A stretch of 46,595 bases of DNA from Streptomyces nanshensis. Its GTDB lineage: Bacteria; Actinomycetota; Actinomycetes; Streptomycetales; Streptomycetaceae. How positions within the stretch are numbered: position 1 is the first letter of the stretch; every line of letters starts with the position of its first letter. A program made the translations under genes and the position numbers. The stretch spans positions 1 to 46,595 of the forward strand of contig NZ_LJGW01000293.1 in NCBI RefSeq assembly GCF_001751255.1. Reading direction: 5' to 3'. Below, piece by piece: positions 1-46,595 of the stretch. The notes beneath the pieces are model-generated. The model searched no databases, was not told the origin of the DNA, and saw only the letters and a program-made list of their open reading frames with translations.

Positions 1-1007
1 TGCGAAAATAGAGAATTTAGTTCAGTCAATACACCGCATCCGCCCTCGTGGCCGGTGTTCAACGCGGCCAGCAGATCCGTCACTTCGGCTCCCCGCACCT
101 CGCCGACGACCAGCCTGTCCGGGCGCATCCGCAGCGCCTGCCGGACCAGGTCCTCCAGCGCGACCTTGCCCGCGCCCTCCTGGTTCGCCGGACGGGCCTC
201 CAGCCGTACGACATGGGGGTGGTCGGGACGCAGTTCGGCCGAATCCTCGGCGAGCACGATCCGTTCCTCCGGCCCCACGAGCCCCAGCAGCGAACTCAGC
301 AACGTCGTCTTGCCCGAGCCCGTACCACCGCTGATCAAGAACGAGAGCCGTGACTCCAGCACCGCCCGCAACAGCCGCTCGCCGCCCGGAGGCAGCGTCC
401 CGGCGGCGACCAACTCCGCGAGGCTGAACGCCTTGTGACGCACCACCCGCAGCGAGAGGCAGGTCGATCCCACGGCCACCGGCGGCAGGACGGCGTGCAG
501 CCGGGTGCCGTCCGGAAGCCGGGCGTCCACCCACGGCCTGGCGTCGTCCAGCCGCCGTCCGGCGGAGGTGGCCAGCCGCTGGGCGAGCCGCCGTACCGAA
601 GCCGCGTCGCGGAAGCGCACGTCGGTACGTTCCAGGCCCCTGCCGCGGTCGACCCACACCTCGTCGGGACGGGTCACCAGCACATCCGTGACGTCCGGCT
701 CCGCGAGCAGCGGTTCCAGCGGACCGGTGCCCACCATCTCCGACCGCAGCGCCTCCACCACGCCCAGCACCGCGCTGTCGCCCAACAGCCGTCCATGCGC
801 CCGCAGCGCCGCTGCGACCCGTGCGGGGGTGGGCTCCGCGCCCGTCTCGGCGAGCGTTCGGCGCACCACGTCGAGAAGCGTGGGCTCCTGCTCCGCCCCA
901 ACTGCCGTACTCCCGGCCGCTCTTCCGACGGCCGCGGGCTCCAGCAACCCAGGCCCCGTACCGTCCCTACGGTGCCCGGCCGGCGCCTGCCGCTGACTCG
1001 CGCTCAT
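1..1007 (-). CDS. TadA/CpaF-type secretion ATPase, 3' end missing
   Basis: Cytoplasmic hexameric ATPase of the CpaF/TadA (VirB11-like) family, which powers assembly of Flp/Tad pili. The start is the ATG at 1007, overlapping the stop of the upstream ssd-like gene as ATGA. The Walker A motif GGTGSGKTT lies near residues 226-234, followed by an Asp-box-like AEDSAEL stretch, the Walker B region RPDRLVVGEVRG, and the conserved NTGHEGG motif around residue 318. After GHEGGCG the homology stops abruptly: family members continue with a TxHAN motif, but here the last 32 bases are AT-rich and encode an unrelated stretch. The frame stays open to the edge. The gene is therefore broken, inserted into, or joined to foreign sequence at about position 33. 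Confidence 0.88.
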   Translation of the reverse strand, partial: MSASQRQAPAGHRRDGTGPGLLEPAAVGRAAGSTAVGAEQEPTLLDVVRRTLAETGAEPTPARVAAALRAHGRLLGDSAVLGVVEALRSEMVGTGPLEPLLAEPDVTDVLVTRPDEVWVDRGRGLERTDVRFRDAASVRRLAQRLATSAGRRLDDARPWVDARLPDGTRLHAVLPPVAVGSTCLSLRVVRHKAFSLAELVAAGTLPPGGERLLRAVLESRLSFLISGGTGSGKTTLLSSLLGLVGPEERIVLAEDSAELRPDHPHVVRLEARPANQEGAGKVALEDLVRQALRMRPDRLVVGEVRGAEVTDLLAALNTGHEGGCGVLTELNSLFS

Positions 1008-2158
1008 ACGGCGACACCTCCGCCGCTCACTCCGCCGCTCAACGCCTGCTCCCAGAAGTCCCGGCAGAACCGGGCCAGCATGCCGCTCGGTCGCGCACCC
1101 GGCGGCACACCGCGCTCCGCGGCCTCCAAAAGGCCGGGCTCCCAGGGCAGTTCACCGGCGAGCGGCAGCCGCAGCAGCCGCGCGACCTCCTCCTCGTCCA
1201 GGCCCGGCCCGTACCCGCGGGAGCCTCCGGGGCCGCCTGGCGTACGCACCACCGCCCGCAGATCGCGCAGCACCATCTGCGTACGCGAGGCGACACGGTG
1301 CGCCGCAGCCACGGCACGCACCTCCGCCGGCACCACCAGCAGCCCCAGGTCCGTCTGCGCCAGCGCCTCGGCCACCGTCTCGTCCACGCCCCGCGGCAGA
1401 TCGACCACGACCACGCCACCGCGCCGCCGCGCGGCGGAGATCACGGATCTCATCGCGTCCGCCGGGATCAGCACGGAGTCCCCCCGGTCCCAGCTCAGCA
1501 CGCTCAAGTCGTGCAGTTTCGGCAGCGATTCCTCGAGCGCACCGCCGCCGACCCGGCCCCGCGACTCCGCGAACGCCGGCCATCGCAGCCCCTCCGTTCT
1601 CTCTCCGCCGAGCAGTACGTCGAGACCGCCGCCGAGGGTGTCGCCGTCGACGAGGACGGTGCGCTGCCCCACCCGCGCGGCCGTGACCGCGAGGGCGCAG
1701 GCCAGCGTCGACGCCCCTGCGCCGCCGCGCCCGCCCAGCACTCCGACGGTCAGCGCGGGGCGGCCGACGGACTCGGTCGCGTCGGCGATACGGCCGGTCA
1801 GCCAGCTCTCGGCATCGGGCAGCATGACGACGCCTTCGGCGCCGATGCGGGCGCCGCGCTCCCAGACCCCCGGATCGTCCAAGTCCTTGCCGACGAGCAG
1901 CACTCCCGCCCTGCGCCGGATTCCGGATGGCTCTCCGCCGGAGGTGCCGCCCAGACCTTGGGCACCCGCGCAGTCGTCGCCGACAAGGACGAGGGGCGCC
2001 TTCTCCCAGGACTTCGCTCCGCCCCACCCGGCCCATGCCGTCCGGTCCCGAGGCGCTCCATGCACAACTTCCGCTTCTGCCCCGGCCGCTGCACACAGCC
2101 TCAGCAGATCGTCAAGGAGTTCTTCGTCCTCAGTGACAATCAGAATGGTTTCAGCCAC
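1004..2158 (-). CDS. ssd: Ssd/CpaE-like septum-site/pilus-localisation ATPase
   Basis: A 384-residue CpaE/MinD-superfamily protein. An N-terminal receiver-like region (MAETILIVTEDEELLDDL) is followed by a deviant Walker A, GGRGGAGAST, near residues 144-153, and a VLVDGDTLGGG switch. Actinobacterial members are called Ssd (septum site determining) and sit directly before the TadA ATPase gene, as here; they may position pilus or septum machinery at the membrane. The start is GTG at 2158, with a purine-rich AGGGGG about 10 nt upstream. The 4-nt overlap with the tadA-like gene indicates translational coupling. The role is family knowledge, not proven here. Confidence 0.85.
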   Translation of the reverse strand: MAETILIVTEDEELLDDLLRLCAAAGAEAEVVHGAPRDRTAWAGWGGAKSWEKAPLVLVGDDCAGAQGLGGTSGGEPSGIRRRAGVLLVGKDLDDPGVWERGARIGAEGVVMLPDAESWLTGRIADATESVGRPALTVGVLGGRGGAGASTLACALAVTAARVGQRTVLVDGDTLGGGLDVLLGGERTEGLRWPAFAESRGRVGGGALEESLPKLHDLSVLSWDRGDSVLIPADAMRSVISAARRRGGVVVVDLPRGVDETVAEALAQTDLGLLVVPAEVRAVAAAHRVASRTQMVLRDLRAVVRTPGGPGGSRGYGPGLDEEEVARLLRLPLAGELPWEPGLLEAAERGVPPGARPSGMLARFCRDFWEQALSGGVSGGGVAV

Positions 2159-2411
2159 GTTCCAGACCCCCTTCGCGCTTCACAGGCTCACTCCCGCAAA
2201 CACCTGCGGGAGCCGTCGGGAATCACCCTGCGGGGAACGCGAAAAGCTCGGTGATCATGGTCCAAAACTGTGGACATGCCTCGGGTTGTGAATAACTCCG
2301 TCACCCCTCCTGGCGACTCCCGGAGAGCAGTCCGGCGACTACACTGAGTTACTGATCCAGCGATGCCCGCCGCGGGCCAACGAAGATCGCCGAGGGAGGG
2401 GAAAACGATCA

Positions 2412-2516
2412 GTGAAAGGCAGAACAGGCCTTGGACATGCGACGACCCCCGCCGGGGGGGAGAGCGGGGGTCGTCCCCAGGGCCGACTCGGGGGGGGAGG
2501 AGTCGGGCCGGGTTAG
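2412..2516 (+). CDS. candidate 34-codon leader peptide
   Basis: A GTG start at 2412 preceded by a strong GGGAGGGG Shine-Dalgarno-like run about 12 nt upstream opens a 34-codon frame ending in TAG at 2516. The peptide is Gly-rich and runs straight through the 12-bp hairpin at 2441-2475. It lies between the divergent ssd-like and HAD genes, upstream of and in the same direction as the HAD gene. It could be a leader peptide for attenuation, an unannotated small protein, or chance. I do not recognise the sequence. Confidence 0.3.
   Translation: MKGRTGLGHATTPAGGESGGRPQGRLGGGGVGPG
2441..2506 (+). other. two tandem GC-rich hairpins in a divergent intergenic region
   Basis: A perfect 12-bp inverted repeat (GACGACCCCCGC / GCGGGGGTCGTC, 2441-2452 and 2464-2475, 11-nt loop) is followed by a 7-bp stem (CCGACTC / GAGTCGG, 2483-2489 and 2500-2506). 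Both flanking annotated genes point away from this spot, so an ordinary end-of-gene terminator is not expected. An attenuator in the HAD-gene leader, or the end of a small transcript, fits better. The rest of 2159-2610 shows no other recognisable element. Confidence 0.6.
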
Positions 2517-2610
2517 CACGGTCGCGAACGATCCGTGACTTCCATGGTGTACCCGAGGGCCTTCTCAGGCAAACCCACGCGCCCCAGCTTACGCCGAATG
2601 GTTGGCGCCT

Positions 2611-3453
2611 ATGCTCGCCTTCGTGGAAAACCTAGCGATGCGCCGCACAGCCGCGTTCTTCGATCTGGACAAGACGGTCATTGCGAAGTCGAGCACGCTC
2701 GCCTTCGGCAGATCCTTCTACCAAGGTGGCCTGATCAATCGCCGTGCCGTACTCCGCACCGCCTACGCGCAGTTCGTATATCTCCTCGGGGGCGCGGACC
2801 ACGACCAGATGGAGCGGATGCGGGAGTATCTCTCGGCGCTGTGCCGGGGGTGGAACGTCGAGCAGGTCAAGGAGATCGTCGCCGAGACGATCCACGACCT
2901 CATCGACCCGATCATCTACGACGAGGCGGCCTCCCTCATCGAGCAGCACCATCTCGCGGGCCGCGACGTCGTCATCGTCTCCACCTCGGGGGCCGAAGTC
3001 GTGGAACCCATCGGGGAGTTGATCGGTGCCGACCGGGTGGTGGCGACCCGCATGGTCGTCGAGGACGGCTGCTACTCGGGCGAGATCGAGTACTACGCCT
3101 ACGGGCCGGCCAAGGCGGAGGCGATCGCCGCGCTCGCGGAGTCCGAGGGGTACGACCTGAGCCGGTGCTACGCCTACAGCGACTCGGTCACGGACATCCC
3201 GATGCTGGAGGCGGTCGGGCATCCCTGCGCGGTCAACCCCGACCGTGCGCTGCGCAAGGAGGCACTCGGCCGCGAGTGGCCCGTGCTCAGCTTCTCCCGT
3301 CCCGTCCGGCTCAAGGAGCGCATCCCCAGCCTGTCGATGCCGTCCCGGCCCGCGCTGGCGATCGCCGCCGCGGCGGTGGGAGCGGCGGCGGCCACCGCCG
3401 GACTGGTCTGGTACACGACACAGCGCAGGGGCGCCCGTTTCGATCGGCTTTGA
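2611..3453 (+). CDS. HAD-IB family phosphatase with C-terminal membrane anchor
   Basis: Haloacid dehalogenase subfamily IB hydrolase (SerB-like fold), predicted to dephosphorylate a small phosphorylated substrate that is not known. The catalytic motif I DLDKT lies near residue 18, motif II VIVSTSG in the middle, and motif III with its metal-binding end at YAYSDSVTDIPML. A C-terminal Ala/Val-rich segment (around residues 248-268) followed by basic residues looks like a membrane anchor. I chose the ATG at 2611; an upstream in-frame TTG at 2602 would add only three residues. No strong SD sits before the ATG, so the mRNA may be leaderless or translated from the leader ORF upstream. It converges on the Fic-like gene across a hairpin. 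Confidence 0.88.
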   Translation: MLAFVENLAMRRTAAFFDLDKTVIAKSSTLAFGRSFYQGGLINRRAVLRTAYAQFVYLLGGADHDQMERMREYLSALCRGWNVEQVKEIVAETIHDLIDPIIYDEAASLIEQHHLAGRDVVIVSTSGAEVVEPIGELIGADRVVATRMVVEDGCYSGEIEYYAYGPAKAEAIAALAESEGYDLSRCYAYSDSVTDIPMLEAVGHPCAVNPDRALRKEALGREWPVLSFSRPVRLKERIPSLSMPSRPALAIAAAAVGAAAATAGLVWYTTQRRGARFDRL

Positions 3454-3717
3454 GGGAACTTCGAGGGAAAAGGCAAAGACCAGGAGCCAGGGGTTCCACA
3501 TCGCGGCGGCGCGCAGTACAAAGGAGTTGACGGCCCGCGAGACCAGCGGCAAAGGAGAACTTGCCGGTACGCACAAGGCCCCACGGACCGCCTCGCATGA
3601 ATATCGGGCACCCACGCGACGCTGGGCCCGCGAATCGGGCGAATCCGCCAGGACCGGCGAAGTCCCGGCCTGACGGGAACTGAGAGAGCACGCACTGGTA
3701 ACCCGGTATCCGTGCCA

Positions 3718-3748
3718 GCGGCGGCACCGTCCACGGCGGTGTCGCCGC
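3718..3748. terminator. bidirectional hairpin between convergent genes
   Basis: A 12-bp stem with one G-T wobble (GCGGCGGCACCG against CGGTGTCGCCGC, 7-nt loop) sits between the HAD gene and the Fic-like gene, which converge. No U-tract follows, as is usual in high-GC actinobacteria. The rest of 3454-3717 holds no gene I can support. Confidence 0.65.
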
Positions 3749-3786
3749 AACTCGTGCTCCCCCGGCGTGCGGACGTCCGCTGCGCG

Positions 3787-4626
3787 CTATGCCGCGCCGC
3801 GCTGCAGCGCCTCGCACACCGCCGTCGTCTCGCGCGCACCCAGCTCAAGGGCCTTGCCGCAGTGGGCGATCCAGGCGGCGACCCCCTCGGGCGTCCCGGA
3901 CGCGTAGCCCTCCAGCGCCTGCTCGTACGCCTGCCGGCCCTGTTCGGCCTGGCCGACCTCGGCGGGGCAGACCGACTTGGGGTCGAGGCCGCTGCCGACC
4001 AGTACGACGCGTTCGGCCGCCCGCGCGACGAGCCCGTTGGCGGAGACGAACGGCCGCAGCGTCGCCAGTTCGCCGTGGACGACCGCGGCGAGCACCAGCG
4101 CCGGTGCCTCGCTGCCGTCCGCCACGATGCGAGCGAGCGCGTCCAGACGGGCCGCCACCTCGTCCGCGTCCGGCAGTGCGCCCTCCCCGCCGGTCGTGCT
4201 CGACGGGCCGGGTCCCGTCACCGGCTCGCCTGCGAGGCGCGGCCTGCCCACCGTCTCGTCGGGCGCGGCGCCCCCCGCCGCGACGAGGTGCAGACGCGCG
4301 AGCACACGGAGGGGCGACTGCGGCCATACGTCGAGGAGTTGGCCCGCCTCCGCCGTCGTACGCAGCGCCGCTCCGACCGTGCGCGGCTCGCCCTCGGCGC
4401 CGAAGTCCGTACGCCGCCGCAGCTCCTCCAGCACCCAGTCGGCCCCTTCGAGCGCGGCGGAGGCCCGTGCTCCGCGCAGCACCGCCTCGGCGCTCACCTC
4501 GCTGCTGCGCCGGCGCATCACACGGTGGCCGTAGATCCGGTCCACGGCCTTCCGTACGGACTCCACGGCGTCCTGGACACCGGGCAGCGTCCCGAGCGGA
4601 GCGAGGGGATCAGCGGGGCTACTCAT
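3787..4626 (-). CDS. Fic-fold-like protein with degenerate active site
   Basis: A 279-residue protein with two marks of the Fic (AMP-transferase) fold. One is RPFVSANGLVAR at residues 191-202, which lines up with the HPFxxGNGRxxR catalytic loop but lacks the catalytic His (Arg instead) and the GNGR core. The other is ASAALEG near residues 55-61, resembling the inhibitory SxxxEG/N helix. Loss of the catalytic His argues against AMPylation and for a structural or regulatory role. An acidic, Gly/Ser-rich linker lies near residues 130-155. The start is the ATG at 4626. It is divergent from the CooC-like ATPase gene across about 108 bp. Confidence in a real gene is high; the Fic assignment is moderate. 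Confidence 0.72.
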   Translation of the reverse strand: MSSPADPLAPLGTLPGVQDAVESVRKAVDRIYGHRVMRRRSSEVSAEAVLRGARASAALEGADWVLEELRRRTDFGAEGEPRTVGAALRTTAEAGQLLDVWPQSPLRVLARLHLVAAGGAAPDETVGRPRLAGEPVTGPGPSSTTGGEGALPDADEVAARLDALARIVADGSEAPALVLAAVVHGELATLRPFVSANGLVARAAERVVLVGSGLDPKSVCPAEVGQAEQGRQAYEQALEGYASGTPEGVAAWIAHCGKALELGARETTAVCEALQRGAA

Positions 4627-4734
4627 GCGTGAGACCCTACGCGTCGCCGACGTCGCAACTCCCGTCGCACGAACGAGTGGTCCTTCCCACGCCTGCCCGG
4701 CACCCACCCCGGTCGCACCCCTACGCTCCTGTTC

Positions 4735-5718
4735 ATGAAAATCGCTTTCGTCGGCAAGGGCGGCAGTGGCAAGACCACGCTGTCCTCACTCTTCATCCGT
4801 CAGCTCGCCGCCGCACACGTCCCCCTCGTCGCGGTGGACGCCGACATCAACCAGCACCTGGGCACCGCGCTGGGGATGGACGAGTCCGAAGCGGCCGCGC
4901 TCCCTTCCATGGGCGCCCAACTGCCCTTGATCAAGGACTGGTTGCGGGGTACGAACCCCCGTATCGCCTCGTCCGAGACGATGATCAAGACGACGCCGCC
5001 GGGCACCGGCTCGCGCCTGCTGCGGATCACCGAGGACAACCCGGTCTACGACGCGTGCGCGCACCGCCTCGCGCTGGAGGGCGGCGAGGTACGGCTGCTG
5101 GTCACGGGGCCCTTCACCGAGGCCGACCTGGGTGTCGCCTGCTACCACTCCAAGACCGGGGCCGTCGAGCTGTTCCTGAACCATCTCGTGGACGGGCGCG
5201 AGGAGTTCGTCGTCGTCGACATGACCGCGGGGAGCGACTCGTTCGCGTCCGGGATGTTCACGCGCTTCGACATGACCTTCCTGGTGGCCGAACCGACGCG
5301 CAAGGGCGTCTCGGTCTACCGCCAGTACAAGGAGTACGCGCGGGAGTTCGGCGTCCCGTTGCGCGTGGTGGGGAACAAGGTGCACAGCGAGGACGACCTG
5401 GAGTTCCTGCGGGAGGCGGCCGGTGACGATCTGCTGGTCGCCTTCGGCCAGTCCGGCTGGGTCCGCGCCATGGAGAAGGGCCGGCCGCGTCCGCTCGCGG
5501 AGCTGGAGCCGGAGAACCGCAGTGCGCTGGCCGTGCTCCACGAGGCCGCAGACGCGTCGTACGAGCGTCGCGACTGGCGGCGCTACACACGGCAGATGGT
5601 GCACTTCCACCGGCGCAACGCCGAGAGCTGGGGCAACGAGAAGACGGGCGCGGACCTCGCCGCCCAGGTCGACCCGGACTTCGTACTCGGCGAGCAGACG
5701 ACGCCGCAGCCCGTCTGA
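4735..5718 (+). CDS. CooC/MinD-like P-loop ATPase
   Basis: A 327-residue deviant-Walker NTPase of the CooC/MinD group. Residues 1-17 hold MKIAFVGKGGSGKTT with the signature Lys, followed by the VAVDADINQHLG switch and VVVDMTAGSDSFASG as Walker B. CooC-type proteins insert metal into enzymes such as CO dehydrogenase, but no such partner gene is nearby, so the client is unknown. The C-terminal third carries many Arg, Trp and His residues (RRDWRRYTRQMVHFHRR). A perfect 18-bp hairpin closes the transcript and separates it from the convergent deacetylase gene. Confidence 0.85.
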   Translation: MKIAFVGKGGSGKTTLSSLFIRQLAAAHVPLVAVDADINQHLGTALGMDESEAAALPSMGAQLPLIKDWLRGTNPRIASSETMIKTTPPGTGSRLLRITEDNPVYDACAHRLALEGGEVRLLVTGPFTEADLGVACYHSKTGAVELFLNHLVDGREEFVVVDMTAGSDSFASGMFTRFDMTFLVAEPTRKGVSVYRQYKEYAREFGVPLRVVGNKVHSEDDLEFLREAAGDDLLVAFGQSGWVRAMEKGRPRPLAELEPENRSALAVLHEAADASYERRDWRRYTRQMVHFHRRNAESWGNEKTGADLAAQVDPDFVLGEQTTPQPV

Positions 5719-5764
5719 GCGGCGCCCGACGCCCCGTACGGCCGGCGGCACAGCACCCGAACGG

Positions 5765-5808
5765 GCAGGCGGTGGACGGAGGTTGACCGGCCTCCGTCCA
5801 CCGCCTGC
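5765..5808. terminator. strong bidirectional terminator hairpin
   Basis: A perfect 18-bp inverted repeat (5765-5782 with 5791-5808, 8-nt loop TTGACCGG) lies exactly between the convergent CooC-like and deacetylase genes. It is one of the longest perfect stems in the window and has no U-tract. Confidence 0.9.
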
Positions 5809-5831
5809 ACCGTGAGATGTGTACGGACGGC

Positions 5832-7091
5832 TCACTGACGCTTGGTGCCGCCGGCCCCGTGACCGGAGAGCAGCTTCGTCGTCCGTGCGTCCTTGCGGAA
5901 GGTCTTCCAGCCGCCCGCGGGCTTCTCGCCGACCCCGAGCTTGCGGAGCTTGGCCAGCGTTCCCGGGTCCTGGGCGTCGAGCCACTCGACGAGCTGGCGG
6001 AACGAGACGCAGCGGACCTCCTGCTTGCGGCAGACCGACTTCATCACGCTCTCGACGGCGTCCATGTACACACCGCCGTTCCAGTCCTCGAAGTGGTTGC
6101 CGATGACCATGGGTGCGCGGTTGCCCTTGTAGGCGCGCTCGAAGCCCTTCATCAGACCCTGGCGCATCTCACGCCCGTACGAGGCGTGCTTCGCGACGGG
6201 ACCGTGGACCGTCCCGGACTGGTTCGCCAGGAAGTTGTAGTCCATGGAGAGGGTCTCGAACTTCCGCCCCGGCACGGGGACTTCCTGGAGCGGTACGTCC
6301 CACAGGCCGCCCTTCTTGCCGGGCCAGACCTGGGTCCCGTTGCCGCTGGAGTCGTAGCGGAAGCCCATCTGGCGGGCCGCGCTGAGCAGATTCTGCTGGC
6401 CCTCGAGGCAGGGGGCGCGGCCGCCGATCAGTTCCTTGTCGTAGTCGAAGGGAAGAGGTGCCTCGCGCTTGAAGCCCGTGGTCGTCTTCCAGTGCTCCAC
6501 GAACCACTTGGCCTGGCGTATCTCGCTCTTCCACTGGTCGGCGGACCAGCTTCCGACACCACGGGGGCCGCAGAAGTGGCCGTTGAAGTGGGTGCCGATC
6601 TCGTTTCCGTCGAGCCATGCCTTGCGTACCTCGCGCAGGGTGGCCCGAATGTTCTTGTCCTTGAGGTAGCCGATGTCGGAGGCGCCGCTCGCGTGGCCGG
6701 GGGGCGCGTACCGGTGGGACTTCGCCTCGGGGAGGGCGTATATGCCGCTGAGGAAGAACGACTGCGAGGCGCCGTAGCGCTTGCCCGCCTTGCGGAAGCG
6801 GGAGAAGAGCTTCTTGCCGTCCTCGCCGGCTCCGTCCCAGGAGAAGACGACGAACTGCGGCGGCTTGCCGTTCTTGCCGAGCTTCCGCGGCACGGGCTGG
6901 TTGGGCTGCCGGCCGGATATGGAGGTCGAGCCGTCCCCGATGACGCGGGCCTGCTGCTCGGGCTTCTCCTCGGGGGCCGAGCTGCCCTGGCCCTCCGGGC
7001 TTCGCGTGGTCTCGCCGGCACACCCGCTCATGACCACGGTGAGCGCCATGCCCGCCGATATGCCCACGAGCCACCGTCGTGTGGCTGTCAT
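5832..7091 (-). CDS. polysaccharide-deacetylase-like lipoprotein
   Basis: A 419-residue secreted lipoprotein. The signal peptide has a basic N-terminus (MTATRRW), a hydrophobic core and a lipobox ending MSGC near residue 23, so it should be lipidated and anchored outside the membrane. The mature protein has the NodB-like (CE4) layout: FVVFSWDGAG in place of the usual TFDDG, GNEIGTHFNGHF for the metal-binding H-x3-H region, and later VIGNHFEDWNG. Members of this Streptomyces group are annotated as putative deacetylases or secreted lipoproteins of cell-wall metabolism. The substrate is not known. It is divergent from acs. Confidence 0.82.
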   Translation of the reverse strand: MTATRRWLVGISAGMALTVVMSGCAGETTRSPEGQGSSAPEEKPEQQARVIGDGSTSISGRQPNQPVPRKLGKNGKPPQFVVFSWDGAGEDGKKLFSRFRKAGKRYGASQSFFLSGIYALPEAKSHRYAPPGHASGASDIGYLKDKNIRATLREVRKAWLDGNEIGTHFNGHFCGPRGVGSWSADQWKSEIRQAKWFVEHWKTTTGFKREAPLPFDYDKELIGGRAPCLEGQQNLLSAARQMGFRYDSSGNGTQVWPGKKGGLWDVPLQEVPVPGRKFETLSMDYNFLANQSGTVHGPVAKHASYGREMRQGLMKGFERAYKGNRAPMVIGNHFEDWNGGVYMDAVESVMKSVCRKQEVRCVSFRQLVEWLDAQDPGTLAKLRKLGVGEKPAGGWKTFRKDARTTKLLSGHGAGGTKRQ

Positions 7092-7411
7092 CGGATCACC
7101 TCACCCTTGTCGATGTCGCTCCGTAACGGATCAACTCCGGTACGTGATTCAAAGCTGACATCTTTCGCATAACGGGCAACTCGGGAGAGGTTCCGGGGTG
7201 ACGTCTTCACCCTCCGGGCGCAGCCGCGGCACACGCTCCGCACCGCCGGCGAAGGGGATCTCGAACGCCTCGACGACAGGTCTAAACCATTTCGTCACCA
7301 GCTCTTGTCACATGGGCACGAGGGCTGATGAGCTAGGCCGGAGTCCAAGGTCCGGGCAGGATCGGGGCCTTGGGACGAGACACAACAGACACCCTGGGAA
7401 AGGGAGATGTC
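7092..7411. other. divergent promoter region, deacetylase / acs
   Basis: This 320-bp gap must hold promoters for both flanking genes. I see no convincing operator or -35/-10 pair. Just before acs is the ribosome binding site AGGGAG at 7401-7406, six nt from the GTG, which decides that start. Confidence 0.4.
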
Positions 7412-9376
7412 GTGAGCAACGAAAGCCTGGCCAATCTGCTCAAGGAAGAGCGGAGGTTCGCGCCGCCCGCCGACCTGGCCGCCCAGGCCAACGTCACCGC
7501 CCAGGCGTACGAGCAGGCGAGTGCTGACCGGCTGGGCTTCTGGGCCGCACAGGCACGCCGGCTGAGCTGGGGCAAGGAGCCGACGGAGACGCTGGACTGG
7601 TCGGACCCGCCCTTCGCCAAGTGGTTCAAGGACGGCAAGCTCAACGTCGCGTACAACTGCGTCGACCGGCACGTCGAGGCGGGCAACGGCGACCGGGTCG
7701 CGCTGCACTTCGAGGGCGAGCCCGGCGACACCCGCACCATCACCTACGCCGAACTCCAGCGCGAGGTCTCCCAGGCCGCGAACGCCCTGACGGAGCTGGG
7801 AGTTCAGGCCGGCGACCGCGTCGCGGTCTATCTGCCGATGATCCCGGAGACCGTCGTCGCGATGCTGGCCTGCGCCCGCATCGGCGCCCCGCACTCCGTC
7901 GTCTTCGGCGGCTTCTCCGCGGACGCGCTGGCCACCCGCATCGAGGACGCCGACGCACGCGTCGTCATCACCGCGGACGGCGGCTACCGCAAGGGCGGCG
8001 CCAGCGCGCTCAAGCCCGCCGTCGACGAGGCGCTGACCCGGCCGGGCACCGAGAAGGTCCGCAACGTCCTCGTCGTACGGCGCACAGGGCAGGACGACAT
8101 CGCCTGGACCGAGGGCCGCGACGTGTGGTGGCACGACGTCGTCGGGCGGCAGAGCGACCAGCACACGCCGCAGGACTTCGACGCCGAGCACCCGCTGTTC
8201 ATCCTCTACACCTCGGGCACCACCGGTAAGCCGAAGGGCATCCTGCACACCACCGGCGGCTACCTCACGCAGGTCGCCTGGACCCACCACGCCGTCTTCG
8301 ACCTCAAGCCCGAGAAGGACGTCTACTGGTGCACGGCGGACGTCGGCTGGGTCACCGGGCACTCGTACATCGTCTACGGGCCGCTCGCGAACGGGGCCAC
8401 GGAGGTGCTCTACGAGGGCACTCCGGACACCCCGCACAAGGGCCGCTGGTGGGAGATCGTGCAGAAGTACAAGGTCTCCCTGCTCTACACGGCGCCCACC
8501 GCGATCCGCGCCTGCATGAAGTGGGGCGACGACATCCCGGCCAAGTTCGACCTGTCGTCGCTGCGCATCCTCGGCAGCGTCGGTGAACCGATCAACCCCG
8601 AGGCGTGGATCTGGTATCGGCACCACATCGGCGGCGACCGTACGCCCATCGTCGACACCTGGTGGCAGACGGAGACCGGCGGCGTCATGGTCAGCCCGCT
8701 GCCCGGCGTCACCGAGACCAAGCCGGGCTCGGCGCAGCAGGCGCTGCCGGGCATCTCCGCCACCGTCGTGGACGACGAGGCCAACGAGGTGCCCGACGGC
8801 GGAGGCGGCTACATGGTGCTCACCGAGCCGTGGCCGTCGATGCTGCGCACGATCTGGGGCGACGACCAGCGCTTCCTGGACACCTACTGGTCGCGCTTCG
8901 AGGACAAGTACTTCGCCGGCGACGGTGCGAAGAAGGACGACGACGGCGACATCTGGCTGCTGGGCCGCGTCGACGACGTCATGCTCGTCTCGGGGCACAA
9001 CATCTCCACCACCGAGGTCGAGTCCTCGCTCGTCTCGCACCCCAAGGTCGCCGAGGCCGCGGTCGTCGGCGCGACGGATCCGCAGACGACGCAGGCCATC
9101 TGTGCGTTCGTCATCCTGCGCGGTTCGGCCGCCGAGGACGAGGGGCTGGTGGAGGAGCTGCGCGCCCATGTGGCCAAGCAACTCGGCCCGATCGCCAAGC
9201 CGAAGAAGATCCTTCCGGTCGCGGAGCTGCCCAAGACCCGTTCCGGAAAGATCATGCGGCGGCTGCTGCGGGACGTCGCGGAGAACCGTGCGCTCGGCGA
9301 CGTCAGCACGCTGACCGACTCCTCCGTCATGGACCTCATCCAGGAGAAGCTGCCGAGCGCGGCGAGCGAGGACTGA
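7412..9376 (+). CDS. acs: acetyl-CoA synthetase (AMP-forming)
   Basis: Activates acetate to acetyl-AMP and then acetyl-CoA (EC 6.2.1.1) in the cytoplasm. The full-length 654-residue protein has the ANL-superfamily A3 phosphate loop TSGTTGKPKG near residue 267, the WWQTETGG motif (A5), the hinge region LLGRVDDVMLVSGHN, and the C-terminal PKTRSGKIMRR whose Lys (about residue 612) is the conserved catalytic and acetylation-regulated lysine. The GTG at 7412 is preferred because AGGGAG precedes it; the upstream in-frame ATG (7370) has no such site. A 9-bp hairpin follows the stop. Confidence 0.97.
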   Translation: MSNESLANLLKEERRFAPPADLAAQANVTAQAYEQASADRLGFWAAQARRLSWGKEPTETLDWSDPPFAKWFKDGKLNVAYNCVDRHVEAGNGDRVALHFEGEPGDTRTITYAELQREVSQAANALTELGVQAGDRVAVYLPMIPETVVAMLACARIGAPHSVVFGGFSADALATRIEDADARVVITADGGYRKGGASALKPAVDEALTRPGTEKVRNVLVVRRTGQDDIAWTEGRDVWWHDVVGRQSDQHTPQDFDAEHPLFILYTSGTTGKPKGILHTTGGYLTQVAWTHHAVFDLKPEKDVYWCTADVGWVTGHSYIVYGPLANGATEVLYEGTPDTPHKGRWWEIVQKYKVSLLYTAPTAIRACMKWGDDIPAKFDLSSLRILGSVGEPINPEAWIWYRHHIGGDRTPIVDTWWQTETGGVMVSPLPGVTETKPGSAQQALPGISATVVDDEANEVPDGGGGYMVLTEPWPSMLRTIWGDDQRFLDTYWSRFEDKYFAGDGAKKDDDGDIWLLGRVDDVMLVSGHNISTTEVESSLVSHPKVAEAAVVGATDPQTTQAICAFVILRGSAAEDEGLVEELRAHVAKQLGPIAKPKKILPVAELPKTRSGKIMRRLLRDVAENRALGDVSTLTDSSVMDLIQEKLPSAASED

Positions 9377-9414
9377 CGCGGGACGGACGCGGGGACGCGC
9401 CATCCCACAGGTGT

Positions 9415-9447
9415 GGAGGGGCATTCGGCGGCGCCGGGTGCCCCTCC
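9415..9447 (+). terminator. acs terminator
   Basis: A perfect 9-bp stem, GGAGGGGCA (9415-9423) with TGCCCCTCC (9439-9447), starts 39 nt after the acs stop codon. Confidence 0.75.
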
Positions 9448-9625
9448 CCCGTGAGCGGCCGTCCGCCGACTCCGTCAACACCGGGGCACCGGCGGGCGCT
9501 TGTCGCAGTGGCCTCCCGGGCACACGTGCCGCACGATGGTCCGGCATGATCGGACGGTGCGACGGTTCGACGGGGTCCGGCGGTGAGGCCGGGGCCGACG
9601 CAGAGACGCAGAGAGGGAGTCACCG

Positions 9626-10114
9626 ATGAGTTCTGCCGACGACGGCCGCAGCCTCGGCCAGTTGGTCGCCTCGGCCACCACCGAGTTGTCCGCGCTGGTG
9701 CACGACGAGATCGCACTGGCCAAGGCGGAGATCCGGCAGGACGTCAAGCGCGGCATCGTGGGCGGCGGCGCCGCGACGGTCGCCGGGGTGCTGCTGCTCT
9801 TCTCGCTGCCCGTGCTGAGCTTCGCCGCGGCCTACGGGATCCACAACCTCGGCCTGGGGCTTGCCTGGTCGTTCCTGATCGTGGGGGGCGCGTACATCTT
9901 CGTCGCGCTCGTCCTGCTGCTGCTCGCGCTGCGGAAGTTCAAGCGGATCAAGCCCCCGGAGAAGTCGATCGCGTCCGCGAAGCAGACGGCGTCCGTGCTC
10001 TCGAAGGCCAAGCCTCATCCGCGGACGGGCGGGGACGCGGCGATCAACGGGGACGCCGCCGTACGGGGCGGAGCGCGACTGGAGAAGCAGCCCAAGAGCC
10101 CCACTCCTGCCTGA
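9626..10114 (+). CDS. phage holin family / Holin-X (DUF1469) membrane protein
   Basis: A 162-residue membrane protein of the actinobacterial Holin-X/DUF1469 family. An N-terminal amphipathic helix (LGQLVASATTELSALVHDEI) is followed by a Lys/Glu segment and two transmembrane helices (about residues 48-70 and 77-103), then a basic, disordered tail. The holin label is historical; in streptomycetes these are chromosomal inner-membrane proteins of unknown function. The start ATG at 9626 has AGAGGGAG upstream. The next gene is about 156 bp downstream on the same strand and may be co-transcribed. Confidence 0.85.
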   Translation: MSSADDGRSLGQLVASATTELSALVHDEIALAKAEIRQDVKRGIVGGGAATVAGVLLLFSLPVLSFAAAYGIHNLGLGLAWSFLIVGGAYIFVALVLLLLALRKFKRIKPPEKSIASAKQTASVLSKAKPHPRTGGDAAINGDAAVRGGARLEKQPKSPTPA

Positions 10115-10270
10115 CGGCCGGCGGCGCGGGGCCGTTCCGTACGGGGGTGATCCTGCGCGGTCCCGTCCCACGCGCCGTGCTGTGAGCGGGTGTTGGGCAG
10201 GCGGTCCGAGCGGCCCGTGCGGGCCCTGAGCGCGGCGTGTGGGCGAGCGGAAGTGTGACAGGCTCGTCGT

Positions 10271-11209
10271 ATGACCCATCCAGCAGGTCCGGCGAACCTG
10301 ATCCGCCCCGAAGGTCCCTGGACACACCGGGACGTGGCGGCGAACGGTGCCCGCTTCCACATCGCCGAGGTGGGCGACGGACCTCTCGTACTGCTGCTGC
10401 ACGGATTCCCGCAGTACTGGTGGACGTGGCGGCATCAGCTCACGGCGCTCGCGGACGCCGGTTTCCGTGCCGTGGCGATGGATCTGCGCGGCGTCGGCGG
10501 CAGCGACCGCACGCCCCGCGGCTACGACCCGGCCAATCTCGCGCTCGACGTCACGGGTGTGATCCGCTCCCTCGGCGAACCCGACGCGGCCCTGGTCGGG
10601 CACGACTTGGGCGGCTATCTGGCCTGGACGGCCGCGGTGATGCGGCCGAAGCTCATCCGGCGTCTCGCGGTCTCCGCGATGCCCCATCCGCGGCGCTGGC
10701 GTGCGGCGATGCTGGGCGACATGCGGCAGACGAGGGCGGGCTCGTACGTCTGGGGCTTTCAGCGGCCCTTCGTACCGGAGCGCCGACTCACCGCGGACGG
10801 CGGGCGGTTGGTCGGCGAGCTGGTACGCCGCTGGGCCGGTCCGCGGCTGCTGGAGCAGCCCGACGCGGACGAGGCGATCACGCGGTACGAGCAGGCGATG
10901 TGCGTGCCGTCGACGGCGCACTGCTCGGTCGAGCCCTACCGCTGGCTGGTGCGGTCGATGGCGCGGCCGGACGGCTTTCAGTTCAACCGCCGGATGAAGC
11001 GGCCCGTACGGGTGCCGACGATGCAGATGCACGGCGCGCTGGATCCGGTGCTGCGCACCCGCAGTTCGGCCGGTTCGGGGCAGTACGTCGAAGCCCCGTA
11101 CCGCTGGCGGCTGTTCGACGGCATCGGGCACTGGCCGCACGAGGAGGACCCGGCGGGCTTCTCCTCGGCGCTCGTCGGCTGGCTGCGGGATCCGGAACCG
11201 GACCGCTGA
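10271..11209 (+). CDS. alpha/beta hydrolase, epoxide-hydrolase-like
   Basis: A 312-residue soluble alpha/beta-hydrolase. It shows the oxyanion motif LLHGFPQYWWTWR (about residues 43-55), the nucleophile elbow GHDLGG with an Asp nucleophile as in epoxide hydrolases and haloalkane dehalogenases, and the catalytic His in GIGHWPHEE near the C-terminus. The HGFPQ and Asp-nucleophile combination favours epoxide hydrolase over esterase. The natural substrate is unknown. The ATG at 10271 was taken as start; the SD is weak. Confidence 0.85.
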   Translation: MTHPAGPANLIRPEGPWTHRDVAANGARFHIAEVGDGPLVLLLHGFPQYWWTWRHQLTALADAGFRAVAMDLRGVGGSDRTPRGYDPANLALDVTGVIRSLGEPDAALVGHDLGGYLAWTAAVMRPKLIRRLAVSAMPHPRRWRAAMLGDMRQTRAGSYVWGFQRPFVPERRLTADGGRLVGELVRRWAGPRLLEQPDADEAITRYEQAMCVPSTAHCSVEPYRWLVRSMARPDGFQFNRRMKRPVRVPTMQMHGALDPVLRTRSSAGSGQYVEAPYRWRLFDGIGHWPHEEDPAGFSSALVGWLRDPEPDR

Positions 11210-11458
11210 GCGGAGCCGGCGAACGGCCCGACGGACGCTCCCGGACAAGGCGCCCGGACGGGCCGCGAGCGGCGGACGAACAGGGCCGCGGTGCAACGGA
11301 CGCGCTCGTCCTCACCACCGTCAACACCCGCCGCACGTACGGGTTTTTGATGGTTCGTCAGACGGTTACGGCCCCGGGTTCAGGGCAGAAGGCGCTGTAT
11401 GGGCTGGACGCACGACTACCGTGACCTGGCACGTGACCGCAGCGGGCGGAGGGGGGCG

Positions 11459-11590
11459 ATGCTCGGTCAGCGCGTGTGGCGCTTACGCCCCGAGAGAGCC
11501 GGCGGTGTCATCGAGCCCGGAATCCCCCGGCTGTTGAGCCGCAGGGCACGCTGGTTCGGTGCGCGTCTGCGGAACCAGCGGCTGAGCTGA
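11459..11590 (+). CDS. candidate 43-aa Arg-rich small protein
   Basis: A GGAGGGGGG ribosome binding site lies four nt before the ATG at 11459. The 43-codon frame is strongly basic (many Arg in LLSRRARWFGARLRNQ). It lies alone in the 480-bp gap between the hydrolase and the convergent marP gene. It may be a real small protein or a chance frame. The remainder of 11210-11458 holds nothing I recognise. Confidence 0.3.
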   Translation: MLGQRVWRLRPERAGGVIEPGIPRLLSRRARWFGARLRNQRLS

Positions 11591-11609
11591 CCGGCCGCTT
11601 CCGGCATCC

Positions 11610-11631
11610 CGGCCGTCACGGCGGACGGCCG
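11610..11631 (-). terminator. hairpin downstream of marP
   Basis: An 8-bp stem CGGCCGTC / GACGGCCG (11610-11617, 11624-11631) lies about 60 nt beyond the marP stop on the minus strand. Confidence 0.5.
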
Positions 11632-11690
11632 CCCGGCGTCCCTGCAACGCTGCGTCCCCGTACCGCTGCATCCCTGCCACTCGTACGTGT

Positions 11691-12899
11691 TCACATGGCA
11701 CAGCCCTGGCTGTCCGCCTGCCGTACGGCGGTCCGGCCGCGCTGTGCGTCGCCGCGCACCTCGTCCGCTGTGAGCGCGTACCCCGTACGGGAGTTGTCGA
11801 GGGACTTGGCGAAGACGACGCCGTAGACCTCGCCGCCCGGGGTGAGCAGCGGGCCGCCGGAGTTACCCTGCCGGATGGTCGTGTAGAGGGAGTAGATGTC
11901 ACGGCGTACCGTGTCCCGGTGGTAGATGTCCGGGCCGTCGGCGCCGACGCGGTCGCGTACGCGGGCGGAGCGCACGTCGAAGCCGCCGTTCTCCGGGAAG
12001 CCCGCGACGATCGCACCGTCGCCCCGGCCGGCCTTCCGCGAGGCGAACTTCAGGGCGGGGGCGTCCAGCGTGGGCACGTCCAGGACGGCGACGTCACGCC
12101 TCGGGTCGTAGAGGACGACGCGCGCGTCATGGATCCGGCCGACGCCGCCGATCTGCACCGTGGGCTCCCGAACGCCGCCCACGACATGGGCGTTGGTCAT
12201 CACACGGTGCCGGGCGAAGACGAAGCCCGTGCCCTCCAGCACCTTCCCGCAGCGCGTCGCGTCGCCGACGACCTTCGCGATGCTCTGCTTCGCGCGGGCC
12301 GCGACGGGGCTCTTCGCCAGCTTCGGGTCGGGAGCGGGGACCGCCCTGATCGGCTCGTCGGAGAAGGGCGAGAAGACCTGCGGCAGCCCGTTCTGGGCGA
12401 GCGTCGAGGAGAAGTCGTTGAACCAACTGTCGGCCTGCGGCGGCAGCACCCGCGAAACCCCCAGCAGCACACTGGAGTTGCGCACCTGCTTGCTGAGCGT
12501 CGGCAGTGACGTACCGGCCAGCGCCGACCCGATGAGCCACGCCACCAGCAGCATCGCCAGGACGTTGACGAGGGCGCCGCCCGTGGCGTCCACGGCCCTT
12601 GCCGGGGACCATGTGATGTGCTGCCGCAGCCTGTTGCCCAGATGTGTGGTGAACGCCTGGCCGACCGAGGCGCAGACGATGACGATGATCACCGCCGCGA
12701 CCACGCCGACGGGGCCGGGCGGGGTGCCGTCCGTCACGGCGTTCCACAGCGGGGGCAGCACGAGGATCGCGGCGAGGCCGCCGCCGACGAAGCCGATCAC
12801 GGAGAGGATTCCGACGACGAAGCCCTGTCTGTAGCCGATGACGGCGAACCAGACGGCGGCCAGCAGGAGCAGGAAGTCCAGCGCGTTCACGAAGTTCAC
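11691..12899 (-). CDS. marP: MarP-type membrane-anchored serine protease
   Basis: Membrane serine protease related to mycobacterial MarP (acid-resistance protease, CvpA-like membrane domain plus trypsin-like extracytoplasmic domain). Four hydrophobic helices fill about the first 165 residues. The protease domain carries the triad in VMTNAHVVGG (His), RRDVAVLDV (Asp) and RQGNSGGPL (Ser). A Cys before the protease core and one near the C-terminus could form the redox-controlled disulfide known in MarP. I chose the GTG at 12899 because family members start right at the first transmembrane helix; a longer frame runs up to 12989. It is the third gene of the nth-nudix-marP run. Confidence 0.88.
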   Translation of the reverse strand: MNFVNALDFLLLLAAVWFAVIGYRQGFVVGILSVIGFVGGGLAAILVLPPLWNAVTDGTPPGPVGVVAAVIIVIVCASVGQAFTTHLGNRLRQHITWSPARAVDATGGALVNVLAMLLVAWLIGSALAGTSLPTLSKQVRNSSVLLGVSRVLPPQADSWFNDFSSTLAQNGLPQVFSPFSDEPIRAVPAPDPKLAKSPVAARAKQSIAKVVGDATRCGKVLEGTGFVFARHRVMTNAHVVGGVREPTVQIGGVGRIHDARVVLYDPRRDVAVLDVPTLDAPALKFASRKAGRGDGAIVAGFPENGGFDVRSARVRDRVGADGPDIYHRDTVRRDIYSLYTTIRQGNSGGPLLTPGGEVYGVVFAKSLDNSRTGYALTADEVRGDAQRGRTAVRQADSQGCAM

Positions 12900-12998
12900 C
12901 GTCTCATGGGGAGTAAGGAGCGCTTCCGTCGCGGTCGGTCCGTACGTACGCGGCCGCGGTGCCGGGACGGGAACCGGGGCTCCGCGCACGCTGCCGCG

Positions 12999-13796
12999 TC
13001 ATCCCCGGCGGTCGATCCGGTCGATCTGGTCGATCGTCACACGGCGGGTGCGGTCCCACGGGCGTTCCCAGCCCGCGTAGTGCAGCAGCCGGTCGATGAC
13101 GCCCGCGGTGAATCCCCACACCAGCGCGGGGCCCACGTCGAAGGCCGGGGCGGAGTACCCGGAGGGGTGGACGGCCGTCGCGCGGTTCTCCGGGTTCGTC
13201 AACTCCTCGACGGAGACGGTGAAGACGCGTGCCGTCTCGGCCGGGTCCACCGGTGCGACGGGCGTCGGACGGCGCCACCAGCCGAGGACGGGCGTGACGA
13301 CGAAGCCGCTCACCGGGATGTAGAGCGCGGGCAGCGTCGCGAAGAGCTGTACGCCCGAGGGGTCGAGGCCGGTCTCCTCCTCAGCCTCGCGCAGGGCAGC
13401 CCGGAGCGGACCGTCGCCGTCCGGGTCGCCGTCCTCGGGGTCGAGGGCGCCGCCGGGGAAGGAGGGCTGGCCGGCGTGCGAACGGAGGCTCGACGCCCGT
13501 TCCATCAGGAGCAGTTCGGGCCCGTCGGCTCCCTCGCCGAAGAGCACGAGCACGGCGGACGGGCGGCCCGCGCCGTCGGCGGGCGGCAGAAACCGGCTGA
13601 GCTGGCGGGGCTCCACCGAGGCCGCGACGTCCGCGACGGGCTCCAGCCAGCCGGGCAGACCGCGGTCGCTGAAGTGAACGACGGGGCCGGCGGCGGCAGT
13701 CGAAGCCCTCCCCGAGTCCACGGACGGGTCCACGGCCGAGTCCGAGTCCGCGTCCGCAGCCGCCTCCGCTGCCGGGTTCGTACGGGAACGGCTCAC
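12999..13796 (-). CDS. NUDIX hydrolase, CoA-pyrophosphatase (NudL-like)
   Basis: A 265-residue NUDIX protein. The motif [20 protein letters not shown] matches the UPF0035 signature that marks CoA diphosphatases, followed directly by the NUDIX box GGALDPED...[10 protein letters not shown]. The predicted reaction is cleavage of CoA or related diphosphates to 3',5'-ADP and phosphopantetheine. The start GTG at 13796 overlaps the nth stop (GTGA), so it is translationally coupled to nth. The N-terminal 40 residues are Ala/Asp/Ser-rich and low complexity. Confidence 0.9.
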
Positions 13797-14857
13797 CGCG
13801 CGGCCCCGGCGGCACCCTGGCCGGCGTTGCCGCCGAGCGGGGGCGCGGGACGGCCCGGGTAGTCGGGCGGCGGCTTGAGCCGCTGGCCCGGCAGTCCGCC
13901 CATCTCGTACTTGAGCAGCTTCCGCGCCTTCTCCGGATCGAGCTCGCCCTCCCCGTACGAGGGGCAGAGATGCGAGATGGGGCAGACCCCGCAGGCCGGC
14001 TTCCGCGAGTGGCAGATGCGGCGGCCGTGGAAGATCGTCCGGTGCGAGAACATCGTCCACTCGCTCTTCGGGATGATCTCCGCGATCTCGGCCTCGACCT
14101 TGTCCGCGTCGGTCTGCTCGGTCAGCTTCCAGCGGCGTACGAGGCGGCCGAAGTGGGTGTCGACCGTCAGACCGGGGACGCCGAAGGCGTTGCCGAGGAC
14201 GACGAACGCCGTCTTGCGCCCGACGCCCGGCAGCGACACCAAGTCCTCTATGGTGTCCGGCACTTCACCGCCGAACCGCTCGCTGATCGCCGCCGAGAGC
14301 CCGAGCACCGACTTGGCCTTGGCGCGGAAGAAGCCGGTGGGACGCAGGATCTCCTCCAGCTTCTCCGGGTCGGCGGCGGCCATGTCCTCGGGCGTCGGGT
14401 ACGCGGCGAAAAGGGCGGGCGTCGTCTGGTTGACCCGCAGGTCCGTCGTCTGGGCGGAGAGGACGGTGGCGACCAGGAGCTGGTACGGGTTCTCGAAGTC
14501 GAGCTCGGGGTGCGCGTAGTAATAGACCTCGCCCAGCTCGCGGTTGATGCGGCGGGCACGGCGGACCATGGCGAGATGGGACTCGGGCTTGGCGGACGTC
14601 TTCGCGGGCGCCTTCGCCGGCGCCTTCGCGGAGGACTTCTTCGTGGCGGCGGCCTTGGCCGTCGCACCGGCCGCCGTACCAGCCGCTGACTTCGCCGTCG
14701 CCTTGGCCGCTCTCTTCGCCGGTGCCTTCCCGGCCGCGGCCTTCTTCGCGGCGCCTCCCTGCGCGCCCCCGGCGGAGGCGGCGCCCGCGCCGTTTGTCCG
14801 GCTTGCCCTCTTGACGGGCTCCTGTTCGCCCACAGCGGAATCTCCCATCGCACTCAC
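13793..14857 (-). CDS. nth: endonuclease III with histone-like N-terminal tail
   Basis: DNA glycosylase/AP lyase of base-excision repair acting on oxidised pyrimidines. The catalytic core has the helix-hairpin-helix LPGVGRKTA with the catalytic Lys, VDTHFGR with the catalytic Asp, and the 4Fe-4S loop [17 protein letters not shown] with C-x6-C-x2-C-x5-C spacing. Bacterial enzymes are about 210-250 residues; this one has 354 because of an extra N-terminal stretch of about 95 residues made of Lys-Ala-Pro repeats (for example [14 protein letters not shown]) like histone H1 tails. A Pro/Gly tail follows the iron-sulfur cluster. First gene of the nth-nudix-marP operon. Confidence 0.95.
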
Positions 14858-15014
14858 CCGCCCGGTCCCGCCCCGCCTGTGCTCACCGGGGCATCACGGG
14901 GTATCGGGCACTCGGCCAGCGTAGAGGGGCCCGCTGACATCCGCCCCGCACGAAGGCAATTCCCGGCCCGATCAGCCCCCTGCCTTCGGGAGGCCGGGGG
15001 CCGTGCGTCAAACT

Positions 15015-15030
15015 TGTGACTGATCGCACT
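15015..15030. promoter_or_regulatory. candidate Crp binding site upstream of crp
   Basis: TGTGACTGATCGCACT fits TGTGA-N6-TCACA with two mismatches and has the GTG-N8-CAC dyad typical of Crp/FNR sites. It lies about 180 bp before crp and 160 bp from the divergent nth, in the 354-bp gap 14858-15211. Autoregulation is an inference. Nothing else is recognisable in that gap apart from the AAGGAGAG ribosome binding site before crp. Confidence 0.45.
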
Positions 15031-15211
15031 GTTTCACCGTCCGGCATCATGGGGTGCGAGGTCCCCTTCCGGGACCGGGGAGGGTGCAGCCCTCGGCCCT
15101 TCGGACCTGAAGCGGGCCCCGGGGCCTGGGGAGACGCCGTCCCCCGGCCCGTGGGAGCCTTGTGAGGCCCCCTGGGGACCCCATTGGGCTAGGTCGACAA
15201 GGAGAGAACTC

Positions 15212-15886
15212 GTGGACGACGTTCTGCGGCGCGCCCCGCTCTTCGCGGCGCTCGATGAGGAGCAAGCCGCTGAGCTGCGCGCCTCCATGTCGGAGACCAC
15301 GCTCGCTCGTAGTGAGGCCCTCTTCCACGAGGGCGACCCGGGCGACCGTCTCTATGTAGTCACCGAAGGGAAGGTCAAGCTCCACCGCACCTCCCCTGAC
15401 GGCCGGGAGAACATGCTGGCCGTGCTCGGCCCCGGTGAGCTCATCGGCGAGCTCTCCCTCTTCGACCCCGGCCCCCGTACGGCGACGGCCTCCGCCCTGA
15501 CGGAGGTCAAGCTGCTCGGCCTGGGCCACGGCGACCTCCAGCCCTGGCTGAACGTCCGCCCCGAGGTGGCCTCCGCGCTGCTGCGGGCCATCGCGCGCAG
15601 ACTGCGGCGTACGAACGACTCGATGTCGGACCTCGTCTTCTCCGACGTGCCCGGCCGGGTGGCCAAGCAGCTCCTCGACCTCTCCCGGCGCTTCGGCGTG
15701 CAGTCGGAAGAAGGCATCCACGTCGTGCACGACCTCACGCAGGAAGAGCTGGCGCAGCTCGTCGGCGCCTCGCGCGAAACCGTGAACAAGGCGCTCGCCG
15801 ACTTCGCCGGCCGCGGCTGGCTGCGGCTGGAGGCCCGTGCGGTGATCCTGCTCGACATCGAGCGGCTGGCGAAGCGGAGCCGCTGA
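15212..15886 (+). CDS. crp: Crp/Fnr-family regulator Crp
   Basis: A 224-residue cAMP-receptor-protein homologue. The cyclic-nucleotide-binding beta roll covers roughly residues 10-125, with GELIGELSLFDPGPRTATA as the phosphate-binding cassette. The C-terminal winged helix includes LTQEELAQLVGASRETVNKA as recognition helix-turn-helix. In S. coelicolor the orthologue (SCO3571, from memory) controls germination and antibiotic production. The start is GTG at 15212 with AAGGAGAG upstream. A strong hairpin ends the unit. Confidence 0.95.
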   Translation: MDDVLRRAPLFAALDEEQAAELRASMSETTLARSEALFHEGDPGDRLYVVTEGKVKLHRTSPDGRENMLAVLGPGELIGELSLFDPGPRTATASALTEVKLLGLGHGDLQPWLNVRPEVASALLRAIARRLRRTNDSMSDLVFSDVPGRVAKQLLDLSRRFGVQSEEGIHVVHDLTQEELAQLVGASRETVNKALADFAGRGWLRLEARAVILLDIERLAKRSR

Positions 15887-15961
15887 GCACCCTGAGCCCG
15901 GTGCGGCTGAGGGCCGCCGGCTCGGTACGCATGACTCGATACGGCATGACTCGGCAGGCAT

Positions 15962-15989
15962 GAGGGGCGTCCCGCGCGGGGCGCCCCTC
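15962..15989. terminator. bidirectional terminator crp / MBL gene
   Basis: A 12-bp stem with one G-T pair (15962-15973 with 15978-15989, tetraloop GCGC) lies between convergent crp and the metallo-beta-lactamase-fold gene. Confidence 0.85.
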
Positions 15990-16030
15990 GGTCATGCCGT
16001 ACGAGCCGTTCCCGGTCGGCCGTTTCTCGG

Positions 16031-16867
16031 TCAGACGTGCCCCGGGCCGCGTTCCCGCAGGTACGCGAGCTGGGCGCGGACGGACAGCTCCGCGGCGGGC
16101 CACAACGAGCGGTCGACGTCCGCGTACACGTGCGCGACGACCTCCGGCGCCGTGCCGAATCCCTGCCCGACCGCGGCCTCGACCTGGGCGAGGCGTTCCG
16201 CGCGGTGTGCCAGATAGAAGTCGAGGGCGCCCTGGGCGTCCTCCAGTACGGGGCCGTGCCCCGGCAGCACCGTCGAGACCCCGTCGTCCACGGTCAGCGA
16301 GCGCAGCCGCCGCAGCGAGGCGAGGTAGTCGCCGAGCCGTCCGTCGGGGTGCGCGACGACCGTCGTACCGCGTCCGAGCACGGTGTCGCCCGTCAGCACG
16401 GAGCCCTCGTCGGGCAGATGGAAGCAGAGCGAGTCCGCGGTGTGGCCCGGGGTCGGCACCACGCGCAGCTCCAGCCCGCCCGTGCGGACGACGTCGCCCG
16501 CGGCGAGGCCCTCCTCTCCCAGGCGCAGCGCGGGGTCGAGCGCACGCACCGGCGTACGCGACAGCTCGGCGAAGCGGGCGGCGCCCTCCGCGTGGTCGGG
16601 GTGGCCGTGGGTGAGGAGCGTGAGGTCCACGCGCTTGCCCAGGCGCTCGGCGGTCTCGAGCACATGCCGCAGATGCCCCTCGTCGAGCGGGCCCGGGTCG
16701 ATGACGACGGCGGAGCGCGCGTCGGGTTCGGCGAGGATCCAGGTGTTGGTGCCGTCCAGCGTCATCGCGGACGGGTTGGGCGCGAGGACGCAGTGGGCGC
16801 GGGCGGTGGCCCGGCCGCTGAGTACACCCCCGCGCGGCTGGCCGGGCAGGGCGGCGGCGTCGGTCAT
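16031..16867 (-). CDS. MBL-fold metallohydrolase
   Basis: A 278-residue metallo-beta-lactamase-fold hydrolase of the LACTB2/glyoxalase-II-like group. The metal ligands are in LLTHGHPDHAEGA (HxHxDH), VVPTPGHTADSLCF, SVLTGDTVLGRG and VLPGHGPV. The ATG at 16867 overlaps the stop of the upstream NUDIX gene (ATGA), so the two are coupled. LACTB2 relatives are RNases or thioesterases; the substrate here cannot be read from sequence. Confidence 0.9.
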   Translation of the reverse strand: MTDAAALPGQPRGGVLSGRATARAHCVLAPNPSAMTLDGTNTWILAEPDARSAVVIDPGPLDEGHLRHVLETAERLGKRVDLTLLTHGHPDHAEGAARFAELSRTPVRALDPALRLGEEGLAAGDVVRTGGLELRVVPTPGHTADSLCFHLPDEGSVLTGDTVLGRGTTVVAHPDGRLGDYLASLRRLRSLTVDDGVSTVLPGHGPVLEDAQGALDFYLAHRAERLAQVEAAVGQGFGTAPEVVAHVYADVDRSLWPAAELSVRAQLAYLRERGPGHV

Positions 16868-17904
16868 GCGGGGCCGCCCTCGCCGTCCCGGGTGTCGACG
16901 CGCTTGGTGAACTCGTCGTAGCCGGGCCAGCTCAGCACCACCTGCCCGTTCTCCAGCCGCGCCCGCGCCAGTACGGGCGCCAGGTCGCGCGCCTCGCTCG
17001 CCGCGAGCGCCTCGCCCGCCGTACGGAACGAGGCGAGCTGGCGCAGCGTCGCGATCGTGGGCGGCATCATCAGCAGCTCGCCCCGGTCGTAGCCCTCGGC
17101 GGCCTCGGCGGGACGGGTCCAGACCGTACGGTCCGCCTCGGTGGAGGCGTTGCGCGTGCGCTGGCCGTCGGGCAGCGCGGCGACGAAGAACCAGGTGTCG
17201 TAGCGGCGCTTCTCGAACTCCGGGGTGATCCAGTGCGCCCACGCGCCGAGCAGATCGCTGCGCAGCACCAGGCCGCGCCGGTCGAGGAAGTCCGCGAAGG
17301 ACAGTTCGTGGTCGGCGAGCGCCGCGCGGTCGCGTTCCCAGTCCTCGCCGGTGGTGTCGCCGACGACGCTCGTGGCGTCCGGCCCGGCGAGCAGCACGCC
17401 CGCCTCCTCGAACGTCTCGCGGACGGCGGCGCAAACGATGGCCTGTGCGGTGGCCTCGTCCGTACCGAAGCGCTCGGCCCACTCCCTGCGCGAGGGGCCC
17501 GCCCAGCCGTCGTCCGGGCGTCCGCCGGAGCGCCGCTCTGCGAACGGCCGCTCCCCGTACGGCTGTCGACCGGCGGACTCGCCGACGGCGGGCCGTTCCT
17601 CCGCGGGCTCGTCGACGGCGGACTGTTCGCCGCCGCCCCAGTGTTCGTCGCGCGGGTCGACGCCGCCGCCGGGATACGCGTACGCCCCGCCGGCGAACGC
17701 CATCGACGTACGCCTGCGGAGCATGTGCACTTCGGGCCCCGGCGCCGCCCCGCCGCCGTCACGCAGCAGCATGACCGTGGCGGCCAGGCGCGGGGTCACC
17801 GGGGTGATCTCGCCGGCGGCCAGGGCGCGGATGCGCTCCGGCCATTCCGGCGGATACCACTGGCCGTTCGCGGAGGACGACTCGGAGGACGACGAGGACG
17901 ACAT
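16864..17904 (-). CDS. NUDIX hydrolase (NUDT19-like) with interrupted NUDIX box
   Basis: A 346-residue protein. An N-terminal Ser run (SSSSSESSS) precedes VTPRLAATVMLLRD and RRTSMAFAGGAYAYPGGGVD. The NUDIX box is split: the GGGVDPRD half is separated from VRETFEEAGVLL by about 65 low-complexity residues (Glu, Gly, Arg-rich). Such split boxes are typical of NUDT19-like CoA or nucleotide diphosphatases. It is translationally coupled to the MBL-fold gene downstream, suggesting consecutive or co-regulated hydrolytic steps. Confidence 0.85.
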   Translation of the reverse strand: MSSSSSSESSSANGQWYPPEWPERIRALAAGEITPVTPRLAATVMLLRDGGGAAPGPEVHMLRRRTSMAFAGGAYAYPGGGVDPRDEHWGGGEQSAVDEPAEERPAVGESAGRQPYGERPFAERRSGGRPDDGWAGPSRREWAERFGTDEATAQAIVCAAVRETFEEAGVLLAGPDATSVVGDTTGEDWERDRAALADHELSFADFLDRRGLVLRSDLLGAWAHWITPEFEKRRYDTWFFVAALPDGQRTRNASTEADRTVWTRPAEAAEGYDRGELLMMPPTIATLRQLASFRTAGEALAASEARDLAPVLARARLENGQVVLSWPGYDEFTKRVDTRDGEGGPA

Positions 17905-18057
17905 GGACGGATGCTACGGGCACGCTCCGCTCCCGGTCGCCCGGTCCCGCATGGGCGCTCCGCGACGACGCAGGTCACGGCGACGGTGAGGTCCGTCACT
18001 CCGGACGGTCGGTCCGGTCGGTCCGGACGGTCACTCCGGCCGGTGTCAGTCCGGCGG

Positions 18058-18534
18058 TCAGTCCGCCCAGTCGGCCAGTTCGACCACGATCTCGACCTCG
18101 ACGGGCGCGTCCATCGGCAGCACCGCGACGCCCACCGCGCTGCGCGCGTGCACGCCCCTGTCGCCGAAGACCTCGCCCAACAGCTCGCTGGCGCCGTTGA
18201 TCACGGTGGGCTGACCGGTGAAGTCCGGGGCGGAGGCGACGAATCCGGTGACCTTCACGACCCGTACGACCCGTTCGAGGCCGCCCGCGACGGAGGCGAC
18301 GGCCGCCAGGGCGTTCAGCGCGCACGTACGCGCCAGGTCCTTCGCCTCCTCCGGCGTGACCTCCCCGCCGACCTTGCCGGTGAGCGGCAGTTTGCCCTGG
18401 ACGAGCGGGACCTGGCCCGCGGTGTGGACGTACCGTCCGCTGCGCACCGCCGGCACGTACGCCCCTGCGGGGGTGGCGACTTCGGGCAGCGTGACACCGA
18501 GTTCGGCGAGGCGTGAGGCGACGTCGCCGCTCAC
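18058..18534 (-). CDS. RidA family protein
   Basis: A 158-residue YjgF/YER057c/UK114 (RidA) family protein. These trimers deaminate reactive enamines and imines, or serve related roles. Visible signatures are YVHTAGQVPLVQGKLPLTG, GGLERVVRVVKVTGFVAS and MDAPVEVEIVVEL at the C-terminus. The catalytic Arg of classical RidA (in the C-terminal R-x-A motif) appears as a diverged RSAVGVAVLPM context, so enzyme activity is uncertain. The start is GTG at 18534, overlapping the stop of the small DUF4177 gene. Confidence 0.85.
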   Translation of the reverse strand: MSGDVASRLAELGVTLPEVATPAGAYVPAVRSGRYVHTAGQVPLVQGKLPLTGKVGGEVTPEEAKDLARTCALNALAAVASVAGGLERVVRVVKVTGFVASAPDFTGQPTVINGASELLGEVFGDRGVHARSAVGVAVLPMDAPVEVEIVVELADWAD

Positions 18535-18689
18535 TGCTTCTCCCGCTTGAGGTAGGCCACCAGTTGATCGGAACCGGTCGGGCCCGGGACGACCTGGACG
18601 AGCTCCCAGCCGTCCTCTCCCCAGGTGTCCAGGATCTGCTTGGTCGCGTGCGTGAGCAGCGGCACGGTCGCGTATTCCCACTTCGTCAT
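18531..18689 (-). CDS. DUF4177-type 52-aa protein
   Basis: A 52-residue protein starting MTKWEYATVPLL and containing WGEDGWELVQVVPG, the pattern of DUF4177 proteins (a short beta-sheet fold with WEY and DGWELV motifs). Function unknown. It is the first gene of a DUF4177-RidA unit (4-nt overlap, stop TGA within the RidA GTG region), a pairing that is common in streptomycetes. Its promoter shares the 44-bp gap with the divergent ArsA-like gene. Confidence 0.85.
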   Translation of the reverse strand: MTKWEYATVPLLTHATKQILDTWGEDGWELVQVVPGPTGSDQLVAYLKREKQ

Positions 18690-18733
18690 GGTGCCGAGCG
18701 TAGCCCGTCGCCTTGCTGGTTAGGCTCCCGGGA

Positions 18734-19708
18734 GTGAGCAGGCTGCATGTTGTCACAGGCAAGGGCGGCACCGGGAAGACCACGGTGGCCGCGGCACTCG
18801 CGCTGGCCCTGGCCAGCGGCGGGAAGCGGACTCTCCTCGTCGAGGTCGAGGGACGTCAGGGCATCGCGCAGCTCTTCGAGACGGAACCGCTGCCGTACGA
18901 GGAGCGCAAGATCGCCGTGGCGCACGACGGAGGCGAGGTCTTCGCTCTCGCCATAGATCCCGAACGGGCGCTGCTGGACTACCTCCAGATGTTCTACAAG
19001 CTGGGCAGCGCGGGCCGCGCGCTGAAGAAACTCGGCGCCATCGACTTCGCGACGACCATCGCCCCCGGACTGCGGGACGTCCTGCTGACGGGCAAGGCGT
19101 GCGAGGCGGTACGCCGCAGGGACTCCCGCGAACGGCGCGTGTACGACGCGGTGGTGATGGACGCGCCGCCCACCGGCCGCATCACCCGCTTCCTCGGCGT
19201 GAACGAGGAGGTCGCGGGGCTCGCCAAGGTCGGGCCCGTGCACAACCAGGCCCAGGCGGTGATGCGGCTGCTCAAGTCCCCCGAGACGGCGGTGCACTTG
19301 GTGACGCTGCTGGAGGAGATGCCCGTACAGGAGACCGTGGACGGCGTGGCCGAACTGCGGGGGGCGGGGCTGCCGGTGGGGGCGGCGCTGGTGAACATGG
19401 TGCGTCCCCATCTGCTCGACGACGACCTGCTCCGGCAGGCCGACAGCGGACCGGGCGGCGCGCTCGCGGACGCGCTGGCGCGCGCGGGCCTCTCCCGTCC
19501 GGACCGTTTCGTCGGACCGCTCGTCGAGCAGGCGCAGGAGCACGCGGAACGCGTCACGCTGGAGCGGGAGCAGCGTTCCGCGCTGGAGAAGCTCGACATG
19601 CCGGTCTACGAACTCGGCCTGCTCCCCGAGGGCGTCGAACTCGCCGGGCTCTACCAGCTCGCGATGGATCTGCGGGACCAGTTGCCGGCACGCCAGGAGA
19701 CGCCATGA
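18734..19708 (+). CDS. ArsA-like anion-transport/tail-anchored ATPase, first of pair
   Basis: A 324-residue ArsA/Get3-superfamily ATPase. The deviant Walker A VVTGKGGTGKTTVA starts at residue 6, followed by LVEVEGRQG (switch I) and YDAVVMDAPPTGRITRFL (Walker B / A-loop). The GTG at 18734 gives the usual family N-terminus; a TTG at 18713 would add seven residues. It overlaps the second ArsA-like gene by ATGA, so they probably form a heterodimer. The pair sits next to wblA as in S. coelicolor. Client unknown; no arsenic genes are near. Confidence 0.9.
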   Translation: MSRLHVVTGKGGTGKTTVAAALALALASGGKRTLLVEVEGRQGIAQLFETEPLPYEERKIAVAHDGGEVFALAIDPERALLDYLQMFYKLGSAGRALKKLGAIDFATTIAPGLRDVLLTGKACEAVRRRDSRERRVYDAVVMDAPPTGRITRFLGVNEEVAGLAKVGPVHNQAQAVMRLLKSPETAVHLVTLLEEMPVQETVDGVAELRGAGLPVGAALVNMVRPHLLDDDLLRQADSGPGGALADALARAGLSRPDRFVGPLVEQAQEHAERVTLEREQRSALEKLDMPVYELGLLPEGVELAGLYQLAMDLRDQLPARQETP

Positions 19709-21165
19709 CGAAGAGCACGAAGGGCAACCGGGCACAGGGCGGTGGCACCGCCGCGCCGGGCGGCGTGCGCGGCGCGCTGCCCAGCGAAGTGGCGCTGCGC
19801 GTCGACCCGTTGATCGACGATCCCGAGACGCGGATCGTCGTGTGCTGCGGCGCCGGAGGCGTCGGCAAGACGACGACGGCGGCGGCGATCGGGCTGCGGG
19901 CGGCGGAACGCGGCCGGAAGACGGTCGTCCTCACGATCGACCCGGCACGCCGCCTCGCACAGTCCATGGGCCTGACCGAACTGGACAACACACCGCGGCC
20001 GGTGCCCGGCGCGGGCACCGGGTCCGATTCCGGCTCCGGTGGCGAACTGCACGCCATGATGCTCGACATGAAGCGGACCTTCGACGAGATCGTCGAGGCA
20101 CACGCCGACCCGGAGCGCGCCCGCGCCATCATGGCCAACCCCTTCTACGAGTCGCTCTCCGCGGGCTTCGCCGGGACGCAGGAGTACATGGCCATGGAGA
20201 AGCTCGGCCAGCTCCGCGCCCGCGACGCCTGGGACTTGATCGTCGTGGACACCCCGCCGTCGCGCTCCGCGCTGGACTTCCTGGACGCGCCGAAGCGGCT
20301 GGGCTCCTTCCTGGACGGGCGGCTGATCAAGCTGCTGACGGCGCCCGCCAAGGCCGGCGGCCGGGCGGGGATGAAGTTCGTCAACCTCGGGATGGCCGGG
20401 CTGTCGATGTTCACCGGGGCGCTCAACAAGCTGCTGGGCACGGGGCTGTTGCGGGACGTGCAGACCTTCGTGGCCGCGATGGACACGATGTTCGGCGGCT
20501 TCCGTACGCGTGCCGACGCCACCTACCGGCTGCTGCAGGCCCCCGGTACGGCCTTCCTCGTGGTGGCCGCGCCGGAGCGGGACGCGCTGCGCGAGGCCGC
20601 GTACTTCGTCGAACGCCTGGCGGAGGAGCGCATGCCGCTGGCCGGTCTGGTACTCAACCGCGTGCACGGCAGCGGCGCTTCGGCGCTGAGCGCCGAGCGG
20701 GCCCTCGCCCTCGCGGAAAATCTTGAGGAGGGCGGCATTGTGGATCGAGGGCACGGGAAGGGAAACAGGCACGGCGCCCACTCCCCCGGGCGCGGCTCGT
20801 CGTACGGCACCGGCACGGACGAGCAGAGCGCGCATGGCGACCATGACGCGTATCACGCGCATGACGTGCACGAGGACATCGGAGAGGACGGCGTTCCGGA
20901 CTCCACCCCGCGGCCCGAATCCGCGGAAGAGCCGACGGATCACAACGGGCATACCGGGCAGACGGAACAACTCGCGGTCGCTCTGCTGCAACTGCACGCC
21001 GAACGCATGCAGTTGCTGACGCGCGAGCGGCGTACGCGCGACCGCTTCACGGCGCTCCACCCCGAGGTCCCGGTGGCCGAGGTCGAGGCGCTGCCCGGCG
21101 ACGTACACGATCTGGCGGGACTGCGCACGATCGGCGAACTGCTGGCGGACGGTTCCGCGGCCTAG
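19705..21165 (+). CDS. ArsA-like ATPase, second of pair, with His/Asp-rich insert
   Basis: A 486-residue ArsA-family ATPase. The deviant Walker A CCGAGGVGKTTT is near residues 48-59, then VVLTIDPARRLAQSMGL (switch) and LIVVDTPPSRSALDFLD (Walker B). About residues 345-410 form a low-complexity insert rich in His, Asp and Gly (HGDHDAYHAHDVHEDIGEDG), which splits the C-terminal region and could bind metal or act as a linker. The C-terminus resumes with LLQLHAERMQLLTRE. The ATG at 19705 overlaps the previous stop. Confidence 0.9.
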   Translation: MTKSTKGNRAQGGGTAAPGGVRGALPSEVALRVDPLIDDPETRIVVCCGAGGVGKTTTAAAIGLRAAERGRKTVVLTIDPARRLAQSMGLTELDNTPRPVPGAGTGSDSGSGGELHAMMLDMKRTFDEIVEAHADPERARAIMANPFYESLSAGFAGTQEYMAMEKLGQLRARDAWDLIVVDTPPSRSALDFLDAPKRLGSFLDGRLIKLLTAPAKAGGRAGMKFVNLGMAGLSMFTGALNKLLGTGLLRDVQTFVAAMDTMFGGFRTRADATYRLLQAPGTAFLVVAAPERDALREAAYFVERLAEERMPLAGLVLNRVHGSGASALSAERALALAENLEEGGIVDRGHGKGNRHGAHSPGRGSSYGTGTDEQSAHGDHDAYHAHDVHEDIGEDGVPDSTPRPESAEEPTDHNGHTGQTEQLAVALLQLHAERMQLLTRERRTRDRFTALHPEVPVAEVEALPGDVHDLAGLRTIGELLADGSAA

Positions 21166-21635
21166 CCGGCACCCGCTCTCGTACGACGGCGGACGCGCAC
21201 GCGCAGGACGCGCGACGCACAACCCTTCCTGCACCCTCCGGGCACCCTGAGCGTACGTACGTCCGCACGCAAGCACGCCCCGAACTCCCGTGCCCGGCGG
21301 GCCGGTTCGCGCGCCGCACCTCCCGCCCCGCCCCATAGGGCGTTGAGCGGTGCGAACGGTGCGGCGCGGTGCGTCGACACGTGAAGCGGAGGCGGCGCGG
21401 GCGCGCGCGGTGTGGGGGACACCGGCAGTGCCCGCGCGGCGCCGACGGTGCGGCACAACGGCGGTCGGAGGCGATCGCTGACCGCCGCGCGGCGAAGCGG
21501 AACGTCGTACGGCGGCGCGCTCAACCGCCGTGTGTCCGCGGGCCGTTCAGCGCACCCGGGCACCGCTCACCGTGTGAGGGCGCACCGGCCGCCGAGCCGG
21601 CCCGTGCCGCGCTCGTACCGACCGCCGTACGGCGG
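21166..21635. other. 470-bp convergent intergenic region
   Basis: Between the second ArsA-like gene and convergent wblA. It is extremely rich in CGTACG and GCGGCG words. The only defined element I see is the palindrome at its right end that overlaps the wblA stop codon. No supported gene. Confidence 0.4.
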
Positions 21636-21637
21636 TC
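21620..21637 (-). terminator. 18-bp palindrome overlapping the wblA stop codon
   Basis: GACCGCCGTACGGCGGTC is a perfect 18-bp palindrome at 21620-21637 that includes part of the wblA TGA (21636-21638). It could end transcription or stabilise the 3' end. Confidence 0.5.
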
Positions 21638-21998
21638 AGCCTGCGGCCGCGTAGTCCTTGACCGCGTTGACCGCGTAGTCCTTGGCCTCTTCGAGGTCGA
21701 GAGGCAGCACTCCGCCGGTGTCACGCTCGTATTCCATGCGTGCCGTCTCCAGCAGGCGGCGCCACGAGGTCACCGTGGGCCTGCGGCGCAGCAGCGCTCT
21801 GCGCTCACGCTCGGTCATACCGCCCCAGACACCGAACTCCACGCGGTTGTCCAAGGCATCGGCCAGACACTCCGTGCGCACGGGGCACCCGGTGCATACG
21901 GCCTTGGCGCGGTTCTGTGCCGCACCCTGCACGAACAGTTCATCCGGATCGGTAGTGCGGCAGGCTGCCTGCGCACTCCAGTCGGTTACCCAGCCCAT
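21636..21998 (-). CDS. wblA: WhiB-like regulator WblA
   Basis: A 120-residue Wbl iron-sulfur transcription factor; WblA is a global regulator that promotes sporulation and represses antibiotic synthesis in Streptomyces. Cys13, Cys35, Cys38 and Cys44 form the 4Fe-4S cluster site (C-x21-C-x2-C-x5-C), followed by GVWGGMTERER, the Wbl turn that contacts sigma factor and DNA. The C-terminal extension (EEAKDYAVNAVKDYA) is typical of WblA. The start ATG at 21998 gives the standard MGWVTDWS N-terminus. Its position between the ArsA pair and a PBP gene supports the orthology. Confidence 0.95.
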   Translation of the reverse strand: MGWVTDWSAQAACRTTDPDELFVQGAAQNRAKAVCTGCPVRTECLADALDNRVEFGVWGGMTERERRALLRRRPTVTSWRRLLETARMEYERDTGGVLPLDLEEAKDYAVNAVKDYAAAG

Positions 21999-22410
21999 AG
22001 CCGGCGCCGTCCTCTCCCGAATCGAGGCTCCCCCACGGCGGCGAACGGCATATTCGCCGTTGCCAGTTGGTGACGTTACGGAAGGAGGGCAGGGTGCAAC
22101 ACCCCCTGCGGGCCCAATCTTGGATGGCCCGAACGGACTATGCGTGCGCGGCAGATCACCCGCCGGAGTGAGCCGGTGACTACCTGGGCCTTCGCGGAAC
22201 ACAGGGGCTCTCGGCGGTGCAGCGGGGAGGTATTTGCCGGACACATCACGACACTTGGGGCTCTTCCGGACAAGCCTCATCACTCACAGGAGTGAGTGGA
22301 AAGGCCGCAGTGGGTCGAGGCCACAGTGACGGTGTGAGGTGTGATGCGTAGTCCAGCTTAGGCGAACTGAGCCTCCCCTGTCCGGCGATTGAGAACGTAG
22401 GCTGACGGCC
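21999..22410. promoter_or_regulatory. divergent control region wblA / PBP
   Basis: A 412-bp gap with both flanking genes reading outward. wblA in Streptomyces is known for a long regulated upstream region. I see a short ACTCAC / GTGAGT stem near 22282-22297 but no operator that I can assign. Confidence 0.45.
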
Positions 22411-24738
22411 ATGGTGAAGATGCGTACCGGCGGCGGTGAGTCCGCCTTCCAGCAGGGCGCCAAACTCCTCGGCGTCAGCGCGCTGGCGGGCGCCGTGCTC
22501 GCCGGACTGGCGCTTCCCGCCGCGGGTGGCCTGGGGCTCGTCACGAAGAACACCGTCCAGGGCTTCGACGAACTCCCCGCCAACTTCAAGCGCCCGCCGC
22601 TGAGTCAGCGCACCACCATCCTCGACAACGAGGGCGGCGAGATCGCCAAGGTCTATTCGCGCGACCGCACCGTCGTCGGCCTCAAGGACATATCCCCGTC
22701 GATGCGCAAGGCGATCGTCGCGATCGAGGACGCCCGCTTCTACAAGCACGGCGCCGTCGACCTGAAGGGCATCCTCCGCGCCCTCAACCGCAACGCGCAG
22801 AACGGCCAGGTCGAAGAGGGCGCCTCCTCGCTCACCCAGCAGTACGTGAAGAACGTCTTCGTGGAGGAGGCGGGCGACGACCCGGACAAGGTCGCGCAGG
22901 CCACGCAGCAGACCGTCGGCCGGAAGATCAAGGAACTCAAGTACGCGATCCAGGTCGAGGAGAGCCTCGGCAAGAAGAAGATCCTCGAGAACTACCTGAA
23001 CATCACCTTCTTCGGCCAGCAGGCCTACGGCGTCGAGGCCGCCGCCCAGCGCTACTTCTCCAAGCCCGCCAAGGACCTGGACATCGAGGAGTCCGCGCTG
23101 CTCGCCGGCATCGTGCAGTCACCGGCCCAGTACGACCCCGTACAGCACGAGGACACGGCCAAGAAGCGGCGCGACACCGTCATTTCGCGCATGCAGGCCC
23201 TCGGCCACATCTCCGCGAAGGAGGCCGAGGAGGCCAAGGACAAGCCGCTGGGCCTCGACATCAGCAAGCCCCAGAACGGCTGCATCACCGCGGAGCACGG
23301 CGCCGGCTTCTTCTGCGACTACGTACGCGAGGTCTTCCTCAACGACCCGGCGTTCGGCGAGACGGAGAAGGCCCGCGCCAAGCGCTGGAACCGCGGCGGC
23401 CTCACCGTCCGTACGACGCTCGACCCGAAGGCGCAGAAGTCGGTCGAGGCGTCGGTCGAGCGGCATGTGCGGCAGTCCGACAAGGTCGCGACGGCCGCCT
23501 CGATCGTCGAGCCGGGCACGGGCCGCATCCTCGGCATGGGGCAGTCGCGTCCGTACGGCTTCGGTGAGAACGAGACGCAGATCAATCTGTCGGTGGACAA
23601 CGACATGGGCGGCGGTGCCGGTTACCAGCCGGGCTCCACCTTCAAGCCGGTGATCGCGGCCGCGGCGCTGGAACGCGGGATGAGCGTCTACAAGAAGTAC
23701 CCCTCGCCGTACAAGATGCAGTACCCGTCGCCGGTCCGTACGTGCGGCGGGCAGTGGAGCGGCAGCGCCCCCGTCGAGAACGAGAACCGCAGCGAGACCG
23801 GCCCGTACGAGATGAAGGAGGCCACCGCGAAGTCGGTGAACACCTACTTCGTCTCCCTCATCGGCGAGACCGGGATCTGTCCCGTGACGCAGATGGCGAA
23901 GAAGATGGGCGTCCAGCGCGCCGACGGCAAGGAGATCGACCAGGTCCCCTCGATCACCCTGGGCACGCAGGAGATGTCGCCGCTGACGATGGCCGAGGGC
24001 TATGCGACGTTCGCCAACCGCGGCGTGCACTGCACCCCCGTCGCGGTGGAGTCGATCACCGACGCACGCGGACGGAAGCTGCCGGTCCCGAAGACCTCGT
24101 GCGAGCGCGCGATGAGCCAGCGCACCGCGGACACCGTCAACACGCTGCTGCGGGGCGTCGTCGAGGACGGTACGGGCAAGAAGGCCGGTCTGGGCGGGCG
24201 CGACAGCGCGGGCAAGACCGGTACGACGGACCAGCGTTACGCGGCCTGGTTCGTCGGCTACACCCCGAACATGTCGGGCGCGGTGTGGGTCGGCGACCCC
24301 GCGCACAAGACGCAGATGACCGACATCAACATCGGCGGCGTCTACCACGACAAGGTCTTCGGCGGCGAAGTCCCGGGCCCCATCTGGCGGGACGCGATGG
24401 CCGGCGCGCTGGACGGCGAGCCTTCCCCGCACTTCAACCTCGTGCCCATCGGCAAGGACAAGGACGACAAGCCGAAGCCGCCGGACGACGACGATGACGA
24501 CGATGACGACGACCCTTGGCCGGACATCACGCTGCCGCCCGACTTCATCGGCGGCGGAGGCAACGGGGGCGCGGACGCCGGCGCCAACGGCGGTACGGAC
24601 GCGGGCACGTTCGGCGGTGCCGACGCGGGCACGAACGCGGGTCCGAACGGCGGCGCGCTCAACGGCGGCAATGGCAACGGGAACACCGGGAACGGGGGCG
24701 CCTCGGGCGGGCGCTTCGGGGGTACGGGCGGCTTCTAG
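22411..24738 (+). CDS. class A bifunctional penicillin-binding protein
   Basis: A 775-residue membrane-anchored peptidoglycan synthase. One N-terminal transmembrane helix (about residues 20-45) precedes the GT51 transglycosylase domain with AIVAIEDARFYKHGAVD and SSLTQQYVKN. The transpeptidase domain has the nucleophile motif GSTFKP (about residue 408), SVN in TAKSVNTYF (about 475) and AGKTGTTD (about 600). The C-terminal tail has a ten-Asp run followed by about 70 Gly/Asn/Ala-rich residues, probably a disordered extracellular tail. A hairpin follows the stop. Confidence 0.95.
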   Translation: MVKMRTGGGESAFQQGAKLLGVSALAGAVLAGLALPAAGGLGLVTKNTVQGFDELPANFKRPPLSQRTTILDNEGGEIAKVYSRDRTVVGLKDISPSMRKAIVAIEDARFYKHGAVDLKGILRALNRNAQNGQVEEGASSLTQQYVKNVFVEEAGDDPDKVAQATQQTVGRKIKELKYAIQVEESLGKKKILENYLNITFFGQQAYGVEAAAQRYFSKPAKDLDIEESALLAGIVQSPAQYDPVQHEDTAKKRRDTVISRMQALGHISAKEAEEAKDKPLGLDISKPQNGCITAEHGAGFFCDYVREVFLNDPAFGETEKARAKRWNRGGLTVRTTLDPKAQKSVEASVERHVRQSDKVATAASIVEPGTGRILGMGQSRPYGFGENETQINLSVDNDMGGGAGYQPGSTFKPVIAAAALERGMSVYKKYPSPYKMQYPSPVRTCGGQWSGSAPVENENRSETGPYEMKEATAKSVNTYFVSLIGETGICPVTQMAKKMGVQRADGKEIDQVPSITLGTQEMSPLTMAEGYATFANRGVHCTPVAVESITDARGRKLPVPKTSCERAMSQRTADTVNTLLRGVVEDGTGKKAGLGGRDSAGKTGTTDQRYAAWFVGYTPNMSGAVWVGDPAHKTQMTDINIGGVYHDKVFGGEVPGPIWRDAMAGALDGEPSPHFNLVPIGKDKDDKPKPPDDDDDDDDDDPWPDITLPPDFIGGGGNGGADAGANGGTDAGTFGGADAGTNAGPNGGALNGGNGNGNTGNGGASGGRFGGTGGF

Positions 24739-24777
24739 CGACGGTGGGGTGTGCAAGGCCGGCCCCGTCATACGAAG

Positions 24778-24803
24778 GGGGACGCTCCCAGGAGAGCGTC
24801 CCC
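24778..24803 (+). terminator. PBP terminator
   Basis: A perfect 10-bp stem GGGGACGCTC / GAGCGTCCCC (24778-24787, 24794-24803) with a 6-nt loop sits 40 nt after the PBP stop. It also faces the convergent YqeY gene. Confidence 0.85.
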
Positions 24804-24879
24804 GTCCGTGAGTCGGACCCCCCTCTGCTCAACTCCCGGCAGAGCGCGGCCTGTTCGGCCGCCGTCGGCCCGGCAGGTA

Positions 24880-25347
24880 TCAGCCCGCCGCGAGCCGCTT
24901 CTTGACCGCCGCCGCGACGCGTCCGCCCTCGGCCCGGCCCTGCACCTTCGGGTTGACGATCTTCATGACGGCGCCCATCGCGCGCGGCCCCTCGGCTCCC
25001 CCGGCCTGCGCCTCGGCGACGGCCTCGCCGACCAGCGCGTCCAGTTCCTCGTCCGTGAGCTGCGCGGGCAGATAGCCGGAGAGGATCTCGCCCTCCGCGC
25101 GCTCCCGTTCGGCCGACTCGGCACGGCCGCCGTCGGCGAAGGCGTCCGCCGCCTCGCGGCGCTTCTTCGCCTCGCGCGTGATCACCTTCTGCACCTCGTC
25201 GTCCGACAGTTCACGCGCGGACTTGCCGGCGACCTCCTCCTTGGAGATCGCTGCGAGGGTCATGCGGAGGGTGGCGGAACGCAGCTCGTCACGGTCCTTG
25301 ATCGCTGCGGTCAGGTCGTCCTGAAGCTTGGACTTGAGCGTAGTCAT
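24880..25347 (-). CDS. GatB/YqeY domain protein
   Basis: A 155-residue YqeY protein, the stand-alone form of the C-terminal helical domain of GatB that contacts tRNA in the amidotransferase. It has the typical start MTTLKSKLQDDLTAAIK and the helical core LSDDEVQKVITREAKKRREA. The end GGAEGPRAMGAVMKIVNP with KVQGRAEGGRVAA matches the family tail. Its exact role is unknown; it may aid tRNA handling. It is divergent from the phosphoesterase gene. Confidence 0.93.
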   Translation of the reverse strand: MTTLKSKLQDDLTAAIKDRDELRSATLRMTLAAISKEEVAGKSARELSDDEVQKVITREAKKRREAADAFADGGRAESAERERAEGEILSGYLPAQLTDEELDALVGEAVAEAQAGGAEGPRAMGAVMKIVNPKVQGRAEGGRVAAAVKKRLAAG

Positions 25348-25498
25348 GGCGTTTTCGTGTCCTCCAGAGATTCGGGGACCATCATCTCGCACCCCGTCTC
25401 GCGGCCGTCCACAGGCGCACACCGCCGGGGCACGGGGCGGCGGGTGCGGTTCCGTGCACGGAGTGCGAGGGCGACGGCGGGTCTGCGACCATGGCCAC

Positions 25499-26428
25499 AT
25501 GCGCGCGCGATACGGAATCCCTCTCACCCTGACGGCACTCGGCGCGGCCTGCGCGGGCTACGCGACGCTCGTCGAGCCCCGTAGCTTCCGCCTGCGACGC
25601 GTCACGGTCCCCGTACTGCCGAGAGGCATGCAGTCACTGCGCGTCCTGCAGATCTCCGATGTGCACATGGTGAGCGGGCAGCGCAAGAAGCAGCGCTGGC
25701 TGCGGTCGCTCGCGGGCCTGCACCCAGACTTCGTGATCAACACCGGCGACAACCTCTCCGACCCGGAGGCCGTCCCCGAACTCCTGGACGCCCTCGGCCC
25801 GCTCATGGACTTCCCCGGCGCCTACGTCTTCGGCTCCAACGACTACTACGGGCCCAAGCCGCGCAACCCCGCGCGTTATCTGCTGGAGAAGGCCAGCGGC
25901 CGCCACGGCCTGAACGGGAACGCCCCGGCCGTCGCCGCCGTCCACAACCCGTGGGAGGGCATGCGCGACGCCTTCGACACGGCGGGCTGGATCGGCCTCA
26001 GCAACACCCGGGGACGGCTGAAGCTCGCGGGCGGCGAGGAGATCGCCCTGACCGGCCTGGACGACCCGCACATCAAGCGGGACCGCTACAGCGCCGTCAT
26101 CGGCGGCCCCGAACGGGACGCCGACCTCTCGCTGGCCCTCGTCCACGCGCCGTATCTGCGCTCCCTGGACGCCTTCACCGCGGACGGCTATCCGCTCATC
26201 CTCGCCGGGCACACCCACGGCGGCCAGCTCTGCGTCCCGTTCTACGGCGCCCTGGTCACCAACTGCGACCTGGACACCGACCGCGTCAAGGGCCTCTCCA
26301 CGCACTTCGCCGGAGGCAACCGCGCCTACCTCCACGTCTCGGCGGGCTGCGGCGCGAACCGCTACACCCCGGTCCGCTTCGCGTGCCCCCCGGAGGCGAC
26401 GCTGCTGACGCTGACGGCACGGGACTGA
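25499..26428 (+). CDS. membrane-associated metallophosphoesterase
   Basis: A 309-residue calcineurin-like phosphoesterase of the YkuE/YaeI type, often a UDP-diacylglucosamine or phospholipid-linked phosphatase. An N-terminal hydrophobic segment (about residues 6-24) should anchor it. The dimetal site is shown by LQISDVHM, INTGDNLSD, VFGSNDYYGP (the usual GNHD is GSND), LVHAP and ILAGHTHGGQ. The ATG at 25499 is chosen because it gives the hydrophobic anchor directly; a longer frame upstream is Ser/Gly-rich and not family-like. Confidence 0.9.
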   Translation: MRARYGIPLTLTALGAACAGYATLVEPRSFRLRRVTVPVLPRGMQSLRVLQISDVHMVSGQRKKQRWLRSLAGLHPDFVINTGDNLSDPEAVPELLDALGPLMDFPGAYVFGSNDYYGPKPRNPARYLLEKASGRHGLNGNAPAVAAVHNPWEGMRDAFDTAGWIGLSNTRGRLKLAGGEEIALTGLDDPHIKRDRYSAVIGGPERDADLSLALVHAPYLRSLDAFTADGYPLILAGHTHGGQLCVPFYGALVTNCDLDTDRVKGLSTHFAGGNRAYLHVSAGCGANRYTPVRFACPPEATLLTLTARD

Positions 26429-26571
26429 GGGGCGGGCGCCTGCGGAACCCTGGGGCGGACGGACTCCTGCGGGTGCGGCGCGGGCCCTCCCGGGCCTGCT
26501 GAGGCCGCTCTTCCCAAGGAATCCCGATTTCACCTCAGCCTCCGCCTGGGCTAGAGTGGTGCGCGTTGCTT

Positions 26572-26645
26572 CGGGGTGTGGCGCAGCTTGGCAGCGCGCT
26601 TCGTTCGGGACGAAGAGGTCGTGGGTTCAAATCCCGCCACCCCGA
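26572..26645 (+). tRNA. tRNA-Pro(CGG), integration target
   Basis: A 74-nt cloverleaf: acceptor CGGGGTG pairs with CACCCCG, anticodon arm CTTCG-TTCGGGA-CGAAG gives anticodon CGG, and T arm GTGGG-TTCAAAT-CCCGC with one wobble. No CCA is encoded. AICEs of the pSAM2 type integrate into tRNA 3' ends, and this gene borders a mobile region with an integrase 2.5 kb away, so its 3' part is the probable attachment core. I found no second copy of the 3' part within the window. Confidence 0.95.
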
Positions 26646-26660
26646 CAGAGGAAGTAGCAG

Positions 26661-26755
26661 TTCAGGGTCGGTGTCTTGGTATAGGACACCGACCCTGACG
26701 CGTGTTCGAGGTGCCTCTTGAGATCGTTTGGCGAAATCCTGGCGAAGATCGCGAC
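26661..26755 (+). repeat. int-flank-like repeat, copy 1 (tRNA side)
   Basis: About 95 bp starting 15 bp after the tRNA. It opens with a perfect 14-bp hairpin (26662-26675 with 26685-26698), continues with CTGACGCGTG, then GATCGTTT and GCGAAGATCG. The same order of blocks recurs at 29031-29122 next to the integrase, at about three quarters identity by eye (30 of 40 in the first ungapped block). The hairpin may also terminate the tRNA transcript. Confidence 0.75.
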
Positions 26756-26992
26756 TCTCGTCGGATCCAGCCCGTCCCGAGCATCCGCCTACGCCACTTA
26801 ACGGCGAACCGACGTGACCAGCCACCGCGCCCACCGTTCATACAGGTAGCGACGCAACAATCGGCGTAAGCAGTTTGGCCGGAGCCGCATCGCGCGACGC
26901 CCACAAGCTATTGACCTCTCACCCCAGATCAGTGCTGACCAAAGCCGTTTCACTGAATCCGACTTACTGCCTACTAGATGTAGTGCCTGGGC

Positions 26993-27020
26993 AAAAAAAA
27001 ACCACTACATATAGTAGTGG
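26993..27020 (-). terminator. canonical intrinsic terminator on the minus strand
   Basis: Read on the minus strand, a perfect 7-bp stem CCACTAC-TATAT-GTAGTGG (27020-27002) is followed at once by nine T residues (27001-26993). This E. coli-style hairpin plus U9 is rare in streptomycete chromosomes. It would block transcripts entering the tRNA from the element side. An outer TGGGCA / TGCCCA pair (26989-26994, 27022-27027) encloses it. Confidence 0.8.
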
Positions 27021-27083
27021 CTGCCCAAGTTGTCCTGTAGCTTGTTCTCTTGTGTACCAATCATAGGTTGCAGTGGGGGCAAC

Positions 27084-27845
27084 GTGACAGCTCGTCAGCT
27101 TGTGCGCGCATACATCGACGAAACCGGCGACCGTGGCACCGGAGCCTCCGCCTCGCCGTACTTCGCATTCGCGGCTGCTCTTTGCGCCGACGAGTCCGAA
27201 GCCCCAATGCGCGCCACGATGTCGCAACTGAGGCGTGATCTCAGGTGCCCGCCAGGAAAGGCACTGCACTGGAAGGACCACGTCAAGACGTACTCCCGGC
27301 GCCAGCATGTGGCCCAGACCCTCGCCCAGCTATCCGGAGTGCAGATCATCTACGTGGTGGTCGAGAAGGCTGCCATTCCTGCTCAAGCGGGCATGCGTCA
27401 GAACCACGCGGTCTTCTACAACTTCGCCGCCGGCATCACGATGGAACGCATGCTCCTCAGTGCCAGGGATTGGCCAGGCGGCCCCCGAGATGTCGTCGTG
27501 CGCTTCGGACACGTTCGGGGGTTTGACCACCGAACGACACGCTCGTACTTCAACATCAAGCGCCAAACGGGCCCTGGATGGCTCCCATGGCAACGGCTGC
27601 ACGGCGACGTGAAGTTCGAAGACCAGGCGAAGTGGGATGGGTTGCAAGCAGCCGACCAGTACGCAGGCATGTTGAGCGCCGCGATACGCCCTGATCAGTT
27701 CGGTGGCTTCGAAGCCGCTCATCTACTGGCGATTCGGCACCAGCTTCGCCGCATCAACGGAGTGAGTTGGTCGTACGGCTTCAAGTACCTCGGCAACGAC
27801 GTCACGATGACTGGCATGCCCTGGTGGCCGACCGGCGGCCTCTAG
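27084..27845 (+). CDS. DUF3800 domain protein
   Basis: A 253-residue DUF3800 protein, predicted RNase H-like fold. The hallmark YIDETGD lies at residues 10-16 and supplies the first acidic residues. Later YVVVEKAAI, a conserved helix around YNFAAGITMERML, and AADQYAGMLSAAI with a C-terminal Asp complete the pattern. DUF3800 genes are common on mobile elements and in defence neighbourhoods; their activity is unproven. The GTG at 27084 is chosen because the family motif then begins ten residues in. Base composition is clearly lower in GC than the core genes. A hairpin follows 11 nt after the stop. Confidence 0.85.
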   Translation: MTARQLVRAYIDETGDRGTGASASPYFAFAAALCADESEAPMRATMSQLRRDLRCPPGKALHWKDHVKTYSRRQHVAQTLAQLSGVQIIYVVVEKAAIPAQAGMRQNHAVFYNFAAGITMERMLLSARDWPGGPRDVVVRFGHVRGFDHRTTRSYFNIKRQTGPGWLPWQRLHGDVKFEDQAKWDGLQAADQYAGMLSAAIRPDQFGGFEAAHLLAIRHQLRRINGVSWSYGFKYLGNDVTMTGMPWWPTGGL

Positions 27846-27855
27846 AGCGCACAAA

Positions 27856-27872
27856 GGGCCCCCAAGGGGCCC
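27856..27872 (+). terminator. terminator after the DUF3800 gene
   Basis: A 7-bp stem GGGCCCC-CAA-GGGGCCC (27856-27872). A second stem GGCCGC-TTGG-GCGGCC followed by CTTT lies at 27932-27947 and may act as backup. Confidence 0.7.
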
Positions 27873-28563
27873 GGGGGGCTTCAACCGACCTTGCCGGAAG
27901 GGTCTGGCAGCAGACCAAGCATGATCCCCGCGGCCGCTTGGGCGGCCCTTTGAACAACACCAATAATAGTGGCAGATCGGGGCGGCGCCTACTACCAGCC
28001 ACATGATTCTTAGCAGCGCACAGCCGATCAAGCTCCTGGTTCGGAGGCGTGAGATCGACCCGCCTGTGATCCCGCCAGCCTCAGCGGTTCGAAGATCGTG
28101 TGGCACTTACTCAGCCGCCTAACCTTGCAGCTCCCATCGGCTTCACCCTGCCTCCCCCGCACCGGCCCAGCAATCAACCCCACACATGGGCGCGGGCCGC
28201 CGCGGCTGGGGCAGCCGACTCCCCGTCGGCCTCAGAAGCTGAGCAGTTTGAGCCATTCGACTTGATGGATTTATCCCTTACACGCCATTTACGTCAGCAC
28301 CTACGGGTGTTCCTGCTTCACCCAGCGGTGCCCCTGTTCCACCCGGCGGTGCCCCATGTTCACAGCGCGGCATATGCCTGCAGATAGAAAGTCCAGGTCA
28401 CAGGACTGGTCGTTAGGGCGACCCATGAGGCGGCTTAGGCAATCCCCAGTCAACTCGGAGGCAGCCGAAACGCACACTCTCTTGCCTCTACACGAGAAGG
28501 CCGCTGATACGTTCTGTGGCCGTAAAGCATCCCAAGCTCGGTGGTTCACCCGAGAGCTGCAAG

Positions 28564-28587
28564 TTATCCACAAGCGCCTGTGGATAA
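28564..28587. other. inverted pair of consensus DnaA boxes
   Basis: TTATCCACA (28564-28572) and TGTGGATAA (28579-28587) face each other across 6 nt; with flanking G/C the perfect stem is 10 bp. TTATCCACA is the high-affinity DnaA box of E. coli-type origins; Streptomyces oriC mostly uses TTGTCCACA. A pair this exact is unlikely by chance in high-GC DNA. It may mark a plasmid-type origin or DnaA-responsive promoter; a hairpin-only role cannot be excluded. Confidence 0.6.
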
Positions 28588-28684
28588 CGGGCTCGCGCGT
28601 CTCGTGAACGAGCGTCATGCTAATTGCTCACGCGCGAGTTCGCGCACCTCGTGCACTGGCGTCGTGACATCAGAAAAGTTAATG

Positions 28685-28720
28685 GGGTGCCCGCCTCTCA
28701 CCCAAGAAATTCGGGCACCC
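28685..28720 (+). promoter_or_regulatory. leader hairpin and CTAG palindrome before small membrane gene
   Basis: A perfect 9-bp stem GGGTGCCCG / CGGGCACCC (28685-28693, 28712-28720) is followed directly by the palindrome TACCTAGGTA (28721-28730) and then the GAGGAGGA ribosome binding site. This order suggests control of expression of the downstream gene by RNA structure or by a repressor at the CTAG palindrome. Confidence 0.5.
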
Positions 28721-28746
28721 TACCTAGGTACCGAGGAGGACACCTA

Positions 28747-29010
28747 GTGGCAACCCCGGCTGTAGCCACACTCGCTCCAATGCCTGGAGGAGTGATGTTT
28801 CGTACTGTCGCACAGGGCATCATCGGTCGCAAGAAAGAAATGATCTTGTTGAGTGTTGCACTCGGCTGTGTGGTCAACGGAGACACCATGTCCGGTGTCC
28901 TTCGTCAAGCCACCTGGCTTGTCGTCGCCGTAATCGTGCTTGCTCTGGTGGACATGGTCCAAGGGGCCGTAGCGTCCCTAGGACGAACGCGGACTGATAT
29001 CGAGCGCTGA
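28747..29010 (+). CDS. 87-aa single-span membrane protein
   Basis: Not a recognised family. The GTG at 28747 has an excellent GAGGAGGA ribosome binding site; an internal ATG at 28795 also has GGAGGAG just before it, giving a possible 71-residue form. The protein has a basic segment (GIIGRKKEM), a first hydrophobic stretch, and a strong transmembrane helix TWLVVAVIVLALVDMVQGAV. The size and layout resemble small membrane toxins or holin-like effectors and also simple membrane regulators. It ends 20 bp before copy 2 of the element repeat. Confidence 0.6.
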   Translation: MATPAVATLAPMPGGVMFRTVAQGIIGRKKEMILLSVALGCVVNGDTMSGVLRQATWLVVAVIVLALVDMVQGAVASLGRTRTDIER

Positions 29011-29030
29011 CATCAACAACTCTGCACGCA

Positions 29031-29132
29031 ATCAGGGCCGGGGTCCTGCCATGAGACACCGGTCCTGACGCGTGCAGAGAGCCCTGGTGGATCGTTTACC
29101 GAATCTCTGCGAAGATCGTGAATCTTCGCAGA
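29031..29132 (-). repeat. int-flank repeat copy 2 and int terminator
   Basis: Diverged second copy of the tRNA-proximal sequence (block order as at 26661-26755), directly abutting the integrase stop. At 29106-29132 a perfect 11-bp stem TCTGCGAAGAT / ATCTTCGCAGA with a 5-nt loop reaches the int stop codon; it can serve as int terminator or as an arm-type integrase site. No tRNA-like core is visible just outside it. Confidence 0.7.
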
Positions 29133-30644
29133 CTACACAGTCTCCTTTCTGGCTCTCAGGAGTCGATCCAAGACCGCGACCGGAGACTGCGGATGCATCC
29201 AGCCTCGGGCGTCGAGTGACTCCTCCCACATCTCCGTAAGTCCCTCACACAGGCGCTCACGCATGCCGCGTGTCACGTGGGAGTAGCGAGCTGAGATTGA
29301 CCCATCGATGTGGCCCATGCGTTCGTCCATGAGGACCTTGCGCATGCCCAGGTCCTCCATGTGCGTCTTGTGGGAGTGCCGAAGGCCATGCGGGGTGAGT
29401 CCTCGGGCAACCGGTGTCCAACATGCTGTTGCACGGCCTTGTGAGTTGCGTCCACGTACGGGCACTCCTGGCCAGGGCTCAGCCACCACCGGAACTGGCC
29501 GGGCTTCCTGTGGTGCCTTCTTCGGGTACCAGCCGGAGACTGCCGGAGTGAACAGCCAGGTGGAGAAGCCGTTCCGTCTCCAATGGGCTGTCGCCGCTGG
29601 CTCTGACCTGCCCCGTATGAAGCCCAACTCCGTGACCACCGCCTCCACCCGCTCCCGGGTCGAATCGGTGACGCGCTCTGGATGATTGAGGACGTTGGAG
29701 ACGGTGCCAGTTGACACCCCGGCAGCCCGAGCCACGTCCACGAGTTTCGCGCCCGGTCGCCCGCCCTTCATGACTCCGTTGCCGGAGAAGACGTACCGGT
29801 TCCCGTGGCATGCACATGGGTCCGGTCGTCGTCGGGCAATGTGGTCGCGTACGAGCTGCACCAACCACTCGGGGCCGTCGATGGTCCGGTAGCTGTCGTC
29901 CTTCGGCGGGCAGCGGACCGTCTCGCCTGAATCGAGTTCGTAGAGCTGCCATTCGACCCGGAAGCCAGCCGACCGTACGTACTCGGTCTCCAGGCCCACG
30001 ATCTCGCCCCAGCGCATACCGGTGTATCCCTTGAGGACGCAAGCCACGAACTCGTCATCTCGTCCGGACAGAAGGGCTGCCCGCTCTGCGATGAGCAGCA
30101 ATCCCAGAGGGTCGGTGACCACCTTCTCCGGCCCTCGGCTCTGCGAACGGCCGGCGCGTTTCCCACGGCCGCGTCGTTTCGCTGCCGGGTTGGTCTCCAG
30201 CAGTCCCTCGTCCACGGCGTCGGCGAAGACCAAGTGCAACGTCGAACGCCATGTCTTGACGCTGGATGCCGCGTAGACCTGCGACTCCCGCCGCTCCCAC
30301 GCGCTGACGTCCTCCCGCGAGATGTCCGAGAGGTTCATGGCCTCGAAGTCCGGAAGCAGATGCTCCTCAAGGTGGTGCCTGTAGTTCTGCATCGTGGAGT
30401 GGGCGAGATCCTGCGCGCCGTACCAACGGCTCGCGAACTCGCCGAAGGTCAGTCGGCCTGCCGTAGGGTCGCGCCACTTCCCTTGCCTTACTTTCACCTC
30501 CTGCTCTTCCGCCGCCCGCTTGGCCTCGCTCTTCGTGCGGAACCGGACCACGTTGCCAGCACTGTCGCGCACGGACTCGTACTTGCCAGGGGCCACCTTG
30601 TAGCGGCCCCGGTAGTACGCACCCGTCTTGTGACCGAACGCCAT
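29133..30644 (-). CDS. int: tyrosine integrase with embedded LacI-type HTH
   Basis: A 503-residue tyrosine recombinase, the AICE integrase. The N-terminal arm-binding and SAM-like domain cover about residues 10-160 (SVKTWRSTLHLVFADAV). The catalytic residues are all present: Arg211 in TGMRWGEI, His419/Arg422 in TPHGLRHSH, His445 in GHIDG and the nucleophile Tyr454 in ARYSH. Between the first Arg and the HxxR box, residues 299-346 (near 29607-29750) form a complete LacI-family helix-turn-helix: KLVDVARAAGVSTGTVSN then RVTDSTRERVEAVVTELGFI. The protein is about 100 residues longer than usual. Stop abuts a hairpin. Confidence 0.93.
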   Translation of the reverse strand: MAFGHKTGAYYRGRYKVAPGKYESVRDSAGNVVRFRTKSEAKRAAEEQEVKVRQGKWRDPTAGRLTFGEFASRWYGAQDLAHSTMQNYRHHLEEHLLPDFEAMNLSDISREDVSAWERRESQVYAASSVKTWRSTLHLVFADAVDEGLLETNPAAKRRGRGKRAGRSQSRGPEKVVTDPLGLLLIAERAALLSGRDDEFVACVLKGYTGMRWGEIVGLETEYVRSAGFRVEWQLYELDSGETVRCPPKDDSYRTIDGPEWLVQLVRDHIARRRPDPCACHGNRYVFSGNGVMKGGRPGAKLVDVARAAGVSTGTVSNVLNHPERVTDSTRERVEAVVTELGFIRGRSEPAATAHWRRNGFSTWLFTPAVSGWYPKKAPQEARPVPVVAEPWPGVPVRGRNSQGRATACWTPVARGLTPHGLRHSHKTHMEDLGMRKVLMDERMGHIDGSISARYSHVTRGMRERLCEGLTEMWEESLDARGWMHPQSPVAVLDRLLRARKETV

Positions 30645-30674
30645 GTCGCCTCCTCTCTCTGCGCTTGTTGCGGG

Positions 30675-31019
30675 CTAAGCAGCGGGTTGTTCGGCGGTGC
30701 GCCGGCGCGGCGGTCGTGCCCGCAGTTGCTGCACGGGCGACGTGAAAGGCTGCCTTCGCCTCTCGTCGCCGGACGCTGCTACACGAGGCCGCTCCACGGG
30801 TCGCCGCTCTTCTGCCGGCCGTTCTTCGAAGAGCCGGACGATCTCGATCACGTGTCCTTCGGTGAAGCGGTAGGCACCACCGACCCTCGTGAACGGCACG
30901 CGCCGTCGCCTGGCTTGCTCCTTGAGCCACCAGTCCGAGCAGCCGAAGACGTCAGCGACTTCCTCGGGCGTGTACAAGCGAGGCAGGGCGCCCCCTGCCA
31001 CCGTCTTTCGATCAGTCAC
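30675..31019 (-). CDS. excisionase-like winged-helix protein
   Basis: A 114-residue protein with an N-terminal MerR/Xis-type HTH: LYTPEEVADVFGCSDWWLKE followed by RVPFTRVGGAYRFTEGH, the helix-wing pattern of excisionases and helix-turn-helix 17 proteins. The C-terminal half is Arg/Pro-rich and disordered. The GTG at 31019 has GAGGAGGGG ten nt upstream. Directly upstream of int on the same strand, the standard place for Xis, which directs excision of the element. Confidence 0.85.
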   Translation of the reverse strand: MTDRKTVAGGALPRLYTPEEVADVFGCSDWWLKEQARRRRVPFTRVGGAYRFTEGHVIEIVRLFEERPAEERRPVERPRVAASGDERRRQPFTSPVQQLRARPPRRRTAEQPAA

Positions 31020-31356
31020 TGCCGATCCCCTCCTCAGCACTGGTCCCTGCCGCAGAAACCGCAGAAACCGCAGAATCACCCGAACTTGCGGGCTGACCAG
31101 GAGTGTTGGTGTGCCGCCCCGGCTCGCCGCAGAAACCGCGAGAACTGCCGCACAAATGGAGAGAGCACGAACCCTCGGACGGGGCATGGTTGGTCGGGCA
31201 GGTTTTCTGCGGAGGTTTCGCGGATTTCTGCGGCCCGTCGTCACGTCGGCTCTGCCAGGTGCTTTCCGGCTGGTCAGCCCGGGTGCGCTGGGCATTGTGC
31301 GTATTCCGCGGTTTCTGCGGACGGTGCAGCGTACGCGTCGGAGTGCCTGCCCTCAT
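31012..31356 (-). CDS. doubtful 114-codon frame over the iterons
   Basis: The ATG at 31356 overlaps the rep stop (ATGA) and the frame runs to 31012, overlapping the xis start. The peptide is low complexity (QKPRN, QKSAKPPQK, SAVSAVSAAG), and its internal repeats come from the DNA iterons. The coupling pattern suggests a gene; the composition suggests non-coding origin DNA. I lean towards the latter. Confidence 0.3.
   Translation of the reverse strand: MRAGTPTRTLHRPQKPRNTHNAQRTRADQPESTWQSRRDDGPQKSAKPPQKTCPTNHAPSEGSCSLHLCGSSRGFCGEPGRHTNTPGQPASSGDSAVSAVSAAGTSAEEGIGSD
31050..31320. repeat. iteron cluster, candidate oriV
   Basis: The 9-mer CCGCAGAAA occurs exactly at 31050, 31059 and 31127 on the plus strand and exactly inverted (TTTCTGCGG) at 31204, 31225 and 31312; a one-mismatch copy is at 31068, in 9-bp tandem with the first two. 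Six exact copies in 271 bp is far above chance. The cluster lies between rep and xis, the position of replication or excision control regions in AICEs. Likely binding site of Rep or Xis. Confidence 0.7.
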
Positions 31357-33326
31357 GCCTGTCCCTCCCTCACCTGCGGGTGCACGAGGTAGCGCGGAGC
31401 CGGCGGGCGCCCGCGCTTGCCCGTCCGGGGCGGGGTGTGGCTGCGTACGTAGCCGTGTTCTTCGAGGAGCGCGACGGCGGGCTCCAGTTCGGCGATGGTC
31501 GAGAACTCCGAGCGCGAGAGCTTGGCGAACAGGTCGCGGCGGGTGACCGTCTCCCAGCCGTTCGTGGCCAGGACATCGAGGAGCGAACGGGCACGTGCCT
31601 GGGCGGCGTCGGCGCCCATGAGGTCGAAGACCGTCAGGGCGTGGTCCGCGAAGTAATCGGCGATCTCGACGGCGGCCGTCATCGTGTCCGCGTCGACGGG
31701 CTTGGCGTAGCCGTCCCGCAAGTGGCGCGCCAGGTGGAGCAGTCCGGCGATGCGGGCCGCGGCGCCGATCAGCTTCCCCGCCCACTTCCCGACGTGGCCC
31801 AGCCTCCCGCCCTTGACCCGCAGTTGCGGCTCAACGCGCTCCTCGAAGGCAGTGAGTACGGCGGACGCTTCGGACGTCAGGGTGAGCACGACGGGGTCGG
31901 TCCGGTCGGCCAGCGACAAAGTGAGAGCGATGACGTTGCGCTCGTACGCCGCTGCCGTCTGCTCCGGAACGGGCGTCGGGTTGATCTTGCGGTAGCCGAC
32001 GAGCGATTCCGGGAGCGCGTAGAGGAAGCGGGCGAGGAGTCCGCGGCCGTCGAATCCGCGGTTTTTCCCGATCTCCTCCAGGACCGCAGGCTGTACAGCC
32101 AATCCCATGCTCAGGGCCGGGGATTCGATGTATTCCTCCCGCGTGCGGCGGTCGATCCGCAGCCTGTCCCCGGCGTGGCCCTTGAGGAAGACCTCCATGT
32201 TGGGGGTGCCGGAGTAGCGTCCGGCGATGATGTCGAAGATGCCGCCTTCGGCAGACAGCACCGACAGGCGTCCGCTCTGTTCTGCCAGCAGCGAGGAGAT
32301 GGCTTCGGGGGTGGCGTCGTCGACCGTCAGCCTGGGGTGGGGCGGCACCGTGAGCGCTTCCGCCTGCTGTGCCAGTCCGATGGCTTCGGCAACGAGGTTG
32401 TCCCGCTCCGGCCCGTCCGCGTTCGCTGCTTTGGCAGCCGCCTTGTCGGCGGCCTCCTGCGCCATCTTGCGGGTGAGGTCCGCCTCGACGATGAGACCGG
32501 CTGCCTCCTCGGCGATCGCCTTCTCAGCCTCGTACAAGGGCCCCGTCATGGCCGCGAAGACCGCCGACTTGCGGTTCGCCGGCGGGAGAGCCACCACTAC
32601 GTAGAGGTTGGTCGGCTCCCGCCAACGGCCGCGTACCTGCACCACGCTCCGGCCGCCGGCGGCCGTGGCGAGCACGCTCAACGCGAGCGCTCCGGCCATG
32701 TCGGTCGGCGTCTGCGTCTCCTCGGCGATGCCAGCGCAGAAGTCCGCGAGCCAGCCGGGCAGAGCGTGCAGTGGGAAGGTCGGCAGCTTGGGCCTGACGT
32801 TGAGCGGGATCGGCTCCTGCCAGGCTTCGGGCAGCTTCTCCTCTCCGAGTGCGAGCGCCTCCCGTACGTCGGCCGCCGTGGAATCCGGCGCCGTCGCTGC
32901 CTGTACGAGGCGGGTGCCGGCTTCCATCAGCCGCCGACGCTCGGCGAGTTCGTGCACGATCTCCGCGTAGTACGGGGCATGCGCCGTGGTCGGCACTGAC
33001 TGAACGAGGCCGTGCAGGTACGCGGGCCCGCCCGTACGCGACAGGTCCCCGTCGCGGTCCAAGGCGTGCGTCACGGTGATGGGGTCGACGGGCTTCCCCT
33101 GCTCGTGCAGAGCGATCACCGCGCGGTGAATCGTGGCGTGCGCCGGGCGGTAGTAGTCCTCCACGCTCAGCGTCGCCGTCACTTCGGTGATGACGGCCGC
33201 GGAGAGCATCATCGCGCCGACGACGGCCTGTTCCGCTTCCATGTCTGCGGGCGGGCCGCTGCTCTCACTGCGGTCGGGCAGGGACCGCACATTGCCGTAG
33301 GGCGATTCGCCCAGTCCGGATGGCAT
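31353..33326 (-). CDS. element replication protein: DnaB-N domain plus DUF3987
   Basis: A 657-residue protein. Residues about 28-140 (MEAEQAVVGAMML, then DPITVTHALDRDG) match the N-terminal domain of DnaB replicative helicase. From about 175 it is DUF3987 (AICE/phage helicase-primase-like), with a modified P-loop VALPPANRKSAVFAA, LSVLSAEGGIFDIIAGRYSG and SMGLAVQPAVLEEIG. The C-terminus ends with a winged helix (ATNGWETVTRRDLFAKL). The ATG at 33326 is certain: AGGAGG lies 7 nt before it. It takes the place of the pSAM2-type RepSA and should drive element replication after excision. Confidence 0.85.
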   Translation of the reverse strand: MPSGLGESPYGNVRSLPDRSESSGPPADMEAEQAVVGAMMLSAAVITEVTATLSVEDYYRPAHATIHRAVIALHEQGKPVDPITVTHALDRDGDLSRTGGPAYLHGLVQSVPTTAHAPYYAEIVHELAERRRLMEAGTRLVQAATAPDSTAADVREALALGEEKLPEAWQEPIPLNVRPKLPTFPLHALPGWLADFCAGIAEETQTPTDMAGALALSVLATAAGGRSVVQVRGRWREPTNLYVVVALPPANRKSAVFAAMTGPLYEAEKAIAEEAAGLIVEADLTRKMAQEAADKAAAKAANADGPERDNLVAEAIGLAQQAEALTVPPHPRLTVDDATPEAISSLLAEQSGRLSVLSAEGGIFDIIAGRYSGTPNMEVFLKGHAGDRLRIDRRTREEYIESPALSMGLAVQPAVLEEIGKNRGFDGRGLLARFLYALPESLVGYRKINPTPVPEQTAAAYERNVIALTLSLADRTDPVVLTLTSEASAVLTAFEERVEPQLRVKGGRLGHVGKWAGKLIGAAARIAGLLHLARHLRDGYAKPVDADTMTAAVEIADYFADHALTVFDLMGADAAQARARSLLDVLATNGWETVTRRDLFAKLSRSEFSTIAELEPAVALLEEHGYVRSHTPPRTGKRGRPPAPRYLVHPQVREGQA

Positions 33327-33363
33327 GCTGGTGTCCTCCTGTTTCTTGGTTGGGACGGGAGAA

Positions 33364-33408
33364 CCGAAGGCGGCGGGCTGCCTTGGTCGGGAGTGCTGCC
33401 GCCTTCGG
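33364..33408. terminator. hairpin in the rep leader region
   Basis: A perfect 11-bp stem CCGAAGGCGGC / GCCGCCTTCGG (33364-33374, 33398-33408). Its loop contains a second, partial copy of the shared leader sequence (TTGGTCGGGAGTG) found before other element genes. It separates rep from the small-gene cluster upstream. Confidence 0.6.
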
Positions 33409-33475
33409 GCCACCTGTGTGATGTGTGCTTCTGCGCTTCGCCGTTCTGCGTGGCGCGACGATGCGGACTCGGAGT

Positions 33476-33691
33476 TCACGCGGCCTGTCCGAGTGCTGCG
33501 AGCAGTTCGAGCAAGCTGCCGCCGACCGTGACGAGACGCCGTTCGATGGCCCGCCACGAGGCCGCGTCTATCGCCATGAGGCCGGAAGCTGCCGTCACGT
33601 GATCGCCGCGTTCCAGCGCTGTGAGGGCCTCCCGCAGCTCTCCGGCGGCCATGAGCGTGACGTGCTCCGGATCTTCGGCGGAGTGAGTCAT
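33476..33691 (-). CDS. 71-aa hypothetical AICE protein
   Basis: A 71-residue, mostly helical, acidic protein (ELREALTALERGDH, RRLVTVGGSLLELLAAL). No family recognised. Start ATG at 33691 with GGAAGGGAAAGG upstream. It lies in the minus-strand element operon between rep and the transfer genes. Confidence 0.6.
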   Translation of the reverse strand: MTHSAEDPEHVTLMAAGELREALTALERGDHVTAASGLMAIDAASWRAIERRLVTVGGSLLELLAALGQAA

Positions 33692-33708
33692 CTGCCTTTC
33701 CCTTCCTG

Positions 33709-33903
33709 CTAGTTGCCGATGCCCCCGACGACTTCGGCGAAGGCGTTCACGAACTGGTTGATGGGCCCGGCCGCGTCCGTGCCGCCGAGGTAGAAGCCGA
33801 AGAGCGCGACCAGGACGGCGGCGCCGAGCCCGACGGCGCGGAACTTCAGCAGGGCGGCGACGGTGACGCCGAGGATGAGCACGACGGAGAGGGTCAGAGT
33901 CAT
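33709..33903 (-). CDS. 64-aa small membrane protein of the element
   Basis: A 64-residue protein with two hydrophobic helices (LTLSVVLILGVTVAALLKF and GLGAAVLVALFGFYLGG) and a short Gly/Asn-rich tail. No cytoplasmic domain. Position and size resemble the Spd (spread) membrane proteins of Streptomyces conjugative plasmids, which help intramycelial spread. The ATG at 33903 has the shared ACCAGGAAGGAC leader. Confidence 0.65.
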   Translation of the reverse strand: MTLTLSVVLILGVTVAALLKFRAVGLGAAVLVALFGFYLGGTDAAGPINQFVNAFAEVVGGIGN

Positions 33904-33926
33904 GAGTGGACGTCCTTCCTGGTTGG

Positions 33927-34178
33927 TCAGCGGGTGCCGTCGCGGTGGATGCGGGCGGCGTGGTTGTAGATCCAGCGGCCGGCGCGGAGGCGTTTGCCGT
34001 GGCCTTCGCAGCGGCGGCAGTGCTTGCCGCGCTTGAGCTTTCCGCGGCGGGTGGTGGTGAGTTGGAAGCCGAGTCCGCGGCAATTGCGGCAGTTGCCGAA
34101 CGGCGAGAGCGCGCACAGTGCGGCGTAACTCAGAGCGATGAAGAGGAGACCGGGTATAGCGGTCAGGTCAGGGGTCAT
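33927..34178 (-). CDS. 83-aa membrane protein with paired zinc-finger-like knuckles
   Basis: An N-terminal hydrophobic helix (AIPGLLFIALSYAALCAL) is followed by two cysteine knuckles, CRNCRGLGF and CRRCEGHGKR, spaced about 19 residues apart, like half of a DnaJ CxxCxGxG zinc domain. The tail is basic (WIYNHAARIHRDGTR). Short membrane proteins of this type recur in AICE transfer operons; function unknown, possibly spreading. Confidence 0.7.
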   Translation of the reverse strand: MTPDLTAIPGLLFIALSYAALCALSPFGNCRNCRGLGFQLTTTRRGKLKRGKHCRRCEGHGKRLRAGRWIYNHAARIHRDGTR

Positions 34179-34220
34179 GAAGCCCTCCCAGGGCCGGCTT
34201 CGGGCATGGCTGGGGTAGGG

Positions 34221-34308
34221 CCGCTATCCACTAGCGGCCTGATCAGGCGGTATATGGAGTGCTAGCGGGGCCGCTAACGTTAGCGGGGTGTACTGCTAGC
34301 GATAGCGG
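34221..34308. repeat. TAGCGG repeat cluster next to tra, candidate clt
   Basis: TAGCGG is present at 34232, 34263, 34281 and 34303 (and TAGCGA at 34297), and inverted as CCGCTA at 34221 and 34271. Two of these form the perfect 16-bp palindrome CCGCTAACGTTAGCGG (34271-34286). The cluster lies just after the tra stop. In Streptomyces plasmids TraB recognises short tandem repeats in clt through its C-terminal winged helix, and clt usually adjoins traB. A repressor operator for the downstream small genes is the main alternative. Confidence 0.55.
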
Positions 34309-34318
34309 CCCCGCAGGC

Positions 34319-36535
34319 TCATCCGGCGTCGCGCTTTCCGTCACGCTCCGCGACAGTGGCGGTGATGTCGGCGCGGACAATGCCGCGCCGGTTGACGACC
34401 TTGCCCTCCACGCGGCGGCCGATCTGGACGGACTCGATGCGGTAGGGCTTGAGCGCGGCCGTCAACTGCTCGGCGCCCCAGCCGTCGTAGACCTCCGGCC
34501 GCAGATCGGCGAGGCGTTCGGCGACAGTCTCGGACCACGCCTTGGCCTCCTTGGCCGGTACGACGGCGAGGATGTCGGTCAGCAGCGTGTCCCCGCCCTT
34601 GGTCCGCTCCGGCTCTTCCCCGGCGGCGTAGCCGGTCAGGGTTCCTGCCTGGATGCGTGCCTTGCGGGCGCGGGCGCAGATGCGTTCGGCTTCCACGCTG
34701 TCGATGTAGTAGCCGCGGGTGATCTGCGGCTCGTCGAGGGCCCCGGCGAGGTAACCGATGCCCTTGTCGGCCTTGGTGAAGCTGGTGGCCTGGATACCGC
34801 GCCGGTACATCGAGGTGCCCAGCACCATGTCGTTCTCCAGCTGGCCCATCACCCGCAGGCAGAAGCGGGTGCCGACGTTCGCGGAGATGGCTGTGGGCAG
34901 GCTCTCCTTGTCCGGCCGCTGCGTGGCCAGCAGAAGGATGATGCCCAGTGCGCGGCCGCGCTTGATGATGGCCGTGCACAGGTTGCCCGCCTCCTTGCCG
35001 AACTCCCCGTGTGCGAAGAGGTCCTGGCACTCGTCGATGGCCAGGACCAGCGGGTGCAGGCCCAGGGAGCGGTTGGCGGCCAGTTCCGGAGTGACCTTGT
35101 TCTCCGGGCACTTGTCCTTCGGCAGCGACCCGATGACGTCCGCCCGGCGCTCCAACTCCCGGTAGACGTAGCGGATGCCGTCGAGCGCGGCCTCGTAGGT
35201 CTCGTCTTTGGCGCCCTTGGCGTAGTCCGCGGCGACGCTCTCGCCGATCGGGTCCAGGTCGCCGGTGCCCTTCAGCTCGTACACCAGCATCTCGGCCGTC
35301 ACGTCCAGGGCGGCGGCCAGCAGCGGGCGGGCCAGCGCGAAGGTCTTGCCCATGCCGGGCATGGCCCCGATCAGCATGTTGTCGTACATCAGCGTGATGT
35401 CGATGCGGCGTCCACGCTGGTCGGTACCGAACGGCACGGGCTTGAACAGCGATGTCGTACCGGACTTGGCCAACGGCCAGACGGGCTTGTCCATCTTGTT
35501 CAGCGCCTTGTCGCCGACCCACAACACCATGCGGCCGGCGTGCTCGTCCGGGACCGGCTCGGGCCACACGCAACCCAGCGGGCGCCGCAGCCCGGACGCG
35601 AGCCGCTCGCGGCGGTCGAGGATGTCTGCCACCGTCACGCCGTACGGAAGGTCGACGTCCGCTCGCCAACCTGGCCCGTCCCGGGTGATCGGCGCGGGGA
35701 AGCGGATGCCCTCACCGCCCTTGCCCAGCGCCTTGTTGACCTCCGCGATCCCAAGGGCACCCATGGCGCGCTCGACGATCGTGGAGGTGAGGCGTTCGAC
35801 CTGCGTGGCGACGACGGCGCGGGAGACGACGGGCTTGTCCGTCGACATGCCCGCCGCACCCAGCGCCAGGGTGACCGCGGCAACGGCCGTCGACAGCAGC
35901 CACGTCGGGGCCAACACCCACAGCGCCAGCGCACCCGGCAACCCGACCAACAGCGACAGCGCCACCACGGCGCCACGCCAGCGCACCCGACGATCCCGCT
36001 GGCGGGAGAGCTTCAGGTACTCCCCCACGGCCGAGTTGCCCAGGCTGGCCGTGGTCTGACGCATGGCTTCGCCCTCGGCATCGGACGCCCACCGCATGGT
36101 GCCGCCGACGAAGCGGGCGAAGCCGCGCGGCGCCTGGGCAGCGAGCCGCAGCGTGTACCAGGGCAGGCGCAGCGCGTGGTAGAGGCTGGTGTGTCCGGCG
36201 TAGCCGATCAACCAGCCGACGCCGTCCAGCAGTTCCGGCTTCGACCGCAGCCACGCAGGCAGCACCCTGTTTCGCCGGGCACCCCGCACACGCTCCATCA
36301 GCCCCGGGCCGGTGACGGTCAGCGGGTCGACCATCAGCGCCACGTCGCCCGACTCCTCATGCCGACCCTCGTCCTGTGTGCTGGTCGACGCATCGAGAGT
36401 GTCGGTCGGGTTGCTGCGGACCGACCGAGCCTTGTTGAGGTCGAGTACCGCGCCGCCCGACTCGTCGGCAGCCATCTCGGCTTCCAGCCGGGCGAACAGG
36501 TCGTGGTTCTTGTCGTGGTCATCGGAGTGGTTCAC
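34319..36535 (-). CDS. tra: TraB/TraSA-type FtsK-like DNA transfer ATPase
   Basis: A 738-residue membrane translocase that moves double-stranded DNA between mycelial compartments. The N-terminal third has helices around residues 185-230 (VALSLLVGLPGALALWVLAP). The motor has Walker A GAMPGMGKTFALARP, an acidic ELKGTGDLD segment, Walker B LVLAIDECQDLFAHGEFGKE and LLLATQRPDKESLP, typical of FtsK/SpoIIIE/TraB. The C-terminal about 80 residues form the winged helix that reads clt (WGAEQLTAALKP, then GRRVEGKVVNRRG). Start GTG at 36535 follows the shared CCCAACCAAGGAAG leader. Confidence 0.93.
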   Translation of the reverse strand: MNHSDDHDKNHDLFARLEAEMAADESGGAVLDLNKARSVRSNPTDTLDASTSTQDEGRHEESGDVALMVDPLTVTGPGLMERVRGARRNRVLPAWLRSKPELLDGVGWLIGYAGHTSLYHALRLPWYTLRLAAQAPRGFARFVGGTMRWASDAEGEAMRQTTASLGNSAVGEYLKLSRQRDRRVRWRGAVVALSLLVGLPGALALWVLAPTWLLSTAVAAVTLALGAAGMSTDKPVVSRAVVATQVERLTSTIVERAMGALGIAEVNKALGKGGEGIRFPAPITRDGPGWRADVDLPYGVTVADILDRRERLASGLRRPLGCVWPEPVPDEHAGRMVLWVGDKALNKMDKPVWPLAKSGTTSLFKPVPFGTDQRGRRIDITLMYDNMLIGAMPGMGKTFALARPLLAAALDVTAEMLVYELKGTGDLDPIGESVAADYAKGAKDETYEAALDGIRYVYRELERRADVIGSLPKDKCPENKVTPELAANRSLGLHPLVLAIDECQDLFAHGEFGKEAGNLCTAIIKRGRALGIILLLATQRPDKESLPTAISANVGTRFCLRVMGQLENDMVLGTSMYRRGIQATSFTKADKGIGYLAGALDEPQITRGYYIDSVEAERICARARKARIQAGTLTGYAAGEEPERTKGGDTLLTDILAVVPAKEAKAWSETVAERLADLRPEVYDGWGAEQLTAALKPYRIESVQIGRRVEGKVVNRRGIVRADITATVAERDGKRDAG

Positions 36536-36565
36536 TGAACTTCCTTCCTTGGTTGGGAGGTGCGC

Positions 36566-36605
36566 GGGGCCCGGCCCTCAGCCGCCAAGCAAGCGGCCGG
36601 GCCCC
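36566..36605 (-). terminator. terminator between DUF2637 gene and tra
   Basis: A perfect 11-bp stem GGGGCCCGGCC / GGCCGGGCCCC (36566-36576, 36595-36605) with an 18-nt loop, about 100 nt beyond the DUF2637 gene stop on the minus strand and just before the tra leader. Confidence 0.75.
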
Positions 36606-36702
36606 GTCGTTGGGTGAGCAGGAACTTGAGCACTGATCGGGGTGCATGACCGGAAGAATTTTCCGGGCCGTCTGGCGTTCCGGGTTCACGTGTGCGCGAC
36701 GC

Positions 36703-37716
36703 TCACGACGCCGCCGTCTCCAGCTCAGCGGTCGCGGAGTCCGAGGGGAGCTCAGCGCGCTCGTTCTTGAGTGCGTCGCGCAGCTGCCGGGAGCGTTCCT
36801 GTCCGCAGCCGACTGCGTTGCGGATCGGCTCCGCCTTCAGTTGCTCGACCGTCCACGCGGCGGTCACCACACGAGCGTTGGCCAACTGCTCAGCAAACGT
36901 CAGCCGCAGAACCTTGCTGCCCTTCCGACGCCTCGGAGTCCGTCGCGGACGCGCCGTCCGCGACGCCGCCTGTTCCCTGTTCGACTCGGCGGTCGGGTCG
37001 GATACGCACCGGGTGTCGGGGGCCGACGGCATGGCGTCGGCCGGGGCAAGCTCTCCGAGCTTCAGCAGCACGCGAGTGCGGCGGTCGGCCTTGGAGCGCC
37101 AGCGGCGCCCGTGCTCCTCCCACAAGTCCGCGCGGACGAGCTGTCGCCGCTTCTCCACTTCAAGCGCCTCGCGGTAGCTGGTGATCTCCCACAGCGTCAT
37201 CCGCCGCCACAGAGCGAACGTCGAGGGGAACGCCAGCAGCCAACGCGACCGCCGGATCTTCTCCATGCGCGTACCGGTCACCGCGCCGATACGCGTGGCG
37301 TAGACGTGTGCGGCGACCTCGGAGAGTACGACCCACAGCAGCGGCATCGTGCCGTGCGCGGCTTTGGCCGCCATGTTCTGGCCGGCGGAGACGTTCAGGT
37401 AGCAGGTGACCAAGGTCAGGGCCCAGGGCACCCAACGCACCCACGCCAGCGGCATGTTCATCCGGATCAGCAGCAGGTTGGCTGCGGTGAAAACCGGGAT
37501 CGCGACGTCAATGCCGGTCGGCAGCATCCACGGTTCGGTGAAGCCCCACCGCTCAGCGGCCCTGGAGACCGAGCCGAACGAGACGGCGAGACCAAGCCCG
37601 CCCACCCCAGCGCCACCAGCGCTGACCGTGCTCAACAGGATGCGTTCCGGCCTGCTCAGCGGCGGCACCTTCCTGCCAGTGACGGGAGCGCGCTTGATCA
37701 GGTCAACGCCCATCAC
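36703..37716 (-). CDS. DUF2637 membrane protein (Spd-like)
   Basis: A 337-residue protein. Four hydrophobic helices lie in the first 150 residues (for example VSAGGAGVGGLGLAVSF and WVPWALTLVTCYLNVS), the DUF2637 layout common in AICEs and plasmids. The cytoplasmic C-terminal half is basic and Arg/Lys-rich (RTARPRRTPRRRKG), ending in a helix-turn-helix-like stretch. GTG at 37716 overlaps the previous stop (GTGA); the adjacent ATG at 37713 is the alternative. DUF2637 proteins are tied to transfer or spread in these elements; the precise job is unknown. Confidence 0.8.
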   Translation of the reverse strand: MMGVDLIKRAPVTGRKVPPLSRPERILLSTVSAGGAGVGGLGLAVSFGSVSRAAERWGFTEPWMLPTGIDVAIPVFTAANLLLIRMNMPLAWVRWVPWALTLVTCYLNVSAGQNMAAKAAHGTMPLLWVVLSEVAAHVYATRIGAVTGTRMEKIRRSRWLLAFPSTFALWRRMTLWEITSYREALEVEKRRQLVRADLWEEHGRRWRSKADRRTRVLLKLGELAPADAMPSAPDTRCVSDPTAESNREQAASRTARPRRTPRRRKGSKVLRLTFAEQLANARVVTAAWTVEQLKAEPIRNAVGCGQERSRQLRDALKNERAELPSDSATAELETAAS

Positions 37717-38018
37717 GCGGCCCTCCGCTCGCCGCGAGTTTCACGGTCGACGGAGGTGGAGCGCAGTCCGGGGGCCGAGACTGCCGCCCCCAGCGGGGAG
37801 ACATTCTGCGACGCACGCGTGTCCCTGGCCAGGTCCACGACCAACCTCACGGCCAGATCGAACAGTTCCGGGTCCTCGGCGAGGATGTCGCGACCGGCGT
37901 CGAACCGAGCCGTACGTTCCTCGTCTGTCTCCTCGTCGGGACCAAGCCAAAGGTCCAGCGCGAGTTCTAGCGCGTCGTCATCTGTGACGACCTGGTGGTG
38001 GCCGATGAAGTGCCTCAT
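37713..38018 (-). CDS. 101-aa hypothetical acidic protein
   Basis: A 101-residue acidic protein (DDDALELALDLWLGPDEETDEE, shown in part: DEETDEERTARFDAGRD). No family recognised. ATG at 38018 preceded by the shared leader CCCGACCAGGAAGCAGG. First gene of a transcript with the DUF2637 gene (overlapping stop/start). Confidence 0.65.
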   Translation of the reverse strand: MRHFIGHHQVVTDDDALELALDLWLGPDEETDEERTARFDAGRDILAEDPELFDLAVRLVVDLARDTRASQNVSPLGAAVSAPGLRSTSVDRETRGERRAA

Positions 38019-38329
38019 TGGCGCCTGCTTCCTGGTCGGGACGGGACGCGGCGTGCCTGCGTTTGGTCGGGAGTGCCGCCGCTCTGCACCACCGAGACGG
38101 TGCAGTGGCCAATCGCCCTGTGCGAGTGGTCATGACCCGCGACGCCGCAGCTCAGGCGGCATCACGGATCAAAATCACTCGGGATCAACACGCTGTTGAG
38201 TTGTCAATGAACGGTCGCTCCGGCCAGCGGGGTGCTCATTGTCGGGCTTTAGAATGACCTAGGTCTCTGATCAGGGCAAGTGGTTCCCTGCACTGAGTTG
38301 GATTGACCTAGACCGGTTAGGCTTCAGGT
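38019..38329. promoter_or_regulatory. divergent control region of the AICE with CTAG operators
   Basis: Lies between the minus-strand transfer genes and the plus-strand regulators. It holds a hairpin CTGCACC / GGTGCAG (38084-38105), a -10-like TAGAAT at 38250-38255 joined to the perfect palindrome GACCTAGGTC (38256-38265), and a second near copy GACCTAGACC (38305-38314). These look like the operator of the GntR gene that follows. Confidence 0.55.
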
Positions 38330-38710
38330 ATGGAGTGGACCGCCGAAACACCGCCGACGGCCAAGGACATCGCCGCCTACTACCGGCGGGAGATCGCGAA
38401 CGGCAACCTCGCGCCGTCGCATCAACTCCCGGCCGGCCGCGGACTCGCGGCCAAACTTCACGTCGCGACCATGACCGTGCAGAGCGCGTACGCCCAGTTG
38501 GCGGCCGAAGGGCTCGTGGACACCCGCCAGGGAAGCGGCACCTTCGTACGCGACGCCGCGAGCGGCGCACCGAGTGCTCAGGACGCTGCTCAGGGTCTGC
38601 GCGAGCTTCAGATTCAACTCAACGCCGTCACATCGCAGCTCGCCGAACTCACGACCCGCGTCACGGACTTGGAGACCGAGAGAGCTTCGGACGACGGGCC
38701 CGCTTCGTAG
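38330..38710 (+). CDS. short GntR-family regulator
   Basis: A 126-residue protein with the GntR winged helix: PTAKDIAAYYRREIANGNLA, LPAGRGLAAKLHVATMTVQS, then GLVDTRQGSGTFVRD. No effector-binding domain follows; instead a C-terminal coiled coil (LRELQIQLNAVTSQLAELTT) probably dimerises it. This compact type is common in AICEs and likely represses the divergent transfer operon or itself through the GACCTAG motifs upstream. No SD precedes the ATG at 38330, so a leaderless mRNA is possible. Confidence 0.85.
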   Translation: MEWTAETPPTAKDIAAYYRREIANGNLAPSHQLPAGRGLAAKLHVATMTVQSAYAQLAAEGLVDTRQGSGTFVRDAASGAPSAQDAAQGLRELQIQLNAVTSQLAELTTRVTDLETERASDDGPAS

Positions 38711-38895
38711 CTCGCCGACAGCAGTCGTAATCCCACTGCGGTTCATCCCTCCTTCCATCGTCGTCTCCCTTCTCGGTTCTGCGTCGATAGGCTGGTTGTG
38801 CCTGTCACTCCGTTGTAGACGGGGAATCGGCTGACCGACAGAAGAGACATGTGGCCGCCGTCACCCAGCCACATGGGCCACATGGGGGAGGCGAA

Positions 38896-40311
38896 GTGGG
38901 GCAGAGGCCGAGGGACTTGACTCCGAATGCCAGCCCACAGCACTACCTCGGCGCCGAGATGAGGGCCTGGCGAACTCAACGCGGTTTCTCGCTTGGCAAG
39001 TTGAGCAAGTTGATCCTGTTCAACCCCAGTTACATGGCCCGCGCAGAGCGCGGCGACCAAGCACCGTCTGCCGACTTGATCACTGCGTACGACCACGCGC
39101 TGAACGCCGGCGGTTCGCTCGTACGCATCTTCCGGCGGCTCCGGGAGAGCGGCGCGACTGACGGTTTTTCGCGTGGCCATGTGTCCAATCCGGGGCCTCA
39201 TGTGTCCAAGGGCCATGTGGATCTGGCAGACGCGCCGGACGCTGAAGCATCGTCGTCGGAGGGGATCGCCGTCCCCGCTCGTACCGACGACGGAAGGATC
39301 ATCTTCGTGACGATCTCGCGGCGTACGTTGCTCGGCACCCTTGGAACCGCGGCGGCGAGCGCCGCTTTCGCAGATGCCTCAGCCGTCGGTGCGGCGGCCC
39401 CAGCGCGAGGGTCACTGTCGAGCGCCAATGCGATCGAGCATCTGGAAGCAACTCACGGCGCGCTGATCAACAGCGACAAGCTGTTCGGGCCCTACCAGAG
39501 CATCCCGATCGTCGAGCGCCAGCTTGCGGCCATGAAGTCCCTGCGCGAGGAGCTGCGGGGCGAGGACCGTAGGAAACTCATCTACCTCCACGCTCGCTAC
39601 GCGGAGTTCGCTGGCTGGCTCCACCAAGACACCAGGAACTTCCGGGCCGCGCAGCATTGGATGCGCGAAGCCCTGGAAATGGCCCATCTGACGAATGACA
39701 GGCAGCTCACGGCCTTCACCTTGGCGCGTCGGAGCCAGCTCGCCGCCGACATGGACGACTCCGTCGACGCTCTGGATGTTGCCGAGGCCGCAGAGCAGCA
39801 CGCAGAGCCGAACAGCCGACTCGCGGCGGTGGCAGCCGTGTTCGGAGCCCACGCCCACGCTCTGCGAGGCGCGGACGACGCCTGCTTGCGCGCTTATGAC
39901 CACGCTCACGACCTACGTCAAGCCATGGACGCCGACCCGGATTCGTCGCTGGGCGTCTGGCTCGACGCGGCGTACATCGAGGCACAGCGGGCCCGGAGCC
40001 TCAGCACTCTCGGCCATTACCAAGCGGCTGCGGAGAGCTTTGGACGAGCTGTCGCCGATCTGCCCGCGGACTACCACCGGGAACGAGGTGTTCACCTCTC
40101 TCGGCAGGCCGTAGCACTCGCCGGCGCCGGTGAAGCTGATGAAGCCGGCCGAATAGGGATGCAGGCCCTCCGCATCGGCGTGGAGACGGGTTCCGGGCGC
40201 ATCACTCGCGAGCTTGCTCAGCTCGAATCCAGCCTGATCAAGTGGCATAACGTACCCACCGTCAACGAGTTCCGAGACGCGATGCAAGAGGCCGTGCTGA
40301 AGCAGGCGTGA
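38896..40311 (+). CDS. XRE-family regulator with TPR-like sensor domain
   Basis: A 471-residue regulator. The N-terminal XRE HTH (LGAEMRAWRTQRGFSLGKLS, then LFNPSYMARAERGDQAP) is followed by a linker with SRRTLLGTLGTAAASAAF, which resembles a twin-arginine signal but is internal, and a long helical C-terminal half with TPR-like repeats (AAESFGRAVADLPADYH). In Streptomyces elements this class often senses peptides or element state. GTG at 38896 is preferred because GGGGAGG lies 4 nt before it; a GTG at 38851 is the longer alternative. Co-transcribed with the RibD-C gene. Confidence 0.82.
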   Translation: MGQRPRDLTPNASPQHYLGAEMRAWRTQRGFSLGKLSKLILFNPSYMARAERGDQAPSADLITAYDHALNAGGSLVRIFRRLRESGATDGFSRGHVSNPGPHVSKGHVDLADAPDAEASSSEGIAVPARTDDGRIIFVTISRRTLLGTLGTAAASAAFADASAVGAAAPARGSLSSANAIEHLEATHGALINSDKLFGPYQSIPIVERQLAAMKSLREELRGEDRRKLIYLHARYAEFAGWLHQDTRNFRAAQHWMREALEMAHLTNDRQLTAFTLARRSQLAADMDDSVDALDVAEAAEQHAEPNSRLAAVAAVFGAHAHALRGADDACLRAYDHAHDLRQAMDADPDSSLGVWLDAAYIEAQRARSLSTLGHYQAAAESFGRAVADLPADYHRERGVHLSRQAVALAGAGEADEAGRIGMQALRIGVETGSGRITRELAQLESSLIKWHNVPTVNEFRDAMQEAVLKQA

Positions 40312-40354
40312 CCCGCTGCCATCCTCAACTCCGCAAGTTCTTAGGAGATGTCCA

Positions 40355-41038
40355 GTGCCCCGCCCGTACGTCGTACTCAAGGTCGCAACGTCGATCGACG
40401 GCTACATCGACGACACCAGCGACTCACGACTCATGCTCAGCAATGCGGAGGACTTCGACCGCGTCGACCAGGTCCGCGCCGACTCCGACGCCATCCTCAT
40501 CGGCGCGAGCACAATGCGGGCAGACAACCCCCGGCTCCTGGTGAACAGTGAGGAACGTCGGGCAGCGCGCGAAGCAGCCGGCAATCCGGCCTACCCCCTC
40601 AAGGTCACGGTCACCAAGAGCGGCGGCCTCGACGCCGACCTGAAGTTCTGGCATTACGGCGGTGACAAGGTCGCCTATACGACGGATGCGGGGGCGGAGA
40701 AGCTCAGGGCACGCCTGGGGCAGCTCGCCGAGGTTGTGTCCACCGGCGAGGATCTGGACTTCGGCAAGATCTTGGACGACCTCGGGGAACGGGGCGTCGG
40801 CCGCCTGCTGGTCGAGGGAGGCAGCCAGGTTCACACCGCGTTCCTCTCCCAGAACCTCGTCGACGAGATCAACGTTGTTGTTGCCCCCCTAGTGGTCGGC
40901 CAGGCTGGCGCCCCGCGCTTCCTCAACCCAGCGGACTACCCCTGGCCCACGACCCGGCGCATGACACTTGCCGAGACACGGCAGATCGGCGACGTCGTAC
41001 TCATGCGCTTCCTGCCCAAGCAGGAGAGCGACGCCTGA
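40355..41038 (+). CDS. RibD C-terminal domain / dihydrofolate-reductase-fold protein
   Basis: A 227-residue protein of the RibD-C family (pyrimidine reductase half of RibD). It has VLKVATSIDGYIDDTS, DAILIGASTMRADNPRLLV (NADPH/substrate loop), GVGRLLVEGGSQVHTAFL and VDEINVVVAPLVVGQAGAP. The deaminase half of RibD is absent, so it could be a stand-alone reductase. It follows the XRE gene by 43 nt, and this XRE plus RibD-C pairing is typical of AICE accessory modules. GTG start at 40355 with AGGAG upstream. Confidence 0.88.
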   Translation: MPRPYVVLKVATSIDGYIDDTSDSRLMLSNAEDFDRVDQVRADSDAILIGASTMRADNPRLLVNSEERRAAREAAGNPAYPLKVTVTKSGGLDADLKFWHYGGDKVAYTTDAGAEKLRARLGQLAEVVSTGEDLDFGKILDDLGERGVGRLLVEGGSQVHTAFLSQNLVDEINVVVAPLVVGQAGAPRFLNPADYPWPTTRRMTLAETRQIGDVVLMRFLPKQESDA

Positions 41039-41119
41039 GCGTCGTTCCCGTCAGACGCTGCGAAGCAGACGCGAAGCCAGCAATCCATCTGGCTTCTTGG
41101 GGCAGAGGTCGTCGGTGGA

Positions 41120-41878
41120 TCAACTGCCAGGTTCGATCGGTACTTCGTACACGATCTCGCTGAAGGCGGCAGGAATGACAATGTCCGCAGTCTCAATGGG
41201 GCGACCGTCGGCATAGTAGGTGCGCTGGATGCGCGTCACGAACGAGCCTCGCTGAACCCCGAGGAGTTGGGCCTCTTCTGCTGTGGCCCCTCCTGGCTCA
41301 GGCTGCTCTACAGCATGGCTGATCTGCACGCCGATCTCCGCCATGCGCTCAACCACCCCGCGGCCTGCGAACGGGCCTCCCTCGGGGAGTACAACGATCG
41401 TGCCGCCCGTGAGGCTGTAGGGCTCCCAACTGGTCGACAGCTGCACCGGTTTGCGGTCTGCCATGAACTCGTAGCTCGTACGAACGCAGAGGTCGCCGAC
41501 CTCAAGTCCGAGTCTTGCCGCGATCTCAGGCGATGCCGGAACCTTCGCTTCGGTGCGGGAGTCCCAAGTCGCTGTCTTACCCAGTGCGGCCATGTCAGCC
41601 CGGAAGGGCGAGCCCTCGCGACGCTCACGGCTTAGTGAGCGCACCATACGCACCCGTTGCCGCGGCTCGGCCACGTACGTACCGGAGCCGGCGCGGCCTT
41701 CCAGCAGGCCCTGAGAGATGAGCATCTCCTGCGCACGTCGAACGACGTTGTCGCCGACGTCGTACTCGCTCGCCAGCCGCGCCCGTGAGGGGAGCCGCTC
41801 CCCTGGTGACCACTCACCGTCCACGATGCGCTGCCGGAGCAAGTCAGCGATCCGAAGGTAGGGCGGCTGCTCAGGCAT
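41120..41878 (-). CDS. GntR-family repressor with UTRA domain (KorSA-like)
   Basis: A 252-residue HutC-subfamily regulator. GntR winged helix at residues 1-75 (YLRIADLLRQRIVDGEWS, ARLASEYDVGDNVVRRAQEM, GLLEGRAGSGTYVAEP) and a UTRA effector domain after that (VGDLCVRTSYEFMADRKPV, VQRGSFVTRIQRTYYADG). pSAM2 KorSA is of this type and represses transfer and replication activation. The CTAG-palindrome cluster directly upstream is the likely operator. Convergent with the RibD-C gene. Confidence 0.88.
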   Translation of the reverse strand: MPEQPPYLRIADLLRQRIVDGEWSPGERLPSRARLASEYDVGDNVVRRAQEMLISQGLLEGRAGSGTYVAEPRQRVRMVRSLSRERREGSPFRADMAALGKTATWDSRTEAKVPASPEIAARLGLEVGDLCVRTSYEFMADRKPVQLSTSWEPYSLTGGTIVVLPEGGPFAGRGVVERMAEIGVQISHAVEQPEPGGATAEEAQLLGVQRGSFVTRIQRTYYADGRPIETADIVIPAAFSEIVYEVPIEPGS

Positions 41879-41887
41879 GTAGAAAAT

Positions 41888-41919
41888 CTAGTTCACCAGG
41901 TCTAACCTAGTTAACTAGG
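41888..41919. promoter_or_regulatory. GntR operator: CTAG palindromes
   Basis: Just before the GntR ATG lie CTAGTTCACC (41888-41897), the inverse-like TCTAACCTAG (41901-41910) and the perfect 14-bp palindrome CCTAGTTAACTAGG (41906-41919). CTAG is rare in high-GC DNA, so three in 32 bp is notable. The site lies in the short divergent gap and could control both the repressor gene and the small genes to the right. Confidence 0.65.
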
Positions 41920-41929
41920 AACACTCCAA

Positions 41930-42229
41930 GTGACCACCTGGTGCCGGAGGTACGCCGTGCCCTTAGCCGCGTCCCGCGCGCGAAAGATCATTGCGTGCCT
42001 TGTAGCTGCCGGCTTCGAACCGCGAGTGATGAATCAGTACGGCGGCGTCCGCGTCGAGGTCGACTCCAAGCAGCCGTCAGACGACTCATGGCGGCCTCTG
42101 TTAGCCGCGCTCGAACTCGCCGACAGATTCGGAGCGCACAGCAACTCCTCCGGTTTCAGCACCGCGTGGGCCCTCGTCTGCGCGGAGACCTTCGGTCGCG
42201 CCGACCGAAGCACCGGCCATCAGCCATGA
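41930..42229 (+). CDS. 99-aa hypothetical AICE protein
   Basis: A small alpha/beta protein (ARKIIACLVAAGFEPRVMNQ, YGGVRVEVDSKQ, RPLLAALELADRFGAHSNSS) of no recognised family. GTG start at 41930; an internal GTG at 41957 is an alternative. Controlled probably by the operator just upstream. First of four closely packed small genes. Confidence 0.65.
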   Translation: MTTWCRRYAVPLAASRARKIIACLVAAGFEPRVMNQYGGVRVEVDSKQPSDDSWRPLLAALELADRFGAHSNSSGFSTAWALVCAETFGRADRSTGHQP

Positions 42230-42242
42230 GGAGCTGAACGAC

Positions 42243-42437
42243 GTGAATCCCCAGCCGTACTCATCACCGCGGCGTGCACCTGGACGCGGGTCGGGCTACT
42301 GCTCCCCGCCTTGTCACATCGGCAAACACAGCGAGTGCAGGCACGCAGTAGCCAAGCCTCCGCGACCAGGCATCCCGGTCGTCTACGACGCGTGCAACTG
42401 CCCCTGCCACAAGAGGGCGCGCGGTGGCTCGCACTGA
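42243..42437 (+). CDS. 64-aa Cys/His-rich small protein
   Basis: A basic protein with a dense Cys/His pattern: YCSPPCHIGKHSECRHA and YDACNCPCHKRARGG, probably binding zinc. GTG start at 42243 with GAGGAG upstream. No family recognised, but small zinc-ribbon proteins of this sort are usual beside the GntR gene in AICEs. Overlaps the next gene by 14 nt. Confidence 0.6.
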   Translation: MNPQPYSSPRRAPGRGSGYCSPPCHIGKHSECRHAVAKPPRPGIPVVYDACNCPCHKRARGGSH

Positions 42438-42636
42438 GAAGGAAGTCGCAATCGAAGTCACCGTCGCAACGGTGAAGCGAGGAGATGTGATCACGGTGGG
42501 CGGCCAACCCATGACCGTACAAAGCCTGTTCAACCTGCCTGGCGGCGGAAAGCGCATCGGATTCGCCAGCGGGGCCGTGCTCACCCTCTGGCCGGGCACC
42601 ACGCTCACCGCCCTGCGGATCGCGAAGGGGTGGTGA
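42424..42636 (+). CDS. 70-aa hypothetical beta-rich protein
   Basis: A 70-residue protein (VTVATVKRGDVITVGGQPMT, NLPGGGKRIGFASGA) predicted as a small beta barrel. No family recognised. Its GTG start lies inside the end of the preceding gene, indicating coupling. Confidence 0.55.
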   Translation: MARTEKEVAIEVTVATVKRGDVITVGGQPMTVQSLFNLPGGGKRIGFASGAVLTLWPGTTLTALRIAKGW

Positions 42637-42848
42637 CCATGTGGCCCGACCGTGCCAAGTGCATCGTCTGCCAGCAGAACCGTGCCGACATGATGCTGGT
42701 TCGAGTCATCGAAGCAGGTTCGGGTCCGGGACGAGGTCTCTACGCCTGCCCCACCCCGTGCGCCCAGACCTGCGCCCTGAGTCCGTTAGCGCCCGATTGG
42801 TTGCAAGACGAACTCCGTGCTCGCGGCTTGTGGCCACAAGACTCCTGA
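42633..42848 (+). CDS. 71-aa putative zinc-binding protein
   Basis: A CxxC pair (KCIVCQQNRADM) and a second set (YACPTPCAQTCAL) suggest one zinc knuckle. C-terminus amphipathic (DWLQDELRARGLW). GTG at 42633 overlaps the previous stop (GTGA). No family recognised. Confidence 0.55.
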   Translation: MTMWPDRAKCIVCQQNRADMMLVRVIEAGSGPGRGLYACPTPCAQTCALSPLAPDWLQDELRARGLWPQDS

Positions 42849-43139
42849 CCGCGCCAAGGGCAAGCCCGTCCGGTTGGCATCCGAAAGGCATCCAACGCCT
42901 TCGCTGGATGTGCCTCAAGTGGACTCCCGTGGGCGGAACGGTCGAGTACTGGGAGCCTCAATTCCCGGATGCCTCTTGGCATGAGACGGATCTGCGCACT
43001 TCGAGGCCGGTGATGAGTCGCTGACTCGGTCTGGCAGGCCGCCTCAGCTCTTGGGCGCGGTGCGGGCGGATGTGACTTCGCAGCCCGCTCTCCGGTAGAC
43101 CGGGGTCATCAAGCGTGTTGCCTAGCGGGGGAGTTGGCC

Positions 43140-44021
43140 ATGGCAAGGGTGGTCGTTGTCCACGGCGTCGGGCAGGAGTTCCGAGGGCCCGTGCTGATGG
43201 GACAAGAAGTAGGTCCGGCGCTTCGAGACGGGGTGCGCCTGGCGGGTGGTTCGAAGCTCGGTCCGGAGGATGTGGCGTGCGCATTCTACGGGCACCTGTA
43301 TTTCGAGGAGGGGACACGCTCCTCAGATCTGCCTCCATGGGACGAGACGGACGTCGAGGAGGGACTTGAATGCGAGCTGCTCTCGGCTTGGTGGGAGCAG
43401 GCAGCGCGGGTTGACCCGGCAGTACTTGGTCCTGGAGCGGGGGGCTCGCGGGGCCCGGTTGGCTTTGGTGCATCTCGGCTGTTGCTGTCGGAGCGTGTCC
43501 GGGCAGCTCTAGACGCGTTGAGTGGTTCGCGCTTCTTCGCGAATGTGTCCGACCGGCTTCTCATCCTTGCCTTGAAGCAGGTGCGTCGGTACATGACGGA
43601 GTCTGACCTGAGGTACGAGGCCCAGGCTCGCGTCTCTGCGGAGATCACCAAGGAAACGAGGGTGCTGGTGGCACACTCACTTGGCTCAGTTGTTGCCTAT
43701 GAAGCCCTCTGTGCGCACCCTGAATGGCCGGTCACCGATTTCGTCACTGTGGGGTCTCCGTTAGGGATGCGCAACGTCGTCTTCGATCGGCTCCAGCCGT
43801 CTCCTGTCCACGGGACCGGCGCTTGGCCTGGCGGTGTCGTGCGCTGGACGAACCTTGCCGATCGCGCCGACATCGTCGCCCTTCCCGACCGGCTGGCATC
43901 GCGTTTCGGTGACCGGGTCGAGGACGCTTCGATCACCAATGGTGTCCGAATGCACGATCTGCTGCGCTACCTCACTGCAGCACGCACAGGCTGGGCCGTT
44001 GCACAGGGCTTGGAGGACTGA
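43140..44021 (+). CDS. alpha/beta serine hydrolase partner of the caspase gene
   Basis: A 293-residue alpha/beta hydrolase. It begins MARVVVVHGVGQEF, the HGVGQ oxyanion motif of lipase-like hydrolases. The nucleophile elbow is VLVAHSLGSVVAYEAL with Ser180 (A instead of G before HSLG), an acidic candidate lies in LADRADIVALPD, and the catalytic His is His272 in NGVRMHDLLRYL. ATG at 43140 with GGGGGAG seven nt upstream. The stop is 4 nt from the caspase-STAND gene, so the two are one operon. Likely a lipase or esterase effector, or a processing partner cut by the protease. Substrate unknown. Confidence 0.85.
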   Translation: MARVVVVHGVGQEFRGPVLMGQEVGPALRDGVRLAGGSKLGPEDVACAFYGHLYFEEGTRSSDLPPWDETDVEEGLECELLSAWWEQAARVDPAVLGPGAGGSRGPVGFGASRLLLSERVRAALDALSGSRFFANVSDRLLILALKQVRRYMTESDLRYEAQARVSAEITKETRVLVAHSLGSVVAYEALCAHPEWPVTDFVTVGSPLGMRNVVFDRLQPSPVHGTGAWPGGVVRWTNLADRADIVALPDRLASRFGDRVEDASITNGVRMHDLLRYLTAARTGWAVAQGLED

Positions 44022-44025
44022 AGCG

Positions 44026-46595
44026 ATGGCAGCGCAGGGTCGCAGGTTTCTGATCGCGATGGGTGTTGCTGTGTACGCAGACGCGGCCATCGACGATCTG
44101 CCCGGTGTCCGTCAGGACGTTGAGCGTGTGCGCGAGTTGCTGGAACCGATGGACTACACGGCGGTCCTGCCGGAATTGGCGGCCGACCCCGACAAGAGCC
44201 TGGTGGAAGGCATCGAGGACTGGGTGCTGGAGACCGATCTGAGTTCCCGGGACACAGTGATCCTCTACTTCGCCGGCCACGGCGTGAAGGCTGCCGATCG
44301 GCATTACCTGCTGTGTGCCAACAGCAGGCCCGGGCGTTACACCTCAGCACTGGCCAGCGAGGATCTGTGCCGCCCTCTGATGACAAGTCCGGTCGGACAT
44401 CTCCTGGTCGCGCTCGATACCTGCTATGCCGGTGCAGGTACGGACGAGATTGCGAGACTTGCTGCCGAGCTGGCTTCTTCGCAGCGAGGCGAAGCCGGAC
44501 GCTGGATGATGGCGGCTGCACGAGGCAAGGAACGAGCGTGTGAGAACGCCTTCGTGGAAGCCTTGGCCAGTGTCTTGGACCAGCCACGGGCGGGCGCCCA
44601 CCAGGAGTACCTGGGCGTACGCGAAGTCACCGAACGGATCAACGAGTACTTCCGGGACAAGCACCCTTCGCAGCATGCTCGCCACTCGACGATTGACAGT
44701 GACGGACACGACCCCTTCTTCCACAACAAGGCTCACATCAGGGGCTTGCCGGCTGACGACCTGGACGTCGACACTCTGACGCGGCTGCGCAGGCAGACCC
44801 GCGGCCACTTCGATGCGCGAGGTCGGGGCGTTGAGAACGCTAGCGATCGCGGGGACTATTTCACCGGCCGGACGGCCGCACTAACGGCACTGGCTTCGTG
44901 GTTGAGTGCACCGCGGCACGACCGTAAGGCACGAGTGATCACCGGTGACCCTGGGTCGGGGAAGTCTTCGCTGCTCGGCCGCCTCCTGATGCTGACAGAC
45001 GCCGACCACCCGGCCCGTGCCACCGCTTCTGCACAAGCCTTGCCCCCAGAGGGGTTGGCGGTCGTTCGCCTACACGCCCGGCGCGTCGCGTTGGAGGATC
45101 TGGCCACCGACCTGTCCGCCGCGCTCGGTCTGTCCACGGACAGCGACCGGGACGAACTCCTCGCTGCGATGGGCGAGCGCACCAAGCCAATCGTGATCGT
45201 TGTGGACGCTCTCGATGAGGCTGGCACAGCGGGGGACGCCATCGAGGGCAACCGCATTGCTCGTGAGCTCCTACAACCCTTAAGCACGCTTTCCGCCATA
45301 CGACTAATTGTTGGGACTCGACGCCCGCTACTCCCTGCTCTGGGCAGAGCGATTGTGACTCTCGACCTGGACGAACCCGAACACATCACCAGTCAGGACG
45401 TGACCGACTACGCCTGCACTCTTCTCCTTGATGCTCAGGATCTTGATAGTCGCTCTCCGTACGCGGGCCGTCCTGGGGAAGCGAGTGAGGTAGCCAAGGG
45501 CATAGCCGCGCGGGCGGGGAAATCGTTCCTGGTCACGCGGATGACGGCACGTGCTCTGGTTCACGGCCAAATCACCGTGGACACCACCTGCCCCGGCTGG
45601 GAGGCGGAACTGCCCAGCGACGCGGGCCAAGCATTTGCCGCGTACCTCGAACGATTCGGCTCTGATCGTCCGAAAGTGGAGCGTCTGCTGCGGCCCCTTG
45701 CCTACGCCCAAGGGGCAGGGTTGCCCTGGTCCACGATATGGGCGCCGCTGAGCGAAGCTCTCTCGGAAGTCCCCTGTCCGCAGGAGGACCTGCGTTGGCT
45801 CCACGAGCACGCTGGGGCCTACATCGTCGAGACCTCCACACCCAACGGATCGGCCTATCGCCTATTCCACGAAACAATGGCCGAGCACCTGCGTGAACGA
45901 AGCGACGACGCAGCCGCCCACCAAGTAATCACAACCGCGCTCCTGGCCCGGGTTCCCCGCGATCCACGCACCGGTCTCCGCGACTGGCCGGCCGCCCACC
46001 AATACGTACGAGACCATCTCGCCACACACGCGGCAGCAGCCGACTCTCTCGACAGAGTGCTGCACGACAGCGAATTCCTCATCCACGGCACGCCGACCCA
46101 TCTGCTGCGCGCACTTCACGCCGTGCACACTGACGAGGGTCGCCTTCGCCGCGCCATCTATCGGGCCTCAGGACCTGTACATTCCTCCGCCAGCCCGCAA
46201 CAGCGCCGTGACATCCTCGCCATCGACGCCACCCGTTACGCAGAAACCGCTCTCGCCCTAGAACTCTCCAAGGAACGCCCATGGCGCCCTCAGTGGGCAA
46301 CTGGAGTTCTGGTACACCCTGCACTCCACAGCATCCTCTCCGATCGCGGTTCCGTGGATGCTGTTGCGTGCACGGTGATTGACGGTCGGGCTCATGCGGT
46401 CACCGGAGGCAGCGACGAGGACGTCCGGGTGTGGGATCTCGTGGACGGTTCGCTTCGCGCCACGCTGTCTGGGCACACGGATTGGATCCATGCTGTTGCG
46501 TGCACGGTGATTGATGGTCGGGCTCATGCGGTCACCGGAGGCAGCGACGACGGGGAGGTGCGGGTGTGGGATCTCGTGGACGGTTCGCTTCGCGC
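44026..46595 (+). CDS. caspase-like protease / STAND NTPase / WD40 protein, 3' end outside window
   Basis: At least 856 residues, frame open to the window edge. Residues 1-230 are a caspase-like (peptidase C14) domain: VILYFAGHGVK with catalytic His85 and HLLVALDTCYAG with catalytic Cys133. A FTGRTAALTAL motif (residues 279-289) leads into the NTPase: Walker A GDPGSGKSS at 307-315, Walker B IVIVVDALDEAG with Asp394, and GTRRP at 430-434 as sensor. A helical/winged region spans about 480-770. From residue 776 WD40 repeats begin (VTGGSDEDVRVWDL). The logic is sensor, NTP switch, protease. ATG at 44026 lies 4 nt after the hydrolase stop. Confidence 0.92.
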   Translation, partial: MAAQGRRFLIAMGVAVYADAAIDDLPGVRQDVERVRELLEPMDYTAVLPELAADPDKSLVEGIEDWVLETDLSSRDTVILYFAGHGVKAADRHYLLCANSRPGRYTSALASEDLCRPLMTSPVGHLLVALDTCYAGAGTDEIARLAAELASSQRGEAGRWMMAAARGKERACENAFVEALASVLDQPRAGAHQEYLGVREVTERINEYFRDKHPSQHARHSTIDSDGHDPFFHNKAHIRGLPADDLDVDTLTRLRRQTRGHFDARGRGVENASDRGDYFTGRTAALTALASWLSAPRHDRKARVITGDPGSGKSSLLGRLLMLTDADHPARATASAQALPPEGLAVVRLHARRVALEDLATDLSAALGLSTDSDRDELLAAMGERTKPIVIVVDALDEAGTAGDAIEGNRIARELLQPLSTLSAIRLIVGTRRPLLPALGRAIVTLDLDEPEHITSQDVTDYACTLLLDAQDLDSRSPYAGRPGEASEVAKGIAARAGKSFLVTRMTARALVHGQITVDTTCPGWEAELPSDAGQAFAAYLERFGSDRPKVERLLRPLAYAQGAGLPWSTIWAPLSEALSEVPCPQEDLRWLHEHAGAYIVETSTPNGSAYRLFHETMAEHLRERSDDAAAHQVITTALLARVPRDPRTGLRDWPAAHQYVRDHLATHAAAADSLDRVLHDSEFLIHGTPTHLLRALHAVHTDEGRLRRAIYRASGPVHSSASPQQRRDILAIDATRYAETALALELSKERPWRPQWATGVLVHPALHSILSDRGSVDAVACTVIDGRAHAVTGGSDEDVRVWDLVDGSLRATLSGHTDWIHAVACTVIDGRAHAVTGGSDDGEVRVWDLVDGSLR
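46358..46595 (+). repeat. tandem near-identical WD40 repeat DNA
   Basis: Two successive WD40 units, starting at 46358 and 46490 (132-bp period), are almost identical in DNA. Differences are one silent GAC/GAT and an indel/substitution patch of four to five codons around the GSDEDV versus GSDDGEV loop. The second copy runs to the window edge. Such homogenised repeats indicate recent amplification or gene conversion. Confidence 0.9.

What the first reader, a model, noticed from the sequence alone, without database searches (positions are those of the whole stretch)
46358..46595. Near-identical WD40 repeats indicate recent repeat turnover in the sensor
Two 132-bp WD40 units are nearly identical in DNA, with change concentrated in one loop (GSDEDV versus GSDDGEV). 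Housekeeping WD40 blades diverge strongly from each other. Homogenised repeats with a hot spot of change are what a fast-evolving recognition surface would show.
Basis: partly seen in the sequence, partly recalled or inferred. Interest (0 to 1): 0.65.

Follow-up and report, generated by a model that had tools for sequence, protein, structure and literature searches.

The report
Homogenised WD40 sensor of caspase-STAND receptor
At the edge of this Streptomyces contig lies a bacterial immune-type receptor whose sensing end is built from near-identical copies of one module that differ mainly at the contact points expected to touch a target, a pattern already known from other bacterial and fungal receptors.

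Summary
Window 46345-46595 has two WD40 units (132 bp, and 119 of 135 bp), 107 of 112 aligned bases identical. The contig ends inside the array. Contig C314 very probably holds the rest: one partial and eight further units, three identical over 132 bp, then a stop. It also carries a 64-bp exact copy of the att site of a tRNA-Pro-integrated element that starts in the window.

The gene is caspase-STAND-WD40, behind an alpha/beta-hydrolase gene. Variation falls in two loops, not one: the published top-face contact positions R1-2, R1 and D-1 are the three most variable of 42 columns; in 10 of 10 homogenised arrays amino-acid change there exceeds silent change elsewhere. A related stable WD40 family keeps these residues between species; the sensors do not. 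The nearest relatives on the tree have diverged arrays, so homogenisation recurs.

Unit number is mostly conserved (13 in 17 of 33 arrays). Strains could not be compared.

Verdict: real and well supported; a new member of a known kind (highly-repetitive WD40 STAND receptors; fungal HET-D/E; cyanobacterial WRAP). Its immune function is inferred.

The parts
46345..46476 (+). WD40 unit 1 (RGSVDAVACTVIDGRAHAVTGGSDEDVRVWDLVDGSLRATLSGH), 132 bp
46477..46595 (+). WD40 unit 2 (TDWIHAVACTVIDGRAHAVTGGSDDGEVRVWDLVDGSLR...), 119 of 135 bp, cut by the contig end
44026..46595 (+). caspase-STAND-WD40 receptor gene, open at the contig end; its 3' part is most probably contig C314 (L009) 12771-11551, minus strand
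   Evidence: linkage
44059..44592 (+). N-terminal caspase-fold domain (PF00656, 32.8 bits, cut-off 21.4), His85 and Cys133 present
44848..45405 (+). STAND NTPase domain (nSTAND1 and AAA_16 above cut-off, NACHT just below), Walker A Lys313 and Walker B Asp394 present
43140..44021 (+). alpha/beta-hydrolase partner gene, ends 4 bp before the receptor's start codon; putative triad Ser180, Asp244, His272
26604..26667 (+). att site: 3' part of tRNA-Pro plus 21 bp, repeated exactly (64 bp) on C314 (L009 10703-10640, minus strand)
26572..26646 (+). tRNA-Pro (CGG), integration target of the element
29133..30644 (-). tyrosine recombinase (integrase) of the element, with a LacI-type HTH match inside
31353..33557 (-). 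DUF3987 / DnaB-N helicase-like protein of the element
34319..36535 (-). FtsK/TraB-like DNA translocase of the element (NCBIfam plasmid_TraB 26.9 bits, far below its cut-off of 800; no Pfam match)
36703..37716 (-). DUF2637 protein of the element

Best explanation
The gene encodes a STAND-type (NLR-like) receptor: a caspase-fold effector, an NTPase switch and a C-terminal WD40 sensor, probably of two propellers. It forms a two-gene system with an alpha/beta-hydrolase and travels on a tRNA-Pro-integrated, conjugative-type element. The WD40 array is kept nearly uniform by recent repeat amplification or conversion inside the gene, while the residues on the propeller's top face (R1-2, R1, D-1) are driven apart by selection, so that binding specificity can change quickly on a constant scaffold. 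Proposed mechanism: binding of a phage or other non-self protein to the top face triggers NTP-dependent oligomerisation; the caspase becomes active and cleaves its partner, the hydrolase, or another target; growth arrest or cell death follows. Shown by computation: architecture, conserved catalytic residues, homogenisation, hot-spot variation, repeated switching between homogenised and diverged arrays, conserved partner. Inferred: ligand, oligomerisation, caspase activation, hydrolase as substrate, defence role.
For: Domains. Caspase His and Cys and both Walker residues in 48 of 48 proteins; hydrolase Ser180, Asp244 and His272 in 36 of 36. Hydrolase gene beside the receptor in 35 of 40 loci examined (29 upstream on the same strand, 5 downstream, 1 divergent). 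Homogenisation; the C314 part meets the published highly-repetitive definition (0.80). Hot spots: the three a-priori columns rank 1-3 of 42 in the own array; pN there 0.45 against pS elsewhere 0.13; in the 10 arrays with median unit DNA identity of at least 0.70, pN_hot > pS_rest in 10 of 10, bootstrap bound above zero in 9 of 10; hot pN exceeds both bottom loops in 10 of 10. Between species: hot residues less conserved than the rest in 18 of 18 comparable pairs among the 22 closest, unlike the stable family. Switching: own gene is sister to L040+L089, which have diverged arrays; the homogenised label needs 7 changes; all 10 own units have their nearest neighbour in the own gene among 18 genes compared. 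Structure: the last six units plus tail are predicted with pLDDT 91.5, pTM 0.90 as a propeller-like all-strand fold with WD40 matches. Linkage of the contigs.
Against: Silent change at the hot codons is also high (mean pS 0.47, pN 0.49 over the 10 arrays), so pN/pS inside them is about 1; the case for selection rests on silent change elsewhere in the same units. L080 has a nearly constant D-1 and a bootstrap interval that includes zero. Over all 35 arrays tested pN_hot exceeds pS_rest in 31, the bootstrap excludes zero in 20, and the hot columns beat random triplets (below 0.05) in 27. Blade-to-blade variation at these positions also occurs in the stable family. Unit number is mostly constant. 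No ligand is known; PADLOC gives only a weak match of the caspase part (20.2 bits). C464 and C314 are not physically joined; an empty site was not found and flank synteny was inconclusive.
Confidence: 0.66

Rival explanations
1. Neutral recent amplification: the array was rebuilt by unequal crossing-over, and the variable positions are simply unconstrained surface residues without diversifying selection.
For: Three identical units show very recent copying; pN and pS are about equal within the hot codons; independent, recent amplification of propellers is published as a general process (PMC9218822, passages); the stable family also varies from blade to blade at these positions.
Against: Bottom-face loops, also exposed, vary less in 10 of 10 homogenised arrays; hot amino-acid change exceeds silent change elsewhere in 10 of 10; in the stable family hot residues are kept between species about as well as the rest, so they are not intrinsically free.
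Confidence: 0.22
2. A WD40 scaffold for assembling a fixed cellular complex, not a sensor; homogeneity is favoured because it gives a stable propeller.
For: Hu et al. argue that highly-repetitive WD40 proteins are of higher stability (PMC5587647, section 11).
Against: Hot residues differ almost completely between some species (identity 0.13-0.15, against 0.06-0.10 for unrelated positions, in five pairs that are 77-82% identical before the array); nearest relatives on the tree have diverged arrays; the array is fused to a caspase and NTPase and lies on a mobile element.
Confidence: 0.08
3. Assembly artefact: units were collapsed, duplicated or drawn from two different genes.
For: Draft of 731 contigs; both contigs end inside the array; the fungal counterparts cannot be assembled from Illumina data (PMC12222747, abstract passage).
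Against: Units differ at defined codons; only one 5' half (E <= 1e-50) and one 3' half were found in the assembly; homogenised arrays also occur in genomes of very few contigs (L041 from 2 contigs, L061 from 3); the att repeat ties the contigs together. The exact number of identical units remains unsure.
Confidence: 0.04

Closest known systems
Highly-Repetitive (HR) WD40 proteins, Hu et al. 2017 (PMC5587647)
   Same: Prokaryotic, near-identical units, diversity at predicted hot-spot residues; the own array meets the definition (0.80).
   Different: That study is a general survey; here the carrier is a caspase-STAND protein with a hydrolase partner on a mobile element, and orthologs with and without homogenisation are compared.
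HET-D/HET-E (HNWD) fungal NLRs of Podospora (PMC12222747, PMC4986451)
   Same: STAND protein with C-terminal WD40 units of high internal identity and a few hypervariable positions on the predicted interaction surface.
   Different: Caspase fold instead of HET domain; bacterial; ligand unknown; strain alleles and repeat-number polymorphism not shown here.
WRAP of Nostoc punctiforme and other recently amplified propellers (PMC9218822)
   Same: STAND protein with a recently amplified WD40 region; amplification independent even in close homologs.
   Different: Cyanobacterial; coupled to a TIR-STAND gene, not to a hydrolase gene.
Alpha/beta-hydrolase-caspase pairs of VMAP ternary conflict systems (Kaur et al. 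2020, PMC7159879)
   Same: Caspase-superfamily protein with a neighbouring alpha/beta-hydrolase gene; actinobacteria; predicted conflict role.
   Different: No VMAP-C match and no MoxR or vWA gene recognised beside it; the caspase is fused to a STAND NTPase and WD40.
canu caspase-nuclease defence loci (PMC12799240)
   Same: A caspase with a co-encoded enzyme that could be its substrate.
   Different: Partner is an alpha/beta-hydrolase, not an MBL-fold nuclease; no Ig-like domain among the Pfam matches.

Membership tests
Highly-Repetitive WD40 (Hu et al. 2017) | six of eight contiguous repeats with all pairwise identities at least 0.7 | tested here: met
   0.80 for the C314 part
Highly-Repetitive WD40 (Hu et al. 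2017) | diversity at hot-spot residues on a conserved background | tested here: met
   R1-2, R1, D-1 rank 1-3 of 42 columns
STAND / NLR-like receptor | effector domain, STAND NTPase with Walker A and B, C-terminal repeat region | tested here: met
STAND / NLR-like receptor | ligand-induced NTP-dependent oligomerisation | not testable with these tools
   needs biochemistry
HNWD-type receptor (HET-D/E) | HET effector domain | tested here: not met
   caspase domain instead
HNWD-type receptor (HET-D/E) | repeat-number polymorphism among strains | not testable with these tools
   one genome per species; between species 13 units in 17 of 33 arrays, others 8 to 20
VMAP ternary system | VMAP-C domain with MoxR and vWA genes downstream | tested here: not met
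   no VMAP-C among the Pfam matches; between the receptor stop and the att repeat on C314 (about 0.85 kb) only same-strand ORFs of 182 and 120 aa among those of at least 120 aa, too short for MoxR or vWA proteins
EACC1-caspase system | caspase of the EACC1-associated type with an upstream EACC1 gene | tested here: not met
   NF047832 74.9 bits against cut-off 140; the upstream gene is an alpha/beta-hydrolase
Diversity-generating retroelement target | a template repeat homologous to the variable region in the same genome | tested here: not met
   array DNA found only on C464 and C314 of the own assembly; a reverse transcriptase was not searched for
Actinomycete integrative conjugative element (carrier) | tRNA-integrated element with integrase, replication and TraB-like genes between att repeats | tested here: inconclusive
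   64-bp att repeat, integrase, DnaB/DUF3987, DUF2637; TraB match below cut-off; the two ends lie on two contigs

The most novel reading that the evidence does not exclude
Bacterial receptors of this family cycle between a homogenised, freshly copied sensor and a diverged, specialised one. Re-copying a single blade through a sensor of nearly fixed size would reset binding specificity, and selection on three contact residues per blade would then build a new one: a protein-coded, retroelement-free way of renewing immune recognition that spreads between strains on a conjugative-type element, parallel to but independent of the fungal HET-D/E system.
Probability: 0.3. Interest if true: 0.7.

Novelty: new member of a known kind. 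Interest (0 to 1): 0.42.

Why it matters
It gives a bacterial case in which orthologous immune-type receptors can be compared with their sensor array in both states (homogenised and diverged), with a stable related WD40 family for contrast. That makes the idea of repeat turnover as a generator of recognition diversity directly testable in an easily grown genus, and it names the residues to test.

Tried and rejected
Diversity-generating retroelement as the cause of the hot spots: not supported, no second copy of the array DNA in the own assembly. VMAP ternary and EACC1-caspase systems: considered, defining parts not met. An empty integration site downstream of tRNA-Pro: of 11 relatives' loci searched only the att core matched. 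Placing C314 by a two-component system in its flank: scattered, probably paralogous matches, inconclusive. A first hot-spot test lost the R1-2 residue in many units because overlapping units were trimmed; it was replaced, which takes the three positions from the sequence.

What was left out: of 57 places in other genomes I fetched the top 40 as sensors and 7 as the stable family and did not fetch 10. To the 40 I added L080-L083 and L089-L091; L084-L088 were dropped as shorter copies of L080, L083 and L089-L091. The hydrolase search covers only the first 40. The hot-spot test was run on 24 arrays and, when I checked this report, on 11 more: 35 of the 40 arrays listed, the two own pieces pooled; the 5 not run have 3-5 detected units. 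'Homogenised' means median unit DNA identity of at least 0.70 (10 arrays); 6 of these pass the stricter published definition, and in those 6 pN_hot exceeds pS_rest in 6, the bootstrap bound being above zero in 5. G121 (L098) has the same gene pair, but its frames are interrupted by what looks to me like adapter sequence; it was looked at and not used.

Full report
What is there. The window is contig C464 (46,595 bp) of a 7.72 Mb draft in 731 contigs. The genus is Streptomyces by inference: same-genus handles G382 and G333 have the same coordinates as the named Streptomyces records L080 and L083. An ATG at 44026 opens a frame that runs off the contig end. It encodes a caspase-fold domain (PF00656, 32.8 bits, cut-off 21.4), a STAND NTPase (nSTAND1 33.1 bits, cut-off 27.1; AAA_16 36.1, cut-off 32.6; NACHT 25.9, just below 26.7) and the beginning of a WD40 array (PF00400 25.3 bits on the short piece, just below 27). 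Four bases upstream ends a gene for an alpha/beta-hydrolase (43140-44021).

The observation. Unit 1 (46345-46476, 132 bp) and unit 2 (46477-46595, 119 of 135 bp) share 107 of 112 aligned bases.

The rest of the gene. The only other place found in the assembly with this DNA is contig C314 (L009), whose last 1.2 kb on the minus strand carry one partial and eight further units and then a stop. Three units are identical over 132 bp and a fourth differs from them by one base. Three facts tie C314 to C464. A 64-bp exact repeat of the 3' part of tRNA-Pro and its following bases lies at window 26604-26667 and L009 10703-10640, in the orientation expected for the two ends of one integrated element. The C-terminal tail on C314 resembles the tails of the orthologs of the C464 gene (by eye). 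And the assembly shows one 5' half (E <= 1e-50) and one 3' half. The element part in the window holds an integrase, a DUF3987/DnaB-like protein, an FtsK/TraB-like translocase, DUF2637 and GntR genes. The array has at least 11 units (2 on C464, 9 on C314, one of them partial) plus a degenerate end; the number in the gap is unknown.

Spread. Homologs of the caspase-NTPase part at E <= 1e-50 occur in 51 of 295 genomes of the genus, of which six (G087, G039, G199, G095, G227, G218) have only the stable family described below.

Hot spots. Wu et al. 2012 (PMC3419727, passages) define the top-face contact residues R1-2, R1 and D-1 from sequence. In the own array these three columns are the most variable of 42 (heterozygosity 0.73, 0.64, 0.76 against a mean of 0.10 elsewhere; permutation 0.0001). 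In 35 arrays tested the three columns are more variable than random triplets (below 0.05) in 27; exceptions are L043, L091, L089, L077, L073, L075, L076 and L079. pN_hot exceeds pS_rest in 31 of 35 and a bootstrap over units excludes zero in 20 of 35. In the 10 arrays with median unit DNA identity of at least 0.70 it does so in 10 of 10 (ratio 1.18-3.57) and 9 of 10. Bottom-face loops change less in 10 of 10 of these. Against this, silent change at the hot codons is also high, so pN/pS inside them is about 1.

Contrast with a stable family. Seven places belong to another protein (841 aa in five of seven) that matches only about residues 547-768 of the query; in the one member scanned, the 25 of 33 Pfam matches shown are all propeller models. 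It has 13 units in 7 of 7 genes and keeps unit order (12 or 13 of 13 positional nearest neighbours in 21 of 21 pairs). Its hot residues differ from blade to blade but are kept between species about as well as the rest (0.72-1.00 versus 0.77-0.96); the six pairs with L103 are lower at hot sites (0.72-0.74 versus 0.77-0.84). In the caspase-STAND sensors, among the 22 pairs closest before the array, 18 could be compared and hot residues are less conserved than the rest in 18 of 18. L046-L047, with all 18 units in place, have hot 0.43 and other 0.73, a distance like that of the stable pair L103-L105 (hot 0.72, other 0.77). In five of six pairs among L060, L066, L068 and L069, 77-82% identical before the array, hot identity is 0.13-0.15, little above the 0.06-0.10 of unrelated positions; the sixth, L068-L069, has 0.59 against 0.70, and L073-L075 0.55 against 0.66. 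Most stable-family pairs are closer overall than the sensor pairs, which limits the contrast.

Turnover. On a tree of 48 caspase-NTPase sequences the own gene is sister to L040+L089 (support 99/90), which have diverged arrays (median DNA identity 0.51 and 0.49) and partly keep unit order with each other (9 of 13); the next branch, L080, is homogenised (0.77). The homogenised label needs 7 changes, at least 5 forced by well-supported branches; it is somewhat clustered (9 of 500 shuffles as low). All 10 own units have their nearest neighbour in the own gene among 18 genes compared; best identity to any other of these genes is 0.69. So homogenisation happened repeatedly and within genes. Unit number is conservative: 13 in 17 of 33 arrays with at least 8 units, others 8, 11, 12, 15, 18 or 20. 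With the degenerate end, 13 would give 14 blades, two seven-bladed propellers; this is inference. AlphaFold2 gives the last six units plus tail pLDDT 91.5 and pTM 0.90, with six four-stranded blades and strands for a seventh (that the ring closes is my reading); the best PDB matches are WD40 proteins and the designed propeller Tako8.

The partner. The hydrolase gene lies beside the receptor in 35 of 40 loci (none found in L045, L050, L055, L070, L074). Its Ser180, Asp244 and His272, a likely triad, are invariant in 36 of 36, and the receptor's caspase dyad and Walker residues in 48 of 48. Ten of 25 members match the PGAP1-like hydrolase family weakly (best E 8.6e-6); no PDB sequence matches the family at 0.01; the predicted fold (pLDDT 90.0) matches lipases and esterases only weakly (best E 3.3e-3). 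A lipase-like effector cleaved or controlled by the caspase is my inference. Kaur et al. 2020 (PMC7159879, passages and section 9) report that caspase-type VMAP proteins always have a neighbouring alpha/beta-hydrolase gene.

What is known. Hu et al. 2017 (PMC5587647; abstract, section 11 and passages) already describe highly-repetitive prokaryotic WD40 proteins with diverse hot-spot residues. The propeller-amplification paper PMC9218822 (passages) describes recently and independently amplified propellers, among them WRAP in a STAND protein, and reports a proposed role in prokaryotic innate immunity. HET-D/E of Podospora (PMC12222747, passages and section 17; PMC4986451, passages) show the same combination in fungi. 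canu loci (PMC12799240, passages), bacterial death-domain systems (PMC8195603, passages) and retroelement-diversified STAND sensors (PMC10907252, passages) were compared. My literature searches did not bring up a paper on this hydrolase plus caspase-STAND-WD40 pair, but listings were capped and many journals are not held. I file this as a new member of a known kind.

Noticed in passing
window 29133-30644 (minus): Tyrosine integrase with a strong LacI-type HTH match (E 1e-16, residues 301-343) between its central and catalytic parts, an unusual arrangement.
   Followed up: no
L082 16126-17736: Fourteen tRNA genes clustered about 3 kb downstream of the Amycolatopsis thailandensis ortholog.
   Followed up: no
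L077 (G275): WD40 array with an identity peak at a lag of 12 units (0.79 versus 0.51-0.61 at other lags), suggesting that a multi-blade block was duplicated.
   Followed up: partly
L098 (G121:C9:146403-156256): Same hydrolase plus caspase-STAND gene pair with a homogenised-looking array, its frames interrupted by what looks like sequencing-adapter sequence in the assembly.
   Followed up: partly
L099-L105: A conserved WD40 protein of the genus (841 aa in five of seven) shares the module before the WD40 array with the receptors; function unknown.
   Followed up: partly
L045, L050, L078: Relatives of the caspase-NTPase part with no WD40 unit detected by my profile, suggesting exchange of the sensor domain.
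   Followed up: no
window 40355-41038 (+): RibD-C-terminal-type reductase (below NCBIfam cut-offs) beside an HTH protein, between the element's transfer-type genes and the receptor pair.
   Followed up: no
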